Of a DNA stretch of 64,000 bases, positions 1 through 64,000 are shown one piece after another (the stretch's first letter is position 1; each line of letters begins with the position of its first letter). The stretch comes from Armatimonadota bacterium (lineage in GTDB: Bacteria; Armatimonadota; HRBIN16), in assembly GCA_026003175.1 (NCBI GenBank), contig BPGT01000002.1:1178001-1242000 (forward strand), given 5' to 3'. The notes beneath the pieces are model-generated. The model did not search any database and was not told the origin of the DNA. It saw nothing but the letters and a program-made list of their open reading frames with translations. The position numbers and the translations under genes were made by a program.

Positions 1-1285
1 ATTCCAGCGCCGTTTGAACAGTAACTCCCTCTGGCATGTTGTGCGGAGGTGGGTAGAGAGTTATCAAACGACGCTGAGCGTGTGGATACCATTGCGCAGC
101 CTCTACCAGTGCACGTACTTCTCGCTCGGCGGTCTGGCGATCCGTCAGGTCAGCACATACCTGTATGAGATCTTCACCTCCATCCCAATAACGCGCGAGA
201 AAGTCCACCTCGTACCCTTTGGGGGTACGCACATAATGCACCTCTGCGTCGCGGCGCATCAGTTCCAGCAGCACACAGGTTTCCAGAGCACGTCCGAGAT
301 GGGATCGCTCGCTTCGATCGTATATCGGTATGAATCCCGGGTCCACAGGGTACACCTTGCGAGGGTTTACCATCCTCTGTCGCTCGGAAGAAGCCGCTAT
401 GGAAATGGCGCGCACGAGAAAGGCATCTTCCAGATAGGACAGGTAATCGTAAACATTTTCCTTGCCAATAGCAATGCCCTGTGAACGCAGGTCGTGATAC
501 ATTCTGTTCACACTACACATGCCTGCAGGGTTTGAGAGCAAAAATGTCACCATCCAGCGCAGAGCCACAGGATGAGACACATCGTAACGCTCAATCACGT
601 CGCGAAGAAGCACTACATCCACATAACCGCGAAGCAGCTGATAGCGGTCCCTGGCGGGTACTCCCTGCGCTTCTGGGAAACCACCCTCCAGCAAATACGC
701 CTCCAACCGATTCTGCAGGAAGGAAAGGTCCGTTTGGGGCAGATGTGTTACAGGCTGTTCTGGTACGATACCTTGATGGCGCAGATATTCCCTGAAGCTG
801 AACGGATAGAGTCGCACCTCCATCGCACGCCCCCGCATACTGGTTGCCACCTCTCGCGAGAGTAAGCGCGCTGAGGAACCCGAAAGGAACACCTTTATCT
901 TTTCGGTGTCCATCAGTCGGCGCACAAAGGTTTCCCACCCTGAGACCACCTGTATCTCGTCCAGAAAGAACACTACCCTCTCACTTTGACGCTTCCGAGG
1001 ATAGAGCAGGTAATACTCCTCTACCAGCACCTGCAGATCGGTGGCTTGCATTCCCATCAGGCGATCATCCTCGAAGCTGAAAAAGAGCAGAGAATCACGA
1101 GGCACACCTGCTCTCAGGTGCTCACCCAGAACCTGCCACAGGAAGGTGGTTTTGCCCACACGACGCATTCCCACTACTGCAATGGCTTTGCCCGGCACCT
1201 GAGGCAATCGCACATCACGCGGAGTGAGTGTGGGTATCTCTGCATGGATGCTATCTATGATTTTTTGTCGTATCCAGTCGCGCAT
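1..1285 (-). CDS. DUF4143-type AAA ATPase, 3' end outside window
   Basis: Open from an ATG at 1285 to the left edge (428 residues visible, no stop), so the C-terminus is missing. It has a Walker A motif GMRRVGKTT at residues 39-47, a Walker B motif LDEIQ at 108-112 and the sensor-like FLSGSSARLLS stretch. The C-terminal half has the nuclease-like DUF4143 signature (LRDVIERYDV, then ETCVLLELMRRDAEVHYVRTP and EVDFL). Family members are soluble AAA+ ATPases fused to a PD-(D/E)XK-like domain and are scattered accessory genes; their role is not settled. It lies just after carB1, where carB2 might have been expected. Two palindromes upstream (1327-1382) are likely its operator. Confidence 0.85.
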   Translation of the reverse strand, partial: MRDWIRQKIIDSIHAEIPTLTPRDVRLPQVPGKAIAVVGMRRVGKTTFLWQVLGEHLRAGVPRDSLLFFSFEDDRLMGMQATDLQVLVEEYYLLYPRKRQSERVVFFLDEIQVVSGWETFVRRLMDTEKIKVFLSGSSARLLSREVATSMRGRAMEVRLYPFSFREYLRHQGIVPEQPVTHLPQTDLSFLQNRLEAYLLEGGFPEAQGVPARDRYQLLRGYVDVVLLRDVIERYDVSHPVALRWMVTFLLSNPAGMCSVNRMYHDLRSQGIAIGKENVYDYLSYLEDAFLVRAISIAASSERQRMVNPRKVYPVDPGFIPIYDRSERSHLGRALETCVLLELMRRDAEVHYVRTPKGYEVDFLARYWDGGEDLIQVCADLTDRQTAEREVRALVEAAQWYPHAQRRLITLYPPPHNMPEGVTVQTALE

Positions 1286-1326
1286 GGTAGCACAGGGTCG
1301 GACTTTTCCAGGAATATTCTATCACA

Positions 1327-1382
1327 GATTTTCCTTCTACGAAGGAAAATCTTGCCCCTATTTTTCCTTCAGGGAAGGAAAA
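1327..1382. promoter_or_regulatory. Twin palindromes upstream of the DUF4143 ATPase
   Basis: Two copies of the inverted repeat TTTTCCTTC-N3-GAAGGAAAA. The first spans 1327-1351, with 11-bp perfect arms and TAC in the centre. The second spans 1362-1382, with 9-bp perfect arms and AGG in the centre. The centres are 33 bp apart, close to three helical turns, so a dimeric repressor could bind both on one face. They lie 42-97 bp upstream of the ATPase start and downstream of the carB1 stop. They are AT-rich with no T-tract, which argues against terminators. Confidence 0.55.
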
Positions 1383-1411
1383 TTGCTGGGGCGAGGAACA
1401 CAACGCAGCTT

Positions 1412-3094
1412 TTAGCCGCTCTCGCCCTGTTCGTACGAGGAGTAGTAGTACGGCGTTTCCGCTTCGAACTCGGCGGCGCAGGTGTCTACCATCTTGTACA
1501 CCGGCTCGATACCCAGCGCCTTGCGTGCCCGGCGTAACGTCATCTCGTCCACACCGGCGATGTCTGCCAGCATCGCATCGGGAAAGCCTTTGCCCTTCGC
1601 CGCGCGCAGCAGCTCCTCAGCCGGGTGCTGGTTGCAGGGGTTCTGCACCAGGTCACGCAGCTCGCGGGCGTGCAGCCTCAGGCGCGTCTCCAGCTCCACT
1701 AGCTGGCGTATCTTTTCCAGAAACCAGGGGTCTATGCTGGAGATTTGCGCCACCTCTTCCACCATCATGCCCCGACGGAACGCCTCCGCAACGATGAAGA
1801 TGCGCTCATCGGTGGCGACCGCCAGCCCCTCTTCAATCTGCATATCAGAGAGCGCAGCCACCCCTCGCCGCGTCAGTCCCATCACACCGATTTCCAGACT
1901 GCGCAGCGCCTTCATCAGCGCTCCTTCAAAGGTGCGGTCAATTGCCATCACTTCACCTGTCGCCTTCATCTGGGTGCCAATGCGTCGGTCAGCGGTGACG
2001 AACTTGTCGAAGGGCCAGCGCGGGAACTTCACCACCACGTAGTCTAACGCCGGCTCGAAGCACGCTTTGGTCTTCTTGGTGACCGCGTTTTCGATCTCGT
2101 CCAGATGCAAGCCGATAGCGATTTTTGCCGCCACCCGGGCGATGGGATAACCCGTTGCTTTGGACGCCAGCGCTGAGGAACGCGACACGCGCGGGTTGAC
2201 CTCTATCACGTAATACTGGAAGCTGTTCGGGTCTAAAGCCAGCTGCACGTTACATCCGCCTTCGATGCCCAGCGCGCGGATGATGTTGAGCGAGGCGGTG
2301 CGCAGCATGTGATATTCCTTGTCGGTCAGCGTCTGGCTAGGCGCAACCACGATGCTATCACCGGTGTGCACGCCCATTGGGTCAAGGTTCTCCATGTTAC
2401 ACACGGTGATGCAGGTGTTTGCCGCATCACGCATGACCTCGTACTCAATCTCTTTCCACCCCAGCAGACACCGCTCCACCAGCACCTGGTGGCGCATGGA
2501 AAGGTTCATACCCAGCCGCCCGATTTGCAGCAGTTCCTCCTCAGTGTAAGCGACGCCACCACCCGTACCGCCCAGTGTGTATGCAGGGCGCACAATAGCC
2601 GGATACGGGCAGATTTTCGCTACCTCGCGCAGCTGTTCTTCGCTCTCCACAATCCATGATTCGGGAACCGGCTCGCCGATAGCGTGCATGGTTTCCCGGA
2701 AGAGCTCACGGTCTTCCGCCTTCTGTATCCCCGACAAGGGCGTGCCCAGCAATCGCACATCGTATTTATCCAGAATACCCGCCTCGGCGAGCTGCGCCGC
2801 TAGATTCAGCCCTGTCTGTCCGCCCAACGTAGGCAATAATCCATCCGGTCGCTCGCGGGCGATAACACGCTCCGCGAACTCCACCGTTAACGGCTCGATA
2901 TATACACGGTCGGCGATTTCGGTATCGGTCATGATGGTCGCAGGATTCGAGTTCATCAACACCACCTGCACGCCTTCCTCCTTCAGAGCGCGGCAGGCTT
3001 GCGTGCCCGCATAGTCAAACTCCGCCGCCTGACCGATGACTATCGGTCCTGAACCAATGACCATCACTTTTCGGATGCTTGGGTCTTTCGGCAT
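1412..3094 (-). CDS. carB1: Carbamoyl-phosphate synthase large subunit, N-terminal half only
   Basis: 560 residues against roughly 1,070 for full CarB. The protein starts [17 protein letters not shown], carries the first ATP-grasp (carboxyphosphate) domain ([33 protein letters not shown]) and the oligomerisation domain, and ends just after the PYYYSSYE linker that normally leads into the second ATP-grasp domain. The stop (TAA) is clean and the break falls at the domain boundary, so this looks like a natural split as known in Aquifex and some methanogens. The partner half is not in the window. It is the last gene of the pyrimidine operon; RBS GAGGA lies before ATG 3094. It would make carboxyphosphate and carbamate from bicarbonate, ATP and the ammonia supplied by CarA. 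Confidence 0.9.
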
Positions 3095-3196
3095 ATTGTT
3101 CCTCGTGCACCTCAGCTTTCACCACATTACGCAGACTAAAGCCTGCGGCTACGCCAAAAAGCAGACCGTCACCGCTTTCCTGTCATTCTGACCTGT

Positions 3197-5938
3197 CTAC
3201 TTGTCATTTTTCTCCAGCACCTCTGTCATGCAATAAAGCAACCACAGCCCCGCCACGTTGCGCTCCATGTCGGAGGGCACCTCGCCCAACCCACCCGCAA
3301 TGCGCAGGGTGGTGGCAAGCAACCGTCCCCTGCCCACCGTTGCATCTATCAGATACTCATGTATCCTCAGTGACCGGGCATCTATACGACGCAGCACTGG
3401 CTGTATCACTGCATCTGCTCCCAGCACCTCCGTCAGGCTCTCCGGTAGCAGGGCACAATCGCAAGTCAAGCCCATAAATTGCGCCCCGGTATAGCCCTGC
3501 TGTCGGAAACCTCTCCACAACGGGTGAGGCAAGAATAGCCTTATTGCCTCGCGCCAGAAGGGCACCCCCTCTGCGGGCAACCCGTCATGTTGCTCATGGA
3601 AAAGAACAACCTGGGCACCCCCTCGTAGAGATTCCAGCAGTGAAGAATGCCACGCGGAGGCGATGATACGCCGCTCGTTCGGAACCTGTGTTTCGGTTAT
3701 ACGACGCAGCCCCCATCCTACATTTTCTGCTGCGCGCAGCTTGTGCTGTGGGTCGTAAACCGCCCATGCGCTCAGCACACGGGGGTCTATCTGGGGATAA
3801 CACCACAGCTCCCACTGGTTTTCTATCTGTTCGCCGTCCGTCTGGAGTTCACAGCACAGGGTGAGCTGCTCCATCCGCTTAACCGCCGGCATATCCAGTT
3901 CCAGTGTCGCTACGGGCGTTAGCGTGCCCACCCGCAGCAGTTCCGACACCGCGCATTCGCCTTGCTGCAGGATTTCATCTGCCTCGTTCAATAGACGCCA
4001 GCGCAACCTTCCTTTGCAATCAGCGCGGCCGTAGTGCGACAGCGATATGTGCGCTACCACGGTTTCTCCACCGCGGAAGTTCCACCAGTCCACGTAAGCC
4101 GGGCGGTCTCCGCCGTTTACCCATTCGCGCCTGCGGTGGAACTGCAACAGCAGCACGCTATCGGCGTTGAAGCGACGGAACTCTGCCGGCTGCCATTTCA
4201 GCTCGCCTAGGTCGTCCCACATCCCCGAGGTAGCGATGGGGGTATCGCTGATGCTGGTTACCGCATAGCCGCTGATCTCACGATACAGGCGCGTGGTTTC
4301 AATCGTCACTTTGCGATGAAACAACGCCTGTCGTCTGGAGGAAAACTTCAGCGCACTGCGGTATGCCTCCAAGCCATGCAATTGCAACTGTCTCATCTGC
4401 TGCACCGCATACACCACGGGGCGTACCCCCTGGGGGTTCACGTCTTCATCGTCCATCATCCACCAGGGCGGGGCACCGCCGTTTGCCTCCAGGAGGGCAG
4501 GTATATCCCGGAAGGTATCTGCATCACAGTACTCGCCGAACAGCCAGGGCTGTGGTGCGCGTCCGCGCGGCGCAAAGTAGTCAAATAACGGGCGAAGGAA
4601 GGGCAGGTCGCAATAAAAGTGGTTGTCGTAGAAATCAGCGTACTCTTTGAGCAAGCCGTGGTACGCCTCTCCGCCCCCGCTGTTGTCTCGCACCAGAGGG
4701 CTATCGGTCAGCCGTTTCACCAGTCTATAGAGCTTCTCCAAAAAGGGCGCGCCGACGCTAGCCGAGAGCTCACAGCCCAGTGTCCACACAATAATACTTG
4801 GATGCCCGCGCAGTTGCAGTACGATGCGTGTGTACTCCTCGGTCACTTGTCTTTGAAACGCCGGAGTGACCTCAGGCAACCACATCGGCAGCTCCAGCCA
4901 GGCTAACATGCCCATCTCGTCGCACAGGTGCAAATAGTGTTGCGGAGGTACCCACAGGCAGAACTTCACCATGTTGTAGCCCATCTCGCGCAGCCTCTGC
5001 AACTCAGCGCGTATCTCGTCCTCGGTTGGGTTCGGCGCGAGGTGCTGCGGATACCACCCCCAATGCAGGATACCGCGCGGGTAAACAGGCTCGCCGTTGA
5101 GTAGGATGGTATCCCCTTTCACCTGCACGGTGCGCATCCCAAACCAGCGAGGAATGCGACAGGTATCCCCATGCAGGTCGGTGATTTCCACCTCCAGCCG
5201 ATACAGATTCGGCGAATGAGGAGACCACCACAGAGGGGCAGGGTCATCTAACGTCACCCGCACGTACCCTCGCTCATCGCACTGTACCTCCCGGCTGTCT
5301 ATCTCTTTTCCATCCGGGCGATAGAGGGTCAGGTTAATAGTAGCAGGCAGTTGTCCTCCGCAGGAGACCTCTACCTCCACATGCCCCTTGCCGACTACAT
5401 TGGGGTAGAGGTCTTCCATCCACGCCTCGGGGGTGCGGATGAGCCACGCTTGCTGCCAGATACCTCCGAACGTACCCCACACGTAAGGCAGGAACCCCGC
5501 CAACGTGCTGGGCACGGGATAGGTGCTACCTCCCGGCTTGACTACCCGCAGGGCGATGAACACTCTTCTATCCTCCAGATAGGGAGTGATGTCGCAAGCA
5601 AAGCGGTCCCACATTCCGATATGCGTGCCCATCCGCCTGCCGTTTACCCAAACCTGCGTAGCGTAACTTACCCCTTCCAGTAGCAGCCATATTCTGCCCC
5701 GCTGCCAGTCGGCAGGCACGTCTATCTCTGTCACGTACCACACTGGACCTTCAAATCGCTTGGGGACGCCCTCCTGTTCCCAGCAGTGTGGCACATGCAC
5801 AGCTCGCCACTCCTCACCCAACGGATGGGGGAGATACCATTGCTCTGCCTCCCCCCTGTCCGCCTCGTCGATTCGCATCCACCAGTGAGGGCACTCCTTG
5901 CGCCACATTCCACCCCGGCATAGCGTGCTGAATGGCAT
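3197..5938 (-). CDS. Glycoside hydrolase family 2-like beta-glycosidase
   Basis: 913 residues with the GH2 layout: N-terminal jelly-roll sugar-binding domain (WYVTEIDVP, WVNGRRMG), immunoglobulin-like domain, then a TIM barrel. The probable acid/base is Glu390 in WTLGCELS, where the usual Asn before Glu is Cys. The probable nucleophile is Glu469 in LFGEYCDAD. No signal peptide is visible, so it is probably cytoplasmic. I chose ATG 5938 because it overlaps the upstream gene's stop by one base (TGATG) and has AAGGAGG eight bases before it; a longer reading to 6139 lies wholly inside the upstream gene. It is translationally coupled within the pyrimidine operon, an odd place for such an enzyme. 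Substrate unknown. Confidence 0.8.
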   Translation of the reverse strand: MPFSTLCRGGMWRKECPHWWMRIDEADRGEAEQWYLPHPLGEEWRAVHVPHCWEQEGVPKRFEGPVWYVTEIDVPADWQRGRIWLLLEGVSYATQVWVNGRRMGTHIGMWDRFACDITPYLEDRRVFIALRVVKPGGSTYPVPSTLAGFLPYVWGTFGGIWQQAWLIRTPEAWMEDLYPNVVGKGHVEVEVSCGGQLPATINLTLYRPDGKEIDSREVQCDERGYVRVTLDDPAPLWWSPHSPNLYRLEVEITDLHGDTCRIPRWFGMRTVQVKGDTILLNGEPVYPRGILHWGWYPQHLAPNPTEDEIRAELQRLREMGYNMVKFCLWVPPQHYLHLCDEMGMLAWLELPMWLPEVTPAFQRQVTEEYTRIVLQLRGHPSIIVWTLGCELSASVGAPFLEKLYRLVKRLTDSPLVRDNSGGGEAYHGLLKEYADFYDNHFYCDLPFLRPLFDYFAPRGRAPQPWLFGEYCDADTFRDIPALLEANGGAPPWWMMDDEDVNPQGVRPVVYAVQQMRQLQLHGLEAYRSALKFSSRRQALFHRKVTIETTRLYREISGYAVTSISDTPIATSGMWDDLGELKWQPAEFRRFNADSVLLLQFHRRREWVNGGDRPAYVDWWNFRGGETVVAHISLSHYGRADCKGRLRWRLLNEADEILQQGECAVSELLRVGTLTPVATLELDMPAVKRMEQLTLCCELQTDGEQIENQWELWCYPQIDPRVLSAWAVYDPQHKLRAAENVGWGLRRITETQVPNERRIIASAWHSSLLESLRGGAQVVLFHEQHDGLPAEGVPFWREAIRLFLPHPLWRGFRQQGYTGAQFMGLTCDCALLPESLTEVLGADAVIQPVLRRIDARSLRIHEYLIDATVGRGRLLATTLRIAGGLGEVPSDMERNVAGLWLLYCMTEVLEKNDK

Positions 5939-7689
5939 CAAGAGCCTCCTTTTCCCTTGCGAGCTGCTCGCGCACTGTCCTGAACGCGGGGCAGGCGGTG
6001 GGAGTTCAGCCTCCAGCGATAAGCCTCTTGTAACCAGCCCGGCACGCGGTAGACCGAGATAGCGTATGGACCCACCCATTCCCGCATGATGCGATTGCGC
6101 CGACGCAACAGGTCGGGATAATCCTTTTTCCACCACCACTCGCCCTGAATTCCGTCCAGGACCACTACGTGTGTTACCCCGTACCGCTCAATGGGGTCGG
6201 GATAGTTGGCGAGGCGTGGTATCACCAGCATGGTGGAAACAGGTGCATCCAGACACAGCCCGGGCGCACAGTTACCGGCAACTACCGCCCCCCGTGGCAG
6301 GATATGTTCCAGCCGTTGAGCAAGGTGCTTCAGCGTGTACTGGCGATCCTGATACCAGCCCGCGAAGTACCAGAGGTTCCCCACCGCGATAACCACCAGC
6401 GTTGCCGCCGGCGTCCATGCCAGAGCGAACCCACCTTCCGCCAGCAAACGGTGCAACACCCACTGTGCTATCGCCGCCACAGGGAACGCCAGCAACAGGG
6501 CGAGACGAACCATCTCCCACGAGAAGGGCACCTGCAAGGCGAACACCAGCGCAAAGTACATCGCGTAGCCCAGCATCAGCGTGCGCAACAGGTGCGCCCA
6601 CCATTCGCCCGGTCGCCACACCATCCGGGTGATGTCCGGCAATCGCACAATGCCTATCGTTGCCAGCATAACGATTGCCGGATAGACAGGCACGTAGTAC
6701 CGGCTAGGTGCGTAACGGATGAAAGCCAGCAAAGCGATACCCAGCCACACCCACACCAGCAGAAACTCCACCGCACCGTTGCCCTTGCGCCGCTCCTCGC
6801 TGCGAAATATCGCCAGCAAGGTGGTAGTAAGAGCGAGAAAGATAGTGACCGGCATATGGGCAAACAGATAGCCCATTAACCCGTACTGGTAATTCAGCAA
6901 AGCACGGCGCACGTCTGCATACGCATCTGTCAGGTTATGGGGCAGTATCTGGTAGGTGAGGTAAAAGTCGCTCATATGGCGGTACTCGCGCCAGTGCGGT
7001 AACAGCCATACCCCGGCGTACAGTAACCCGGCTATCAGCATCCCCCCTGCGGTCGCAGCGATTTCCCAGCGCGTGCTACGTGCGTGTGTTCGCCCACTCC
7101 ACCAGCTTGCCAGCAGAGGCGCAGGAATGAAGAACGCACACAGCGATTTGATGCTACACGCGATGACTGTCATCACACCAGCCAGCACAGACCATGCCAG
7201 CTCCTCGCCGCGACGTACCCATGCATAGAACGCCAGAGCCAAAAAGAGCGTGGCAGGCGTCTCCAGCAAAGCCATGCGGTTGTACATCAGGTAGGCATGT
7301 TCCCATGCCAGGATCAGCGCGCCCAGCCATGCCACCCGCTCGCCGAAAGCCCGTCGCAACGCAGCAAACAGCACCACCAGCGTCAGCAAAGAGCATACCA
7401 CCGAAATCGCCCTTGCCTGCGGATAGCCGACGCCAAATACCCGAAACACCGCTGCCTGCGCCGCGTGCACTAGCGGGCTGAGCACCATGTTGTTGAACTC
7501 GTTGGTGCGCGCATGCCCCAACAGCACCGCGTTGCGCGCGTTGTGCGTATAAAAGCCCTCATCGGTGAGCAAGCCGCTGCTCCAGCAGAGGCGAAAGTCG
7601 GGGTCGGCATCTAACGATACCACCCTCGCCCATATCGCCAGCGCAGCAGTAGCGACAATCAGTATGATGATAACGATTCGTTTATCCAT
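5938..7689 (-). CDS. GT39/ArnT-like membrane glycosyltransferase
   Basis: 583 residues, polytopic, with an N-terminal transmembrane segment (residues 5-22) and about ten further hydrophobic segments. The first periplasmic loop has the acidic motif LLTDEGFYTHNARNAV, matching the Asp-Glu pair that GT39/GT83 enzymes use for catalysis, and the next loop has MALLETP. Such enzymes take a sugar from a polyprenyl-phosphate donor and attach it to a protein or lipid on the outer face of the membrane. The start lies 2 nt after the carA stop and the stop overlaps the GH2 gene, so it is cotranscribed with pyrimidine genes. Acceptor and sugar cannot be told from sequence. Confidence 0.75.
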   Translation of the reverse strand: MDKRIVIIILIVATAALAIWARVVSLDADPDFRLCWSSGLLTDEGFYTHNARNAVLLGHARTNEFNNMVLSPLVHAAQAAVFRVFGVGYPQARAISVVCSLLTLVVLFAALRRAFGERVAWLGALILAWEHAYLMYNRMALLETPATLFLALAFYAWVRRGEELAWSVLAGVMTVIACSIKSLCAFFIPAPLLASWWSGRTHARSTRWEIAATAGGMLIAGLLYAGVWLLPHWREYRHMSDFYLTYQILPHNLTDAYADVRRALLNYQYGLMGYLFAHMPVTIFLALTTTLLAIFRSEERRKGNGAVEFLLVWVWLGIALLAFIRYAPSRYYVPVYPAIVMLATIGIVRLPDITRMVWRPGEWWAHLLRTLMLGYAMYFALVFALQVPFSWEMVRLALLLAFPVAAIAQWVLHRLLAEGGFALAWTPAATLVVIAVGNLWYFAGWYQDRQYTLKHLAQRLEHILPRGAVVAGNCAPGLCLDAPVSTMLVIPRLANYPDPIERYGVTHVVVLDGIQGEWWWKKDYPDLLRRRNRIMREWVGPYAISVYRVPGWLQEAYRWRLNSHRLPRVQDSARAARKGKGGS

Positions 7690-7691
7690 GT

Positions 7692-8804
7692 CTATCCTTT
7701 GCTCTCGTCAATGAGCCGCAAAAACTCCGCGAAGTATGGATCGCTGTCGCGTGGACCAGGCGACGCCTCTGGGTGATACTGCAAGGTGAAGATAGGCAGC
7801 GATGTATGTCGCAAGCCTTCCACCGTGCCGTCGTTCAGGTTAATCTGCCACACTTCCATCCCCGATTCCAGCCCCGACGGGTCCACGGCGTAACCATGGT
7901 TCTGCGAAGTAATTGTGACCTGCCCGGAGCGCAGGTCTTTGACGGGGTGATTGCACCCCCGATGCCCGAACTTCAGCTTGAAGGTCTTCGCGCCGAAGGC
8001 TGCACCTATCAGCTGGTTGCCTAAGCAGATGCCGAAAATAGGCACTTTGCCTATCAGGCGGCGCACTTGTTCCACAATGTCACCCAGCAAGGCAGGGTCG
8101 CCAGGTCCGGGTGAGAGGGCTACACCGTCCGGACGTGTCGCCAGTATGTCCTCCGCCGTAGCCGTACAGGGCAACACCGTCACCCGACTGCCCAGCGCGG
8201 CGAATCTCCTGAGGATATTGTACTTCAGCCCACAGTCTACTAGCGTGAGGCGATAGCGTGTGCCGGGTAGTGTCGGGGCGTCCACAGGTTTCATTCCTTC
8301 CGCATCCCATGCGTACGGCTCCGGTGTGGTGACCATGCGCACATAGTTGAACTGGTCGTAACGGGGTGACGCCTGCAAGTGGCGCAGCGCCTCCTCACGG
8401 GTCAGCTCGGTGGTCAGGATACCCATCATCACCCCTGCCGCACGCAGTCGGCGCGTCAGGGCGCGTGTGTCGATGCCGTGAATGCCGGGGATTCCGTTCG
8501 CCCGCAGGTGTTCGCGCAGGCTCCGGCGAGCACGCCAGTTGCTGGGATGTTCACACGCCTCCCGTACCACCAGCGCAGAGACCTGAATGCGCCGCGATTC
8601 GTCATCTTCTTCGTTGATTCCGTAGTTGCCGATAAGTGGATAGGTTAGCGTCACAATCTGCCCGGCATACGAGGGGTCGGTGAGTATCTCTTGATAACCG
8701 GTCATGCCGGTGTTGAAGACCACCTCGCCGACCACCGTACCCGGTGCGCCAATCGCCTCGCCCTCAAAGGTTACTCCATCCTCCAGAGCCAGTAACGCCT
8801 TCAT
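7692..8804 (-). CDS. carA: Carbamoyl-phosphate synthase small subunit
   Basis: 370 residues. The N-terminal CarA domain (GEVVFNTGMTGYQEILTDPS) is followed by a class I glutaminase domain with the nucleophile Cys260 in FGICLGNQ and the His-Glu pair in QYHPEASPGP. It hydrolyses glutamine and channels ammonia to CarB. I chose ATG 8804: it overlaps the upstream amidohydrolase stop as ATGA and has GGGAGG eight bases before it, whereas the in-frame extension to 8867 runs into the neighbour. The gene is separated from carB1 by two unrelated genes, although carA and carB are usually adjacent. Confidence 0.95.
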   Translation of the reverse strand: MKALLALEDGVTFEGEAIGAPGTVVGEVVFNTGMTGYQEILTDPSYAGQIVTLTYPLIGNYGINEEDDESRRIQVSALVVREACEHPSNWRARRSLREHLRANGIPGIHGIDTRALTRRLRAAGVMMGILTTELTREEALRHLQASPRYDQFNYVRMVTTPEPYAWDAEGMKPVDAPTLPGTRYRLTLVDCGLKYNILRRFAALGSRVTVLPCTATAEDILATRPDGVALSPGPGDPALLGDIVEQVRRLIGKVPIFGICLGNQLIGAAFGAKTFKLKFGHRGCNHPVKDLRSGQVTITSQNHGYAVDPSGLESGMEVWQINLNDGTVEGLRHTSLPIFTLQYHPEASPGPRDSDPYFAEFLRLIDESKG

Positions 8805-10402
8805 TCGAACCTCCCTGCCACCATCCTGCCGCCGAAAACGGTAGCCACCACACGCACGTCCTCCCATTCCTCTACAGGGGTCGCCGCCGGGTCGCGGCTG
8901 AGCACCACGAAATCCGCCCGCTTGCCCGCACCCAGTGAGCCTGTATACCCCTCATCGTGTACCGCGTACGCCGAGCCTCTCGTGTACAGGCGGATAGCGG
9001 TCAGCGCATCTACCCGCTCGCTCTCGCCCAGCACCACGCCAAGCGGTGTCTTGCGCTCCATCGCTGCGCGGATACCGTCCAGAGGTGCGCCCGGCACCAC
9101 CGGACAATCGGAGCTGAACGCAACGGGGACGCCTGCTTTCAATAGGGATGTCACCCGATTCAGCCGTCGCGCCCGTTCTTCGCCCAGACCGTAACGGTAG
9201 GCATCACCCAGTCGCGCTACAAACTCGGGTTGCAGCACCGCGACCACCCCCAGCTGGCGCAGGCGAGCAATGAGACCATCATCCAGCAACATGCAGTGCT
9301 CGATACGATGACGCACATCCGCCCGCGGATACTCTTGCAATGCCCTTTTGTAAAAGCGCAGCATCGTCTCTATCGCGCGGTCACCGATGGCATGCGTGGC
9401 AATCTGCCATCCCGCGCGGTGTGTGCCCATCACGTACTCCTCCAGTTCTTCTTCGCGATGCACCAGCATTCCCGTCGTGCCGGTGTCTACAAACGGCTCC
9501 TTGAGCGCAGCGGTGCGGGTGGTCAACGCCCCATCGGAAAACACCTTTGCGATACCCACTCGCACACCGTCACACCCCGTGCGGATGTCCTGAGGTCGCA
9601 TCCACATGCCCGCATGCCTCAGCGCGCCTGCCAGTATCATCAGGGTCACTCGCAAAGGCGCGCCCTCGTTCACCGCCTGCGCGTAGGCGGCGATTTCCCC
9701 CTGCAGGTCGCCCCAGCCGGTGCTAGCGTCTGCAGCGGCGGTAATGCCTTTTTCCGCCATCGCCTGCGCCGCCAGATGCACCGCCCGAACGCGCTGCGCA
9801 TGCGAAAGCGGTGGCTGGTGTCTGGTGACCAAATCCACCGCACTCTCCAGCAGTACGCCTGTTGGCTCGCCTTGCGCATCTCGTTCGATGGTGCCACCGG
9901 GCGGGTCAGGCGTCTCGCGGGTGATGCCCGCGATTCGCAGTGCAGTGGAGTTAGCCACCCCGCCGTGCTTGCTGGTATGTTCGATGAACACCGGCTTCTC
10001 CGCACTGACCTGATCCAGCTCATAGCGCGTCGGATGCCTGCGCTCTGTCATCCGGTTCTGGTCGTAGAAGCTACCTGTAATCCACTGCGCATCCGGGTGC
10101 TCCTCTGCCCAGCGACGCAACCGCGTGATAAGGCTGGGAATATCGGGTGCGTGTTCAGGACTGAGGTTCGCCGCGCTCAGGTCCAAGCCGTACGCCAGAA
10201 TATGGCAGTGGCAATCGTTGAAGCCGGGAACTACAAACAGCCCACCGCCATCCACTCGCTTTGCTTGCGGATAGCGCACGGAAAGGTCTTCCGCTTCACC
10301 GACCGCCAGAATGGTCTCATCTTGCCATACCATCGCACTGGCGACGGGCTGGCTGTCGTCCATCGTGTATATCTTGACGTTGTTAAGCAGAGTCTCAGGC
10401 AT
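8801..10402 (-). CDS. YtcJ-like amidohydrolase
   Basis: 533 residues of the amidohydrolase superfamily, YtcJ/N-substituted formamide deformylase-like group. The metal-binding motif DCHCH follows the short N-terminal beta-sandwich. Further motifs are HTSKHGGVANS, TADASTGWG-type strands, HAIGDRAI and SSDCPV with the catalytic Asp near the C-terminus. Family members hydrolyse amide or formamide bonds; some are amide hydrolases of unknown physiological substrate. It sits between pyrC and carA, overlaps carA by 4 nt and starts 31 nt after pyrC with AGGGGAAC before the ATG. A salvage role around carbamoyl or hydantoin-like compounds is possible but is only a guess from context. Confidence 0.8.
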   Translation of the reverse strand: MPETLLNNVKIYTMDDSQPVASAMVWQDETILAVGEAEDLSVRYPQAKRVDGGGLFVVPGFNDCHCHILAYGLDLSAANLSPEHAPDIPSLITRLRRWAEEHPDAQWITGSFYDQNRMTERRHPTRYELDQVSAEKPVFIEHTSKHGGVANSTALRIAGITRETPDPPGGTIERDAQGEPTGVLLESAVDLVTRHQPPLSHAQRVRAVHLAAQAMAEKGITAAADASTGWGDLQGEIAAYAQAVNEGAPLRVTLMILAGALRHAGMWMRPQDIRTGCDGVRVGIAKVFSDGALTTRTAALKEPFVDTGTTGMLVHREEELEEYVMGTHRAGWQIATHAIGDRAIETMLRFYKRALQEYPRADVRHRIEHCMLLDDGLIARLRQLGVVAVLQPEFVARLGDAYRYGLGEERARRLNRVTSLLKAGVPVAFSSDCPVVPGAPLDGIRAAMERKTPLGVVLGESERVDALTAIRLYTRGSAYAVHDEGYTGSLGAGKRADFVVLSRDPAATPVEEWEDVRVVATVFGGRMVAGRFE

Positions 10403-10433
10403 CCGTTCCCCTCACGCGCACTGAAGGGTGCGG

Positions 10434-11723
10434 CTACATCCCTTCCCGATATAACACTCTGCCGCCCACCATCGTCAGCACCGGTTTGCCCTGCAGCTCC
10501 CAGCCCTCAAAGGGCGTGTTGCGCGATTTAGAGCGAAACTCGCTGGCGCGCACTGTCCACTTTCGGCGCAGGTCAAATAGCGCGATGTCTGCCGGTGAGC
10601 CCGGTGCCAGCGTGCCGCCCGGCAATGCCAGCACCTTCGCCGGCTGGCAGCTCATCTTGTCTACCAGCTGGCTCAGGCTCATCCTGCCCGTGGACACCAG
10701 CTCCGTATAGGAAAGGGCGAAGGCTGTCTCGAGCCCGACGATACCAAAAGGCGCGAGTGCGAACTCCTGCGCCTTCTCATGCGAAGCGTGCGGCGCATGG
10801 TCGGTGGCGATGGCATCTATCGTGCCGTCCAGCAGCCCCTGGATGATAGCATCACAGTCCGCCTGTGTACGCAGGGGTGGGTTCATCTTGGCGTTGGTGT
10901 TGTAACCCAGGCATGCCTCATCGGTCAGCGCAAAGTAGTGGGGGCAGGTTTCTGCCGTCACAGGTGCGCCCATCTCCTTCGCCCAGCGGATGATTCGTAC
11001 CGCGCCCGCCGTAGACACGTGCAGGATATGCAGCCGACACCCTGTGTACAAACTCATCAGGCAGTTTCGCGCCACCTGTATCTCCTCCGCGACGGGCGGC
11101 ATCCCGCGCAAGCCCATGATAGTAGCAGTCAAACCCTCGTTCATGCACGCATCACGGGTCAGCGATTTATCCTCGCAGTGCGTCATGACCGTCAAACCCA
11201 GCTGCGCGGCGTACTCCATCCCCCGCCTCAGCACTTCCGCCAGCTGCAGGGGATAGGCGTCATCGGTCACCGCCACTGCGCCCGCCTCTTTCAATGCAGC
11301 CATCTCGGCTAACCCTTCGGGTTGCAGGCCCTTTGTGATGGCGGCAATGGGGTACACTCGCGCCAAGCCCACCGCTTCTGCCCGCTTCAGCAAACCGCGT
11401 ATCACCGCTGGCTCATCCAGCGGCGGGTCGGTGTTGGGCATACAACACACCGCGCTGAAGCCGCCAACAACCGCCGCCTCCGTGCCCGATTGCACGTCCT
11501 CTTTATACTCATAGCCCGGCTCGCGCAGGTGTACATGCAGGTCTATCAGTCCTGGGGTGAGCACCAGCCCCGAACAATCTATTACTTCACAACCGCCCAC
11601 ATCGTAGGGCGTGCTGTCCTCCACAATCGCCAGCACCTTGCCCTCGTCCACCACCACATCGGCGACCTTATCGACACCCTGCGAGGGGTCACACACGTGC
11701 GCTCTGCGAAAGATGGTTCTCAT
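10434..11723 (-). CDS. pyrC: Dihydroorotase
   Basis: 429 residues, class I dihydroorotase. Metal ligands His63 and His65 lie in DLHVHLREPG. Other motifs are GGFSAVCCMPNTDPPLD, ETCPHYFALTDE, and the catalytic Asp in IATDHAPH. It catalyses the third step of UMP synthesis, cyclising carbamoyl aspartate to dihydroorotate. The start overlaps the pyrB stop as ATGA, so the two are translationally coupled; in several bacteria this class forms a complex with aspartate transcarbamoylase. Length is normal for the family and all motifs are intact. Confidence 0.95.
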   Translation of the reverse strand: MRTIFRRAHVCDPSQGVDKVADVVVDEGKVLAIVEDSTPYDVGGCEVIDCSGLVLTPGLIDLHVHLREPGYEYKEDVQSGTEAAVVGGFSAVCCMPNTDPPLDEPAVIRGLLKRAEAVGLARVYPIAAITKGLQPEGLAEMAALKEAGAVAVTDDAYPLQLAEVLRRGMEYAAQLGLTVMTHCEDKSLTRDACMNEGLTATIMGLRGMPPVAEEIQVARNCLMSLYTGCRLHILHVSTAGAVRIIRWAKEMGAPVTAETCPHYFALTDEACLGYNTNAKMNPPLRTQADCDAIIQGLLDGTIDAIATDHAPHASHEKAQEFALAPFGIVGLETAFALSYTELVSTGRMSLSQLVDKMSCQPAKVLALPGGTLAPGSPADIALFDLRRKWTVRASEFRSKSRNTPFEGWELQGKPVLTMVGGRVLYREGM

Positions 11724-12640
11724 GCTGCCGCCTCCCCGCCCAGAAGATGATACAGCACCGCCATGCGGACTGCCACACCGTTGGTCACCTGCTCCAGAAT
11801 GACCGAACGCCCGCCATCCGCCACATCGTCAGCAATCTCCACCCCGCGGTTCATAGGACCCGGGTGCATGACGATGCAATCCGGCTTCGTCACCTCCAGC
11901 GCTCTCGCGTTGATGCCCCAGCGTTGTGAGTACTCGCGAAGGCTAGGTAACAAGCCCCGTTCCATGCGCTCCTGTTGCAACCGCAACGCCATCACCACGT
12001 CTGCACCCTCCAGCCCTCTGCGCAAGTCGGTATACACCTCGACGGGCAATCGCTGCACATCGCGCGGTAGCAACGTCGCCGGTCCCACAAAACGCACCTT
12101 CGCGCCCATCTTGGTCAGCCCCCACAGGTTGCTTCGTGCCACTCTGCTGTGCATGATGTCGCCCACGATGGCAACGGTAAGTGCCTCCAGTTTGCCCTTG
12201 TGCTGCCGGATGGTGAGCATATCCAGCAGCGCCTGTGTCGGGTGTTCGTGCATCCCGTCGCCCGCGTTGACCACCGGAATATCCAGTGCCTGCGCCACCA
12301 GATGGGCAGATCCCGACTGCGGGTGGCGCATCACCAGACAGTCAATGCGCATCGCTCGCAGGTTGCGTACCGTATCCAGCAAACTTTCTCCCTTCTGCAC
12401 GGAGCTGGTCGCGGCTGCAACGCTGGTGGTATCCGCCGACATGATTTTGGCGGCGTTTTCAAACGAGACGCGCGTGCGGGTGCTTGCCTCGTAAAAGAGA
12501 GTGACCACCTGCCTGCCCCGCAGGGTGGGCACCTTCTTCACGGAACGGTCTAAAATCTCTTTGAAGGACTGCGCCGTGTCCAGCAACAGGCGGATGTCTT
12601 CGGGCTCCGTTTCACGCAGGGTAATCAGGTCCGTGAACAT
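11720..12640 (-). CDS. pyrB: Aspartate carbamoyltransferase catalytic subunit
   Basis: 306 residues. Carbamoyl-phosphate-binding STRTR lies at residues 53-57, followed by HPTQALLD, the aspartate-side loop and the C-terminal HPGPMNRG. It transfers the carbamoyl group to aspartate. I chose ATG 12640, 2 nt after the pyrR stop, with GAGGAG in the pyrR end as RBS; an upstream in-frame start at 12673 would only add 11 residues inside pyrR. No pyrI regulatory subunit is present nearby, so the enzyme probably works as a trimer or with PyrC. Control is likely through PyrR at the operon leader. Confidence 0.95.
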   Translation of the reverse strand: MFTDLITLRETEPEDIRLLLDTAQSFKEILDRSVKKVPTLRGRQVVTLFYEASTRTRVSFENAAKIMSADTTSVAAATSSVQKGESLLDTVRNLRAMRIDCLVMRHPQSGSAHLVAQALDIPVVNAGDGMHEHPTQALLDMLTIRQHKGKLEALTVAIVGDIMHSRVARSNLWGLTKMGAKVRFVGPATLLPRDVQRLPVEVYTDLRRGLEGADVVMALRLQQERMERGLLPSLREYSQRWGINARALEVTKPDCIVMHPGPMNRGVEIADDVADGGRSVILEQVTNGVAVRMAVLYHLLGGEAAA

Positions 12641-12642
12641 GG

Positions 12643-13290
<648 letters not shown>

Positions 13291-13311
13291 TTAAAGGAAC
13301 CCGTTGCATAG

Positions 13312-13341
13312 AGTATAACGGATAGCAGGGCGGTTTGTCAA
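13312..13341 (-). promoter_or_regulatory. Promoter of the pyr operon
   Basis: A perfect -35 TTGACA (13336-13341) and a -10 TATACT (13312-13317) are separated by 18 bp. Transcription would start near 13305 and give a leader of about 115 nt carrying the PyrR hairpin. The first base of the -35 box coincides with the first base of the left target duplication of the MITE-like element. Confidence 0.8.
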
Positions 13342-13350
13342 GCGCAACAG

Positions 13351-13536
13351 GAGGGTGTTCGAAATTGCTGGTTGAATGGATAGATAACCTAACCCCCTTG
13401 CCCCCTTCCCTGCAAGGGAAGGGGGAACGCCCCTCTCCTCGTAGGAGAGGGGACGGGGGTGAGGTAAGGCAGGGATAGCAAGAACGCCTCTCTCCTTGCG
13501 CTACAACCAACTTCTCAACAATTCTCGAACACCCTC
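13351..13536. mobile_element. MITE-like element with 10-bp target duplication
   Basis: 186 bp bounded by terminal inverted repeats: GAGGGTGTTCGA, then AATTG, at 13351-13367, and the matching CAATTC, then TCGAACACCCTC, at 13519-13536. A perfect 10-bp direct repeat AGCGCAACAG flanks it (13341-13350 and 13537-13546), as expected for a transposition target duplication. Inside are two GC-rich palindromes (around 13398-13420 and 13434-13456) and no coding sequence. It would be moved in trans by a transposase not seen in this window. It occupies the pyrR-galE divergent promoter region, which otherwise shows only the pyr promoter and the galE -10. Confidence 0.8.
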
Positions 13537-13602
13537 AGCGCAACAGAGACCTTGTGGTGTTATAATGGACGATGGATATACGCCAAGCCAGGAGGACAAC
13601 CC

Positions 13603-14592
13603 ATGATTTGCGTTATCGGGGGGGCGGGCTACATCGGCTCGCACTGTGTGAAACGGCTACTGGAGCGCGGTTACGACGTGGTCACTCTGGATAATCTGGA
13701 AACAGGACATCGCGCAGCTGTTGTCGGCGGCGAGTTCGTACAGGGTGATTACACCGACCGCCATACTCTGGACGCGCTGTTCCGCAGCTACACGATAGAG
13801 TGCGTGATGCACTTTGCCGCGTACGCCTCTGTCGCCGAGAGCATGACCGACCCTGCCAAATTCTACCGTCTGAACGTGGTGGGCGGATATACTCTACTGG
13901 AATCAATGCGTGCACATCATATCCCTTATCTCATCTTTTCCTCCAGCGCAGCCACCTACGGGGAACCCCGCCAGATACCCATCCCCGAAGACCATCCTCA
14001 GGAGCCGACCAATGCCTACGGAGAGACCAAACGCGCTTTTGAGCAGATGCTGCGCTGGTATGAGGTGGCGTTCGGCTTGCGTTCCATCAGCCTGCGCTAT
14101 TTCAACGCCGCCGGCGCAGACCCCGACGGGCAACTGGGTGAGGACCACCATCCCGAAACGCATCTGATTCCCCTCGTGTTACTTACTGCGTTAGGCAAGC
14201 GACCTGTCATCAAGATATTCGGCACCGATTACGATACCCCCGACGGAACCGCCATCCGCGACTACATACACGTCACCGACCTGGCGGATGCGCACATCCT
14301 CGCCTACGAAGCACTGAAACGCGGTGCGCCCTCCACCGCTTACAACCTGGGCAACGGGCTGGGTTACTCGGTGCGCGAGGTCATTCGCACCGCTGAACAA
14401 GTGGTTGGGCGCCCTATCCCGCAAGAGGAGGCTCCCCGCCGTGCTGGAGACCCCGCCCGGCTGGTGGCAAGTGCGCACCGTGCCAAACACGAGCTGGGCT
14501 GGCAGCCTCAGTATGCTGACCTACGCACCATTATCGAGACCGCATGGCGATGGCACTTCACCCACCCTGACGGCTATGCCGATAGGGAGTAG
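13603..14592 (+). CDS. galE: UDP-glucose 4-epimerase
   Basis: 329 residues of the extended SDR family. The NAD-binding motif GGAGYIGS is at residues 6-13, followed by the catalytic Ser region SSSAATYG, the NAYGETK (YxxxK) motif and RYFNAAGADPDG, all typical of GalE. It interconverts UDP-glucose and UDP-galactose. I chose ATG 13603, with GGAGG before it and the glycine motif at the usual distance; an in-frame start at 13552 would add unrelated residues. A TATAAT at 13561-13566 may be its -10, but the -35 position is occupied by the target duplication and the edge of the MITE-like element. Confidence 0.93.
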   Translation: MICVIGGAGYIGSHCVKRLLERGYDVVTLDNLETGHRAAVVGGEFVQGDYTDRHTLDALFRSYTIECVMHFAAYASVAESMTDPAKFYRLNVVGGYTLLESMRAHHIPYLIFSSSAATYGEPRQIPIPEDHPQEPTNAYGETKRAFEQMLRWYEVAFGLRSISLRYFNAAGADPDGQLGEDHHPETHLIPLVLLTALGKRPVIKIFGTDYDTPDGTAIRDYIHVTDLADAHILAYEALKRGAPSTAYNLGNGLGYSVREVIRTAEQVVGRPIPQEEAPRRAGDPARLVASAHRAKHELGWQPQYADLRTIIETAWRWHFTHPDGYADRE

Positions 14593-14754
14593 CTAATCCA
14601 CTTGTCGGTCAGAGTGTGCGATACCTGGGCTGTCCGGTCTTTGCAACGGGGTAATTGTCTGCCATAAGAACGAACCTAAGCAGCACAAGAGTATAGAGGG
14701 TAAGTCCAGCCCCACAGAGAACAGAGAAGTAGATACAGGACGGAGGGTGCCACG

Positions 14755-15678
<924 letters not shown>

Positions 15679-15680
15679 GC

Positions 15681-16367
15681 ATGGACTACACCTACCGCGA
15701 CATTGCCAGGATGATCGACCACTCGCTGTTGAGCCCTGCATTGACCGACGAGGAACTGGAGCGAGGCTGCCGCATCGCCCGCGATTACGGTGTGGCCAGT
15801 GTGTGCATCAAGCCCTACTACCTGAAGCGCTGCGCAGAAATCTTACAGGGCAGCGACGTGCTTCCCAGTACTACCATAGGCTTTCCGCACGGCGGACACA
15901 CTACCGCCACCAAAGTCGCCGAGGCGAAGCAGGCGCTGGACGACGGTGGCATCGAACTGGATATGGTGGTGAACATCGGTAAGGTGCTCAGCGGGGACTG
16001 GGCTTACGTGCGCGATGACATCCGTGCGGTGGTAGAGATAACGCACGAGCGAGGCGGCATGGTGAAGGTCATCTTCGAGAACTGCTATCTGCAAGACGAG
16101 CACAAGATTCGGCTGTGCGAGATTTGCGCAGAGGTAGGCGCGGATTTCGTGAAGACCTCCACCGGCTTCGGCTCCGGCGGTGCCACTATAGAAGACCTGA
16201 AGCTCATGCGCAAGTACTCCCCACCCCACGTACAGGTGAAGGCAGCAGGAGGCATCCGCACGCTGGACGCCCTGCTGGAGGTACGCGCGATAGGCGTCAC
16301 CCGGGTCGGCGCGACACGCACAGTGGAGATACTGGAGGAGTGCAAGAGGCGATTGGGCATCGTATAA
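15681..16367 (+). CDS. deoC: Deoxyribose-phosphate aldolase
   Basis: 228 residues. The Schiff-base Lys158 lies in FVKTSTGFG, with Lys187 in VKAAGGIR and Asp95 in LDMVVNIG, the three residues expected in the DeoC active site. It splits 2-deoxyribose 5-phosphate into glyceraldehyde 3-phosphate and acetaldehyde in nucleoside catabolism. AGGAGG lies nine bases before ATG 15681; a GTG at 15675 is too close to it. The gene ends 4 bp before the 69-bp repeat that marks the integrated element. Confidence 0.92.
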   Translation: MDYTYRDIARMIDHSLLSPALTDEELERGCRIARDYGVASVCIKPYYLKRCAEILQGSDVLPSTTIGFPHGGHTTATKVAEAKQALDDGGIELDMVVNIGKVLSGDWAYVRDDIRAVVEITHERGGMVKVIFENCYLQDEHKIRLCEICAEVGADFVKTSTGFGSGGATIEDLKLMRKYSPPHVQVKAAGGIRTLDALLEVRAIGVTRVGATRTVEILEECKRRLGIV

Positions 16368-16371
16368 AACA

Positions 16372-16440
16372 CTGGAGCGGGGGACGGGAATCGAACCCGC
16401 ACCGCCAGCTTGGAAGGCTGGAGCTCTGCCATTGAGCTAC
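16372..16440. repeat. att site, left copy (tRNA-Gly 3' fragment)
   Basis: 69 bp identical to 24609-24677. It contains the CCA end, T-arm, variable loop, anticodon arm and D-arm of tRNA-Gly on the reverse strand but lacks the 5' acceptor strand (CTGTAGC in place of GGGTAGC), so it cannot fold into a tRNA. It is the duplicated 3' tRNA part produced by site-specific integration. Confidence 0.93.
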
Positions 16441-16442
16441 AG

Positions 16443-16499
16443 ACACAACATGTTGTACCCAAAACGCCTATACAGGCAGAATCAACACAAGATGTTGTG
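16443..16499. promoter_or_regulatory. Candidate integrase arm-type sites, left end
   Basis: Two copies of the 14-bp motif CACAACATSTTGTG. CACAACATGTTGTA lies at 16444-16457, three bases after the 69-bp core, and an inverted CACAACATCTTGTG (read on the reverse strand) lies at 16486-16499. The same motif occurs twice beside the right core, once also exactly three bases from it. Confidence 0.7.
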
Positions 16500-16547
16500 T
16501 GTCTCAGACTGACAAGATTCAGAAGGCTGGCGTTCCGCACAGGGGTC

Positions 16548-16577
16548 TTGACGCAGGCTCGCAGAGGATGCTACACT
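16548..16577 (+). promoter_or_regulatory. Probable promoter for the sigma-like gene pair
   Basis: TTGACG (16548-16553) and TACACT (16572-16577) with an 18-bp spacer, about 90 bp upstream of the gene at 16671. It is the only good sigma70-like match in the left end of the element. Confidence 0.5.
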
Positions 16578-16670
16578 GTCTCTGCGTTCAGCACCTGCCC
16601 TGCTGGACGCCACGCCTGCGGTAGTCACCACTACGCGCAGGCACTCCCATCATAACAAGCAGAGGCAGAG

Positions 16671-16928
16671 ATGTCAAGCGATTATGTGGAACCAGAAGAC
16701 CTCAGTGCGCTCGAAACCTTCCTGCAGGTCGAACACTCCATCGATGTCCACCGTGCCCTTCGCCAACTCTATAGCACTCAGGGCTGTGAACATCTTGCGG
16801 TGCTCGCCTTACGCTACGGGTTCGGTTATGACCTGCGCACTATTGCCTTCATCATGAACAGGCAGAAGAAGCAGGTGGAGCGCACTCTACACCACTGCCT
16901 GCAACAGCTGGCAGATTACATGGTGTAA
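16671..16928 (+). CDS. Small HTH protein resembling sigma factor region 4
   Basis: 85 residues. From residue 38 on (EHLAVLALRYGFGYDLRTIA, then FIMNRQKKQVERTLHHCLQQL) it follows the pattern of sigma70 region 4: the LRYG helix, the helix-turn-helix and a C-terminal recognition helix ending in a Leu. The N-terminal part has no match I know. Alone it lacks region 2, so it could not recognise a -10 box. The gene 94 bp downstream resembles region 2, suggesting a two-subunit sigma factor. RBS is weak (GAGGCAGAG). The alternative is a simple phage-type HTH repressor. Confidence 0.65.
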   Translation: MSSDYVEPEDLSALETFLQVEHSIDVHRALRQLYSTQGCEHLAVLALRYGFGYDLRTIAFIMNRQKKQVERTLHHCLQQLADYMV

Positions 16929-16945
16929 CGCAGGCAACAACTCGT

Positions 16946-16961
16946 GAGACAAAAGTGTCTC
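16946..16961. promoter_or_regulatory. Palindrome between the two sigma-like genes
   Basis: The inverted repeat GAGACA-AAAG-TGTCTC is followed at once by another TGTCTC (16966-16971). It lies in the 94-bp gap ahead of the region 2-like gene and could be an operator or a weak hairpin. Confidence 0.35.
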
Positions 16962-17025
16962 ATTCTGTCTCAAACATGAGTTTGCTTACAATTCTCAAAC
17001 TCTGTCGGGAACGATGTAATGAGTG

Positions 17026-17352
17026 ATGACACTGGACGCGCTCCTGCAAGGCAATCCTGCTTATGATGATGCTCTGGCGGATGGGGTGCTCCAACACTAC
17101 ATGCGCTTTAAGCACTCTGCCATTGCCCGCCTGCAAAGTATGGGCATGGATGCCGATGATGTAGAGCAGGAATTACGCATCGCCCTCTGGAAGGCGTGGA
17201 GCACCTGGACGGGGCAAATCGCCCTGCGCAGGTGGCTGTCGTGGAAGCTGGATTACCGCCTGCGTGACATGGAACGAAACTGTGCCAAACAGCTACAGCG
17301 ACTGAAGATTGTTTACCTCGAAGACCTCCTTCCTCCTGAAAACACAGACTGA
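17026..17352 (+). CDS. Small protein resembling sigma factor region 2
   Basis: 108 residues from ATG 17026 (a GTG directly before it is also possible). The stretch MDADDVEQELRIALWKAW, then RRWLSWKLDYRLRDMERN, matches sigma70 region 2: the acidic core-binding helix, the aromatic/basic -10 recognition helix, and the Arg-rich RLRD segment. There is no region 4 in this protein; that fold is in the preceding gene. Split sigma factors such as SigO-RsoA of Bacillus show this division can work. A role in late or excision gene expression of the element is my inference. It ends at a strong hairpin. Confidence 0.65.
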   Translation: MTLDALLQGNPAYDDALADGVLQHYMRFKHSAIARLQSMGMDADDVEQELRIALWKAWSTWTGQIALRRWLSWKLDYRLRDMERNCAKQLQRLKIVYLEDLLPPENTD

Positions 17353-17392
17353 ACCTCCTTGCCCAGCAGGCTTGCGCGCCCGGGTGCAGGTA

Positions 17393-17420
17393 GCGGGCAG
17401 GGCGCGTGCGCCCTGCCCGC
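17393..17420. terminator. Bidirectional GC hairpin between convergent genes
   Basis: A perfect inverted repeat with 13-bp arms (GCGGGCAGGGCGC and its complement) and a 2-bp loop, placed between the ends of the forward sigma-like gene and the reverse gene ending at 17422. It has no T-tract. The same arms recur at 18705-18732. Confidence 0.6.
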
Positions 17421-17421
17421 G

Positions 17422-17790
17422 TCACTCATCTACAATCTCCACTTCCTCAAACGAGTCCATGCGGTGAGCTAACGCCAGAATACCGCGCAGTTCCTTCACC
17501 GCCAGCAACGCCGTCCGCAGGTCACCCTCACGCTGAGCGCGCTCCAGTATGGCAAGCGTCCGTCGCTGCAACTGCTCCACCTGCTCATACAGCGACACCG
17601 CCAGTTCGCACTCTTCCTCTTCACGCGCCCTGAGCAATAACTCAGGCAGGTGGCTCCCCTTGTGACGGTGTAACGCGGTGACGCTGATTCCGTATTGTTC
17701 CGCTATGTTCCGCAACGGCTCACCACGAATCAGGTCTTCCTCAATGTGCTCCCGCATAGGGTGACTACATACCGTGCAGACTCTGGGCAA
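17422..17790 (-). CDS. CxxC zinc-finger HTH protein
   Basis: 122 residues. It begins MPRVCTVCSHPMREHIEED, with a CxxC and a downstream His that could bind zinc, then a helix-turn-helix (LRNIAEQYGISVTALHRHK) and a long charged alpha-helical C-terminus. I chose the TTG at 17790 because AGGAGG sits eight bases before it; ATG 17811 or TTG 17817 would add 7-9 residues and place that RBS inside the gene. It overlaps the preceding gene by 26 bp. Small DNA-binding proteins of this shape occur in phages and satellites, and a terminase-small-subunit or excisionase-type role is possible but unproven. Confidence 0.6.
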   Translation of the reverse strand: MPRVCTVCSHPMREHIEEDLIRGEPLRNIAEQYGISVTALHRHKGSHLPELLLRAREEEECELAVSLYEQVEQLQRRTLAILERAQREGDLRTALLAVKELRGILALAHRMDSFEEVEIVDE

Positions 17791-18010
17791 CCGCCTCACC
17801 TCCTGAATCATCCTCAAACACGCCCTGCGCCTTCAGTGCCTTCAACAGACGGTGAAAGGCTTGATTCAGTTCCGTCGCCTGTCGGTGCACCTGCGCGTAG
17901 TCCTCACGCGAAGGAACCGCGCCCATCGCCACCAGAGTATACAACCGCCTTAACGCGCCTGTAGCGTGTTGCATGTTGACTACCGCGTCCCTGCAAAGGT
18001 TGTGTGTCAT
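17765..18010 (-). CDS. Small helical protein of unknown function
   Basis: 81 residues, no family recognised. It is mostly amphipathic helix (VVNMQHATGALRRLYTLV; ATELNQAFHRLLKALKAQG) with an acidic C-terminal section, a shape common in small phage or plasmid accessory proteins. GAGGAGGTGA lies about seven bases before the ATG, one of the best ribosome sites in the element. It starts 7 bp after the nuclease gene stop and overlaps the next gene, so it belongs to the same reverse-strand operon. Confidence 0.6.
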   Translation of the reverse strand: MTHNLCRDAVVNMQHATGALRRLYTLVAMGAVPSREDYAQVHRQATELNQAFHRLLKALKAQGVFEDDSGGEAVAQSLHGM

Positions 18011-18016
18011 TGCTGT

Positions 18017-18319
18017 TCACCTCCTCAAGGTTCGTTCAATCTCTGCCCAGCACTCAGGCGTCCACAGGTAGACCTCCACCTGCGGACACGCGCCTAACTG
18101 GGCAAGCCAGTGCTGTTGTGCTGGCGAGGCACGATTGCGACCTACCTTCAACTCCACAAACAGCAGACGTGGAGGACGCACCAGCACTAAATCAGGGAAA
18201 CCTGCAGGCGAGTGGAGACTGTGCCACGTATGGTAACACAGCCATCCCTGCAACTCTGCCAGCTCTCTCACCGCCTGCAGGAACTCCTTCTCACGTATGG
18301 GCACTGCGCCGCTTGCCAT
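18017..18319 (-). CDS. VRR-NUC domain nuclease
   Basis: 100 residues, the size of a stand-alone VRR-NUC domain. The core GFPDLVLVRPPRLLFVELKV carries the Asp and the Glu-x-Lys of the PD-(D/E)XK fold, and the C-terminal QQHWLAQLG helix is typical. Phage copies cut DNA replication or recombination intermediates such as flaps or Holliday junctions. It lies in the operon between two small unknown genes and downstream of the PrimPol, SSB-like and zinc genes, which together look like a replication and repair module. Confidence 0.8.
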   Translation of the reverse strand: MASGAVPIREKEFLQAVRELAELQGWLCYHTWHSLHSPAGFPDLVLVRPPRLLFVELKVGRNRASPAQQHWLAQLGACPQVEVYLWTPECWAEIERTLRR

Positions 18320-18322
18320 GAT

Positions 18323-18673
18323 TCAGAACAGCCTGCCTTGCTTCGGGTCTTCGGTGTGCCACAGATTCAACGGCAGGGCAATCTGCTCACCGTGTCCGCG
18401 CTGAATGCGGATGCCCTTCTGCCACACCGTCGCCAGTGGGGCAGTGTAGGTGATGCCGTTCTCCACGTCGTGAACCTCCACCAGTGACGCGCCTGCCTCA
18501 TGTGCCTGCTCCAGGATGTTGCGCTCAAATGCCCACGCAGGGGGGTGTCGCAACTGGTGACGGCTCGCCTGCACCCTGCGCTTCAGGATGCCCTGCTCCA
18601 GCACACAACCGCTGTGCCTGCCGTCACGGGTGTAGAGGACTCGCCTTGCTGTTCGTGTAACTGTGCTTTGCAT
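18323..18673 (-). CDS. Hypothetical protein of the integrated element
   Basis: 116 residues, no recognised family. The N-terminus is basic (MQSTVTRTARRVLYTRDGRH); the middle contains RRVQASRHQLRHPPAWAFE followed by an amphipathic helix (NILEQAHEAGASLVEVHD) and a short beta-rich end. GGAG is positioned before the ATG. It ends 3 bp before the nuclease gene, so the two are cotranscribed. The basic face suggests nucleic-acid contact, but this is only inferred from composition. Confidence 0.55.
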   Translation of the reverse strand: MQSTVTRTARRVLYTRDGRHSGCVLEQGILKRRVQASRHQLRHPPAWAFERNILEQAHEAGASLVEVHDVENGITYTAPLATVWQKGIRIQRGHGEQIALPLNLWHTEDPKQGRLF

Positions 18674-18704
18674 CTGAATACACTCCTTTCGTTTGTGTTT
18701 GGGG

Positions 18705-18732
18705 GCGGGCAGGGCGCGCGCGCCCTGCCCGC
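18705..18732. terminator. GC hairpin, second copy
   Basis: The same 13-bp arms as at 17393-17420 (GCGGGCAGGGCGC and complement) with a GC loop, between the SSB-like gene and the gene starting at 18673. Here it sits inside a run of same-strand genes, so it may attenuate rather than end transcription. Confidence 0.5.
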
Positions 18733-18741
18733 TTCCCTCTC

Positions 18742-19209
18742 TTACTGCGCGAAGGGGTCGTCAGGGTCTTCCTCGTCTGCCATCTCGTAGAACCCCTGTT
18801 TGGTGGCAGGAACCGCCACCATGCCATGCTTCACGCGCACCTGTGCCTGCACGCGCTTCAGGGGCAGGATGTCGGTCACACGCGCAAACTCGCGCCCGTC
18901 TGCCGTCTGCTTGACCTGCACCACCGCGCGAGCACGCTTGCCCTGCAGGGCGTCGAAGTCCAGCACGTCACCCTGCGCGTAGGGCTTGCCGTTGAAAGCT
19001 GCTGCCCACTTCACCGCCTTCGCGTTGACCGCTGTGCTGGCGTTCGTCCACGCCCGCAGTTCCGCGCCCTCATACTCGCCTTCTGCCACGCGCAACTGCC
19101 ACACGAACTGCTCGCCGTAGGTTCCGGTCTGCTCCTTCACGTCCAGCAGTTCAACAGTGTACACGTCGTCAGGCAAGGTCTGTGCTTGTGCTGTCACCAG
19201 CAGTTTCAT
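18742..19209 (-). CDS. SSB-like OB-fold protein with acidic tail
   Basis: 155 residues from ATG 19209, preceded by AAGGAGG; a longer reading to 19308 would overlap the neighbour and lacks an RBS. The body (YTVELLDVKEQTGTYGEQF; GEYEGAELRAWTNAST; ARAVVQVKQTADGREFARVT) alternates beta strands as in phage OB-fold DNA-binding proteins. The C-terminus DEEDPDDPFAQ is acidic and near-identical in style to the DDDIPF tip by which SSB recruits partners. I infer a single-stranded DNA-binding protein for replication of the element. Family not named with certainty. Confidence 0.6.
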   Translation of the reverse strand: MKLLVTAQAQTLPDDVYTVELLDVKEQTGTYGEQFVWQLRVAEGEYEGAELRAWTNASTAVNAKAVKWAAAFNGKPYAQGDVLDFDALQGKRARAVVQVKQTADGREFARVTDILPLKRVQAQVRVKHGMVAVPATKQGFYEMADEEDPDDPFAQ

Positions 19210-19288
19210 GACGTTACCTCCTTTGTGTGTTGTGTTCGTGTTTCGTCTGTCTATGTCAACCGCCCTGAGGCGGGGGCTACCTAATCGT

Positions 19289-19702
19289 TCACACCTCTGG
19301 TATTCCAAACAGTTTGTGCATTACGCCACGCCAGTCTGTAAAATCAAACCAGACCTTCTCCTGCAGGTGTAGCGTCCACACGAGGGCTTTGCGCACCGTG
19401 TTAATCCGTCTGCCCTCAATGGGGTAACCCCATTCCCACTCCTCATCAGTGATGCAGTCCAGATGCACCACCAGCCAGGGCTCCAGTTTCAATCTGGTCA
19501 GTTCAGACAGAGGGTACACCACCGTCTTCAGCCAGGCGTCCATGTCACCGTTAGCAAGTGCGTCCTCACCTTCACGGGTGCGCTTGCGTTCCCATGCCTC
19601 AAACTCCTGCCGAGACTGCTGTGCCTTCCCGCTGTCGCACCACACCACCAGTTCGCGCCAGCTGCGAATCGGCTGCCCACACCGGTCACAGGTCAGGTTC
19701 AT
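19289..19702 (-). CDS. Zinc-ribbon protein of unknown function
   Basis: 137 residues. It opens MNLTCDRCGQPIRSWRELV, a single CxxC knuckle; a later His-x-Asp-Cys (VHLDCITDEEW) could complete a zinc site. The rest is rich in Trp and charged residues, with an acidic helical section in the middle. The start overlaps the end of the PrimPol gene by 4 bp (ATGA), so translation is coupled. No known family. A helper of the replication protein is plausible from position alone. Confidence 0.6.
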   Translation of the reverse strand: MNLTCDRCGQPIRSWRELVVWCDSGKAQQSRQEFEAWERKRTREGEDALANGDMDAWLKTVVYPLSELTRLKLEPWLVVHLDCITDEEWEWGYPIEGRRINTVRKALVWTLHLQEKVWFDFTDWRGVMHKLFGIPEV

Positions 19703-22134
19703 GTGTTCAATACCTCCTTCGCGAATGTCCTCAAACTGCCACAGTCAACACAACGCCAGTGCCCATCACGAGTTAGCTCATGTAGCATAGAACACCCGCA
19801 GGTGTCGCACCATGCTGCCACACCGTCACGCAGTGGTATGACTGCTGTGCGGTAATCAGGGATGTCAGAATCATCCTCAGGATCAACAGTAACTGCTTTA
19901 CTGTTGGAGCCTGATTCGGAATCATCAACAGTAACAGGTTTACTGTTACTGGCTTCAACAGTAAACGCTTTACTGTTAGGTGGAGATTCAACAGTAACAG
20001 GTTTACTGTTGGGTAGGTCCTTAGTTTCCGCAGAATGTGCGGAACCTTGCGGAACCTTCGGAACCTTCGGAACCTTAACGGTTTCCAACACACCAGAGGT
20101 AGGTTCCGTAGTTTCCGCAGTTTCCGTAGTTTCCGTAGTTTCCGTAGGTTCCGTAGTTTCCGCAATAGTTTGCGGAACCTTAATTGCTACCACACAGGCA
20201 GGGGTGTGCAGTTTGATTGTTACCTGTGGTATGGCGTACGTTCGTTCGCTGTTCTTGTAGCCACCGCGCCCTTCTGCCAGTCTCCCTCTTCGCACCAGTG
20301 TTTTCAGCAGACGGTCAAGCGTGTCTTCCGAAGCCTCACTACCGAATGCCTCCAGCAGCTGCTTGCGCGTGCAGTTCCCCTGTGTCCGCACAAACTGTAC
20401 GATGCGTTCCTGCAACGTCAGCGGTCTCTCCTCGCCCTGCACAGGTGCGAACCGCCCGAAGTGCTTGGCGTATGTTGCCTGCCACCTTTCACCACTTCGG
20501 CACTTCACCACGCGCAGCTGTACCTCTGTCGCCGACGGTTCGCCGTCAGGGTCTGCCAGCAAAGCAACCGTGTCAGCCTTCGCGCCAAACACGTAACTGT
20601 TCGCCAGTGCGGTCACACGCTTCAGGGTGCTTGCCTTGTTCGGGTGGTGGATTGCCAACACGGCAACGCCTGTCTTCTCCACCAACTGGCGAAGTGCGTT
20701 CATCAACGGGCGAACCTTACTCTCCTTGTCCGTGTCATCACAGCCAAGCCAGTCGTTAAGCGTGTCCACAATCAGGCATTCTGTCCCGTAAGCAATCAAC
20801 ATGGACGCCCACAGATGCACCGTGTCAGGCGTTAAGCGCAACATGCCTGCCTCTTCCAGTTTGTTCATGTTGGGCGTCATGAACTCAGGCTCCTCGCCGT
20901 AGGTCTGCTCATACTTCTCACGGATGCGTCCCTCGCTGTGGTCATAATGCAACCACACAACACGCGCCTGTGATTGTGGACGTTCGCCCAGCGTGGTGTC
21001 ATCACGGGTCAGCGCGTGGGCAATCTCCAAAGCAAGCGTGGTCTTGCCTGCACCTGCTTCTCCTGCCAGTATGGTAATCTCGCCACGCGCCAGCAGGTTC
21101 GGCAGTAACCAGTCTACAGGGAGGGCTTCCACCTCTTTCAACGGTCGCAGGAAGCCTGCCCAGTCCACTGGTGGGGCAAGACGTTCGGGTTCCATTCTGT
21201 GCCCTTTGCCATACTGCTTTGCCAGTGCCTTCGCAGCAGCAGAGAAGTCGCCACCATGCTCTAACAGGGTGTATACCGCGAAGGGCGAATAAGCACGTCC
21301 TGCCTCAAAGGGTGGCGCGTTCGTGGTGAACACATACAGCGTGCCCAACTGGGGATGCCATGACGCCGACACACCACGCGGTTTGCCTGGACGGGTCAGG
21401 TAGATGTTGCCCTCGCGCCCGTTGCCAGCAACACGCCAACCGTGACGCTGTAGCAACTCCAGCACGTCGCCCTCTTGATTGAACCTGTCGCCGACGCGCT
21501 GTGCTTCCCCAGTGACGCGCAAGGGGGCAGGTTCTGGCTTGGGGGCTTCGTCAAACAGCCGTGCCAGTGCGAGAATGTCTTCCAGCTGTTCATCACTCAG
21601 TGTCGGCACACTGGTTAAGTCACCACGCACCCACTCGTAGGGCTTGCGGTTCTCATGGCACTCTGCAGGCGTTGGTGGCACGATGCTGTACTTGCCGTCC
21701 CCAATCAGCGCAATCGCCTCACGCTTACGCCCGTCAGCGTCCACGCGGTACGCCAGCACGGTGGAGTGCAGTTCGCCATCATACCGAAAGAACAGTCTCT
21801 TGCCAGGTCGTGGTGTGCGACACTGTGGCATGGCGAACAGCAGTTCGCTGTCGTAAGCCAGCAGTTCGGTGATGAACGCTTCGCCGATGGTCAGGTCGTC
21901 AAGGTCGAGGGCGTATAGTCCACCAGACACTGCGCCACACACCACAGCGACGCCACGCCGTGCACCGTTGCCGAACCATTCGCGAATCTCATCTTCAGTG
22001 GGCAGTCGCTTCTGAAGCGGTTCCCAAGTCTTCAGTGCTGGTGCTTTGCTGCCGTCGGCGCGTATGGGCAGGATGCTCAAGCCTGCGCGTTGGTAGCGAA
22101 TGGCGACGTCCTTCAAGTCACTCTGTGGAATCAT
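19699..22134 (-). CDS. PrimPol-helicase replication protein
   Basis: 811 residues. Residues 1-190 form a bifunctional primase-polymerase domain (LDLDD at 76-80, TPRPGKRLFF, GDGKYSIVPPTP). Residues 335-560 form a RepA-like hexameric helicase ATPase with Walker A GEAGAGKTT (358-366), Walker B CLIVDTLND (453-461) and AIHHPNK. A winged-helix-like region follows (LTLQERIVQFVRTQGNCTR), then a low-complexity linker (about 640-765) and a C-terminal zinc ribbon (WCDTCGC and WRCVDCG). The linker DNA holds the iteron-like repeats at 19884-20178, so origin and initiator may be one locus, as in lambda gene O. It is the main replication gene of the element. RBS is weak; the start overlaps the upstream small gene by 17 bp. 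Confidence 0.85.
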   Translation of the reverse strand: MIPQSDLKDVAIRYQRAGLSILPIRADGSKAPALKTWEPLQKRLPTEDEIREWFGNGARRGVAVVCGAVSGGLYALDLDDLTIGEAFITELLAYDSELLFAMPQCRTPRPGKRLFFRYDGELHSTVLAYRVDADGRKREAIALIGDGKYSIVPPTPAECHENRKPYEWVRGDLTSVPTLSDEQLEDILALARLFDEAPKPEPAPLRVTGEAQRVGDRFNQEGDVLELLQRHGWRVAGNGREGNIYLTRPGKPRGVSASWHPQLGTLYVFTTNAPPFEAGRAYSPFAVYTLLEHGGDFSAAAKALAKQYGKGHRMEPERLAPPVDWAGFLRPLKEVEALPVDWLLPNLLARGEITILAGEAGAGKTTLALEIAHALTRDDTTLGERPQSQARVVWLHYDHSEGRIREKYEQTYGEEPEFMTPNMNKLEEAGMLRLTPDTVHLWASMLIAYGTECLIVDTLNDWLGCDDTDKESKVRPLMNALRQLVEKTGVAVLAIHHPNKASTLKRVTALANSYVFGAKADTVALLADPDGEPSATEVQLRVVKCRSGERWQATYAKHFGRFAPVQGEERPLTLQERIVQFVRTQGNCTRKQLLEAFGSEASEDTLDRLLKTLVRRGRLAEGRGGYKNSERTYAIPQVTIKLHTPACVVAIKVPQTIAETTEPTETTETTETAETTEPTSGVLETVKVPKVPKVPQGSAHSAETKDLPNSKPVTVESPPNSKAFTVEASNSKPVTVDDSESGSNSKAVTVDPEDDSDIPDYRTAVIPLRDGVAAWCDTCGCSMLHELTRDGHWRCVDCGSLRTFAKEVLNT
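19884..20011. repeat. Four palindromic iteron-like repeats inside the PrimPol gene
   Basis: Four 23-bp copies of CAACAGTAA-N5-TTACTGTTG/A, at 19884-19906, 19926-19948, 19956-19978 and 19989-20011. Each encodes one Asn-Ser-Lys-x-x-Thr-Val unit. The arms are identical even at synonymous codon positions, while the centres vary and change amino acids. That pattern suggests the DNA is what is conserved. Candidate initiator-binding sites of a replication origin. Confidence 0.7.
20024..20178. repeat. GTTTCC/GGAACC direct and inverted repeats
   Basis: Next to the palindromic set lies a second family: TTTCCGTAG-type units in tandem (20101-20164) and CGGAACCTT units in the opposite sense (20039-20076), bounded by GTTTCCGCA (20024-20032) and TGCGGAACC (20171-20179). 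They encode a Thr-Glu-Thr-rich and a Val-Pro-Lys-rich linker. They could be a second iteron set or the unwinding region of the origin, or simply a low-complexity coding repeat. Confidence 0.55.
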
Positions 22135-22318
22135 CCCCGTCGCCCTCCACCAGTCGCCGCAGGCGTTCTACCTCAATGTCAGCGCGTGCTTCTGCTTCCC
22201 AACGGTCAAACAGTGCCTTAATCGCTTCGCCAACCGCCCGCAGTACCTCAGGGTCACTGCTCGCCAGTAGGGGGCGGTCAGAGTGGCGGATGTCGGTCAC
22301 CAGTATAGCCTTCGGCAT
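22118..22318 (-). CDS. Small acidic helical protein
   Basis: 66 residues, no known family. It begins with a short strand-like stretch (MPKAILVTDIRHSD) and continues as one long charged helix with heptad-like Leu and Ile spacing (EVLRAVGEAIKALFDRW), ending in an acidic tail (EGDGDDSTE). It overlaps the PrimPol start by 17 bp. The ribosome site GAGAGGGGG is the right arm of an inverted repeat (22326-22368) that could hide it, suggesting translational control. Confidence 0.55.
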   Translation of the reverse strand: MPKAILVTDIRHSDRPLLASSDPEVLRAVGEAIKALFDRWEAEARADIEVERLRRLVEGDGDDSTE

Positions 22319-22325
22319 ACGAAAA

Positions 22326-22368
22326 CCCCCTCTCGTTGTCCTCCACTATATAAGCACCCGAGAGGGGG
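22326..22368. promoter_or_regulatory. Inverted repeat covering a ribosome site and a TATATA box
   Basis: 10-bp perfect arms CCCCCTCTCG (22326-22335) and CGAGAGGGGG (22359-22368) with a 23-bp loop that contains TATATA. On the reverse strand the second arm is followed by TTTTCGT and then the ATG of the 66-residue gene. It could be a terminator for the upstream gene, an operator around a -10 box, or a hairpin sequestering the RBS. Confidence 0.45.
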
Positions 22369-22396
22369 CAAAACGTCTACAGCTTTGGGGCAATTT

Positions 22397-23359
22397 TCAG
22401 GGTGTTCGCGAAAATTGTTTGCGGGCGCGTTCCAGAAGTGTTCGGGCGGTGCTTGGACTGATCCCAAGTTCCTCTGCAGCTTCGCTTGCGCTCTTGCCTT
22501 CCATCATGAGGCGTAACAGGTCAGCAGTACGTTTACCCAAGCGTGCCAGTGCGCGGTTCACAGCGTCCTCATCTGCTACCACCTCTAAGGGGTCAGGTTC
22601 ATTGCTGGGGGCAAGTTCCACAGGTGAGGGCTCGTCTTCAGGTAAGTCGGCTACTAGTGTTTCCAGTGCCGAAGCAAGGGGGTGCTTTTCGTTCATCTTT
22701 TCAAGCGCATGTTCCAACGCGAGAAAACGAACGAATTGCTGTTTGAGTCTTCGCTTTGAAAGTGGTTTACGTGCTGTCTCAAATCGCTTGTCAATCACTG
22801 CTGTCTCTACATCTGGCGCAAGTATGTGGGCAACAGCGTCAGCTAGAGCGACAGGATTAGAAGCACCAAAGAGTCGTTCAAAGCTGGCGAATGTCATGCC
22901 ATACCCTACTGCAGAGGTCGCCGCAAGGGGGAAGGCAATTGCCCAATCCTCCACAGGCACGTACCCTACCATCGTCACCCATGCAACTAACAATACAGCA
23001 TGGCTCCATTCGTTAGGCTTGATGTCTGCAGGTGGGCTGTTCAGGATGCGTTTGAGCAGCAACATAGTATTGGCACATTCTCTGAATCGGGAAGCCTGCT
23101 TGCAGTTACGCTTTGCCAGTGTGTCGCCTGTTATTACAGCAGCTGCCTCCACAGTATTAAGAAAACGGTTTACTATTGCCCTGTCATCTACAGGCTCCTC
23201 AAACATGTGCTTGCCGAGCAGAAGCAAACCGTCGGAGGCTGTTGTTCGCATACGAAGCTGAGCTGCTGTGGTAACTGCCCTTCGGAGAATCTCCTCATCT
23301 GCGGGTAGAACGGGTTCGGCTTCCTCTGTGATGAATGGGGTAGACTTGTATTTTGGCAT
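22397..23359 (-). CDS. Protein with C-terminal sigma-like HTH
   Basis: 320 residues from ATG 23359, preceded by GGGAGG. The last 60 residues (LGKRTADLLRLMMEGKSASE, then AAEELGISPSTARTLLERARKQF) form a helix-turn-helix of the sigma region 4 or LuxR type. The middle contains two hydrophobic helices (HAVLLVAWVTMVGYV; WAIAFPLAATSAVGYG) and the rest is charged helix with an acidic stretch before the HTH. No whole-protein family is recognised. It could regulate the replication genes or act as a third sigma-like factor of the element. It is the first large gene after the integrase. Confidence 0.6.
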   Translation of the reverse strand: MPKYKSTPFITEEAEPVLPADEEILRRAVTTAAQLRMRTTASDGLLLLGKHMFEEPVDDRAIVNRFLNTVEAAAVITGDTLAKRNCKQASRFRECANTMLLLKRILNSPPADIKPNEWSHAVLLVAWVTMVGYVPVEDWAIAFPLAATSAVGYGMTFASFERLFGASNPVALADAVAHILAPDVETAVIDKRFETARKPLSKRRLKQQFVRFLALEHALEKMNEKHPLASALETLVADLPEDEPSPVELAPSNEPDPLEVVADEDAVNRALARLGKRTADLLRLMMEGKSASEAAEELGISPSTARTLLERARKQFSRTP

Positions 23360-23373
23360 ACGCAACCTCCCTG

Positions 23374-23484
23374 TCAGGCGTTGTTCGCGTGTCGGCTGTC
23401 CACTGGACAGGGCAGTGGACACTTACGGCAGAGGCGTCCCTCTGCACCGACACGCTTCATCTGTATAGACACTTCTACGTTCAT
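23374..23484 (-). CDS. Putative 36-residue cysteine protein
   Basis: A short frame starting MNVEVSIQMKRVGAEGR and continuing LCRKCPLPC, a CxxCxxxC arrangement that could bind zinc. It begins after AGGTGAAACAAAG and ends 14 bp before the start of the next gene, fitting the operon. There is no family match. A longer in-frame reading to 23571 exists but lacks an RBS and crosses the inverted repeat at 23568-23583. May not be expressed. Confidence 0.35.
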   Translation of the reverse strand: MNVEVSIQMKRVGAEGRLCRKCPLPCPVDSRHANNA

Positions 23485-23513
23485 CTTTGTTTCACCTGCG
23501 TTGCCTGTGCTGG

Positions 23514-23583
23514 GGCGGGCGCGTGGACGCCGATTGCCTGAATCTTCCGAATGCCCACCAGTCCAGTCCACGCGCCCGCCTCT
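23514..23583. terminator. Inverted repeat after the integrase
   Basis: Arms GCGGGCGCGTGGAC and GTCCACGCGCCCGC, 14 bp, with a loop of about 40 bp, between the integrase stop (23587) and the small cysteine gene. It probably separates integrase transcription from the replication operon. There is no clear T-tract. Confidence 0.45.
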
Positions 23584-23586
23584 GTT

Positions 23587-24516
23587 CTACCTGCGCCCTC
23601 TGAGAAGATTCAACGGACTGTGTTGCTGGTGCGCCTGCTTCAGGTCTTGCTCCACCAGAGACAGGTATACCTGCGTCGTCTTCAGGTCGCTGTGTCCCAT
23701 GAGAAGCCTCAGGTGCTCCAGGTCAATCCCTGCACGCAGGCTCCACGTGGCGAAGGTGCGCCTTAACTGGTGCGCTCCCAACCGCAAGCCTGCACGCTTG
23801 CCTGCCTTGCGCACTGCCAGCTTGATGCCGTGCAGGGTCAACGCGCCAGAGGCTCCCCACCACAGAGGGCTGTCTGCCTGCAGTTTCACACCGTGCTGTG
23901 TCTGGTAAGCCTTCAGGTAACGTTGCACCGCAAGCCTCACCTCTGCACTCAACACCACCACGCGCTGTTTACCGCCTTTGCCCTTGATGACTACCGTGTC
24001 ACCTGCTACGTCGCCCACGCGCAACTGGTGACACTCGTGGATGCGCAGTCCCGTGTCCAGCAACAGCAGAATCAATGCCCTGTCGCGAAGATTCAGCCAG
24101 TCCTTGCCAGTGCACGCCTGCAGCAGTTTCTCCACCTCTTCAGGCGTCAGGGCAGGTTTAAGCACCTGTTCGCGCTTGGGCGGTTCCACCTTCGCGAAGG
24201 GGTTGTGTTCGGTCAGTCCCTCACGGATGCACCAGTTCCAGAAAGCGCGAGGGTTGCGGTAGCTATTGTGCAGGGTATGCGTGCTGAGGTTCTGCTGCTG
24301 GCGGTGGAGTAACCACCTGCGGATGTGCACAGGTTGCACGTCCTCTAAGGCGAAGCAACCTTGCTGTGTCAGGAAGGTGATGAAAGGCGTTACGCTTTCA
24401 CGGTAGTTTTTGAGTGTCCGTGCAGAGGCTCCACGTGCCTGTAAAGCCTCTAACCACAGCTGTAGAGTAACATACAGCGTGCTTGTGTCAGTGATGTGCA
24501 GGCTGGCGTTCTGCAT
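23587..24516 (-). CDS. Tyrosine recombinase (integrase)
   Basis: 309 residues. An N-terminal SAM-like core-binding domain (residues 10-105) is followed by the catalytic domain with Arg158 (TGLRIHE), Lys183 in the KGKGGKQR hairpin, His249 and Arg252 (HQLRR), His275 (MGHSD) and nucleophile Tyr284. All catalytic residues are intact. I chose ATG 24516, preceded by GGAGGAGG; a start at 24552 would lie in an arm-type site. It joins attP and attB at tRNA-Gly. The candidate arm site at 24550-24563 lies in its promoter region, so it may repress itself. It reads away from the tRNA. Confidence 0.93.
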   Translation of the reverse strand: MQNASLHITDTSTLYVTLQLWLEALQARGASARTLKNYRESVTPFITFLTQQGCFALEDVQPVHIRRWLLHRQQQNLSTHTLHNSYRNPRAFWNWCIREGLTEHNPFAKVEPPKREQVLKPALTPEEVEKLLQACTGKDWLNLRDRALILLLLDTGLRIHECHQLRVGDVAGDTVVIKGKGGKQRVVVLSAEVRLAVQRYLKAYQTQHGVKLQADSPLWWGASGALTLHGIKLAVRKAGKRAGLRLGAHQLRRTFATWSLRAGIDLEHLRLLMGHSDLKTTQVYLSLVEQDLKQAHQQHSPLNLLRGRR

Positions 24517-24549
24517 AGTGTCCTCCTCCCGTTTGTGCTTGTGTGAGGA

Positions 24550-24605
24550 CACAACATCTTGTGCGGTTCAACTGCGAAGAGGCTTCAGGGGCACAACATG
24601 TAGTA
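24550..24605. promoter_or_regulatory. Candidate integrase arm-type sites, right end
   Basis: CACAACATCTTGTG at 24550-24563 and CACAACATGTAGTA at 24592-24605. The second ends three bases before the 69-bp core, mirroring the three-base gap on the left side. In the circular form the order would be two direct sites, core, one direct site and one inverted site. Confidence 0.7.
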
Positions 24606-24608
24606 GTT

Positions 24609-24677
24609 CTGGAGCGGGGGACGGGAATCGAACCCGCACCGCCAGCTTGGAAGGCTGGAGCTCTGCCATTGAGCTAC
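24609..24677. repeat. att site, right copy (within intact tRNA-Gly)
   Basis: Identical over 69 bp to 16372-16440. Here the repeat continues into the acceptor strand, so the tRNA gene is complete. Integration therefore replaced the 3' part of the tRNA with the copy carried by the element. Confidence 0.93.
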
Positions 24678-24683
24678 CCCCGC
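24610..24683 (-). tRNA. tRNA-Gly (anticodon TCC)
   Basis: 74 nt including encoded CCA. The acceptor stem GCGGGGG pairs with CCCCCGC, the D-arm begins TAGCTCAATGG, the anticodon loop is CTTCCAA and the T-loop is GGTTCGATTCC. All stems pair. It is the attachment site of the integrated element and the gene whose 3' end was duplicated. Confidence 0.95.
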
Positions 24684-24688
24684 TCACC

Positions 24689-24765
24689 TGGTCGGGGTGG
24701 CTGGACTCGAACCGGCGACCTCGTGGTCCCAAACCGGTCGGCGCACCACGCTGAGATGCACCCAG
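24689..24765 (-). tRNA. tRNA-Pro (TGG), degenerate, possible pseudogene
   Basis: 77 nt ending in ACCA. The anticodon loop TTTGGGA and T-loop TTCGAGT match tRNA-Pro(TGG), and the acceptor CTGGGTG/CACCCCG pairs with one mismatch. The D-stem and the anticodon stem pair badly (only the last two anticodon-stem pairs form), and the T-stem has one mismatch. It starts right after the tRNA-Gly. It is either a decayed copy or a tRNA with an unusual fold. Confidence 0.5.
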
Positions 24766-24925
24766 GTACCGCTCGCGCTGTTATTGTACCACAGCAGCCT
24801 TGTTCTGTCAATCCAGGCGGATTTGATGTGCGGATTCGGGCTCGGACATTGGTTCACTCATTGCCTCCCTGTGCGTGTATACCGATGCAACCAAAACACT
24901 CCCACCACCCCAAAGGAGATGCGCC

Positions 24926-25078
24926 ATGTCCAGACCGCTCAATCTTCACCTCTTCATGCAACCACTCTCTGACCGCCAGAACCTGAAGTACTTTCTCCGC
25001 TTTGCCGATAATCGGTTTAGAGAAACCTCATCCCCTCCCTTTGAGGAGAGGAGCATGCAAAAACTACAATGTTTGTAG
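24926..25078 (+). CDS. Short frame with strong ribosome site, probably truncated
   Basis: 50 residues. AAAGGAG stands eight bases before the ATG, and the first 30 residues (MSRPLNLHLFMQPLSDRQNL, then KYFLRFADNRF) look like a real protein. The reading frame then runs into the repeat-like sequence at 25023 and ends. This suggests that a longer gene was interrupted, or that a leader peptide precedes flhB. No homolog recognised. The rest of the 394-bp gap between the tRNAs and flhB shows nothing further. Confidence 0.3.
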   Translation: MSRPLNLHLFMQPLSDRQNLKYFLRFADNRFRETSSPPFEERSMQKLQCL

Positions 25079-25140
25079 TGAAGCACGTTAGTGGCTTCCC
25101 TCTTACCCTCTTCTCTTGTAGGGAAGAGGGACAGGGGGTA
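25023..25140. repeat. Palindromic repeat-like sequence upstream of flhB
   Basis: C-rich and G-rich stretches make several small hairpins, the best being CCCTCTTC with GAAGAGGG around 25106-25131. The composition resembles the inner part of the MITE-like element at 13351-13536, but I find no matching terminal repeats or target duplication. Confidence 0.35.
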
Positions 25141-25159
25141 GGTCCTGTCAGGTTCACCG

Positions 25160-26212
25160 ATGCCTGCTGAAGAACGTACCGAACAAGCTACACCGCGACG
25201 ACGGCAAGAGGCGCGCCGACGAGGACAGGTCGCCCGGTCGGTGGAGCTGTCGTCGGTGGCGGTGTTTCTGGCGGTTGTCATGGCGCTCAAAGCAGCCAGC
25301 GAGGGTGCATTGCAGGGGGCGATAGAGTCCATCCGCTTCGCGCTGACCAACCTCAGTCACACCGAGTTCTCACCTGCGCTTGCGCTTTCGTTCGCCTCAG
25401 GTTGCCTCAGCCACGCCGCGAAGGCGTTCCTGCCCGTGATCGGCGTGGCAATGGTAGTAGGCGTGGTGGTGAACCTTCTGCAGGTAGGCGTGATGTTCAC
25501 CGCCGAACCACTCGCTCCCAACTGGGCGCGACTGAACCCTGTGACTGGATTCACCCGCCTCTTCTCTCGTCGTGCGTTTGTGGAGAGCGTGAAGACCCTG
25601 CTGAAGGTGTTGCTTATCGGCTGGCTCACCTTCTCGGCAGTGCGGGCGGACGCAGCCATGCTTTTGCGCACCAGCGAGATCGACCCACTCATGGTGCTGA
25701 TGTTGGTGGGGCAACTGCTATACAAGATGGCGTGGCGCGTGGGGTTAGCCATGCTGGTGCTGGCGTTGCTAGACTACGGTTTCCAGCGGTGGGAATACGA
25801 GAAGAGCCTGCGCATGACCAAAGAGGAAGTCAAGCAGGAGATGAAACAGACGGAAGGCGACCCACAGGTGAAGTCGCGCATCCGCGCCCGCCAGCAAGCC
25901 ATCGCCCGCCGACGCATGATGCAGGCAGTGCCCAAAGCGGATGTGGTCGTGACCAACCCCACGCACTATGCGGTGGCGTTGCAGTACGACGCGCAGAAGA
26001 TGGCCGCTCCCACGGTGGTGGCGAAGGGCATGAACTTGATAGCGCTGCGCATCCGTGAAATCGCCCAGCAGCACGGCGTGCCGATTGTGGAGAACCCGCC
26101 GCTAGCGCAGAGCCTGTACCGCACGGTGGAAGTGGGTCAACAGATACCGCCCGAGCTGTATCAAGCGGTAGCAGAGGTGCTAGCCTACGTGTATCAGCTG
26201 CGCAGACGTTAA
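25160..26212 (+). CDS. flhB: FlhB-type export switch protein
   Basis: 350 residues. The N-terminus ERTEQATPRRRQEARRRGQVARS is the classic start of FlhB and its injectisome homologs. Four transmembrane segments follow, then a cytoplasmic domain with the autocleavage motif NPTH at residues 266-269 and VVAKGMNLIALRIREIA. The protein sits in the inner membrane export gate and switches substrate class after self-cleavage. RBS is weak. No other flagellar or type III gene lies in the window, so this copy is isolated from its usual partner flhA. Flagellar rather than injectisome assignment is by overall similarity only. Confidence 0.9.
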   Translation: MPAEERTEQATPRRRQEARRRGQVARSVELSSVAVFLAVVMALKAASEGALQGAIESIRFALTNLSHTEFSPALALSFASGCLSHAAKAFLPVIGVAMVVGVVVNLLQVGVMFTAEPLAPNWARLNPVTGFTRLFSRRAFVESVKTLLKVLLIGWLTFSAVRADAAMLLRTSEIDPLMVLMLVGQLLYKMAWRVGLAMLVLALLDYGFQRWEYEKSLRMTKEEVKQEMKQTEGDPQVKSRIRARQQAIARRRMMQAVPKADVVVTNPTHYAVALQYDAQKMAAPTVVAKGMNLIALRIREIAQQHGVPIVENPPLAQSLYRTVEVGQQIPPELYQAVAEVLAYVYQLRRR

Positions 26213-26356
26213 GCAACCCCTTTGCCAGACATCTACTGCAAACCTCGAATGAGCACAGTTCAGACGGAGCTTCGCCCTCCAAACAGATGCAGGAGCTTCC
26301 ACCTTCCGCTGCGAATCCTAATCCGCAAACGCACCCGCTGGAAAGGAGACCGTCTC

Positions 26357-27460
26357 ATGCGCCGGATGAAAGTGGGCGTGATTGGCTGTGGCAACATCAG
26401 CCCTATCTACCTGCAGGCTGGTAGAGTGTTTGAAAGCATAGAAATCGTAGCGTGCGCCGACCTCGACATGGAAAAGGCGCGTGCTCGTGCTGCCGAGTTC
26501 GGCATCCCCAGAGTGCTCACACCTGACGAACTGCTCGCTGACCCCGAAGTGGAAATCGTGCTGAACCTCACTGTGCCCAAAGCGCACGCGGAGGTAAACC
26601 TCAAAGCGATCGAGGCGGGGAAGCACGTGTACACCGAGAAACCGCTGGCGACCAACCGCGAGGACGGACGCAAAACGGTCGAAGCCGCCCGCGCGAGGGG
26701 AGTACGCGTGGGTTCTGCACCCGATACCTTTCTGGGCGGTGGTATCCAGACATGTCGCAAACTGATTGACGACGGCTGGATCGGCGAGCCAGTGGGCGCA
26801 ACCGCCTTCATGACCTGTCACGGACACGAGAACTGGCATCCCTCACCGGAGTTCTATTACGAGATGGGCGGCGGACCGATGTTCGACATGGGTCCCTACT
26901 ACCTCACCGCGCTGGTGAATCTGATAGGTCCCATCCGGCGCGTGAGCGGCTCGGCGCGAATCACTTTCCCCGAACGGCTCATTACCAGCCAGCCCAAATA
27001 CGGCAAGGTGGTGAAGGTGGAGACGCCCACACACATCGCTGGCACGATAGACTTCGCGAGCGGCGCGATTGGCACGGTGGTTATGAGCTTCGACGTGTGG
27101 GCAGCGCAGCTACCGCGCATCGAGATATATGGCACAGAAGGAACCCTCAGCGTACCCGACCCGAACACCTTTGGCGGACCGGTGCGCCTGTACCGACCGG
27201 GCAACCGCGACTGGATGGAGATCCCGCTCACGCACGGCTACACCGACAACAGCCGTGGGCTGGGTGTGGCAGACATGGCGGCAGCTATCCTGACAGGCAG
27301 AGCACATCGCGCCAACGACGACCTCGCCTACCACGTGCTGGATGTGATGCAGGCGTTTCTGGACGCAGCGCAGACGGGTAGATACGTGCAGATTGAGAGC
27401 ACTTGTGAACGCCCTGCGCCCCTACCGATAGGACTACGACATGGACAGATAGACGTTTAA
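26357..27460 (+). CDS. Gfo/Idh/MocA-family oxidoreductase
   Basis: 367 residues from ATG 26357, preceded by AAAGGAG. The N-terminal Rossmann fold begins [15 protein letters not shown], the EKP motif is in YTEKPLATN, and the C-terminal domain carries [14 protein letters not shown]. The family uses NAD(P) to oxidise or reduce sugars, inositols or biliverdin-like substrates. No signal peptide, so cytoplasmic. It is followed after 14 bp by a ThuA-like gene, a pairing seen often in sugar-degrading clusters. The in-frame extension to 26222 has no RBS and no similarity to the family. Confidence 0.88.
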
Positions 27461-27474
27461 CAGGAGGCGACAAG

Positions 27475-28119
27475 ATGAAACGCGCGTTGATTGTGTGGGG
27501 CGGCTGGGAGGGACATGAACCCAAACAGTGCGCCGAGATTTTCGCACCCTGGCTGCAATCACAGGGCTACGAAGTCATCGTATCCAACACGCTGGACACC
27601 TATACGGATAAAGAGCTGATGCAATCGCTGAACCTCATCGTCCCGATATGGACAATGGGCACGATCAGCCCTGAGCAGGAGGCAGGACTGCTGGATGCCG
27701 TGCGCAGCGGTGTGGGCATCGCTGGCTGGCACGGCGGGATGGGCGACTCGTTCCGTAACAATACCGAGTACCAGTTCATGGTGGGAGGACAATGGGTGGC
27801 ACACCCGGGCAACATCATCGACTACGAGGTGAACATCATCAAGCCGGAGGACCCCATCGTGGCAGGCTTGAGCGATTTCAAGATGCACTCCGAGCAGTAC
27901 TACATGCACGTAGACCCCTCCAACGAGGTGCTCGCCACCACCACCTTCAGCGGAGAGTACTGTGAGTGGATTGCGGGCACGGTGATGCCAGTGGTGTGGA
28001 AGCGACGCTACGGCAAGGGGCGCGTGTTCTATAGCTCGCTGGGGCACGTGGCGAAGGACTTTGAGGTACCTGAAGCGCTGGAGATTATGAAACGTGGGAT
28101 GCTATGGGCTTCAAGGTGA
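27475..28119 (+). CDS. ThuA-like domain protein
   Basis: 214 residues, a single ThuA domain with a class I glutamine amidotransferase-like fold ([65 protein letters not shown]). ThuA was first linked to trehalose and sucrose use in Sinorhizobium, but its reaction is poorly defined. AGGAGG stands before the ATG. It is in an operon with the oxidoreductase before it, and both may act on the same sugar. Confidence 0.85.
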
Positions 28120-28128
28120 TGTATTGCT

Positions 28129-28626
28129 ATGTCAGAACATGTGCAGAGAGGAACGAAACCCCCGTCACTGGAGGAAGTGAAGCGTCGGCGCAAACCGGTA
28201 CGCAACGTTAACGAGGAACACCTGCGCCAACTCACAAAAATGGAGCTACTTGCGCTGGCAGTGACGGAGCGCGTGGGCACGATGGGCTTTTTCTTCCTGA
28301 TAGCCGCATGGACCGCTCTCTGGCTGGGGTGGAACATCTTCGCGCCTCCCCCACTGCGCTTCGACCCACCCACCGCCTTCGTGCTGTGGCTGTTCATTTC
28401 CAACCTTATCCAGATTCTGCTAATGCCTCTACTGATGGTCGGGCAGAACGTGCTCAGCCGTCACGCTGAGCTGCGCGCAGAAGCCGACTACGAGGTGAAC
28501 CTGAAGACCGAACACGAAGTAGAAGTGATTCTCCACCACTTGGAGTATCAGAACCAACTGCTGGAAAAGATTGCCCAGAAACTGGAGGTAGAGAATGGTA
28601 CAAAGGCGCCTAATACCCAAACTTAG
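28129..28626 (+). CDS. DUF1003 membrane protein
   Basis: 165 residues of the DUF1003 family. After a basic N-terminal section come two transmembrane segments (MGFFFLIAAWTALWLGWNIF and FVLWLFISNLIQILLMPLLM), then the conserved QNVLSRHAELRAEADYEVN and a helical cytoplasmic tail (EVEVILHHLEYQNQLLEKIA). Family members are inner membrane proteins of unknown role. It overlaps the start of the deacetylase gene by 32 bp in another frame. Confidence 0.85.
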   Translation: MSEHVQRGTKPPSLEEVKRRRKPVRNVNEEHLRQLTKMELLALAVTERVGTMGFFFLIAAWTALWLGWNIFAPPPLRFDPPTAFVLWLFISNLIQILLMPLLMVGQNVLSRHAELRAEADYEVNLKTEHEVEVILHHLEYQNQLLEKIAQKLEVENGTKAPNTQT

Positions 28627-29272
28627 CGTTTGCTTGATCATCCTGTGCTCGCTGCCTGGCAGCTGTCAGCGCCAACCACCCAATTCCGTTTCGCAGCAGA
28701 TCGCCAAGATGAGTGAGGCAGAAGCAAAAACCAAGATCGAGCAATATTGGCAACATGCGAAGGAAGAGGTGTACAAAAGCGTGCCGGTTCTGCTCGCCCA
28801 GCATGAAACAGAGCTGTCACGTGGGCTGAAGTACAGGGTGATTATACGGGGAGACCGAGCGAGAAAATGGATTGCCCTTACCTTTCACCACGTCAACCTC
28901 ACCTGCATCCCCCCGATGGATGTGGCCGCTGAGATTAAAGCCTGCGGCGAGGTGATACAATCTATCACCGGCAAAGCTCCGCATCTGTTTCGCCCTCCAG
29001 GGGGCGATTACGACAGAAACGTTGCGGAAGTCGTGGAATCGCTGGGATATTCGATGGTGCTGTGGACCGACGACCCCGGCGATTATGCAAACCCGCCTGC
29101 ACACTTGTTGGAGAATCGCTTGTTCAGTCGGTTGGAAAACGGCGGCATTATCTTGCTCCATGACGGCATCGCCGAGACGATCGACCTGCTTCCGCGCCTG
29201 ACAGGGTACCTGCAGGCAAAAGGTTATCGGCTGGTGACCGTTGACGAGATGATCCGCGCCCAGTCTCGCTAG
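28595..29272 (+). CDS. Polysaccharide deacetylase-like lipoprotein with internal deletion
   Basis: 225 residues. The N-terminus has a signal peptide with a possible lipobox (LPGSC), then a helical segment, then a NodB-like domain. The usual first motif TFDDGP is replaced by TFHHVNLT: the sequence jumps from the first strand to the second-motif His region, omitting about 50 residues that include the catalytic Asp pair. The later motifs FRPPGGDYDRN, LWTDDPGDY and ILLHDGI are intact. The frame is otherwise open, so a shortened and probably inactive protein could still be made. GGAGGT stands before the ATG. Confidence 0.7.
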   Translation: MVQRRLIPKLSVCLIILCSLPGSCQRQPPNSVSQQIAKMSEAEAKTKIEQYWQHAKEEVYKSVPVLLAQHETELSRGLKYRVIIRGDRARKWIALTFHHVNLTCIPPMDVAAEIKACGEVIQSITGKAPHLFRPPGGDYDRNVAEVVESLGYSMVLWTDDPGDYANPPAHLLENRLFSRLENGGIILLHDGIAETIDLLPRLTGYLQAKGYRLVTVDEMIRAQSR

Positions 29273-29438
29273 CCGGATACTTGCACGGTTCCTTTGGCAC
29301 TGCCTATCTTACTCTACCACCATAAAGAGATACTTCAGCATGACGAAGGTACCCCGGCAGGGAGCACAGCAACTTTAACACTTGATACGCAGCCAGTCGA
29401 TACGAGGTATAATCACACGGACGAAGGGAGAAGAAAAC

Positions 29439-30800
29439 ATGTCGGAACTGTTGGCGCGTTCGTATCGGGGGCTGGTCATCGCCCGAGTAGAGCCGGGGAG
29501 CCTTGCAGAGGAACTGGGATTACAGCAAGGCGATGTGGTGTTATCGGTCAACGGCAAGCGTGTAATGGACACGCTGGACTATCGCTTCCATGTCACCGAG
29601 CCTTACGTGGAGCTGACCGTCCAGCGCGGTGATGAAACGCTGAACATCGCTATTGAAAAGGAGCCTTATGACCTGCTGGGCATCGAGTTCGAGAACGACC
29701 TTGCGGATAAGATACACACCTGCAACAATAAATGTGTCTTCTGCTTCATTCACCAGATGCCCAAGGGGATGCGTCGCTCGCTGTACCTGATGGATGACGA
29801 TTTTCGCCTCTCGTTCCTCTACGGTAATTACGTGACCCTGACCAATGTCTCGGAAGAGGAGTTCGAACGCATTCTGGCGCAGAAGCTAAGCCCAATGTAC
29901 GTGTCTGTTCATGCTACCGACCCCGACCTGCGCGGACGGTTGCTTGGCAAACGTGAGCCGGCTCCCATTTTGCCCGTGCTGCAGCGTCTCCATGAGGGCG
30001 GTATCGATGTGCACGCGCAAATCGTACTTTGCCCCGGCTGGAACGACGGTGAGGTGTTACGCCAGACACTATACGACCTCGCGACGCACCATCCGGCAAT
30101 CTCCGGCAAGCGGGCAGGCACGCTTTCGGTAGCCATGGTGCCCGTCGGGCTGACGAAGTTCCGACAAAAGCTTACCCCCCTTACCCCACCCGACCCTGCG
30201 TATGCGCAACGGTTCATCCGCGAAGTGCGTGCGATGGAACGTTATTTTCAAAAACGGCTCGGCACGCGGTTCGCTTTCCTTTCCGACGAATGGTTCTTCC
30301 TTGCCGGTCAGCCGATACCCGGTCGCCGCTACTACGAGGATTTCCCTCAGCTGGAAGATGGCGTAGGGACGGTTCGCCTGTTTCTTGACCGCGCATACAG
30401 TGTGATGCGCCGCTTGCCATCGGCGTTGCCGCGCAAGGTACAGATGACCCTGGTGACCGGAGAGTTACCGGCGGCGGTTATCGAACGTTTTGCGCAAATG
30501 CTACAACGGGTGCAAGGAGTAGATCTGAATGTGTGCGTGGTTAAGAACCACTTTTTCGGGGGCACGGTGAGCGTGGCAGGGCTGCTCACCGCACAGGACA
30601 TTGCGAACGCCCTTGCTCGTTTTCCCGCCTACCCAACAGTGGTGCTTCCTTCCATCTGCCTGCGCGAAGGCTATCTTTTCCTCGATGATGTGACGATAGA
30701 ACAGTTTGAGGCGCAGGCAGGGCGTAAGGTGTTGGTGGTGGACCCCCATCCCACAGCACTGTGGGAGGCTATACGTACAATGGCTCAACTTACGAACTGA
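29439..30800 (+). CDS. PDZ, radical SAM and DUF512 protein
   Basis: 453 residues. An N-terminal PDZ-like domain (RVEPGSLAEELGLQQGDVVL) is followed by a radical SAM-type cluster motif Cys95-x3-Cys99-x2-Cys102 (CNNKCVFCF) and a C-terminal DUF512 domain (LVTGELPAAVIERFA; VKNHFFGGTVSVAGLLT). This domain order is common in Firmicutes, Armatimonadota and Chloroflexi, often near the GTPase gene der, with no assigned reaction. I chose ATG 29439, preceded by AAGGGAG. A TATAAT at 29408-29413 is a likely -10. It overlaps the convergent ABC permease gene by 11 bp. Confidence 0.88.
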   Translation: MSELLARSYRGLVIARVEPGSLAEELGLQQGDVVLSVNGKRVMDTLDYRFHVTEPYVELTVQRGDETLNIAIEKEPYDLLGIEFENDLADKIHTCNNKCVFCFIHQMPKGMRRSLYLMDDDFRLSFLYGNYVTLTNVSEEEFERILAQKLSPMYVSVHATDPDLRGRLLGKREPAPILPVLQRLHEGGIDVHAQIVLCPGWNDGEVLRQTLYDLATHHPAISGKRAGTLSVAMVPVGLTKFRQKLTPLTPPDPAYAQRFIREVRAMERYFQKRLGTRFAFLSDEWFFLAGQPIPGRRYYEDFPQLEDGVGTVRLFLDRAYSVMRRLPSALPRKVQMTLVTGELPAAVIERFAQMLQRVQGVDLNVCVVKNHFFGGTVSVAGLLTAQDIANALARFPAYPTVVLPSICLREGYLFLDDVTIEQFEAQAGRKVLVVDPHPTALWEAIRTMAQLTN

Positions 30801-31983
30801 GCAACACCGTCTCCTGCTCAAACAGCCGGGTAGCTATCTGCAGGGTAGCCGCCGCCATCAGGCAGGAAACGAGCAGCGAAAGCGCCACAAACGATGGCTC
30901 TACGATGCCTGTGAGCACCTGCTTGATGATAATCGCGCTGTTCAGCACCGGCACCGCCGCATACCACAGCCCCGATTCGGTGCGGGCGAACATGGACGCT
31001 ACCGCAGGCAGCACAATCAGCGTGCTGAGCGGTATTAGGTAGGTCTGTGCCTCCTTCTGGTTGCGGGCGAAGGTGGAGATAATGGTCAACACCGCCGAGT
31101 AGAAAACGGTCAACGGCACGAGAGTGATCAACAGCACACCAAACGCTGGCAAGGACAGGCTGAACTTTCCCACTTGCTCCGAGAAGATACGCGAGCCTGC
31201 AGGCGTGGCAAACGCCAGCAGCATCCCCAGCATAGCGAATATCGCCGCCACCATGCATACCACCACTACCGTCAGGAATTTACCCCACACCATTTGCCGA
31301 CGCGAGGCGGGCGTTGCCAGCAGGGTTTCGATGGTGCCGCGTTCTTTCTCACCCGCGATGAGGTCAAAGGCTGGCGATACTGCCCCAAAAAAAGCCGACA
31401 AAACGATAACATACGGCAGGATAATGCTGAGGATGAGGTTGCCCGTCGGGTTTTCGGTCTGTATCGCCTGCGTTACGACTGCCAGCGGCTGGGTGAATTC
31501 CCTCCCGATAAAGCGACGGGCCAGACGCCGTTGTACCCACTCCGCGCTGAGATGGTCGGAAAGCGCCTTCAGCCTCTGCACTGCGTCGCGCGAACTATCG
31601 TTCAACGGGTCATACAGTACCACCACCTTTGCGGTGCTCTCGTTGTGCAGCCGCTCATCAAACTGTTCGTCCAGTAAAACCACCGCCTTTACCTGCCGGT
31701 TGCGCAACATCACCTCCGCTCGCTTGCGCTCCGTCACTCGTTGAACAACAAAGCCGCTCTTCTCCAGCGCGGTGACGAACTCTTCGCCGCCTCGTGGAGC
31801 AATAACTGCAATCGGAATGACTACCTTGCGGGCCGATTCCTCTCGCTGCCGAACCATTGCTCCGATACCCCAGAGCAGCATAGGCGTTAACAGCAACGGC
31901 GAGACCACCGTGGAAAAAAGAACACGCCGATCACGCAGTACCTCACGCAGCTCCTTCCAGAAGACCACAAAGGTTCGGTTCAT
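30790..31983 (-). CDS. ABC-2 type permease, NatB-like
   Basis: 397 residues. It begins MNRTFVVFWKELREVLRDRR, the usual start of NatB-type permeases. One transmembrane segment is followed by a large extracytoplasmic domain (about residues 50-180), then five more transmembrane segments with the conserved AGEKERGTIETLLATPASRR coupling region. It forms an exporter with the ATPase encoded just upstream, whose stop it overlaps (ATGA). Relatives export sodium, peptides or drugs. The end meets the radical SAM gene convergently with an 11-bp overlap. Confidence 0.88.
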   Translation of the reverse strand: MNRTFVVFWKELREVLRDRRVLFSTVVSPLLLTPMLLWGIGAMVRQREESARKVVIPIAVIAPRGGEEFVTALEKSGFVVQRVTERKRAEVMLRNRQVKAVVLLDEQFDERLHNESTAKVVVLYDPLNDSSRDAVQRLKALSDHLSAEWVQRRLARRFIGREFTQPLAVVTQAIQTENPTGNLILSIILPYVIVLSAFFGAVSPAFDLIAGEKERGTIETLLATPASRRQMVWGKFLTVVVVCMVAAIFAMLGMLLAFATPAGSRIFSEQVGKFSLSLPAFGVLLITLVPLTVFYSAVLTIISTFARNQKEAQTYLIPLSTLIVLPAVASMFARTESGLWYAAVPVLNSAIIIKQVLTGIVEPSFVALSLLVSCLMAAATLQIATRLFEQETVLLSS

Positions 31984-32726
31984 TCTTCACCCTCCTTTTC
32001 GCCGATAAGGCTCAGGAAAACCAGCTCCAGCGCACGTTCACCCGTACGCGCCCGCAACTCTTCTAACGTACCAATCGCCACGACACGTCCCCGGTGGATG
32101 ACGGCGATACGGTCGCACAACCGTTCGGCTTCGCTCATGATATGCGTAGAGAACAATACGGTGTGCCCGCGTCTTCGGCTGTCCTCAATGAACTGGATGA
32201 TAGTGCGTGAGGTGACCACGTCCAGCCCAGCCGTCGGCTCGTCCATGAACATCACCGGCGGATTGTGGATGATACTGCGGGCGATGCTCACACGCTGTCT
32301 TTGTCCGGTGGAAAGACGGTCACACCGTCCGTCGATGAACTCCCCCATCTGCAGGGTCTCCACCAGATCATCGATACGGCGACGTAGCAGCTCACCCGAC
32401 AGTCCGTACAACGAGCCAAAGTAGGCAAGCATCTCTCGCGCGGTGAGGCGACCGTAAAGCGCGGTAGAACCGGTCAGATAGCCGATATGCTGACGCACCT
32501 CCTGAGGCTGTGTACGGATATTATAGCCCGCGACGGTGGCGTCACCAGCTGAAGGGGTGAGTATCGTACCCAGCACGCGCAGGAGGGTAGTCTTACCTGC
32601 CCCGTTAACGCCCAGAATACCAAATACCTCGCCCGATCGCGTCTCAAAGCTCACCTCATCTAGCGCGACTACCGTGCCTCGCTTGCGGTCGGTAAAGACT
32701 TTGCTCAAACCAGATGCTGTTACCAT
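31980..32726 (-). CDS. ABC transporter ATP-binding protein, NatA-like
   Basis: 248 residues. Walker A GVNGAGKTT, Q-loop region YLTGSTALYG, signature motif LSTGQRQRV, Walker B VMFMDEPTAGLD and the switch His in STHIMSEAE are all intact. It drives the ABC-2 permease downstream. ATG 32726 is the best start: the glycine loop then falls at the usual distance; longer in-frame readings to 32912 lack any family similarity. The 177-bp gap to the divergent GxGYxYP gene must hold both promoters; I see no clear -35/-10 pair. Confidence 0.9.
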   Translation of the reverse strand: MVTASGLSKVFTDRKRGTVVALDEVSFETRSGEVFGILGVNGAGKTTLLRVLGTILTPSAGDATVAGYNIRTQPQEVRQHIGYLTGSTALYGRLTAREMLAYFGSLYGLSGELLRRRIDDLVETLQMGEFIDGRCDRLSTGQRQRVSIARSIIHNPPVMFMDEPTAGLDVVTSRTIIQFIEDSRRRGHTVLFSTHIMSEAERLCDRIAVIHRGRVVAIGTLEELRARTGERALELVFLSLIGEKEGEE

Positions 32727-32903
32727 ATCGTTCACAACCCTTTCGCCAAAGAAGACACTCGAAAGCGTGTCAGGGTTTCGCCGTGGGCTCACCTGTTTAT
32801 TGTACACGAAGGAAGGAGACATGGGCAAAACCCATGACATCCAGAGGAGAGCACCCTCCCCTCTGCGAAAATAGCAGGTGACTCTACAGGAGGTAGCAGA
32901 ACA

Positions 32904-35840
32904 ATGAAGCATCTTTTCACCATCTGGTTGCTTTCTCTGCTTGTTGTCGCATCAGGTGCTATTGCCCAGTTGCTGCCGGACTGGGCACAGGTGCGACGGG
33001 AGGTCCCTACTTCCATCAAGCCACCCGAAGCGCAGTATACACCTGCCCGCGCGTGGGAAGCGGAGGATGCGGGCTCCAATGTCGGACGAATAGTGAACGA
33101 CCCCGAAGCATACGGAGGCAAAGCCCGCGAGGCGCGAACCTCCGAACGAGAATCACAGAGCGACAGGGAAGGGCATATTGTGTACGGTCCCTACATCGAC
33201 CTTCCGCCGGGAACCTACGCCGCGTTCTTCCGGGTGAAGCTGCTGGACGAGTCGCGCGATGGTGAAACGGTAGCGGAGATAGACGCCTGCGTAGGCTATG
33301 GTCAGAACATCCTCGCGGCGCGTGAGGTGATGGACACAGAGTTGTCGCCGGGCAAATATGTGCAAATCCCGCTCTTTTTCCGCTACGACGGAGGCAAACT
33401 GGAGTGCCGCCTGCGCTGGACAGCTTACGCCTCCCTGCGCGTGGACCGGGTGAACCTCTTCCGGGTGGAGGGCGTGCAGGTGCCGCTGGGTATTCAGCGT
33501 GTTGCGCCACCACAACCCTCCGGAGAGCCCAAGGACCTGCCTGTAACGTCCTCGCCATCGCTGGGCGAGATATTCGCCAAATCGCCTCCTCTTGCGGAGA
33601 CGCTTTGGGTAGCGGACATTCGTCCGCAGCCCGCTGACTGGCAGATGCTGCTACTCTCCCTGCAGGGCATTGTCAACCGTCGGCAACCGCAGGTCTACTA
33701 CCTGTTCAACGAAACCGACCAGTTCTGGCTGGACTGGATGCGCCAGCGCGGCTGGGTGAAGCGAGTGGAGCGGGTGAGCAACCCCCAACAACTGCTACAG
33801 CGGTTTCGCTCCGCCATTAAGGGCATGGTGATTACCGACCCCGCCGTGCCTGCCACCAAAAACGTCGCCACTATGCTGGCAGGGGTGCATGATGCGGTAG
33901 TGGCGTCACCCCGCATTGCTAGAGGACTGAGCCTGCCCATTGTCGCCGACCTGCGCGGGCGGTGGAAAAAGAACGTAGACGCTTACCGATGGGCTTATGA
34001 AACGCTGTGGGGGCAGATGAACCATCACCTGATTGCCTGTTCCTACCCCGACCATCTTGCCCTGCGCGACTATCTGGTAGCGAACAGGGTATTCATCTTC
34101 TGGATATCGGGACCGATTGACGGCGCGCGTGCGTACTCCGACCCTAACGCAGAGGCACGCCTTGCGGAAGAGGTTCTGGCGAAGATGCCGCCTAACACCT
34201 GCGTGCTCAGCTACCCCTGGGCGGGCAAGGACATCGGCATCGGCGAGGGACCGGGTGTCACCCTCTTCGCAGAGTTCGGCAAGTATCTGGTAGGCACAAT
34301 CAACGTCGCTAACCTGACCGTGCATTCGGGCATCCGCGTGGCGCAGTTCCGCCAGAAGCCCGTACCACCGGCTCCTCCGCTGAGGAACGATAAGGTGTAC
34401 GTCTCCTTCATCATGTCCGACGGAGATAACCTGCCGGTGTTGACCACTCATAACTTCCCGCAGCTGTGGCGCGACCCGTTGCGCGGCACTATCCCCATCG
34501 GCTGGACGATTAGCCCCGCAGCGGGATGGCTGATTCCTGCGGTGGTGGACTACTACTACGGAACCTCCACTTCACAGGACTACTGGCTCACCGCCGTATC
34601 GGGTCTGGGCTATACCTACCCTGACCAGTTTGGCAAACGCTACCGTGACAGCGAGAAGGTATACACTGACTTCCTGAACCTCACCCGACTGGCGATGGCG
34701 CCGATGGACCTGCACATCGCCTGGATCATGGGCATCACCGACCCCAAACGGATTGCCCAGTACGCCGATATCGTGCAGGTGCAGGCGCTGTTTCCCGACT
34801 ATGGCAAGCGCGTCACTCGTTATGAAGACGCCACCTACCTCACTTCGCGTAACGTGCCGGTGTTCCACGCGGTGCTGAGCTGGCGAGAGAACGCCTCCCC
34901 AGAAGAGCAGGTTGCTCTGTGGGAGCAGCAGGTGCGAGCGATGACGCCAGCCCACCGTCCCGCTTTTCTACACCTGTTCCTGTGGAACTGGGGCACCAGT
35001 CTACCCATGCTGCGCGACCTGCTGCAACGTCTGGGAGATGAGTATATGGCGGTGCGCCCCGACCACCTCGCCGCGCTGTATCGACAGGCGATGGAGCACG
35101 AGCAAATCGTGGTGCGCCCTCCTGACCGTATCGCCGTGCTAGGTGAGCAGCGCGCCTCCTTCAGCGTGCATGTGCGCAACACCAGCAAGGAGCGCCAGAA
35201 GATTGCCGTGCGTGTGGAGGAAGGACTTCAGCAGGCAGCGACATCGTTTGACACCATCGACTTGTTCCCGTCGAACGGTGTGGATGTACTGGTGGAGGGC
35301 GTGCCGGACGCAGACATGGTGAAAATCGCCTTTGAGGGTGCGTTCGGACGACGCGAGGTGCGTATTCCCGTTGTGCATGTTCAGCCGGGGCAGGTCATCG
35401 GCAGGCTACCGTTGCCTCATGAGGTAGAGCCTGTGGCGTTTTATGAGGCGGAATCGCTGAGCCATCTGTCCGGTGAGGAAATTGCTGACCCCACCGCCAG
35501 CGGGGCAAAAGCGTGGAGCGCGCTGCCGGGCAAGGCGCAGGCGGGGCATATTCTGTTCGGTCCTTATGCCGGAATGCCTGCGGGGCGATATCTGGTGCTG
35601 TTCCGCCTGAAGCGTACGGGCGAGGTGCGGGGCGCATTGCTCAAGGTGGATACCTGTGTGGGCGGAGGTAACCCCGTCACCGCCGAGCGTATTGTGCAGG
35701 CGGAGGAGCTACCGCTAGACGAGTACCGCTACGTGGCGCTGATTGCCAACCATCCGGGCGGCGCGATAGAGACACGCGTGGAGTGGTTCGGCAGAGCAGG
35801 TGTCGCCGTAGACCACGTGGGCATCTGGCGCATTCGCTAA
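32904..35840 (+). CDS. Secreted GxGYxYP-family putative glycoside hydrolase
   Basis: 978 residues. A signal peptide (MKHLFTIWLLSLLVVASGAIAQ, cleavage likely after AIA) is followed by a jelly-roll-like domain (YGPYIDLPPGTYAAFFRVKL), an N-terminal GxGYxYP domain and the catalytic-type domain with the naming motif GLGYTYP, MSDGDNLP and a C-terminal second jelly-roll copy (FGPYAGMPAGRYLVLFRLKR). The two flanking domains resemble each other and probably bind sugars. The GxGYxYP family is placed with glycoside hydrolases by fold but lacks a proven substrate. AGGAGG precedes the ATG. It ends at a terminator shared with the convergent DegT gene. Confidence 0.87.
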   Translation: MKHLFTIWLLSLLVVASGAIAQLLPDWAQVRREVPTSIKPPEAQYTPARAWEAEDAGSNVGRIVNDPEAYGGKAREARTSERESQSDREGHIVYGPYIDLPPGTYAAFFRVKLLDESRDGETVAEIDACVGYGQNILAAREVMDTELSPGKYVQIPLFFRYDGGKLECRLRWTAYASLRVDRVNLFRVEGVQVPLGIQRVAPPQPSGEPKDLPVTSSPSLGEIFAKSPPLAETLWVADIRPQPADWQMLLLSLQGIVNRRQPQVYYLFNETDQFWLDWMRQRGWVKRVERVSNPQQLLQRFRSAIKGMVITDPAVPATKNVATMLAGVHDAVVASPRIARGLSLPIVADLRGRWKKNVDAYRWAYETLWGQMNHHLIACSYPDHLALRDYLVANRVFIFWISGPIDGARAYSDPNAEARLAEEVLAKMPPNTCVLSYPWAGKDIGIGEGPGVTLFAEFGKYLVGTINVANLTVHSGIRVAQFRQKPVPPAPPLRNDKVYVSFIMSDGDNLPVLTTHNFPQLWRDPLRGTIPIGWTISPAAGWLIPAVVDYYYGTSTSQDYWLTAVSGLGYTYPDQFGKRYRDSEKVYTDFLNLTRLAMAPMDLHIAWIMGITDPKRIAQYADIVQVQALFPDYGKRVTRYEDATYLTSRNVPVFHAVLSWRENASPEEQVALWEQQVRAMTPAHRPAFLHLFLWNWGTSLPMLRDLLQRLGDEYMAVRPDHLAALYRQAMEHEQIVVRPPDRIAVLGEQRASFSVHVRNTSKERQKIAVRVEEGLQQAATSFDTIDLFPSNGVDVLVEGVPDADMVKIAFEGAFGRREVRIPVVHVQPGQVIGRLPLPHEVEPVAFYEAESLSHLSGEEIADPTASGAKAWSALPGKAQAGHILFGPYAGMPAGRYLVLFRLKRTGEVRGALLKVDTCVGGGNPVTAERIVQAEELPLDEYRYVALIANHPGGAIETRVEWFGRAGVAVDHVGIWRIR

Positions 35841-35847
35841 AAACGCA

Positions 35848-35871
35848 GGGGCAGACCTGTATGTCTGCCCC
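35848..35871. terminator. Bidirectional terminator
   Basis: The stem GGGGCAGAC/GTCTGCCCC with a 6-nt loop lies between the ends of two convergent genes. On the reverse strand it is followed by TGCGTTTTT, a good T-tract for the DegT gene. Confidence 0.8.
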
Positions 35872-37119
35872 CTACATCTGGTTCTTACTCCGAAACCACT
35901 GCACCACACGACGGATAGCGTGCGCCGTCTCCTCTAAATCGGTGGAGGTATAAGCTTCGTTAACAGCAAGTATCACGCAGGTAGCCAGAATCGCCTCGGC
36001 GGAAGGGCACAGTCCCTTGCTGTACAAACGAGTGGAGTAGGCGTGTGTACCGCGCTCGAACGCCGAGTGATTGGTGAATATCGGATACTCGTAAATGCAC
36101 TGCCCGATATAGTGCGCGCTGACGGGCAGACCTTCCGCACGTAACGCCTCGGCAAACTGGTCAGCGTCCGCGCCCAGTGATCCGGGAACCACGCGCATCA
36201 TATAGAACCACCACGAGGGATCACAACCGGGCGTGGGCTGAGGCAGAGTGATGCCTGGCAAACCGTGCAGTTTCTGGCTGAGAGCCTCACACCATTGCCG
36301 CCGTCGTGTCACGATGCTCTCCAGCTTGTCCAGCTGCGCTACCGCCACCGCCCCCTGCAGTTCGGTCATGCGGTAGTTATTGGCAAGGAAAGTGGGGTTG
36401 CGCTGGGTAACGCCCGGTTCGCGGTTGTAACATTTGTCGGTGGCAAGACGCAGGCGCAGAGCTAGTCGTTCATTACGGGTAATCACGATGCCACCGTCGC
36501 CACAGGAGATGTGCTTAAACTCGTTCAGGCTGAAACAGCCGATGTCGCCGAGCGTGCCTATCGGCTCGCCCTGATAGCGACAGCCAAACGCCTGCGCACA
36601 GTCCTCTATCAGCCACAGATTATGCCTGCGGCAGATGTCGCGCAACGCCTGCAGGTCGCACGCATTGCCCCACAGATGTACCGCCAGCACCGCGCGTGTG
36701 CGATGGGTGATTCGCGCCTCTACCGACTCTGGTAGCAGAGTATATGAGTGGGGATGAAGGTCGGCAAAGACAGGCACTGCCCCCTGGTACAAAATCGGGA
36801 TAACCGAACCCATATCGGTGATCGGTGAGGTAATTACCTCATCGCCGGGTGAGATGCCCACCGCAATCAGCGCGGCATGAATCGCGGCAGTTCCGCTGCT
36901 GCAGGCGATGGCGTATGGCACGCCGTTCACCTCGGCAAATCGCTGCTCCAGCGTCTTCACCTTGTTGCCGTGCGCGTAGAACAGGCTGCCCTGCTCCAAA
37001 GCTTCACGTAGCTGCTGCAGTTCCTCCTCGCCGTAGCGTTGTTCACGCGCGAAGGGTTTTCGCTTCGCCGGTTCGCCTCCGGCGATAGCGGGCAGGTCGG
37101 TCGTCGTGGAGGATTGCAT
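35872..37119 (-). CDS. DegT/DnrJ/EryC1/StrS aminotransferase
   Basis: 415 residues of the PLP-dependent sugar aminotransferase family. The PLP lysine is in FSLNEFKHISCGDGG, the Asp that holds the pyridine ring is in LIEDCAQAFG, and the substrate region includes ACSSGTAAIHAAL. Such enzymes make amino sugars on nucleotide carriers or aminocyclitols. GGGGG stands before the ATG. The gene is alone, not in the polysaccharide operon, and its neighbours are secreted glycan-related genes. The exact sugar cannot be told. Confidence 0.87.
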   Translation of the reverse strand: MQSSTTTDLPAIAGGEPAKRKPFAREQRYGEEELQQLREALEQGSLFYAHGNKVKTLEQRFAEVNGVPYAIACSSGTAAIHAALIAVGISPGDEVITSPITDMGSVIPILYQGAVPVFADLHPHSYTLLPESVEARITHRTRAVLAVHLWGNACDLQALRDICRRHNLWLIEDCAQAFGCRYQGEPIGTLGDIGCFSLNEFKHISCGDGGIVITRNERLALRLRLATDKCYNREPGVTQRNPTFLANNYRMTELQGAVAVAQLDKLESIVTRRRQWCEALSQKLHGLPGITLPQPTPGCDPSWWFYMMRVVPGSLGADADQFAEALRAEGLPVSAHYIGQCIYEYPIFTNHSAFERGTHAYSTRLYSKGLCPSAEAILATCVILAVNEAYTSTDLEETAHAIRRVVQWFRSKNQM

Positions 37120-37206
37120 GGTTGTATCCCCCTTTCAATGGATTCATACTGCTGCGAGGTCGTGACCTGCAGATCGGCTCGCAGGAGTCCTCGCTCTCAC
37201 CTTGTG

Positions 37207-37283
37207 TGTCATTGCGAAGCGCGCAGTGCCGAATCCCCCCATCAGTTTCGGAGGAGATTGCTTCGCTAACGCTCGCAATGATA
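37207..37283. repeat. Palindromic intergenic repeat
   Basis: The left end TCATTGCGAAGCG and the right end CGCTCGCAATGA form imperfect inverted repeats of about 12 bp around a C-rich and G-rich core. It is the type of mobile palindromic repeat found in many bacterial genomes. A partial copy of the right half (GCTTCGCTGACGCT) is at about 41109. Confidence 0.55.
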
Positions 37284-37294
37284 TAGGGAACGAC

Positions 37295-39064
37295 CTAAGA
37301 TACGCGCAACCGTAACCCCACCTCGCCGTGCAGGTGCAGCGTCACCGCCGTCATCGGAAAGCCCCACCTTTCCGTGCGCTCCGTCCGAAAGGCTTCTGTG
37401 TCTGCACTTATCTCGCCGTGCTCGGCGGTGAACAACAACGTTGCCTCCCGCAGAGGTGCGTCGCTCTGCACGCGCACGGTTATCACACCATCCTGCATCC
37501 GATATTCTATCCACTGCATCCCGCGGCGAGCACGCTCCCATTCATTGATTCGTCGTGCTGTCCACCATTCCATGCCCAGGTCCTGCGCCCTGCGGATAGA
37601 GCTAAGAATGGTATCGGCGATACCCGGTTTGTCCACATGAGCGGGGTGGAACAACAGGTGCAGGATACCATGATGTCGTTCCACCGCCCTCAGCAACGGC
37701 TTCAACAGCGCATCAGGGGCGAACACATTCAGGTCTTGCGTGAGCGTAGGCAGCTCCAGCACGTCTATCGAATTACCCCGAGGGTCTATCGGAAAGTACG
37801 GGTGGCACGTGCCGAAGTTGAAACCCGCCTCCCCCGTCTTGGAACCGCCCTTGGACTGGTCCACCTGGATACCGCGCCTCTGGCACCACTCGAAGAACTC
37901 CGTATCGCCTTCCCAGCGCAGGTAGTGGTTTTTGTTGGTCGCCGGTGGCTGTCCTCCGAAGAGGTCGGTTAGCATTTGCCATTGCTTCTGGAATGTGCTC
38001 TCATCCCAGTTGTCTTCTACGGCGTCGAAGTGCATCGCCAGCTCGTGCCCCTCTGCGCGGATGCGTTCGATAAGGCTCTGCGGGTAGCCCGGCGGGATGA
38101 TGCACCAAGTAGAAAGGATTCCCGCCGCGCGCACTACTGCTAACATCTTCTCTGCCAGCGCAGGGTCATTGCCGTCGGTATCGTGCGAGAGATGGGCGAG
38201 CGCAGGCAGGTTGCGCGGGTATAGCCACAGTATCGGCAAAACTGTCCTGTGCACCTGCGCCAGATAGAGTATTGCGCGTATCACCACCTCGCGCCACATG
38301 TCGGCGACAGGATGCAAAAACGCGCTGAAGCCGGGCACACCCTCCACCGGCTGGCGGTCAAACCACCAGTCCAGCACGCCGCCATCGCCGCTTTTCAACA
38401 TGTCGTCGCACACAGGAGCCGTTCCGTCAGGAGAAGGGACGCCATCGCGCGTCACCGCCATGCCCTGCTGCACACGCACCACCGTACCTGTCACGTCGGG
38501 AGCAATCAGCATACATCGTCCGTTACCTATGCGTCTTTCTACCACAGCAGCGCGAGGCGTCTCTTTTTGATGCGCATCCAGCACACCAGCGTGGGCGATT
38601 CCGGTGCTTGCGTGCACAGGCACCCCGTTAAAGAAGTGCAACGGTACGGAGATATGCGCCAGCACGGGATGCTCAGGAGTGGCGACCTGCAGGTAGCCTT
38701 CGCCGAGCGTGCCCGTACTCATGCCCCAGCCGGAATAGGCGGGAGGTTCCTCTCTTACCCCAAGCAGTGCCGGCGCTCCGGCGGTACCCCCGACCGCCAG
38801 CCACGTACCCCCCGCCTCTACCCATCGGGCTATCGCATCCCGTACTGCATCAGACAGTGGGGTATCGCCGACCGTTACCAGCACATGCAGGTTCGGCAGG
38901 GTTTGCACTATACCCTCGGGAGATAACGTCTGGTAGCCGATGCCAGCATGGGCAAGTATCTCATGGATATACTGCCCGTAGCTGACGGTACGTGCCGCGT
39001 TGCGCGGACGCGGAGGCAACACACACACGCCCAGAGGAGAAGAGAAGGTTTCGGTTGTGCTCAT
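37295..39064 (-). CDS. GATase-like and polysaccharide deacetylase-like fusion
   Basis: 589 residues without a signal peptide. The N-terminal part (residues 1-240) has a class I glutamine amidotransferase-like fold (HVLVTVGDTPLSDAVRDAIA; VEAGGTWLAVGGTAG) as in ThuA and beta-galactosidase trimerisation domains. The rest has a NodB-like barrel with LAHLSHDTDGND for motif 1, HELAMHFDAVEDNWDE for motif 2 and LLFHPAHVDKPG. The Asp and His residues expected for metal binding are present. The start overlaps the beta-propeller gene stop as ATGA. The pair may act on a glycan, but no substrate is known. Confidence 0.72.
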   Translation of the reverse strand: MSTTETFSSPLGVCVLPPRPRNAARTVSYGQYIHEILAHAGIGYQTLSPEGIVQTLPNLHVLVTVGDTPLSDAVRDAIARWVEAGGTWLAVGGTAGAPALLGVREEPPAYSGWGMSTGTLGEGYLQVATPEHPVLAHISVPLHFFNGVPVHASTGIAHAGVLDAHQKETPRAAVVERRIGNGRCMLIAPDVTGTVVRVQQGMAVTRDGVPSPDGTAPVCDDMLKSGDGGVLDWWFDRQPVEGVPGFSAFLHPVADMWREVVIRAILYLAQVHRTVLPILWLYPRNLPALAHLSHDTDGNDPALAEKMLAVVRAAGILSTWCIIPPGYPQSLIERIRAEGHELAMHFDAVEDNWDESTFQKQWQMLTDLFGGQPPATNKNHYLRWEGDTEFFEWCQRRGIQVDQSKGGSKTGEAGFNFGTCHPYFPIDPRGNSIDVLELPTLTQDLNVFAPDALLKPLLRAVERHHGILHLLFHPAHVDKPGIADTILSSIRRAQDLGMEWWTARRINEWERARRGMQWIEYRMQDGVITVRVQSDAPLREATLLFTAEHGEISADTEAFRTERTERWGFPMTAVTLHLHGEVGLRLRVS

Positions 39065-40962
39065 GGCGATCTCCTGACACGATAGATGTTTGCACCGCAG
39101 GCGGCGTATAGGGTACCATCTCGTTCCACCGCAACGTTCGACACCCCTGCGGGTAGCTCCGCGATGCTGTCGGTGCTACCGTTACTCAGGTCTACCTGCA
39201 CTATCGTCTTCCCGCTGCCGTAGTACGCTTTACCATCGCCCAGCCCAACGATTCGACTGCCCACGTCAGGTGTCCCCTCGGAAGGCTTGATGAACTGTCG
39301 GGAGACAGTATCAAACAGGCGTAGATTGCCGTCTACTGAAAACGCCAGACGCTTCGTTTGTGCATCTAGCCAGAAGGTGCGCACCCCCGAAGCGCCCTCA
39401 AACTCATGCTGAAACACCACCTGCTTCGTTGCCTTATCTATCACGCCGAACCTTGCCCATTCGCCTTTCTTGTTGGGCAGACCGTTTGCACCCAGCGAGG
39501 TCCCAACGTAGATAAATCGCTCGTCCATCGCCAATCCTTCTACTGCCTGCTCGCCCAGCGGATTCTCTATCAGCTCGGTCCCGCCTGTCGTGGGGTCGGT
39601 GATAGCAACCGCTCCACCGTACACACCATACTTCGCCATCCATCCCGAATACAGCTTCCCATCGGGCCCGACTACCACGCCGGCAGTGGGGCGAATGTAT
39701 CCCCTCTCCCCCACACTGGCAATCACGCGCGGGTTGACATTGTTCCATTGGTCCCACGGCGATTCAGGGTCGTACCGCACGATGTCACCGCCTGCGTATG
39801 CGACAGCGTACACCTTACCGTCATGAAACGCAACGTCATACACCTCGCCGCCAGCATTGCATATCGTTCCGGTATTGACCACTTTGCCCGTTCGGGTATC
39901 CATCCAGAAGAGCGTCTGCCCAAAGTGCGGACCGCCCCATAGCCTGCCTTTGTGGTCCAGCCGCAGGAACAGCGTCGGGCGCGGAGCGGACTCCACCGGT
40001 ATCGGCTTCAGCGTGACCTGCGTGTCGCCCGGGTGGATAACGAAGTAGTCCTGTCCACGCACACCCAGCAGTTCGCCCCTCTCGGTTGCGGCGTAGATAC
40101 CACCACCGCGCAGATCCACCGAAGCAAGCAGGCGCAGCTCCTTATCTCCCTTCGCATAGCGATACACCGAGTTGCCCTGCCGCAGATACAGCACCTCGTC
40201 AGTCGTCAGGTTCACATCCACCGCCCAGCCGCCCCCGCCAGGTGGCAGCGGGAACGGCGGCTCCACAGGTTGCAGCGTTTTACCGTCCAGCACCTGCGAA
40301 CCAGCGAGGAAGCAACCATGCCACGATACACCGCGGCTGACGTTCTGTAATACAGGGGGAGCTTCTTCGAACTTTTTGGTGTGTGGGTCGTAAATCAGGT
40401 TGATAGGCTTCTCCATGCCGAAGTTGCACAGGATGCGCCCATCAGGTAGAGCGGAGACGTAGCGCAGGTACATGTTGGGGGGCGCAGGCGCACCGCAATC
40501 CTCAACAGTGTCAGTGTTCAAATCCAGCGCGCCCAGTTTCGCTCCCGGATATGTTCCGCCGTACACACGCCCGTCACTACCGATAGCCAGGTTCCAGATG
40601 TAGCTCTCCCCGGGAAAATCCACCGTCTTCACGAACTCCATACGCTGCAGGTCAAACACCATGAACTTCCCATCGTAGAAGGTTCCTACGATGAGACGGT
40701 TGCCCGGAACCTGCAGCAGTGCCCACGAACCCGCACCAGCTGGAGCTCGTATCGCCTGCCCCCTGTTGTTTCGAAAGTCCACGAAAATCAGCTCCATGCC
40801 GGCGGTTTCGTTCATGTTGGTCAGCACGAACCACTCTTTGCCGTTCGGAGCAAGTACATAACGTGCAGCTAGCACGTTTTTCGCGCGGCACGGTTGACCC
40901 AGCAGTTCCACCTGTGGCGCAGCGTGTGCTACTGCTGCCAGCAACAGGCAAGCAAAGACCAT
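39061..40962 (-). CDS. Secreted beta-propeller protein
   Basis: 633 residues. A short signal peptide (MVFACLLLAAVAHAAP) is followed by repeated four-strand blades with xDGRVYGG- and xDGKLYSG-type turns (GSDGRVYGGTYPGAKLGALD; GPDGKLYSGWMAKYG; EGLAMDERFIYVGTS), as in SMP-30/NHL-type propellers. GGAGAGGAG stands before the ATG. The propeller probably binds or opens a sugar or lactone outside the cell. It is cotranscribed with the GATase-deacetylase fusion. No catalytic residues can be assigned. Confidence 0.75.
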   Translation of the reverse strand: MVFACLLLAAVAHAAPQVELLGQPCRAKNVLAARYVLAPNGKEWFVLTNMNETAGMELIFVDFRNNRGQAIRAPAGAGSWALLQVPGNRLIVGTFYDGKFMVFDLQRMEFVKTVDFPGESYIWNLAIGSDGRVYGGTYPGAKLGALDLNTDTVEDCGAPAPPNMYLRYVSALPDGRILCNFGMEKPINLIYDPHTKKFEEAPPVLQNVSRGVSWHGCFLAGSQVLDGKTLQPVEPPFPLPPGGGGWAVDVNLTTDEVLYLRQGNSVYRYAKGDKELRLLASVDLRGGGIYAATERGELLGVRGQDYFVIHPGDTQVTLKPIPVESAPRPTLFLRLDHKGRLWGGPHFGQTLFWMDTRTGKVVNTGTICNAGGEVYDVAFHDGKVYAVAYAGGDIVRYDPESPWDQWNNVNPRVIASVGERGYIRPTAGVVVGPDGKLYSGWMAKYGVYGGAVAITDPTTGGTELIENPLGEQAVEGLAMDERFIYVGTSLGANGLPNKKGEWARFGVIDKATKQVVFQHEFEGASGVRTFWLDAQTKRLAFSVDGNLRLFDTVSRQFIKPSEGTPDVGSRIVGLGDGKAYYGSGKTIVQVDLSNGSTDSIAELPAGVSNVAVERDGTLYAACGANIYRVRRSP

Positions 40963-41155
40963 CGCGACTCCTCTCCAGTCTTTTTACTTTGGGGTTCGCG
41001 ACGAGTAGAAAAGCTCCTGCTTGACGTTTGCGTTTTGTTGGGTACGAGCGGAACGGTTCCCTATTGCCCGTCATCTTGGATAAGATCGCCCCATCGCCAC
41101 AAAGAGATGCTTCGCTGACGCTTGGCGTGACAAGATCGACCAAAAGCCTTTGTCC

Positions 41156-41171
41156 AGATCGGAAGAGCGGT
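41156..41171. other. 16-mer identical to an Illumina adapter
   Basis: AGATCGGAAGAGCGGT matches the start of the Illumina paired-end adapter; read on the other strand it ends in the adapter 3' end CTCTTCCGATCT. It lies in the 302-bp gap between the beta-propeller and PEP-CTERM genes, which otherwise holds a piece of the palindromic repeat and a terminator. Possible assembly artefact. Confidence 0.5.
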
Positions 41172-41204
41172 CAAGTAATACCCAGCAACCTGCAACACAA
41201 CAAT

Positions 41205-41235
41205 AAGGGGAGCGGCTCTCATGCTGCTCCCCCTT
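41205..41235 (-). terminator. Terminator of the PEP-CTERM gene
   Basis: A GC-rich stem of AAGGGGGAGCAGC with GCCGCTCCCCTT (one bulge) and a 6-nt loop, followed on the reverse strand by TATTGTTGT, 30 bp after the stop of the PEP-CTERM gene. Confidence 0.65.
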
Positions 41236-41264
41236 ACGCCTCCCCTGCAGATTTTGTCTACGTC

Positions 41265-41816
41265 CTACTTCTTTCGCCTGCGCAGGCCGATTAGCCCCAC
41301 TACTCCCGCCCCAAGCGTGAGCAGGCTGGCAGGCTCGGGCACTACACCGACGGTCAATGCGTACTTCCCGTCCACGGAATGGGTCACCCCCTCGTAGTAG
41401 GTAATCTGGTCCTTGCCTGTCGCCCCGTGCCAGCCTGTGATAGCCAGATAGTACCAGGCGGAACTCGTCGCTTGCCACCGAAGCAGGGAGCCATAACCAT
41501 CACCTGCATCGTCATTCCATACCACAGCTGTTGGGTTGACACCATCGAACAGAGCAATTACCGTGTCCGGGTCCGTCAGGCTGTCCAGCGGGTAGGTGGT
41601 AACAGAGATGTAGTCTCCTGCATTGAGCCAGATTTTGACGAAGTCTGAGTCGTCAGGCGTCAACCGTAGCACACCGACATCTGCCCACGGCGCTGGGTTG
41701 TTCAGAGCTGGCGATGCTCCCGCTAGTGTGTTGTTTGCAGGTTCCACATCTGGGATGCCCGCGAACGCCTGCCCCGCCAACACCATCATCAACGTGAGTG
41801 CGACCAATGTTTTCAT
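41265..41816 (-). CDS. PEP-CTERM sorted secreted protein
   Basis: 183 residues. The signal peptide (MKTLVALTLMMVLAGQAFAG) is followed by a small beta-rich domain with repeated Asp-rich turns (TPDDSDFVKIWLNAGDY; WNDDAGDGYGS), as in bacterial pre-peptidase C-terminal-type domains. The C-terminus has the PEP-CTERM signal: VPEP, a hydrophobic segment with a Gly-rich stretch, and a basic RRRKK end. Exosortase would cut it and pass it to the cell surface or extracellular polymer; that enzyme is not in the window. Promoter and AAAAGGAGG are clear. Confidence 0.88.
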   Translation of the reverse strand: MKTLVALTLMMVLAGQAFAGIPDVEPANNTLAGASPALNNPAPWADVGVLRLTPDDSDFVKIWLNAGDYISVTTYPLDSLTDPDTVIALFDGVNPTAVVWNDDAGDGYGSLLRWQATSSAWYYLAITGWHGATGKDQITYYEGVTHSVDGKYALTVGVVPEPASLLTLGAGVVGLIGLRRRKK

Positions 41817-41875
41817 CGGGTTACCTCCTTTTCATGAAAAGAAAACATCACCACTCTTGCGAGCAATGCTTTTTT

Positions 41876-41905
41876 ATTTTATGAGTGTCCGTCATGTAGA
41901 GTCAA
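41876..41905 (-). promoter_or_regulatory. Promoter of the PEP-CTERM gene
   Basis: TTGACT (41900-41905) and TAAAAT (41876-41881) with an 18-bp spacer, about 60 bp upstream of the start codon. The leader ends in AAAAGGAGG. Confidence 0.75.
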
Positions 41906-41926
41906 TAGATAGTCCGCAATTAAGAC

Positions 41927-41947
41927 AAAAACCCGTAAGAGTACGGG
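41927..41947 (-). terminator. Terminator of the polysaccharide operon
   Basis: The stem CCCGTA/TACGGG with a 4-nt loop, followed on the reverse strand by TTTTTGTCTT, 19 bp after the last stop of the operon. A clear intrinsic terminator. Confidence 0.85.
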
Positions 41948-41965
41948 GAGGTAGATGTCACCCTG

Positions 41966-43325
41966 CTAGAAAATCCTGCCTGCATGTATGATCCAGCGAG
42001 TGAGCTGCTCATCGCGAGTGATGCTCCGTTGCCACCGAACGCCCGCAGTGTAACTTTCTCCCAGAGTCCAGTGAAAAGAAACTGTCCACGCCTTACCTAC
42101 AGATGTGTTGGGGGAAGCATTCGCCATGCGCGTGTTAATATGTTCCACAGCCAGATACCCCTGCTGGGCGACAGGTAGGTCCAGCCGAAGGTAAAGCATA
42201 TCGCGATTCGTGCCCACCGGATGCCCCAACACCGCGTCCCGATAACGCCAGCGGTTCTCGGGGATTTTGAAGTTGTACACCCCGCCACCCGGGTCGCCGT
42301 CGGTATGCGCTACCTCCGCAATGAACTGGCCACCTCTCGCTAACAGGGCGTGATAGCCAACCAGTACTCCAGACTTGCGCGGGGTGGTATACCGGAAGCG
42401 AGTGAGCCATCGTGGTGCCTGCAGGTCGTCCAGCAACAGGTCTACATACACCTTCTGTTGCGCGAAGCGGTACTGTACCTGCACATCCGCCATATAGTTA
42501 AACCACTCGTCGTTTCCGTCGTAAAGCCGCCAGGTAAACAGATGCTGATACAAATAGAAAGGCAAAACCAGCGCGGATACCCCCGCGGGCAGTTTGTTTG
42601 CTTTGAAAGCCTCTGCCAGAGAGATTTGCCAGCGAGGGGATAGCGCACGGGAGAGGCGCCTCGCCATCACATAGCGTCGAGAGCCGTCCTCGTCAAACAG
42701 GGTTGCCATCTGCTCGTATCGCCACGTGCCCAGCTGCTTACCCAGATGCCAGTGCTGTCGATAATCCACATGCAGGATGGGCGGCGGTGTATCGGAAAGC
42801 AGCATCGCGCCCGAGTAACCCCCCTCCCCAGCGCAACGGAGCCTGCCCAATGCGCCATTCGCCCAGCGAGGTATATACCCGCAACTGCAGCACATACGCC
42901 CAGGGCATGATGGGGCGTTGTTCGAACAGCGAGCGCGTAGTGTCCAGAGAAAAGATCACGTCTGCTTGAGGCGTGAAGCTGTAGACGCCCGACAATCTCC
43001 ATGCCAGTCGTAGAGTCTCCTCCCCCGTTAACAACGCCATTCCTGCCACGACGTGCGACTCGGGAGCCGCTTTGCCCAGTAATAGCCTGCGGATGGCGTC
43101 TGCCTGCGAGGTGTTGCTCTCGGCGCAGAGGCGTAACAGGTCGCTTTCACTCCACACACGCTGAGTAAGAGCGGTAACGCGAAGAGAGCCGCTTTCTTGT
43201 TGCGCCAGCACGCGGGCTATCAGGTCGTTCTCGGGCATGTTGAGGGGGGTGATGTCATCCGACCATGCCGCAGGAGAAAAGACCTGCAGAACCATCGCCA
43301 CACAAAGCACTGTGAGAACACGCAT
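41966..43325 (-). pseudogene. Wzi-like outer-membrane protein, frameshifted at a G run
   Basis: The first part runs from ATG 43325 with a signal peptide (MRVLTVLCVAMVLQVFSPAA), a helical section and the start of a beta-barrel, up to WRIGQAPLRWGG. The frame then shifts at a run of six G (C at 42819-42824). In the other frame the protein continues GYSGAMLLSDTPPPILHVDY and ends as a beta-barrel (WIIHAGRIF). Removing one G joins them into about 452 residues. The RWGGG-xxG-xLLSD pattern and barrel resemble Wzi, which anchors capsule at the cell surface. It is last in the polysaccharide operon. The break could be real, phase-variable or a sequencing error. Confidence 0.7.
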
Positions 43326-43327
43326 TG

Positions 43328-44524
43328 TCAGAACCTTTCCGCCAGCCTGTGCACAATTTGCTCCCCGATAGCCAGTGAGGCGGTGGCTGCTGGAGAGGGA
43401 GCGTTCAGCACATGTACTGCGCGCGGGGTATCTACCCACACGAAATCGTCCAGCATCTTGCCGTCGGGTGCTACTGCCTGAGCGCGCACACCAGCCTGCG
43501 CCGGGTGCAGATACTCCTCACGAACATCGGGCACAAGGCGCTGCAAAGACCTCACGAACGCGCGCTTATTGACTGACCGCCACATCTCACCGAACCCTGT
43601 ACGCCAGTATCGTCGTGCAAGTCGCCAGAAACCCGGGTATGCCAGGGTTGTCCACAGCTCGCGCCAGTGTATGTCGGTTTTGTGGTAGCCCTCCCGGGCA
43701 AAAGCCAGCACCGCATTCGGTCCGCACTCCACCTCTCCCGAGATGGTGCGCGTGAAATGCACGCCGAGGAACGGAAACTGCGGGTCCGGCACGGGATATA
43801 TCAGGTTCCGGCAAAGCCCCCGCGCCTCTTTGGAAAGTAGATAGTACTCGCCCCGAAAGGGCACGATTCGCGCGGGGAGGCGAACACCGCCGAGCTTCGC
43901 TATCTCGTCGGAGTAAAGCCCAGCACAGTTCACGAAGTAGTGAGCGGCAAAATCTCCCTGAGTAGTACGAACTTCCACACCATCGGATACTTCGCGCATC
44001 GCGAACACTTTTGCACCCATAACCACTTCGCCGCCCGCTTCGCGCACTCTCTCTGCCAGCCTTTCGCAAACCTGACGGAAGTCGACGATACCCGCTTCGG
44101 GCACATAGATGGCCTGAATGCCTGCAGCGTGAGGTTCTATCTCATGCAATCGCTCAACAGAAATGATTTCACACTGCACACCGTTCTCGCGACCGCGCTC
44201 CGCCAACATCTGCAGGGTGGGCAGTTCACGTTGCTCGGTCGCGACAATGACCTTACCGCATATCTCAAAAGGTATCTGCTCGCGCTCGCAGAACGCCTGC
44301 ATCAACGACTTGCCCCGGCGGCAGGTCAGTGCCTTCAAACTGCCCGGCTTATAGTAGATGCCGGAATGCAGCACACCGGAGTTCCTGCCCGACTGATGCT
44401 GCGCGAGTCGCTGTTCTTTTTCCAACACCCGCACGCGCAGGCGAGGGTAGTTGCGGGTCAGCTGGTAGGCAGTCGCCAGCCCAACGATGCCCCCTCCGAC
44501 GATAAGCACATCACTCCACTTCAT
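43328..44524 (-). CDS. lhgO: L-2-hydroxyglutarate oxidase-like FAD enzyme
   Basis: 398 residues. The FAD-binding motif is VLIVGGGIVGLATAY, followed by LAQHQSGRNSGVLHSGIYY, VPFRGEYYLLS and AQAVAPDGKMLDDFVW, all matching LhgO/L2HGDH. It oxidises L-2-hydroxyglutarate to 2-oxoglutarate and passes electrons to the membrane quinone pool. It starts inside the end of the SDR gene (14-bp overlap) and stops 2 bp before the Wzi-like gene, so it is fully embedded in the polysaccharide operon. There its role may be on a different 2-hydroxy acid. Confidence 0.9.
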   Translation of the reverse strand: MKWSDVLIVGGGIVGLATAYQLTRNYPRLRVRVLEKEQRLAQHQSGRNSGVLHSGIYYKPGSLKALTCRRGKSLMQAFCEREQIPFEICGKVIVATEQRELPTLQMLAERGRENGVQCEIISVERLHEIEPHAAGIQAIYVPEAGIVDFRQVCERLAERVREAGGEVVMGAKVFAMREVSDGVEVRTTQGDFAAHYFVNCAGLYSDEIAKLGGVRLPARIVPFRGEYYLLSKEARGLCRNLIYPVPDPQFPFLGVHFTRTISGEVECGPNAVLAFAREGYHKTDIHWRELWTTLAYPGFWRLARRYWRTGFGEMWRSVNKRAFVRSLQRLVPDVREEYLHPAQAGVRAQAVAPDGKMLDDFVWVDTPRAVHVLNAPSPAATASLAIGEQIVHRLAERF

Positions 44525-46076
44525 GACCGACCGGCTGCTGAACGCGAGGAACCTCGTTAATCAGCGCGTGCGCCCAGCCGTTCTGGTAGCGGGAGAGGCG
44601 AGAGACCCCCTCCTCACTGAGGAACTTGACGTTGCTATAGCGGGCATCCCGATAGTCCTGGATCATCCCGCTGCGGAGAGCATCGATGACCTGCTGCACG
44701 CCCTGTTCCAGCGTCCACTGGGGCTGAAAGCCCAGCACACGGCGTATTTTGCTGAAGTTGACCCGATAGTTGCGCCTGTCACCGTCGGAACCCATGCTGA
44801 TGAGCTCGGCAGACGGAACAAGGCGATGGATCAACTCGCCTACCTGCTGCAGGGTGTAGTTTTGCTCATCGGAGCCAACGTTAAACACCTGATTACGCAC
44901 CAGAGCCAGAGGGGCTTCCAGAACCTTCACAATGGCGGAGGCGGCGTCATCTACATGCACAAACGGTCGCCACTGGTCGTTGCCAAAGATAGTGATTTTA
45001 CCGTCTACCACCGCCTTGGCGGTCAGCAGATTCACCACCAGGTCAAAACGAATACGACCGGATAAGCCGTAGATAGTGCCGAAACGCAGGATAATCGGGG
45101 CAAACTCCTGAGAAGCAAGACTGTGCAACACACGCTCAGAAGCGATTTTACTACGGGCATATAACGAAACAGGGTTGAGCGCAGAACGCTCGTCCAGTAT
45201 CTCGTCGCTTGCCCCATACACCGAGCAGGTGCTGGCGAACACAAAACGGCTTACTCCCGAGCCCTTTGCTATCTCCGCAATGGTGCGTGTGGCTGTCAGG
45301 TTGACGTCGATGGTCAGGTCTTCATCCAGCGCACAGGCAGGGTCGCCAACGATGGCACCCAGATGCACTACCGCATCCATGCCCTTCATACATTCCACCA
45401 CTTTGTCTATCTGGCGGAAATCGGCTTTTACGATTTCAAGGCGAGGGTGGTTGGCATACGGCTCGATGGACTCCGTACCGTAGAGGAACAGGTCCAGCAA
45501 ACGCACAAAGTAACCTTTTTCCAGCAGCTTGGGTAAGAGGGCAGAGCCGATATACCCCGCTCCTCCGATCACTAGTACGTTGCGCACAGGGCGACCAGGA
45601 GCAGGTCCTCCGAAGTATCGTCGCTCGGCTGAGGATAGAGATTTCCACACTCGTGCGCCAAGCCGCGTTATCATCAGCAGGCACAGGGTGATGCCCCACG
45701 AAAGCAACAGCACCGTCCGCTGCAGTGGCAGATATCCAGGTAGCAGGTAAGCCCCAAACCCAAGCAACAGGTAGGCAACTGTCACCGCTTGAAGAATGAC
45801 CATCGCTTTGTAGCGTCCCTGATACAGCCGACTGTGTGTGTAGAATCCACTCAGAGAAAAGACGGTCAGTGCAATAATTGTCAATACCCCGCTACATCGT
45901 GTAAAGACATCCAGATGCTCTCTTAATGCGGTCGGGGCATCCTCCACAACACCCATTACTCCCACCACCCACAGGTAGTGCAATAAAAGCGCAAACACTA
46001 GCGACAGGTTCACCATCAGAGCATCTGCCAGCATACGCAGCACAATGTCGCTGTTTATTCGCCGTTGCCAAATCAC
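44511..46076 (-). CDS. Membrane-anchored nucleotide-sugar SDR
   Basis: 521 residues. The N-terminal 150 residues form four transmembrane segments of the type found at the start of PglF/WbpM dehydratases and polyprenyl-phosphate sugar transferases. The soluble part is an extended SDR with VIGGAGYIGS, DAVVHLGAIVGDPAC, FASTCSVYG and LYARSK (YxxxK), and the usual C-terminal half. PglF-like enzymes carry an extra CoA-binding-like domain that is absent here. I chose GTG 46076, with GGGAGGAG nine bases before it, rather than a TTG at 46136 without RBS. Probably an epimerase or dehydratase acting on the repeat-unit sugar. Confidence 0.8.
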   Translation of the reverse strand: MIWQRRINSDIVLRMLADALMVNLSLVFALLLHYLWVVGVMGVVEDAPTALREHLDVFTRCSGVLTIIALTVFSLSGFYTHSRLYQGRYKAMVILQAVTVAYLLLGFGAYLLPGYLPLQRTVLLLSWGITLCLLMITRLGARVWKSLSSAERRYFGGPAPGRPVRNVLVIGGAGYIGSALLPKLLEKGYFVRLLDLFLYGTESIEPYANHPRLEIVKADFRQIDKVVECMKGMDAVVHLGAIVGDPACALDEDLTIDVNLTATRTIAEIAKGSGVSRFVFASTCSVYGASDEILDERSALNPVSLYARSKIASERVLHSLASQEFAPIILRFGTIYGLSGRIRFDLVVNLLTAKAVVDGKITIFGNDQWRPFVHVDDAASAIVKVLEAPLALVRNQVFNVGSDEQNYTLQQVGELIHRLVPSAELISMGSDGDRRNYRVNFSKIRRVLGFQPQWTLEQGVQQVIDALRSGMIQDYRDARYSNVKFLSEEGVSRLSRYQNGWAHALINEVPRVQQPVGHEVE

Positions 46077-46163
46077 TTTTCCAATCTCCTCCCGCTGTAC
46101 TCGCGAAGCGAGTTCATTCTTCCTACCTCGCGGCAAGGTATGTCCTCAACGAAACCCGTAAGA

Positions 46164-47351
46164 TCATCGGCAGGCTTTGTGCATTACTTTCGCAACCGCG
46201 CCCGCGATGTCCTGCATATCCTCTTCACTGAGAGTGGGATGCACCAGAAACGCCAGGGAGGTTTCGCCGAGCCGCTTCGCTATGGGCAGTCGCTGAAGTG
46301 GCTGGAGTTTGGCTCGCTCAAAAGATTTCTCCAGATATACCTCGCTACAACTGCCCACATTGCAGGGGATACCCTGCTGGTTCAACTCCACCATGATACG
46401 GTCACGGCTCCAGTCGGGCTTAAGCATTTCGGGACGGACGAAAACGTAGTACCGGTAATAAGCGTGTTCGATATGTTCTGGAGGAACAGTAACGCGCAAG
46501 CCCGGCGTTTGCAGGAAACGTTCTGTGAGGATTTGTGCATGACGTCTTCGAATCGCCACCCAGCGAGGCACCTTGCGCAGAGCTACCCGCCCGATAGCGG
46601 ATTGCATCTCGGTCATGCGCCAGTTGGTGCCAAACGATTCATGCAGCCAGCGAAAACCGGGCGGATGTTGGCGATGATACACTGCTTCGTAGCTTTTGCC
46701 GTGGTCCTTGTAGGACCATGCTCTCTCCCAGAGGGTGTGGTCGTTAGTGGTGAGCATCCCCCCTTCGCCACCGGTAGTCATGATTTTGTCCTGGCAGAAC
46801 GACCACGCTGCTACATGCCCCAAACTTCCGACAGGGCGCCCTTTGTAGGTTGCACCATGCGCCTGGGCGCAGTCTTCGATGACCCACAACCCGCGCTCGT
46901 GTGCTAGATCCATGATTTCATCCATTTCGCAGGGCCAGCCGCCGAGATGCACAGCGATAATGGCTTTCGTACGTGGAGTCAGTACCGAACGAACGGTTTC
47001 GGCGGTGATGTTACCGCTGTCCGCATCCACGTCGGCGAAAACAGGCTTTGCTCCACGCAGCACCACCGAGCTCGCCGAAGCGACAAAAGTTCGGCTAGTA
47101 ACCACCACCTCATCGCCTTCGCCGATGCCCAGAGCGTATAAAGCCAGCTCCAGCGCCACACTGCCGTTGGCTACCGCCACCGCATACTCGCATCCGGCGA
47201 AGGCAGCGAACTCTTTCTCGAACAATCGCCCCTCTTCACCTGTCCAGTAGTTCACCTTCCCCGAACTCAGCACCCGCACTGCGGCTTCTATCTCATCTTC
47301 TTCAAAGCGCGGCCACGGGGCAAACGTCCTCTTTGTCACTTTTTCCATCAT
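46164..47351 (-). CDS. Sugar aminotransferase, PglE-like
   Basis: 395 residues of the DegT family. The PLP lysine lies in SFCQDKIMTTGGEGG, the Asp in VIEDCAQAHGA and the phosphate-binding ANGSVALELAL; the Gln before the lysine and this spacing are typical of PglE/PseC-like enzymes. It would put an amino group on a 4-keto-sugar nucleotide. Together with the acetyltransferase and the sugar transferase after it in the operon, it suggests synthesis of a di-N-acetylated bacillosamine-like sugar. It overlaps the acetyltransferase gene by 4 bp. Confidence 0.88.
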   Translation of the reverse strand: MMEKVTKRTFAPWPRFEEDEIEAAVRVLSSGKVNYWTGEEGRLFEKEFAAFAGCEYAVAVANGSVALELALYALGIGEGDEVVVTSRTFVASASSVVLRGAKPVFADVDADSGNITAETVRSVLTPRTKAIIAVHLGGWPCEMDEIMDLAHERGLWVIEDCAQAHGATYKGRPVGSLGHVAAWSFCQDKIMTTGGEGGMLTTNDHTLWERAWSYKDHGKSYEAVYHRQHPPGFRWLHESFGTNWRMTEMQSAIGRVALRKVPRWVAIRRRHAQILTERFLQTPGLRVTVPPEHIEHAYYRYYVFVRPEMLKPDWSRDRIMVELNQQGIPCNVGSCSEVYLEKSFERAKLQPLQRLPIAKRLGETSLAFLVHPTLSEEDMQDIAGAVAKVMHKACR

Positions 47352-47980
47352 CCTCTCCCCGTCTGCAGAACCCTTGCTGGCACTCCCACGGCGGTGACAC
47401 CATCGGGAATATCACGTACTACCGCCGCTCCCGCGCCTATCACCGCCCACGCCCCCACCTTGCAGCATTGAATAACGCTACTGCCTATGCCGATGAACGC
47501 CCCTTCTCCTACCTCCACTCGTCCGGCTAGATGCACGCCAGGAGCGACGTGTGCATAATCGTGGATGATGCACTCATGGTCGATGGTTGCACCCGTGTTG
47601 AGGATCGCATGGTTACCGACCCGCGCTTCGGGCTGAATCACTACACCCGCCAAAATCACCGTCCCCTCCCCTATCTGCACCGAGGGGTGTATCCACGTGT
47701 GCGGATGTATGACCTTCACCCACTCGATGCCGCGCAACTGTTCAGACAGCCTTCGACGTGTGGCGTTATCTCCGATGGCGATGACTGCCCGGTTGTAGCC
47801 CTCTTCGGTCAGGCGGCTCACAGCACCCAGAACAGGCACGCCCAGTATCTCCGCGTCCCATGTGGAGGGGTTGTCGTCAAAAACTGCCCCAGCAGACAAC
47901 CCTGCCGCCTGCAAAGTGCCGATGACTACCCTGGCGTGCCCTCCTGCTCCGATGATAGCTATGGGCTCTCTGTCTGGCAA
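47348..47980 (-). CDS. NeuD/PglD-like sugar O/N-acetyltransferase
   Basis: 210 residues. An N-terminal Rossmann-like sugar-binding domain (IAIIGAGGHARVVIGTL) is followed by left-handed beta-helix hexapeptide repeats (VILAGVVIQPEARVGNHAIL; ATIDHECIIHDYAHVAPGVH). The His of HECIIHD is the catalytic base of the family. It would acetylate a UDP-amino-sugar made by the aminotransferase encoded next. The start is TTG 47980 with GGAGGG before it, within the end of the sugar transferase gene. Confidence 0.87.
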   Translation of the reverse strand: MPDREPIAIIGAGGHARVVIGTLQAAGLSAGAVFDDNPSTWDAEILGVPVLGAVSRLTEEGYNRAVIAIGDNATRRRLSEQLRGIEWVKVIHPHTWIHPSVQIGEGTVILAGVVIQPEARVGNHAILNTGATIDHECIIHDYAHVAPGVHLAGRVEVGEGAFIGIGSSVIQCCKVGAWAVIGAGAAVVRDIPDGVTAVGVPARVLQTGRG

Positions 47981-48603
47981 GACCGAGGTCCCTCCTTGCT
48001 GGCACTACCCATAAAAACAGGCATGGTGGCTGCACCCTCCGCGCTGATACCCTCCCGCTTCAGCACTTTCCAAACAGTTAACAGCAAAATCTTCATATCC
48101 AGCCACAGGTTCCAGTTGTCCACATACCACACGTCCAGTTTGAACTTCTCCTCCCAGCTCAGCGCATTGCGCCCGTTGATTTGCGCCCAACCGGTGATGC
48201 CGGGCTTCACCTCATGTCGGCGTGCCTGTTCAGGAGTATAGAGTGGTAGGTACTCCATGAGCAAGGGGCGCGGTCCCACCAGGCTCATCTCCCCTTTCAG
48301 TACATTGAACAGTTCCGGTAGTTCATCCAGACTGGTACTGCGCAACCATTTCCCGAATCTGGTTAGACGCAGTTCATCGGGTAAAAGTTCGCCGTTAGCG
48401 TCACGCTGGTCGGTCATGGTACGGAATTTGAGCATGACAAAGGGCTTGCCGTGCAGTCCTGGGCGCGTTTGACGAAACAACACCGGCTTCCCCATCATGA
48501 GGCGCACCAGCAGAGCCAGCACAAGCATGAGCGGGGCAGCAAGCAGGATCCCCGCACTCGCCCCGATGATATCTATCAGACGTTTCAACAGAGGTGAACG
48601 CAT
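47959..48603 (-). CDS. Polyprenyl-phosphate sugar-1-P transferase, PglC-like
   Basis: 214 residues, a monotopic PHPT enzyme. One re-entrant membrane helix at residues 10-34 (DIIGASAGILLAAPLMLVLA) is followed by KFRTM, the catalytic Asp-Glu pair in STSLDELPELFNVLKGEMS, LVGPRP and the GITGWAQINGRN motif. It starts the lipid-linked repeat unit by moving a sugar-1-phosphate to undecaprenyl phosphate at the cytoplasmic face. This is the committed step of the operon's product. It overlaps the PglD-like gene by 22 bp. Confidence 0.92.
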   Translation of the reverse strand: MRSPLLKRLIDIIGASAGILLAAPLMLVLALLVRLMMGKPVLFRQTRPGLHGKPFVMLKFRTMTDQRDANGELLPDELRLTRFGKWLRSTSLDELPELFNVLKGEMSLVGPRPLLMEYLPLYTPEQARRHEVKPGITGWAQINGRNALSWEEKFKLDVWYVDNWNLWLDMKILLLTVWKVLKREGISAEGAATMPVFMGSASKEGPRSCQTESP

Positions 48604-48608
48604 GGCGG

Positions 48609-49784
48609 TTATTCGGACACAGGCAGCACGTTTTTCCTTCTCAGCCAGAGCACATATTCTTCATACAACGCCTGCCAGAGTATCTCCTGCCTGAAATACT
48701 GTAACACACGTTTCCGACCGGCTTGACCATGCTGTTGGCGCAGAAAGGGGTCGTCCAGGTAGCGACGGATGACCTCCTCCAAGGCACGCGCATCGCGCGG
48801 AGACACCAGCAGAGCAGTGCGCCCATTCTCTACCGCGTCGCGACAGCCGGGGATATCTGTCGCCACAACGGGCAGCTCCATTGCTGCCGCTTCCAGCGGC
48901 GTGTTGGGGAAGCCCTCGCGATACGATGGCAGCACCAGAAGATGCATGATAGAGTAGTAAGGAGCAGTCCCTGTGAGCCAACCCGTAATGTGCACACGGG
49001 GGTCATTGTCCAGTAGTTTCCGCACCTCCTCCGGCACGGGGTCCTGTTCTTCGTAGTCGCCCACAAGCAGCAGATGCGCCTGAGGGTAATCTTCGCGTAA
49101 ACACTGCCACGCTTCTGCCAACTCCACTATTCCCTTGTCGCGCACTATCCTGCCCACGAAGCCGATAACCAGAGCCTCTTCGGGAATACCCAGTCGGGAG
49201 CGCAGTTCCCGCTTCTCCCGCTCGCTAAACCGGCTGGGATTAAACCGTTGTTCAGCATCCACGCCTTGACCGCTTCCTGAAGCTAGCACCTTTATCTTGT
49301 GAGCGGGGCACAAGCATTCCTCAATGGCAACCTGCCGAATGGAGTAACTGACGCACAACACCTGATGCGCCAGCCTGCAGGCGACCTTCTCGCTCCAGCG
49401 CAGGAGGCTGCGTTTCATACCTGATGCCGCAAGGTAGGGAAGTCCGCGAATGTGGTATATCCGCACGGGCACGCGACATAGCCAGGCTGCTATTGTTCCC
49501 AACAGACCGCCTTTGGGTGTGTGAGCATGAACGATATGCGGACGAACACGACGCAGTATCCGGTAGATGCGTGCCAGTGCTAGCAGGTCATGCAGAGGAG
49601 TGATGCGCCGATGCATGAGCACAGGGTATGCTTCCACCTCTTCTTTTTGCGCGAACTGCTCCAGCAACTCGCCTGGTGAGGTGATGATGCTGATATGTAA
49701 GCCTCTCTCCTTCATGTACGCCACCTGTCCCCGAAAGAAGTTCAGGAACAGCGGTGAGGTAGTGATATGCACGAGTTTGATCAT
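48609..49784 (-). CDS. Glycosyltransferase family 4
   Basis: 391 residues, GT-B fold. The N-terminal domain begins MIKLVHITTSPLFLNFFRGQ and has the donor-binding residues in ALVIGFVGRIVRDKGI and the E-x7-E motif in LPSYREGFPNTPLEAAAME. ATG 49784 overlaps the upstream gene stop (ATGA). It adds a sugar to the growing lipid-linked repeat unit in the cytoplasm. Which linkage it makes is not visible. Confidence 0.88.
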   Translation of the reverse strand: MIKLVHITTSPLFLNFFRGQVAYMKERGLHISIITSPGELLEQFAQKEEVEAYPVLMHRRITPLHDLLALARIYRILRRVRPHIVHAHTPKGGLLGTIAAWLCRVPVRIYHIRGLPYLAASGMKRSLLRWSEKVACRLAHQVLCVSYSIRQVAIEECLCPAHKIKVLASGSGQGVDAEQRFNPSRFSEREKRELRSRLGIPEEALVIGFVGRIVRDKGIVELAEAWQCLREDYPQAHLLLVGDYEEQDPVPEEVRKLLDNDPRVHITGWLTGTAPYYSIMHLLVLPSYREGFPNTPLEAAAMELPVVATDIPGCRDAVENGRTALLVSPRDARALEEVIRRYLDDPFLRQQHGQAGRKRVLQYFRQEILWQALYEEYVLWLRRKNVLPVSE

Positions 49785-50941
49785 GGCTCCGGTGCTATCT
49801 GCATACCCTTCCGGTTCAACAGTTCGCGATACAGCTCTTCCCACTGCTGTACCACACGCTCCATGCTGTAGTTTTCGATAATATGCTGTCTGCCTGCAGA
49901 GCCCATCTGCATCCGTTCATCCTCATCTATATCCATCATGCGTTGCATCGCCTCGGCTAAGGCATCCGGGTTGCGCGGAGGTACGATGAAGCCAGTCACA
50001 CCATCTACTACTATCTCGCGGTTGCCCCCCACATCGGTCGCAACAACAGGCAAACCGGTGGCGTGCGCTTCCAGCAACACGTTGGGAAGACCTTCGCGCG
50101 AGGAGGACATCACGTAAGCATCTGCGGCGTTCATCAGCTGCGGGACGTCTCGCCGTATTCCCAGGAACCTGACGTGAGGTTGTATTCCGAGCGAGCACAC
50201 CAGATTTTTCATCTCGCCGCGCAACGGACCGTCGCCCGCGAGAAGCAGCAGGCTATTCGGGCAGTGTGGCACAACCTGTGCAAAAGCTGTGAGCATGTTT
50301 GGGTAGTCCTTGGGAGTCTCGAAACGCCCTACCGCCAGCCATACGAAAGCATCTTGCACGCCCAGTTCCGAGCGCAGCCTCGCACGAGCCTCTGCATTCG
50401 GGCAGAAGGTGATGGTGTCTATGCCGTTAGGGATGTATCGCATCTTATGCTCTGGCACGGCTCCTATTCGTATATAGCGCTCCGCGCCTGCCCAGCAGAC
50501 GTGTGTGGTCATATCGCACAGTGGGTCGGTCAGGCGATACAGTATCTCGCGCAGGCGACTACCCTCATAGATGCTTCGTATACTGCAAACGAGCACTGGC
50601 ACAGGAGCCAGAGGGCGTGCGACACGCACCAGAATATTCGCATGTACCATATGGCTGTGCATGATGTCCGGTTTCCACAACCGCACCAAACGAGCCAGAC
50701 GCAGGATGGCGCGCGGGTCCGGCACTTTACGCCGCATACCCAGCGTGGTCACGGGGATGCCAGCGCTTTCCAGTTCTTCCACGTACGCTTGAGGGGGGAT
50801 CAAAGTAACAATCCTCACATCCCAGCTGCGCTGCTTCAGCTGCATGGCGACACGCACCAGCTGCGTTTCCGCCCCCCCGAAGGCTAGGCTATTGATGAGG
50901 AAGAGGAGAGACCTTCTATCCTCTGCCAGCGCTTTCTCCAT
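49781..50941 (-). CDS. Glycosyltransferase family 4
   Basis: 386 residues, GT-B fold. The motif NSLAFGGAETQLVRVAMQL near the start holds the acceptor site, and the C-terminal domain has VGRFETPKDYPN and SSSREGLPNVLLEAHATG (E-x7-E). I chose ATG 50941, preceded by GGGAG; the longer frame to 50986 overlaps the polymerase gene further and lacks an RBS. It is the second of three GT4 enzymes in the operon. Confidence 0.88.
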   Translation of the reverse strand: MEKALAEDRRSLLFLINSLAFGGAETQLVRVAMQLKQRSWDVRIVTLIPPQAYVEELESAGIPVTTLGMRRKVPDPRAILRLARLVRLWKPDIMHSHMVHANILVRVARPLAPVPVLVCSIRSIYEGSRLREILYRLTDPLCDMTTHVCWAGAERYIRIGAVPEHKMRYIPNGIDTITFCPNAEARARLRSELGVQDAFVWLAVGRFETPKDYPNMLTAFAQVVPHCPNSLLLLAGDGPLRGEMKNLVCSLGIQPHVRFLGIRRDVPQLMNAADAYVMSSSREGLPNVLLEAHATGLPVVATDVGGNREIVVDGVTGFIVPPRNPDALAEAMQRMMDIDEDERMQMGSAGRQHIIENYSMERVVQQWEELYRELLNRKGMQIAPEP

Positions 50942-52320
50942 ATCTGTCTCCCAGCCCATACTAGGGCAAGTATAACCACTACCCACAGGTAACCACTCAA
51001 TGTGCCCCCAGTGCTGCTACGATGTACCACCAGAGCAAACAGCCCAAAGCTGCAGTAAAAAGCCGCAAACCAGGGGGATTCGTATCGATTCCGTAGAATC
51101 TCCAACACTGCAAGTAAGGAGCCATAAGCAAAGAAAACCAGAAGGGCACCGAGGTCTCCAAAATTCATCCGCGCTTCGAGAAGGCTGGAGAACGCTGTTC
51201 CTGATATTCGCGATCTGGACGACCAGTCTGCAAAGAACCGGTCGCGGAATTCGTAAGTGATGCTGGTTGGCTTCTCACCGGGGTACAGGAATCCCGGAAT
51301 AGCCACTGTCAAATCGCGTAGAAAGGTGGACCCATAATACAAATCGGCGATGCCAGCTTGCATCACGAGACTATAGTTTCCAAAGGGTGATCCGAATTCG
51401 TTGACCGCAGGGTTCAGGGAGCTCAATAGCAATTTCTGAACCGTCTCGGCTGGAAGGTCAACTGCCTTGCCTGATATCCACAGCGGGAAAGCCCAGCGAA
51501 AGCCGTATAGCGGAGAGAGAAGAAGATACACCAGTAGCAGTCCAACTGCCCATCTGGTCGGAAAGCGTTCGACAGGTGCACGATAAGTGCAGCCCAGCAC
51601 AAAAGCCGCAACGTATGAAGCGATTTCCAGCCGTTGCCCCAGAATGAGGTGGACGAGCAAAAGAGGGGTGCAGAGAACCAGGAACAACAAGTCATCGAAG
51701 CTTTGTGACCCTTTACTGATCCCGCTATGCGACTGTGCGAACCGCCAGCTGTGATGTATGCCCAGGAACGCAAAAGCCAGTAAAGCGAAACTGGACGTAG
51801 GAAAGGTCAGCTTGATATCGGCAGTTGCTGCCTGATATACAGCTTTGCCTGCTAACAATATGCTGATGCCTCCCGCTCTTATCAGGTTGAGGAATTCTCC
51901 AGCGGTGGCAAATAGTATAAGTAGCAGTGCTATGCGCATATAGCCGATGGTACGTATCGTTACATTGTGCCGCGGTCGGTAGGTCATGCCCCAAAGCAAT
52001 ATTGCCCACATAAAACTTACCGCCGCGATGGCGGAATCAACAAGCCACTCCCGAACGTAAAAAGGGGGCGAAAACGGAGGGATCGCTCCCGACCCGAAAA
52101 GTATCTCGAAGGGACCCGACAGGGTGTAGAGCGTAAAAGCGGTGAGAAACAGATGCGAGAGGGTGACCCAACTTCCCCAGATGTGGCGAAGCATGACAAG
52201 GTTACAGAGGAAGACAAGGCAAAGGAACGCGAAAGCGGCATCGTACTGCTCATAGGCAGAGGCGCATATCGAAGCCAGAGCAGCCAGATTCATTGCTATG
52301 AACCATCTCAATATTCTCAT
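50884..52320 (-). CDS. O-antigen polymerase-like membrane protein (Wzy type)
   Basis: 478 residues with about twelve hydrophobic segments, a large polar loop near residues 285-400 and a basic C-terminal end. It has the low sequence conservation typical of Wzy. An Arg-rich periplasmic loop (YEFRDRFFADWSSRSRISG) fits the polymerase model. It would link repeat units delivered by the flippase on the outer face of the membrane. It lies between GT4 genes in the operon; the start (ATG 52320) shares a base with the upstream GT4 stop. Confidence 0.75.
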   Translation of the reverse strand: MRILRWFIAMNLAALASICASAYEQYDAAFAFLCLVFLCNLVMLRHIWGSWVTLSHLFLTAFTLYTLSGPFEILFGSGAIPPFSPPFYVREWLVDSAIAAVSFMWAILLWGMTYRPRHNVTIRTIGYMRIALLLILFATAGEFLNLIRAGGISILLAGKAVYQAATADIKLTFPTSSFALLAFAFLGIHHSWRFAQSHSGISKGSQSFDDLLFLVLCTPLLLVHLILGQRLEIASYVAAFVLGCTYRAPVERFPTRWAVGLLLVYLLLSPLYGFRWAFPLWISGKAVDLPAETVQKLLLSSLNPAVNEFGSPFGNYSLVMQAGIADLYYGSTFLRDLTVAIPGFLYPGEKPTSITYEFRDRFFADWSSRSRISGTAFSSLLEARMNFGDLGALLVFFAYGSLLAVLEILRNRYESPWFAAFYCSFGLFALVVHRSSTGGTLSGYLWVVVILALVWAGRQIWRKRWQRIEGLSSSSSIA

Positions 52321-53429
52321 TATGTCAGATTGGCGAGCCTCTCGTACTGCTGCAATGCATGTTCGAGGGTAAACCGTTCATAGTCCTGCCTCGTTCTCAG
52401 GTTGCGTGGAGCATCAAGGCTCTCGCCTATCGCTTGTGCTAGGGATACATGATCCCCTACCTCGGTCAGCGTCCCCAACCGACCGTTGTCCAGTATCTCT
52501 GCACTCCCACTTGGGCAATCCGTGGAAACAACCGGAGTGCCCAACGCCAACGCTTCCACCAGCACCGTGGGCAACCCTTCCCAGCGTGACGACAGGACGA
52601 ACACAGCAGCCTTTTTCATGTAAGGATATGGGTTCTGCACAAAGCCTGGCAGAGAAACATCTCCCGCGATACCAAGTTCCTTCGCCAGCGCCTCCAGCTG
52701 GGAACGTTCTTCGCCCTCTCCCAATATCATCAACCGTGCCGGTCTTTGCCGACGTACCAGAGCGAACGCGCGGATCAGGGTGGGAAAGTCCTTCGGCTTC
52801 GTGAGCCTACCAACGCCCAGTACCACTGGTGGCTCTCCCTCTCGAAACCAGGGGTGTTCCAGCGGTTCCTCGGCTTTTCGGAAGAGCTCCGGTGTAACGA
52901 TAGGGTTATATATCACTTTCACCTTTTCTGCCGGAATGCCGACGTAGTGCACCAGTTCGTCCGCGACACCCTGCGATACCGCGACCACCGTATCTGCCCA
53001 TCGGTAAAAGAACCGTGCCCACAGGGGTAGCAGCTTTGCTCGCAAAGCGCGGGCATTCGCTACCACCTGGCTGGGGGTGCTGTGTACCGTCACAATGACA
53101 CGGGAGGGTACCCGTGCAAGCCACCGGGCGCAAATAGCCACAACATTTGCATGGTCTAGCGCTGACAGCAGAGCGCAAGGACGCTGGTCACGCAGATAGC
53201 GAACCAGCCCGGGCAGACTGGTCAGCACACGTGATGCTCGCAGGTCTATCATGCGCACGCAAGAGGGAACCTGTGGGAGATAGGGACCCTGCGCCCTTGC
53301 GAGCACAAGATGCACCTCATAGCCTTGTTCCGCAAAACCTTGGGCGAGGTGCAAGAACACTCGCTGTGCTCCGCCGCCCGCCAGCGAAGGCATGTAGAAC
53401 GCAATACGTTGTTGCTGCTGTGTGCTCAC
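52320..53429 (-). CDS. Glycosyltransferase family 4
   Basis: 369 residues, GT-B fold. The N-terminal PSLAGGGAQRVFLHLAQGF and C-terminal VLGVGRLTKPKDFPTLI with SSRWEGLPTVLVEALALG (E-x7-E) are typical. I chose GTG 53429: AGGAGG lies before it and it overlaps the upstream gene stop as GTGA; a longer frame to 53492 runs into that gene. It builds the repeat unit with the two other GT4 proteins. Confidence 0.88.
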   Translation of the reverse strand: MSTQQQQRIAFYMPSLAGGGAQRVFLHLAQGFAEQGYEVHLVLARAQGPYLPQVPSCVRMIDLRASRVLTSLPGLVRYLRDQRPCALLSALDHANVVAICARWLARVPSRVIVTVHSTPSQVVANARALRAKLLPLWARFFYRWADTVVAVSQGVADELVHYVGIPAEKVKVIYNPIVTPELFRKAEEPLEHPWFREGEPPVVLGVGRLTKPKDFPTLIRAFALVRRQRPARLMILGEGEERSQLEALAKELGIAGDVSLPGFVQNPYPYMKKAAVFVLSSRWEGLPTVLVEALALGTPVVSTDCPSGSAEILDNGRLGTLTEVGDHVSLAQAIGESLDAPRNLRTRQDYERFTLEHALQQYERLANLT

Positions 53430-54187
53430 TGCGCCCTCCTGAAGGCGGTGATACCTTTGACCCTCAGTTTCAGCAACAGAGCCTGCTGCCACAGCCGGTG
53501 AAAGGTCATATCCCCTATATTTCCTGCTCTATCACCCAACCGCATCGCATCCTCTGCCGAAATAATCGCCGAGGCGAAGCGGGCGATGTCGCGAGCGAAT
53601 CGCTGCAGGTCACGCTCGCTAAAGCGGTTATGATGATAGCATATCGTCCACACCCCAAACGGCATCGCGCGAAACTGCCACATCTGTTGCGGTATCCATA
53701 TCATTTCCAGCCAGCGTACCGGCTTCAAGAAGAAACCATCGCTGATTACTCCAATGCCGTTGCTTTGCAAGGCGACGAGAGTGTTCCTGTCGAAACTGTG
53801 TGCCGGCGCTACAAACACCTGCGGACGAATACCCTGCTCATGGAAAATCGCCAGCGCTTTTGCTATTTTTTCACGCTGTTGTTGCAGTGGTAGCCCCGCG
53901 AACTCACTGCGAGCATTCACACCCAGCAGTCCAGCGTCTTCGGTTTCGTACAGGTGCTGATAGCCGTGAACACCTATCGTCCAGCCTTGCCGTTGCTTCG
54001 CACGTAACCATTCCCAGAAATCTTCACGTGGAGGAGCCACTTGCAGCTTTGGGTCCTTGTTATCCGGCACAACCGCCAGGATTGGGTGCACCCCATGGGC
54101 GCATAACGTCTGCTCCACCTGTTGCCAAACATCCCAGTTCATCGTGGGGCATATATCGTCAAAACGCACCAGATAGCGTGCGGACAT
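53426..54187 (-). CDS. DUF2334-type polysaccharide deacetylase
   Basis: 253 residues, NodB-like fold of the DUF2334 group. The metal Asp pair is in RFDDICPTMN, the His motif in GVHGYQHLYE, and FVAPAHSFDRNT gives the later metal or catalytic residues. No signal peptide is visible, so it acts in the cytoplasm, probably on the lipid-linked repeat unit or on a nucleotide sugar. GGAAGAG precedes the ATG. It lies between the methyltransferase and the third GT4 gene. Confidence 0.83.
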   Translation of the reverse strand: MSARYLVRFDDICPTMNWDVWQQVEQTLCAHGVHPILAVVPDNKDPKLQVAPPREDFWEWLRAKQRQGWTIGVHGYQHLYETEDAGLLGVNARSEFAGLPLQQQREKIAKALAIFHEQGIRPQVFVAPAHSFDRNTLVALQSNGIGVISDGFFLKPVRWLEMIWIPQQMWQFRAMPFGVWTICYHHNRFSERDLQRFARDIARFASAIISAEDAMRLGDRAGNIGDMTFHRLWQQALLLKLRVKGITAFRRAQ

Positions 54188-54188
54188 A

Positions 54189-54860
54189 TTACTCTTCCCC
54201 CCTTTGCACGAAGATGCGGTCGAGGGTCGGTTCGCGGTAGTCCACCACCAGTTGTTTTATAGGATGCCTCAGAAACAAAGCGGGGATTCGCCCCCTTGGG
54301 GGATGTGGATGTCCGATTTTGATGCCCGTCGTCGCATTAAGCCACGTTCGCAGCTTCGCACCAATGGGAAGCTTGTCCCACCCGAAACAAGAGTTGTTGG
54401 TTTCGATATAAGCATATCCCCCAGGGCGCATAAGCTGGTAGACCACCGCCACGAAAGAGGCGTCACTCCAGCCATAGCAGAAACAGACTCGATTAAACAC
54501 CAGGTCAAACTGTTTGCACAATATGTGGGGCGCCTCATCCATGTATCCCAACACAAAAGCAATTTCCACCCCTGCTTCCTGCGCTTTTTGCTGAGCAATG
54601 CGCAAGTAGTTACGGCTTACGTCGAGCCATGTGACCAGGGCGCCCCGCCTGGCAAAAGCAACGGAAAACTGACCAGGACCACCCCCAAGGTCCAGGATTT
54701 CTTTCCCCTCCATACCTCCTATCCGCTCGGCGAGCGTCTCCACCAACGCTTCGTCCATCTGTCGCCACACTGTTTGCGCATACTGCTGGGCGTATTGCGC
54801 TGGAACGGGGTCCCAGCCATGTTCCGGACGACGTATATATGCATGCACTCTGTTAATCAA
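54189..54860 (-). CDS. SAM-dependent methyltransferase
   Basis: 223 residues, class I methyltransferase of the Methyltransf_11/25 type. The SAM-binding motif is ILDLGGGPGQFSVAFA, with motif II acidic residue in TWLDVSRNYL and motif III around MRPGGYAYIET. It overlaps the flippase end by 8 bp. In this operon it probably methylates a sugar of the repeat unit or caps the glycan. Acceptor unknown. Confidence 0.83.
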   Translation of the reverse strand: MINRVHAYIRRPEHGWDPVPAQYAQQYAQTVWRQMDEALVETLAERIGGMEGKEILDLGGGPGQFSVAFARRGALVTWLDVSRNYLRIAQQKAQEAGVEIAFVLGYMDEAPHILCKQFDLVFNRVCFCYGWSDASFVAVVYQLMRPGGYAYIETNNSCFGWDKLPIGAKLRTWLNATTGIKIGHPHPPRGRIPALFLRHPIKQLVVDYREPTLDRIFVQRGEE

Positions 54861-56299
54861 TCTGCATCCTCCGCGCAGAAGAGCACTTTGGTCTGCTGTG
54901 TGCGTACGGCATCATGACTTGCAGCAGTGCTAAAGTACCACAATAGACAAGAATCACCCCGCTGGCATGAAGCATATTGCCGACAGGGCTGTCCGCACGG
55001 GGTAACATTATCCAAACACACAGCATGGCGAAAGCGGCAGTGAGCACCTGGGCTATTCCCTTCCAGTGGAAAGGCATCGGGAACACTCTTTTACCCAGCA
55101 CAGTGCTAGTGATTAGCGCGACGGCGTACGCAGCAAGAGTTGCCCACGCGGCTCCCTTGATCCCCCACTTAGGTATCCATACGACATTGAGCACAACATT
55201 TGTCAGCGCCGCGATGCCGGCAACCCACAGCTGTCCTATCGTGTATCTGCCCAGCTGGAAAGCGAGGTCGAAATGGTAAGAACGAATACCTGCCAGGAAT
55301 ATGGCAGCAGCTATCCACGGGATCACGGTGCCTGCTGAATGATGGAACTGCCCCCCCCAGAATACGCGACAAATAAGGAGCGAAAACAATAAGTGTCACC
55401 GCCACGGGTACCGCAACGGCTGCAAGGAGCCATATATTTCGCGACAACTGTAGTCGCGCTGCCTCTACGCCCTGTTGCTCCAGGCTGGATACCGCAAGCG
55501 GATAGGCAGCCATATTCACAATCATCATCATCACCAGTAGAATTTGAGCTGTCAGGTCGTAAGCGGCAGCGTACAATCCTGCTGCCTGCTCGTCCAGGTA
55601 ATAAGCCAGAAGAAACCGATCGGATGAACTGATTACAAAGCTCAGGGCAAACGTTCCAGTAAGTGGCAGCCCGTAGTAGAATATCTGCTTGACAATCGTC
55701 TTCTGTAACCTTGCGTTGAAACCGAACCACTGCCTGCGTGCGAGAAAGAATCCTCCTGTCAGGGCACCCACAACCTGTCCCGTTAACGGTGCGTATGCTA
55801 CCGGATAGATTAGCAGGAGTAACGTTGCCGTGGCGAGCATTGTTAGAGCGCGCACGCCCGCGCCTATCCCGTACCGTGTGGGCTGCAACCGAGTGCGGGT
55901 GACCTCCAGATTGATATCAAACCATGTTTGCGCCCAAAGCAACGCCAGAGCCAACAGAATCAACCCTTTCCACGATGCAGGTACTCCAACAAGCAAGCCT
56001 GTCAGCACAATCAGCGTGATCGCACCAGCCAACAGATAGTACATTGCCTTCACAGAGGCTAACAACGTCTCTGGCGTTTGATGGGCGGGCAAGAAGCGAA
56101 GGACGGACAGGCTAAGCCATTGAAAGCAGACGATGTTCACCAATCCTATCCCAGCGACCACCAGCGCGTAACGTCCATACTCGTCGGGCGAAAGCAGCCG
56201 AGTATATACCGCGATAGACAGGAAGTTGATCAAACCGGGCAGGCCGCGTGCCATCAGATAAACAGCGCTATGACGCAACAATGTCCTCATGGTGACCAT
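54853..56299 (-). pseudogene. Wzx-like polysaccharide flippase, frameshifted at a G run
   Basis: The first part (ATG 56299) shows about nine transmembrane segments of the MATE/PST flippase fold (AVYTRLLSPDEYGRYALVV; SDRFLLAYYLDEQAAGLYAA). At a run of eight G (C at 55351-55358) the frame changes: the original frame leads into nonsense, while removing one G continues as GGQFHHSAGTVIPWIAAAIF and the last five segments. The repaired protein would have about 482 residues, normal for Wzx. It would flip the lipid-linked repeat unit to the periplasm, so its state decides whether the whole operon makes polymer. Real, phase-variable or a sequencing error. Confidence 0.78.
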
Positions 56300-56302
56300 T
56301 GC

Positions 56303-57622
56303 CTACCGTTTCGGTTTCGTGACCAGAACAACCAGCACACCCAGCATCAACCCTCCCGCCAGAGCCAGCGCGATATTTAGTTTCCATCGCTTGTTCACCG
56401 GCTCCTCTTTGAGCGTTCCGTCCTCCAGCACTTCCCATCGGTTTGGATCACGCGACATCTCCATCCGCGCCTGCTCCAGGTTGACGCGCAGCTGTTGCAC
56501 GATGTCGTTGAGTGTAGCTACCTCACGCGCCAGCCGTTGCAGTTTCAGGGTGTCCTCAGGGGCGCGTACAGCCAGCTGTTGCAAAGCACTGATCTGTGCC
56601 TCTAGCCCCACTCTCTGCAGCTCCAGCGGTGCCAGGTTCGGGTCCAGGTTCATGTTGACCGCCTGCAAGTAGTTATCTATCTCTTTACGCAGCTGTTGGC
56701 GGGTGAGTTCAATCTGCTTCTTCAGCTTCACCACGTTGGGCGCATCGGGACCATAGGTGAGCTCGGCAACGCGCAGATCATATTCCAGGTCGGTGAGCTT
56801 TTGTCTCCATTGCGCGGCAGGAGGCAGGTCTGCAGGCAAGTTTGCAGCCGATTTAGCCAGCTTTTGGGCGGAGGCGCGTGCCGTCGCGATTTGCTCGTTC
56901 ACCTGCTGAAGCTGTAGCCGCGCAGAGTTCAACTGCTGGAGATAGGTACTATCCAGCCCTGAGACCGCACTGCCCAACGCACGTAAGGGGGAAGCAGGAA
57001 GGACACTTGCGGCTGAACTCCCGCCGGGCGACGGCGCGCCACCCTCCTGCACCATCCTCTGGTGAAACTGCAACAACCGGTTCTCCGCCTCGCGCAGCTG
57101 TTTGGTGCGCAGAGCAAGCTCTTTTTCCAGAAAATCTACCTGATTACGCACCAGAGGCAGGTTCAGCTCGCGGTTCAACGTCGCCAGCGTGCTGACATAC
57201 AGCTGCGCAATCCGTTGCGCCATGCGAGGATCCTCGTGCCTCACGGATACAGTAATCAGGCTTGCCTGGGCATCATCCTTGATAGACGTTATCTGCCTGA
57301 GCGTTTTGGGAGGGACGTTTGTCTTTTGCGAAATCATTTTGCGGATACGGTTGCTTTCCAGCACTGCCCGATACATTTTGAGTGGTGCAGCTCCACCCGA
57401 TGGCACGAAGATACCCAGCGACTGCGCCAGTCCCACCAGAGAGGAGGCTCCTCCAGCGGGAAAAAGCAAGGTGGAAGAGGCTTCGTACACAGGAGCAGGT
57501 AACCACGTTGCCAGCACACCGATCAACACACACAGCACGATGACCGCTGCCACTGTGCGTTTGCGCTGCCAGATTGTCCCGAACAGGTCGGCTAAGGTAA
57601 TCTCTTCCTCATCTACCGCCAT
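56303..57622 (-). CDS. Wzz-type polysaccharide chain length regulator
   Basis: 440 residues. The N-terminal Wzz domain (ITLADLFGTIWQRKRTVAAV) has a first transmembrane segment at about 20-41, followed by a long periplasmic coiled-coil region (residues 100-405, rich in Gln, Leu and Glu) and a second transmembrane segment (ALAGGLMLGVLVVLVTKPKR). No tyrosine kinase domain follows, so the control of chain length is by the Wzz part alone. The start is taken at ATG 57622, where the Wzz pattern begins. It is the first gene of the operon behind the promoter at 57666-57695. Confidence 0.88.
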   Translation of the reverse strand: MAVDEEEITLADLFGTIWQRKRTVAAVIVLCVLIGVLATWLPAPVYEASSTLLFPAGGASSLVGLAQSLGIFVPSGGAAPLKMYRAVLESNRIRKMISQKTNVPPKTLRQITSIKDDAQASLITVSVRHEDPRMAQRIAQLYVSTLATLNRELNLPLVRNQVDFLEKELALRTKQLREAENRLLQFHQRMVQEGGAPSPGGSSAASVLPASPLRALGSAVSGLDSTYLQQLNSARLQLQQVNEQIATARASAQKLAKSAANLPADLPPAAQWRQKLTDLEYDLRVAELTYGPDAPNVVKLKKQIELTRQQLRKEIDNYLQAVNMNLDPNLAPLELQRVGLEAQISALQQLAVRAPEDTLKLQRLAREVATLNDIVQQLRVNLEQARMEMSRDPNRWEVLEDGTLKEEPVNKRWKLNIALALAGGLMLGVLVVLVTKPKR

Positions 57623-57665
57623 GAACCCCGTTGTGTCTCCCCCCATCAGGTGTAACCAGCAAGTT

Positions 57666-57695
57666 ATTCTAACAGGGAGCAAAGGCACTCGTCAA
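57666..57695 (-). promoter_or_regulatory. Promoter of the polysaccharide operon
   Basis: TTGACG (57690-57695) and TAGAAT (57666-57671) with an 18-bp spacer, 44 bp upstream of the Wzz start. All genes from here to the terminator at 41927 read the same way with overlaps or short gaps, so it can drive the whole cluster. Confidence 0.75.
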
Positions 57696-57776
57696 GTAAG
57701 CGCAGCCGGCGGCGACAGGACGTCCTCGCTCTGTAGCGAAAGAGATAGCGCATACCCCGTTCGACGGAGCAGCGCC

Positions 57777-58628
57777 ATGATTATCTGGATATGCACCGAC
57801 ATGGAGGGCATTGCGGGTATCGACAGCTGGGATCAATGCTACCATCCCAACGACAACGCACCTGAATACCTTTACGGGCGTGAGCAACTGACCGCTGAGG
57901 TCAACGCGGCAGTGGCAGGTTGCTTTGATGCCGGAGCTACCGAAGTGCGGGTGATCGATGGGCACGGGCGCAACCGCAATCGAGGCTTCATTCGGGAAAA
58001 GTTAGACTCGCGAGCGAAAGTGGTCTGGTTCAGCCGCTTTACCCCTATCCGCTTCGAAGGGCTGGACGAAAGCGTCCACGCAGTGGCAATGATTGGACAG
58101 CACGCGATGGCGGGCACGTTACACGCTTTCATCGATCACACGCAGGTACCTAAGGAGATATGTCGTTTTCGCATCAACGGGCAGGAGCACGGCGAGATGA
58201 GCCAGTTCGCTCTCTATGCAGGCGCGTATGGAGCGCCTCTGGTATACGTGTCCGGCGATGAGGCGCTATGTGCAGAGGCACGTCGGCTGTTTCCACACGT
58301 GCGTTGCACCCCTACCAAGCGCGGCACAGGCTGGGCGACCTGTGAACTGTACCCGCCCGATGAGGTGCGTGAACGCATCCGGCGGGACATCGCCGAAGCC
58401 ATTCGCCATGCCGATCGCTCCAACGCCTGGCGTGTGCCTGTGCCGATAGAGGTCTCAGTAGAGTGGGCGTACAGTGGGCTGGCGGACTATCGGGCGCAGT
58501 TTGCCGGGGTACGGCGTGTGGATGCCCGAACGGTAGCATGGGAGATTTACGACCCAAGGGACATCTACATGTTCCCCAACGAGTCGTGGCAACCAGGCTT
58601 GGTGTATCAAGGAGCTAGAAAAGCATGA
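57777..58628 (+). CDS. dppA: M55-family D-aminopeptidase
   Basis: 283 residues. The zinc-binding and catalytic motifs of DppA are present: CTDMEGIAG near the N-terminus, VIDGHGRNR, MIGQHAMAGT and INGQEHGEMSQFALYAG. The family frees D-amino acids from small peptides, possibly from peptidoglycan turnover, and forms a decamer. I chose ATG 57777, preceded by CGGAG; a long in-frame reading upstream runs antisense through the Wzz gene. The stop overlaps the next gene's start as ATGA. Confidence 0.9.
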   Translation: MIIWICTDMEGIAGIDSWDQCYHPNDNAPEYLYGREQLTAEVNAAVAGCFDAGATEVRVIDGHGRNRNRGFIREKLDSRAKVVWFSRFTPIRFEGLDESVHAVAMIGQHAMAGTLHAFIDHTQVPKEICRFRINGQEHGEMSQFALYAGAYGAPLVYVSGDEALCAEARRLFPHVRCTPTKRGTGWATCELYPPDEVRERIRRDIAEAIRHADRSNAWRVPVPIEVSVEWAYSGLADYRAQFAGVRRVDARTVAWEIYDPRDIYMFPNESWQPGLVYQGARKA

Positions 58629-59842
58629 CCGTCATGCTCTATCGGAAACATTTGAGCGCGGCAAAGGCAGGCTACATTCTGCTGGTGTTGATGTTCGTGG
58701 TAGCTGGTACTGCAGCCCAGGTTACTCGGGTGCAAAACGCTAGCCAGCTCCGCCAGGCGATACGCAACGCCCGCCCAGGAGATACCATCCTGCTTGCCCC
58801 GGGAGAGTACGAAGGCGGACTGTTTTTCGAAAACGTGCACGGACAGCCGGGGAAACCCATCATCATTGCGGGAGAAGAGCCGAGCAACCCTCCTGTGATC
58901 CGTGGCGGCGGCGAGTGCTTGCATATTAGCAAAGCGTCCCATCTGGAGATTCGCCATCTGGTGCTGGTAGGCGCACGTAACAACGGTCTGAACATCGACG
59001 ACGGCGGTCAGTACGACTCTCCCGCCCACCATATTGTGCTCCAGGGCATCACGGTCAGAGACATCGGGCCCGAGGGCAATTGCGACGGCATCAAACTCTC
59101 CGGCGTCACCGACTTTCGCGTGGAGGGGTGCACCATAGAACGCTGGGGCGACGGCGGTCAGGGTATTGATATGGTGGGGTGTCACCGCGGTGTGATCGAA
59201 GGATGTAGCCTGCGTTTCGTGGACGATAAAGGCTACGGCATCCAGGCAAAAGGCGGATGCACGGACATCACCGTGCGCCGGTGCCGCTTTGAACACGCGG
59301 GAGCGCGTGCCATGCAAATCGGGGGCAGCACCGGTTTGCAGTTCTTCCGCCCTCCGCTTAAACCCGGTGGTGAGCACGCCGAGGCGCGAAATATCACTGT
59401 AGAGGGATGCACCTTTATCGGCTCGACGGCGGCGGTGGGCTTCGTGGGCGTAGATGGTGCTACCTTCCGCTTCAACACTATCTACCGCCCCAGGCGATGG
59501 GCAATACGCATCCTGCAGGAGACACGCGCGGAAGGTTTTGTGCCCTGCCGCAACGGACGATTCACCGATAACCTCGTCGTCTTCCGCTCCGGCGAGTGGT
59601 TTGAAGGGGGAGTCAACATCGGTCCCTTCACCGCGCCGGAGACCTTTACTTTCGCCCGAAACTGGTGGTATTGTGAAGATGCGCCAGAGCGAAGCAACCC
59701 CACGCTTCCGGTGCCTGAAAAAGAGGGGGTATACGGCGTGGACCCACGCCTGCGCGCCCCGCAGAAGGGCGACCTTGCGGTAGAGACGGGAAGTTCGGCG
59801 CAGCGTGTGGGAGCACATGCCTTGCGGTTGCAGGAAAGGTGA
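58625..59842 (+). CDS. Secreted right-handed beta-helix protein
   Basis: 405 residues. An N-terminal signal peptide (about residues 12-32, ILLVLMFVVAGTAAQ) is followed by a DUF1565-like start (ASQLRQAIRNARPGDTILLA) and many parallel beta-helix rungs with G-x-C and N-N-G turns (HLEIRHLVLVGARNNGLNID; DGIKLSGVTDFRVEGCTIER). Such folds bind or cut polysaccharides (lyases, pectinase-like). A Cys recurs at rung ends. No catalytic triad can be named. It is translationally coupled with the D-aminopeptidase. Confidence 0.8.
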   Translation: MTVMLYRKHLSAAKAGYILLVLMFVVAGTAAQVTRVQNASQLRQAIRNARPGDTILLAPGEYEGGLFFENVHGQPGKPIIIAGEEPSNPPVIRGGGECLHISKASHLEIRHLVLVGARNNGLNIDDGGQYDSPAHHIVLQGITVRDIGPEGNCDGIKLSGVTDFRVEGCTIERWGDGGQGIDMVGCHRGVIEGCSLRFVDDKGYGIQAKGGCTDITVRRCRFEHAGARAMQIGGSTGLQFFRPPLKPGGEHAEARNITVEGCTFIGSTAAVGFVGVDGATFRFNTIYRPRRWAIRILQETRAEGFVPCRNGRFTDNLVVFRSGEWFEGGVNIGPFTAPETFTFARNWWYCEDAPERSNPTLPVPEKEGVYGVDPRLRAPQKGDLAVETGSSAQRVGAHALRLQER

Positions 59843-59847
59843 CGGAG

Positions 59848-60141
59848 ATGTCCTCGCGATTTAACGAGACATTACTTGCTCAACGGTTCAGGGAAATTCA
59901 GGAGGCGAAAAACCTTCTGGAGCCTTATACTCACCTGTCCGTCGAGCAGTTCGTGTATCCAACCGGGAGGCGGTCGATGCCGCTAAATACCGGTTGCTGC
60001 TCGGCATTGAAGCCTGCGCGCTGGTTCACAAGTATCAGGTTCAACACACAGGTTTATCAGATAATCTGTGAAGGAATCGTCGACTGGGATACATTTATAG
60101 AGAGCGTGCAGCAGTTTGTGCATGGAGATCCCTATGCGTAA
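59848..60141 (+). pseudogene. Decayed HepT toxin
   Basis: The first 35 residues in frame (MSSRFNETLLAQRFREIQEA, then KNLLEPYTHLSVEQFV) match the start of HepT/DUF86. At about 59955 the similarity shifts to another frame (REAVDAAKYRLLLGIEACAL), then that frame meets a stop, and the first frame again gives the HepT end (VDWDTFIESVQQFV). The central part holding the Arg-x4-6-His catalytic motif is missing. A 98-residue reading remains open but cannot be a working RNase. It precedes an intact MntA gene with an 8-bp overlap. Confidence 0.65.
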
Positions 60142-60532
60142 GCACCTGACCAAGGCGGAGAAGAAGCACATCCACCAGATTCTGCGCGAGCGGCTCCTGC
60201 AACGCGAAGAGGTGCGTTTCGCGTACCTGTTCGGCTCCTTCACACTGGAAGGCAGTTTTGGGGATATCGACGTCGCAGTGTATGTGACGCCAGAAAACCT
60301 TCAGCGGTCAGACCCGCTCATGCTCTCCTTTGAGATCGCCGACTTCCTGGAGTTAGCAGTGGGGTTGCCGGTGGATGTAGTTCTGCTCAATACCGCGCCT
60401 CTGGCGTTGCAGTTTGAAGCCGCTCGGGGCAAACCACTCATGGCGCGTTGTTGGGAGGAGCTTGCCGACTTTGCAGAGCAAGTGACCTTGCGCTGGTGGG
60501 ACACGGAGGGAATGCGTTACGCAGCAATGTGA
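60134..60532 (+). CDS. MntA-type nucleotidyltransferase antitoxin
   Basis: 132 residues. GSF (34-36) and the metal-binding Asp44 and Asp46 in GDIDVAVYV fit the minimal nucleotidyltransferase fold; the C-terminal helices follow. In working pairs MntA transfers AMP groups onto HepT and blocks it. I chose ATG 60134, with GGAG six bases before it; upstream ATG 60122 is possible. The partner HepT is broken, so this is probably an orphan antitoxin that could still protect against related toxins. Confidence 0.8.
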   Translation: MRKHLTKAEKKHIHQILRERLLQREEVRFAYLFGSFTLEGSFGDIDVAVYVTPENLQRSDPLMLSFEIADFLELAVGLPVDVVLLNTAPLALQFEAARGKPLMARCWEELADFAEQVTLRWWDTEGMRYAAM

Positions 60533-60647
60533 TAGCCTTCGTCGACACGAAAGCAAACAGGCGAGCACCCCGTAGAAGGAGGCACTCTCCCCCGTGACCT
60601 GTTCCTGACGCGCGATGGCTGGAGGTGATGAATCCTTCAGTATTCAG

Positions 60648-60653
60648 TATAAT
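60648..60653 (+). promoter_or_regulatory. TATAAT box just before a start codon
   Basis: A perfect -10 lies 9 bp upstream of ATG 60663, so transcription would begin almost at the start codon, giving a leaderless message. The -35 position (60625-60630, GTGATG) is a weak match. Confidence 0.4.
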
Positions 60654-60662
60654 AATCTTGTC

Positions 60663-61025
60663 ATGCCCAATCAGGTGCCCGAACAAAACGATGACAAGCT
60701 GTACACGCTGAGTGCGGGGTTGCTGCGTGCAGGCAACATGGTGAGCATACTGCTGTTATCCTCTGGCATCCTGCTCTCACTATGGTACGGGAACTATATA
60801 CCCCACCACACGCATTCTCTGCTTGCCGCATGGCACAACCTGCGACAGGGTGAGCCGCAGGGATTTCTGGAAGTGGGGTTGCAGATAGTTATCCTGACGC
60901 CCATGTTGCTCTCTCTGGCGATTTGCCTGTATGCGATCGCGCACAAACAACGATCCCTGTTGATACCGTCACTGCTGGTACTGGGAGGACTGGTGCTGAG
61001 CTTATGGATAGGCATCGCGTGGTAG
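60663..61025 (+). CDS. Small DUF1634-like membrane protein
   Basis: 120 residues from ATG 60663 with three hydrophobic segments (VSILLLSSGILLSLWYG; LQIVILTPMLLSLAICLYAI; LLIPSLLVLGGLVLSLWIG), like DUF1634 proteins, which often stand near TauE-type exporters; none is seen here. A frame starting at 60615 would add 16 residues across the -10 box. It overlaps the ispE start by 22 bp. Function unknown. Confidence 0.6.
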   Translation: MPNQVPEQNDDKLYTLSAGLLRAGNMVSILLLSSGILLSLWYGNYIPHHTHSLLAAWHNLRQGEPQGFLEVGLQIVILTPMLLSLAICLYAIAHKQRSLLIPSLLVLGGLVLSLWIGIAW

Positions 61026-61885
61026 CCCTGCCCTCTTATGCCAAAGTGAACCTCACCCTGGATGTGCGGGAACGCCTGCCCAACGGCTATCATTTGATTC
61101 GCTCGGTAATGCAGCAGATTAGCCTGGCGGATGAGGTTATCGTGCGACTGGACAACGAGGAGGGCATCTACATTGAGTGTTCCGACCCTACTGTACCCTG
61201 TGACCAGACGAATCTGGCATGGCGCGCCGCCGAACGTTTTTACGCTCGGCTGGGAGAACCTCCGCACGTACGTATCACCCTGCGCAAGCAGATTCCGACA
61301 CAGGCGGGGCTGGGCGGCGGCAGCAGTAACGCGGCAACAACCCTGCGCGCACTGAATATCCTGTACGGGCAACCCTTCTCCCTGAAGGAGTTACAATCGC
61401 TGGCGATTTCGCTGGGGTCGGATGTGCCCTTCTTCCTGCACGGAGGCACCGCGCTGGTAGAGGGGCTTGGTGATGTGGTTAGTCCCCTGCCTGTGCCTGC
61501 CAGCCATCCGTTGGTGGTAGCGGTTCCGTCAGTGGGCGTCTCCACCACGTGGGCGTACCAGCGCATCGATGAGGAACGTGCCCTGACCATGGGCGGGGAG
61601 CTGCCCCCACCACGCACATCGGCAATGGTCAGCGCACTGCGGGCGGGCTTGGACTGGTTGCCGCTGCTGCACAACGACTTCGAGGCGGTCGTGCTATCGG
61701 AGTTCCCGGAAATACAGCGGATAAAGCTGCTCATGGTGAGCTCGGGCGCGCAGGCGTCTCTGCTGTGCGGAAGCGGTTCTGCGCTGATGGGTGTATATCC
61801 TGACGAGGCAACCGCTCATCGCGCGCTGCTGAGGATCCGGCGAACGGGCACCCGGGCGTGGTATTGTGTCTTCTGCTGGTGGTAA
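61004..61885 (+). CDS. ispE: 4-diphosphocytidyl-2-C-methylerythritol kinase
   Basis: 293 residues, GHMP kinase fold. SYAKVNLTLDVRERLPNGYH is the typical IspE start, PTQAGLGGGSSNAATTLRAL is the ATP-binding loop, and the GSGSALMGVY motif lies near the end. It phosphorylates CDP-methylerythritol in the MEP pathway of isoprenoid synthesis. The start is set at ATG 61004, since the conserved region begins eight codons later; a longer in-frame reading to 60923 overlaps the membrane protein and lacks similarity. It ends at a hairpin shared with the convergent parB-like gene. Confidence 0.93.
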   Translation: MDRHRVVALPSYAKVNLTLDVRERLPNGYHLIRSVMQQISLADEVIVRLDNEEGIYIECSDPTVPCDQTNLAWRAAERFYARLGEPPHVRITLRKQIPTQAGLGGGSSNAATTLRALNILYGQPFSLKELQSLAISLGSDVPFFLHGGTALVEGLGDVVSPLPVPASHPLVVAVPSVGVSTTWAYQRIDEERALTMGGELPPPRTSAMVSALRAGLDWLPLLHNDFEAVVLSEFPEIQRIKLLMVSSGAQASLLCGSGSALMGVYPDEATAHRALLRIRRTGTRAWYCVFCWW

Positions 61886-61893
61886 CAAAAAGC

Positions 61894-61919
61894 GGGGGTA
61901 CGCCCGATGGCGCACCCCC
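61894..61919. terminator. Bidirectional terminator
   Basis: 11-bp arms GGGGGTACGCC and GGCGCACCCCC with one mismatch, between convergent ispE and the ParB-like gene. On the reverse strand the stem is followed by GCTTTTTGTT, a good T-tract. Confidence 0.8.
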
Positions 61920-61935
61920 GTGCGGGCGGGAGGGG

Positions 61936-63120
61936 TCAGGCTGCTTTGGGCTGGGGTTTGCGGGCTAAGACCTCGAACTTCGGTTTGTAATCAGGACACT
62001 TGTACGACTTGGAGTACTCTTTTGGGTTCTCCGCCTCGCTAACGAAAATTTGCGCTCCCGTCACGGCACACCGCTCGTAGGTGCGGTCGTAGTTTCCGCA
62101 GTCGTAGCAGCGGCGCAACACCGTCCAGCACACGCTGCACCGCAAACTACCAATCAGCTCCACACGCCCACACAGCGGGCAGTGAATGTACACCTCGCGG
62201 AAACCATACTCCTTGTTCTGCAAAGCGGTGCGCACGCGCTGATTAAACTGCTCCAGTTCGTGCTGCAGTTCGCCCGTAGTCGCCAGCAGCTGGTTCATTT
62301 GCTGGGTGTTGATGAACTCGATCACGCGGTCATCCAGCAGGTCGGACACAGCCGAACATGCCTTCTGTAGGTTCTTCAGGTGCTGTTCGGCGGTCTGCGG
62401 CTTGTAGGGTCGTTGCCGCTCGCGACGCGCTCCCAGATGCTTCAGCATCTCCTCGGTGACATGCAGCGGCACACGCAGGAACGCCTCTTTCTTGTTAGGA
62501 TATTCCTGAATGGCGTTCACGATTTTCTCCAGGTCGCCGATGGAGAGCTTCTCATTACGTACCTTCTCCACCAAGCGCAGCTGCGTGCTCACCTCTTTGT
62601 TCAGCGGCAGCAGTACGCGGGCGTGCCCTTCCGTAAACGCACCGCCGTTGCCGCTCGCCGAGGGAGGCTTCATCAGCTCCTGCTGAATCACCTGCGGGAG
62701 CTCCAGCAGTTCCAGATGGCGACGCAGGGTAGTTTCGCTCACCCCCAGCGTGCGCGCCACCTGCTCCCAGCTCATCATGGTTAACAGCTTCTGGATGGCT
62801 TGCGCGCGCTCGATGGGGTTGAGATCCTCACGCTGGAAGTTCTCTAACAGCGCGTCGGCGGCAGCTTCCTCGTCGCTCAGTTCGCGGATGATAGCGGGGA
62901 TTTCGGTCAGCCCAGCCATCTGCGCTGCCCGGTAGCGACGTTCCCCCATCACAATCTCATAAAGCCCATCTGCCACCGGACGAACGACGATGGGCTCCAG
63001 CACTCCACGCTCCTTGATGGACTGCGCGAGCTCCTGCAAGCTCTCCTCGTAAAAAGTCTGGCGAGGTTGGTTCTTGCCGGCGACAATCTGCTCCAGCGGT
63101 ATCATCTGCATATCAGGCAT
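61936..63120 (-). CDS. ParB-like nuclease-fold protein with C-terminal zinc ribbons
   Basis: 394 residues. The N-terminal ParB/Srx domain has NQPRQTF and GERRYRAAQ (59-67), followed by the HTH (WEQVARTLGVSETTLRRHLE) and an acidic helical linker. The C-terminus adds two or three zinc knuckles starting at Cys314 (CPLCG, CSVCW, CYDCG) and ending with CAVTG and CPDYKPKF, which normal ParB lacks. I chose ATG 63120, AGGGAGG 11 bases before it; a GTG at 63150 or 63225 is possible. It may be the chromosome-partition ParB or a Noc-like DNA-binding protein. No parA is visible nearby. Confidence 0.85.
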   Translation of the reverse strand: MPDMQMIPLEQIVAGKNQPRQTFYEESLQELAQSIKERGVLEPIVVRPVADGLYEIVMGERRYRAAQMAGLTEIPAIIRELSDEEAAADALLENFQREDLNPIERAQAIQKLLTMMSWEQVARTLGVSETTLRRHLELLELPQVIQQELMKPPSASGNGGAFTEGHARVLLPLNKEVSTQLRLVEKVRNEKLSIGDLEKIVNAIQEYPNKKEAFLRVPLHVTEEMLKHLGARRERQRPYKPQTAEQHLKNLQKACSAVSDLLDDRVIEFINTQQMNQLLATTGELQHELEQFNQRVRTALQNKEYGFREVYIHCPLCGRVELIGSLRCSVCWTVLRRCYDCGNYDRTYERCAVTGAQIFVSEAENPKEYSKSYKCPDYKPKFEVLARKPQPKAA

Positions 63121-63272
63121 CTCAGGAAGTCCCTCCCTGTATCTCTTCACAGATTCCTTTCCATACCCTCCACCTGCGAAAACCCGTATCGTTGCGGGTT
63201 TCCTATCACCTCCCCTCTGCTCCACGCTTACTCAAGCCGATAATAAGTGCAGAAGAACATGAGGCGATGCGC

Positions 63273-63677
63273 ATGGAGCAACGTACCCCATTCGATACCC
63301 TGCTTGTCTGCGGGGTACCTGTCTTGCGATGGCAGGGCACAACGAGCCATATCGCCCTGCGTAGCTGCCAGCAGATATTGCAGGCGTTGACACGCAACGG
63401 GTATCGCGAAATCGTGCTGGACCTGCAGCAGGCGATTGCTGATGCTCCGCATGAGTGGCAACGCTTGCTGAGCGCTTTGGAAAAGATGCTACCCGCGCAT
63501 ACCCATGCAGAGATAGTGCTGCCCGCAGGCAGCTTGCCCGCACGCCAGCTGAAGCGAATGCGGATAGCGCCATCGGTAGCCCTTGCGCTCAGCCGTATTA
63601 CCCGACTGCCCGCAGCCAGCTTGCAGGCAGCGCTGACTACCCATGTGCGCTGGCAAGAAATCAGGGATGAGGAGTGA
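63273..63677 (+). CDS. Hypothetical protein, STAS-like
   Basis: 134 residues from ATG 63273, with GAGG eight bases before it (ATG 63267 is too close). The layout (VCGVPVLRWQGTTSHIALRS; REIVLDLQQAIADAPHEWQR; ALEKMLPAHTHAEIVLPAG) alternates strands and helices as in STAS anti-sigma-factor antagonist domains, but the family is not certain. It is divergent from the ParB-like gene. The next gene starts 5 bp after its stop and has its RBS in this gene's end. Confidence 0.5.
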   Translation: MEQRTPFDTLLVCGVPVLRWQGTTSHIALRSCQQILQALTRNGYREIVLDLQQAIADAPHEWQRLLSALEKMLPAHTHAEIVLPAGSLPARQLKRMRIAPSVALALSRITRLPAASLQAALTTHVRWQEIRDEE

Positions 63678-63682
63678 GACGC

Positions 63683-63898
63683 ATGGAGCAGAAACAACCT
63701 ACCGACCTGAAGGTAGTGCGCATCATCGACCCCTCGCTGTGCGTGGAGTGTCGGTTTGCATATATCGCCACGGTGGAACTAATGGATGGCAGCCTCAAAG
63801 AGATGCTCTATTGTCGCCGTTTAGACTGCGATAACTGGGACTATGCGGATTGGGAAGAGGAAGAATGGAAAGCATTGTGGGGGGAAGAGGCGGCGTAA
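63683..63898 (+). CDS. Small zinc-binding-type protein
   Basis: 71 residues. A CxxC pair is in LCVECRFAYIA and two more Cys in YCRRLDCDNWDY, which together could bind zinc. The C-terminus is strongly acidic (DWEEEEWKALWGEEA). GAGGAG lies eight bases before ATG 63683. It follows the STAS-like gene closely and overlaps the next start. Function unknown. Confidence 0.6.
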   Translation: MEQKQPTDLKVVRIIDPSLCVECRFAYIATVELMDGSLKEMLYCRRLDCDNWDYADWEEEEWKALWGEEAA

Positions 63899-64000
63899 TA
63901 TCCGCACATATGGACAACGGTAGCGCTGCAGCCCTCATCAGCCTCTTTTCCAGCTTGCAACGCGAATCTGCAGAGCAGACCCTGTTCGCGCTGGCGTTGC
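63865..64000 (+). CDS. Start of an unknown gene, cut by the window edge
   Basis: An open frame of 45 residues to the edge, beginning at ATG 63865 (AGAGGAAGA before it) within the end of the preceding gene, or at ATG 63910 (no clear RBS). After the second ATG it reads MDNGSAAALISLFSSLQRES, then AEQTLFALAL, which looks like helical coding sequence. Too short to name. Confidence 0.4.
   Translation, partial: MESIVGGRGGVISAHMDNGSAAALISLFSSLQRESAEQTLFALAL

What the first reader, a model, noticed from the sequence alone, without database searches (positions are those of the whole stretch)
19884..20011. Candidate replication origin inside the PrimPol-helicase gene
Four 23-bp palindromes with identical 9-bp arms lie 30-42 bp apart in the 3' part of the gene. 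Arms are fixed even at synonymous codon positions, while the centres vary and change amino acids. This points to DNA-level selection. The layout recalls lambda gene O, where the iterons lie in the initiator gene.
Basis: partly seen in the sequence, partly recalled or inferred. Interest (0 to 1): 0.8.

Follow-up and report, generated by a model that had tools for sequence, protein, structure and literature searches.

The report
Replication-origin repeats inside a primase-helicase gene
A small virus-like element seems to hide its own DNA start site inside the gene for its copying enzyme; related elements do the same with different repeat words, as if each kept a private start signal.

Summary
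Four AACAGTAA-N5-TTACTGTT palindromes (19884-20011) lie in the predicted disordered linker of an 811-aa PrimPol/RecA-type helicase, the replicase of an 8.3-kb tRNA-Gly-integrated element (16372-24677). They are the only four copies in the 4.1-Mb genome. Nine replicases from this element family, spanning unrelated helicase types, carry the same layout in the 3' part of the gene, nearly each with its own motif. One sibling motif contains GGTGAAC, the core of phage P4's type I origin iteron, at the same 9-bp spacing. The palindromes look like an accessory: the closest distinct ortholog lacks them, while a prophage gene in a sister genome has nine and shares a 41-bp identical stretch. Best reading: an in-gene, element-specific iteron origin (inferred, not shown), with the palindromes as lambda-like accessory sites or a site shared with a helper phage. 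New variant of a known kind (lambda O, pSK41 rep, P4/PICI origins).

The parts
16372..16440 (.). attL: 69-bp exact copy of the tRNA-Gly gene end
   Evidence: exact direct repeat with 24609-24677
24609..24677 (.). attR, within tRNA-Gly(tcc) 24610-24683
23587..24552 (-). tyrosine integrase
   Evidence: Phage_integrase 7e-30, phrog_1 8e-51; 45-79% identical to integrases of sibling elements
22397..23422 (-). sigma-70 region-4-like protein
   Evidence: Sigma70_r4_2 1.4e-9
19699..22134 (-). replicase, 811 aa: Prim-Pol (11-175), RecA/DnaB-type helicase (338-502), winged helix (574-634), disordered linker (639-758), C-terminal Cys-rich domain (765-809)
   Evidence: PF09250 9e-18 and AAA_25 7e-29; AlphaFold model, linker pLDDT about 30-35; Foldseek to DnaB, T7 gp4 and KaiC
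20233..20415 (-). coding for the winged-helix domain, proposed origin binder
   Evidence: helices and strands of the model; weak DUF977 and Penicillinase_R matches; binding is inferred
20102..20162 (.). seven TTCCG-core repeats at exact 9-bp spacing (coding strand CGGAA[AC]C)
   Evidence: synonymous test
20040..20074 (.). the same motif inverted: four copies of CGGAACC at 9-10 bp spacing
20026..20044 (.). dyad TTCCGCA-N5-TGCGGAA at one end of the array
20158..20177 (.). dyad TTCCGCA-N6-TGCGGAA at the other end of the array
19884..19906 (.). palindrome 1, AACAGTAA-CTGCT-TTACTGTT plus outer C:G
19926..19948 (.). palindrome 2
19956..19978 (.). palindrome 3
19989..20011 (.). palindrome 4
18742..19308 (-). 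probable single-strand DNA-binding protein
   Evidence: phrog_378 6e-4; conserved in the sibling elements
18017..18319 (-). VRR-NUC nuclease
   Evidence: PF08774 3e-6
17422..17817 (-). helix-turn-helix protein; resemblance to a small terminase subunit is by eye only
   Evidence: only weak HTH matches
17023..17352 (+). sigma-70 region-2-like protein, 44% identical to a protein beside the small terminase gene of the palindrome-bearing prophage
   Evidence: PF04542 8e-6

Best explanation
The linker-coding part of the primase-helicase gene doubles as the replication origin of an excisable, probably satellite-like element. The replicase most likely binds element-specific 8-9-bp iterons (CGGAA[AC]C, 20024-20180) through its winged helix. 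Because the iterons form two convergent sets, helicase could be loaded in both directions. The adjacent AT-rich palindrome cluster (19884-20011) would be an accessory dyad-binding and unwinding region, as the four lambda O dyads are. The encoded peptide is only a disordered tether, so the DNA is free to hold sites as long as the reading frame stays open, which explains the 9-bp period. Shown: the repeats, their DNA-level constraint, their recurrence in sibling replicases, and the predicted disordered linker. Inferred: binding, initiation, excision and satellite life style.
For:: nine replicases hold 2-8 copies of an own motif followed by 2-5 inverted copies in the 3' part of the gene, with 9- or 10-bp period; they include PrimPol-RecA, PrimPol-D5 and an NrS-1-like replicase, and the encoded peptides are unrelated (ETT/KVP, EKI/QFT, VEP/TST); in seven of ten linkers tested alone, inverted 8-mer pairs exceed all 100 within-linker synonymous shuffles (window 46 against mean 4.6, max 16). 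Elements sharing one genome use different motifs (G000: two; G004: five). P4 type I iteron TGTTCACC (= GGTGAACA) sits at 9-bp spacing with inverted copies right behind the alpha gene; sibling L029 uses GGTGAACAC at 9 bp and viral replicase L178 GGGTGAACC; the arrays lie wholly in the disordered linker between a winged helix and a Cys-rich domain; the palindromes are the AT-rich minimum; similar arrays in, or just behind, replicases of some viral contigs. (PMC6092414): PICI origins are two iteron sets flanking an AT-rich region, 3' of the initiator gene.
Against: No binding, copy-number or read-depth data. GC skew shows no clear switch. Among 64 viral replicase relatives only 5 exceed z=3 (13 of 387 other ORFs), so the trait is far from universal. 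Linkers of L001, L023 and L030 do not beat every within-linker shuffle, and the 5' parts of several replicases also show an unexplained milder excess of inverted pairs, so the whole-gene ranking overstates the linker signal. In the window the spacer between the two iteron sets is not AT-rich. The strand folds strongly as RNA (z -7.7), so an RNA role is not excluded.
Confidence: 0.6

Rival explanations
1. The palindromes are not origin parts but a site shared with a helper phage, for example a terminase (pac/cos) site or a helper initiator's site, picked up so that the element is packaged or replicated by the phage. The 9-bp array alone would be the element's own origin.
For: The palindrome array occurs only in this element, its near-twin in G004, and a gene about 1.4 kb upstream of small and large terminase genes of a prophage cluster in G004. 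Prophage gene and window gene share 41 identical bp including a spacer. Element and prophage share a sigma-region-2-like protein (44%). PICIs are known to carry helper pac or cos sites (PMC6092414).
Against: Nine regularly spaced copies are unlike usual pac sites (general knowledge); in the prophage the array sits in the middle of a protein, as origins in initiator genes do; the helper relation itself is untested.
Confidence: 0.25
2. The repeats act in RNA: direct then inverted copies fold the replicase mRNA into hairpins that tune translation or termination.
For: RNA of 19884-20180 folds at -112.5 kcal/mol, z -7.7.
Against: Any inverted repeat folds; the motif is repeated nearly identically 7-8 times and differs between elements, which a hairpin does not need but a recognition site does; P4-type iteron words recur.
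Confidence: 0.08
3. Ordinary low-complexity linker: slippage made 9-bp and 33-bp tandem repeats with no DNA function.
For: Disordered linkers tolerate repeats; copies clearly arose by duplication.
Against: Slippage makes direct, not inverted, copies; inverted pairs exceed every synonymous version; the same convergent layout appears with unrelated motifs in nine replicases.
Confidence: 0.05
4. A dispersed palindromic element that inserts in frame into genes (Rickettsia RPE type).
For: The same palindrome sits in frame in two unrelated proteins.
Against: Only four copies in the whole genome, all in this gene; absent from 59 of 61 related genomes.
Confidence: 0.01

Closest known systems
Phage lambda gene O / ori-lambda
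   Same: Four dyad-symmetric iterons inside the initiator gene; lambda spacing 20-24 bp.
   Different: O is not a primase-helicase. Here a second, non-palindromic 9-bp array lies beside the dyads, the spacing is 30-42 bp, and there is no sequence relation.
Satellite phage P4 alpha protein with ori/crr type I iterons
   Same: Primase-helicase initiator; 8-bp iterons at 9-bp spacing with inverted copies at the 3' end of the initiator gene; one sibling motif has the same core GGTGAAC.
   Different: P4 crr lies outside alpha; here the array is inside the reading frame, and the helicase is RecA/DnaB-like with a PrimPol domain.
PICI/SaPI rep-ori
   Same: Two sets of iterons at the 3' end of a primase/initiator gene in a small integrated element (PMC6092414).
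   Different: PICI origins lie behind the gene with an AT-rich region between the sets; here the array is coding and the AT-rich part lies to one side.
pSK41 (RepA_N) rep
   Same: Rep boxes lie centrally in rep and the encoded peptide is a linker dispensable for replication (PMC5703833).
   Different: Unrelated plasmid initiator without primase or helicase domains.
pRN1 ORF904 origin
   Same: PrimPol-helicase; putative origin at the 3' end of the gene; sequence not conserved between relatives while the layout is (PMC4234260).
   Different: One long stem-loop outside the gene, no iterons.

Membership tests
In-gene iteron origin (lambda O / pSK41 kind) | Repeated sites inside the initiator coding sequence, in a linker | tested here: met
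In-gene iteron origin (lambda O / pSK41 kind) | Sites constrained as DNA beyond what the protein needs | tested here: met
In-gene iteron origin (lambda O / pSK41 kind) | The initiator binds the sites and replication starts there | not testable with these tools
   needs a binding assay and origin mapping
P4/PICI-type satellite origin | Two oriented iteron sets at the 3' end of a primase-helicase gene | tested here: met
   PMC6092414
P4/PICI-type satellite origin | AT-rich region between the iteron sets | tested here: not met
   the spacer 20075-20101 is not AT-rich; the AT minimum lies beside the array at 19881-20010
P4 alpha family | SF3/D5 helicase with P4-type primase | tested here: not met
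   Prim-Pol plus RecA-fold helicase; D5 helicases occur in siblings only
Phage satellite (PICI-like) | Integrase, tRNA att site, replicase, no capsid genes | tested here: met
Phage satellite (PICI-like) | Induced and packaged by a helper phage | not testable with these tools
   no experiment
Dispersed palindromic element (RPE type) | Many copies across the genome | tested here: not met
   four copies in one gene

The most novel reading that the evidence does not exclude
Integrated satellites of this genus carry a replaceable origin cassette inside the replicase reading frame. Each element has its own private iteron word, the shared layout recurs across unrelated helicase classes, and this element has additionally taken its helper phage's recognition array into the same frame, so one linker holds both its own origin and a hijack site.
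Probability: 0.25. Interest if true: 0.75.

Novelty: new variant of a known kind. Interest (0 to 1): 0.55.

Why it matters
If right, the origin specificity of many uncultured PrimPol-helicase elements can be read from the 3' end of one gene. That would let one predict which elements are incompatible, map origins in metagenomes, and find satellite-helper pairs by shared arrays. It also shows coding linkers used as a fast-changing DNA signal while the protein stays functional.

Tried and rejected
GC skew as an origin mark: uninformative. The first genome pattern used a 4-bp centre by mistake and found nothing; corrected. A single-protein viral scan found no relative; an alignment scan found 67. 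No viral relatives of the prophage gene. Controls with the 8-mer statistic: lambda O detected (z 3.0), N15 repA not (z 0.3), so the test misses degenerate repeats. That the N15 origin lies inside repA is from memory; no held paper was found for it. Whole-gene ranking was first taken as linker evidence; splitting the genes showed that part of the excess lies 5' of the linker, and that one top-ten entry (L027:8065-9783) holds no linker at all, so one search is used only as a pointer. The near-twin element L004/L027 in G004 differs from the window almost only in and near the linker and carries frameshifts, many of them single inserted C, so it may be an assembly artefact and was not used as evidence of conservation. 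A search for P4 iteron papers gave nothing useful.

Full report
What was checked. All four have the invariant left 9-mer CAACAGTAA and right 9-mer TTTACTGTT around a varying centre. The perfect complementarity common to all is 8 bp; the outer pair that makes 23 bp is present in two. They are the only copies in the 4.1-Mb genome. The chance explanation fails: keeping the peptide and drawing codons by the gene's own usage gives 0.74 inverted 7-mer pairs on average (max 9 in 2000), against 53 observed.

The setting. The gene at 19699-22134(-) has a Prim-Pol domain and a RecA/DnaB-type helicase, then a winged helix, a linker of about 120 residues predicted to be disordered, and a small Cys-rich domain. 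It belongs to an 8.3-kb element flanked by a 69-bp exact repeat of the tRNA-Gly end (16372-16440 and 24609-24677), with a tyrosine integrase next to attR and no capsid, portal or large-terminase matches among the ORFs scanned. Sibling elements with related integrase, SSB-like, VRR-NUC and 18323-type genes occur in this and other genomes of the genus. One relative is Bacterium HRbin16.

The missed feature. Beside the palindromes, at 20018-20180, the motif CGGAA[AC]C runs seven times at exactly 9-bp spacing on the coding strand, then four times inverted at 9-10 bp spacing. The whole is bounded by two copies of the dyad TTCCGCA-N5/6-TGCGGAA, at 20026 and 20158. Inverted 7-mer pairs here number 31 against a synonymous mean of 0.41, max 6.

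It is a family trait. The ortholog L001 (HRbin16, 74% identity in the best segment) has neither palindromes nor CGGAA repeats. At the same place it has TTGAGAA five times at 9-bp spacing and then inverted copies. L028 uses TGTAGAA/TTCTACA, L023 GTAGACA/TGTCTAC, L029 GTTCACCG/CGGTGAAC, L024 GTAACAG/CTGTTAC, L077 TTTCGGACG/CGTCCGAAA, L097 TGTAACC/GGTTACA and L026 ACTGAAGG/CCTTCAGT. These replicases include PrimPol-RecA, PrimPol-D5 and NrS-1-like types, so layout and place recur while protein class, peptide and motif differ.

Statistics and their limits. Ranking 256 ORFs by excess inverted 8-mer pairs over synonymous shuffles puts nine replicase ORFs and the palindrome-bearing prophage gene on top. 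Splitting the genes shows that this is not all linker: the 5' parts of the window gene, L001 and L029 also exceed their shuffles, and the L027 entry has no linker. Tested alone, the linkers are far denser: seven of ten exceed all 100 within-linker shuffles (window, L028, L029, L024, L077, L026, L097), L001 only equals the maximum, L023 exceeds the mean only, and L030 shows nothing. Within-linker shuffling is a harsh null because the codons are already motif-rich. Among viral contigs only a minority show the trait: five of 64 replicases exceed z=3, but of the seven ORFs above z=6 three are replicases and three lie just behind the replicase match (for L148 the replicase ORF itself was not called, only its match).

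Why an origin. P4's crr, directly behind the alpha gene, has type I iterons TGTTCACA/TGTTCACC at 9-bp spacing followed by inverted copies. The same core GGTGAAC is the motif of L029, at 9-bp spacing, and of viral replicase L178. PICI origins are described as two iteron sets around an AT-rich region just 3' of the initiator gene (PMC6092414). pSK41 rep holds its Rep boxes in a dispensable linker (PMC5703833). Lambda O has four dyads inside the gene. Elements that coexist in one genome use different words, as incompatibility would demand (G000: window and L024; G004: the window's near-twin L027, L028, L023, L077 and L026).

What the palindromes are. They form the AT-rich minimum of the element and look like dimer sites. 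They are not conserved in the ortholog, but a G004 prophage cluster with terminase, portal and major head genes has nine copies, eight exact, at 33- or 42-bp spacing in the middle of an unrelated protein of about 400 aa. The two arrays share a 41-bp identical stretch that includes a spacer, so they probably exchanged DNA. Accessory origin sites or a helper-phage site are both open; I favour accessory origin sites slightly.

Limits. No experiment, no read depth, and no mapping of replication. The twin element in G004 is too uncertain in just this stretch to use. RNA folding is strong and cannot be excluded as a role. Binding by the winged helix is an inference from domain order and from the P4 and pRN1 models.

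Noticed in passing
16372-24677: A whole 8.3-kb tRNA-Gly-integrated, satellite-like element; siblings with swapped helicase types (RecA-like versus D5) occur elsewhere in the genus.
   Followed up: partly
L025:5633-6805 (G004:C1:653632-654804): Prophage protein of about 400 aa with nine AACAGTAA palindromes in its middle, 1.4 kb upstream of terminase genes and just downstream of a transposase-like ORF; layout resembles lambda O.
   Followed up: partly
16671-16928 and 17023-17352: Two small ORFs resembling sigma-70 region 4 (weakly) and region 2 separately, like a split sigma factor; the prophage in G004 has a counterpart of the second.
   Followed up: no
window 20216-22134 and L001, L029 (5' parts of replicase genes): The 5' parts of several replicase genes also show more short inverted 8-mer pairs than synonymous shuffles (window 45 against 17.7, max 29); cause unknown.
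   Followed up: no
L079 (G000:C4:137000-151000): Decayed sibling element with an integrase 79% identical to the window's and a broken PrimPol-D5 gene.
   Followed up: no
L118:6388-7686: Viral contig with four copies of TTCACTGAGCGAAC, a near-palindrome, plus one inverted copy, in a gene just downstream of the PrimPol relative.
   Followed up: no
L004 / L027 (G004:C1): Near-identical twin of the window element whose differences cluster in and near the linker, with many single-C insertions; possible consensus error or real hypervariability.
   Followed up: partly
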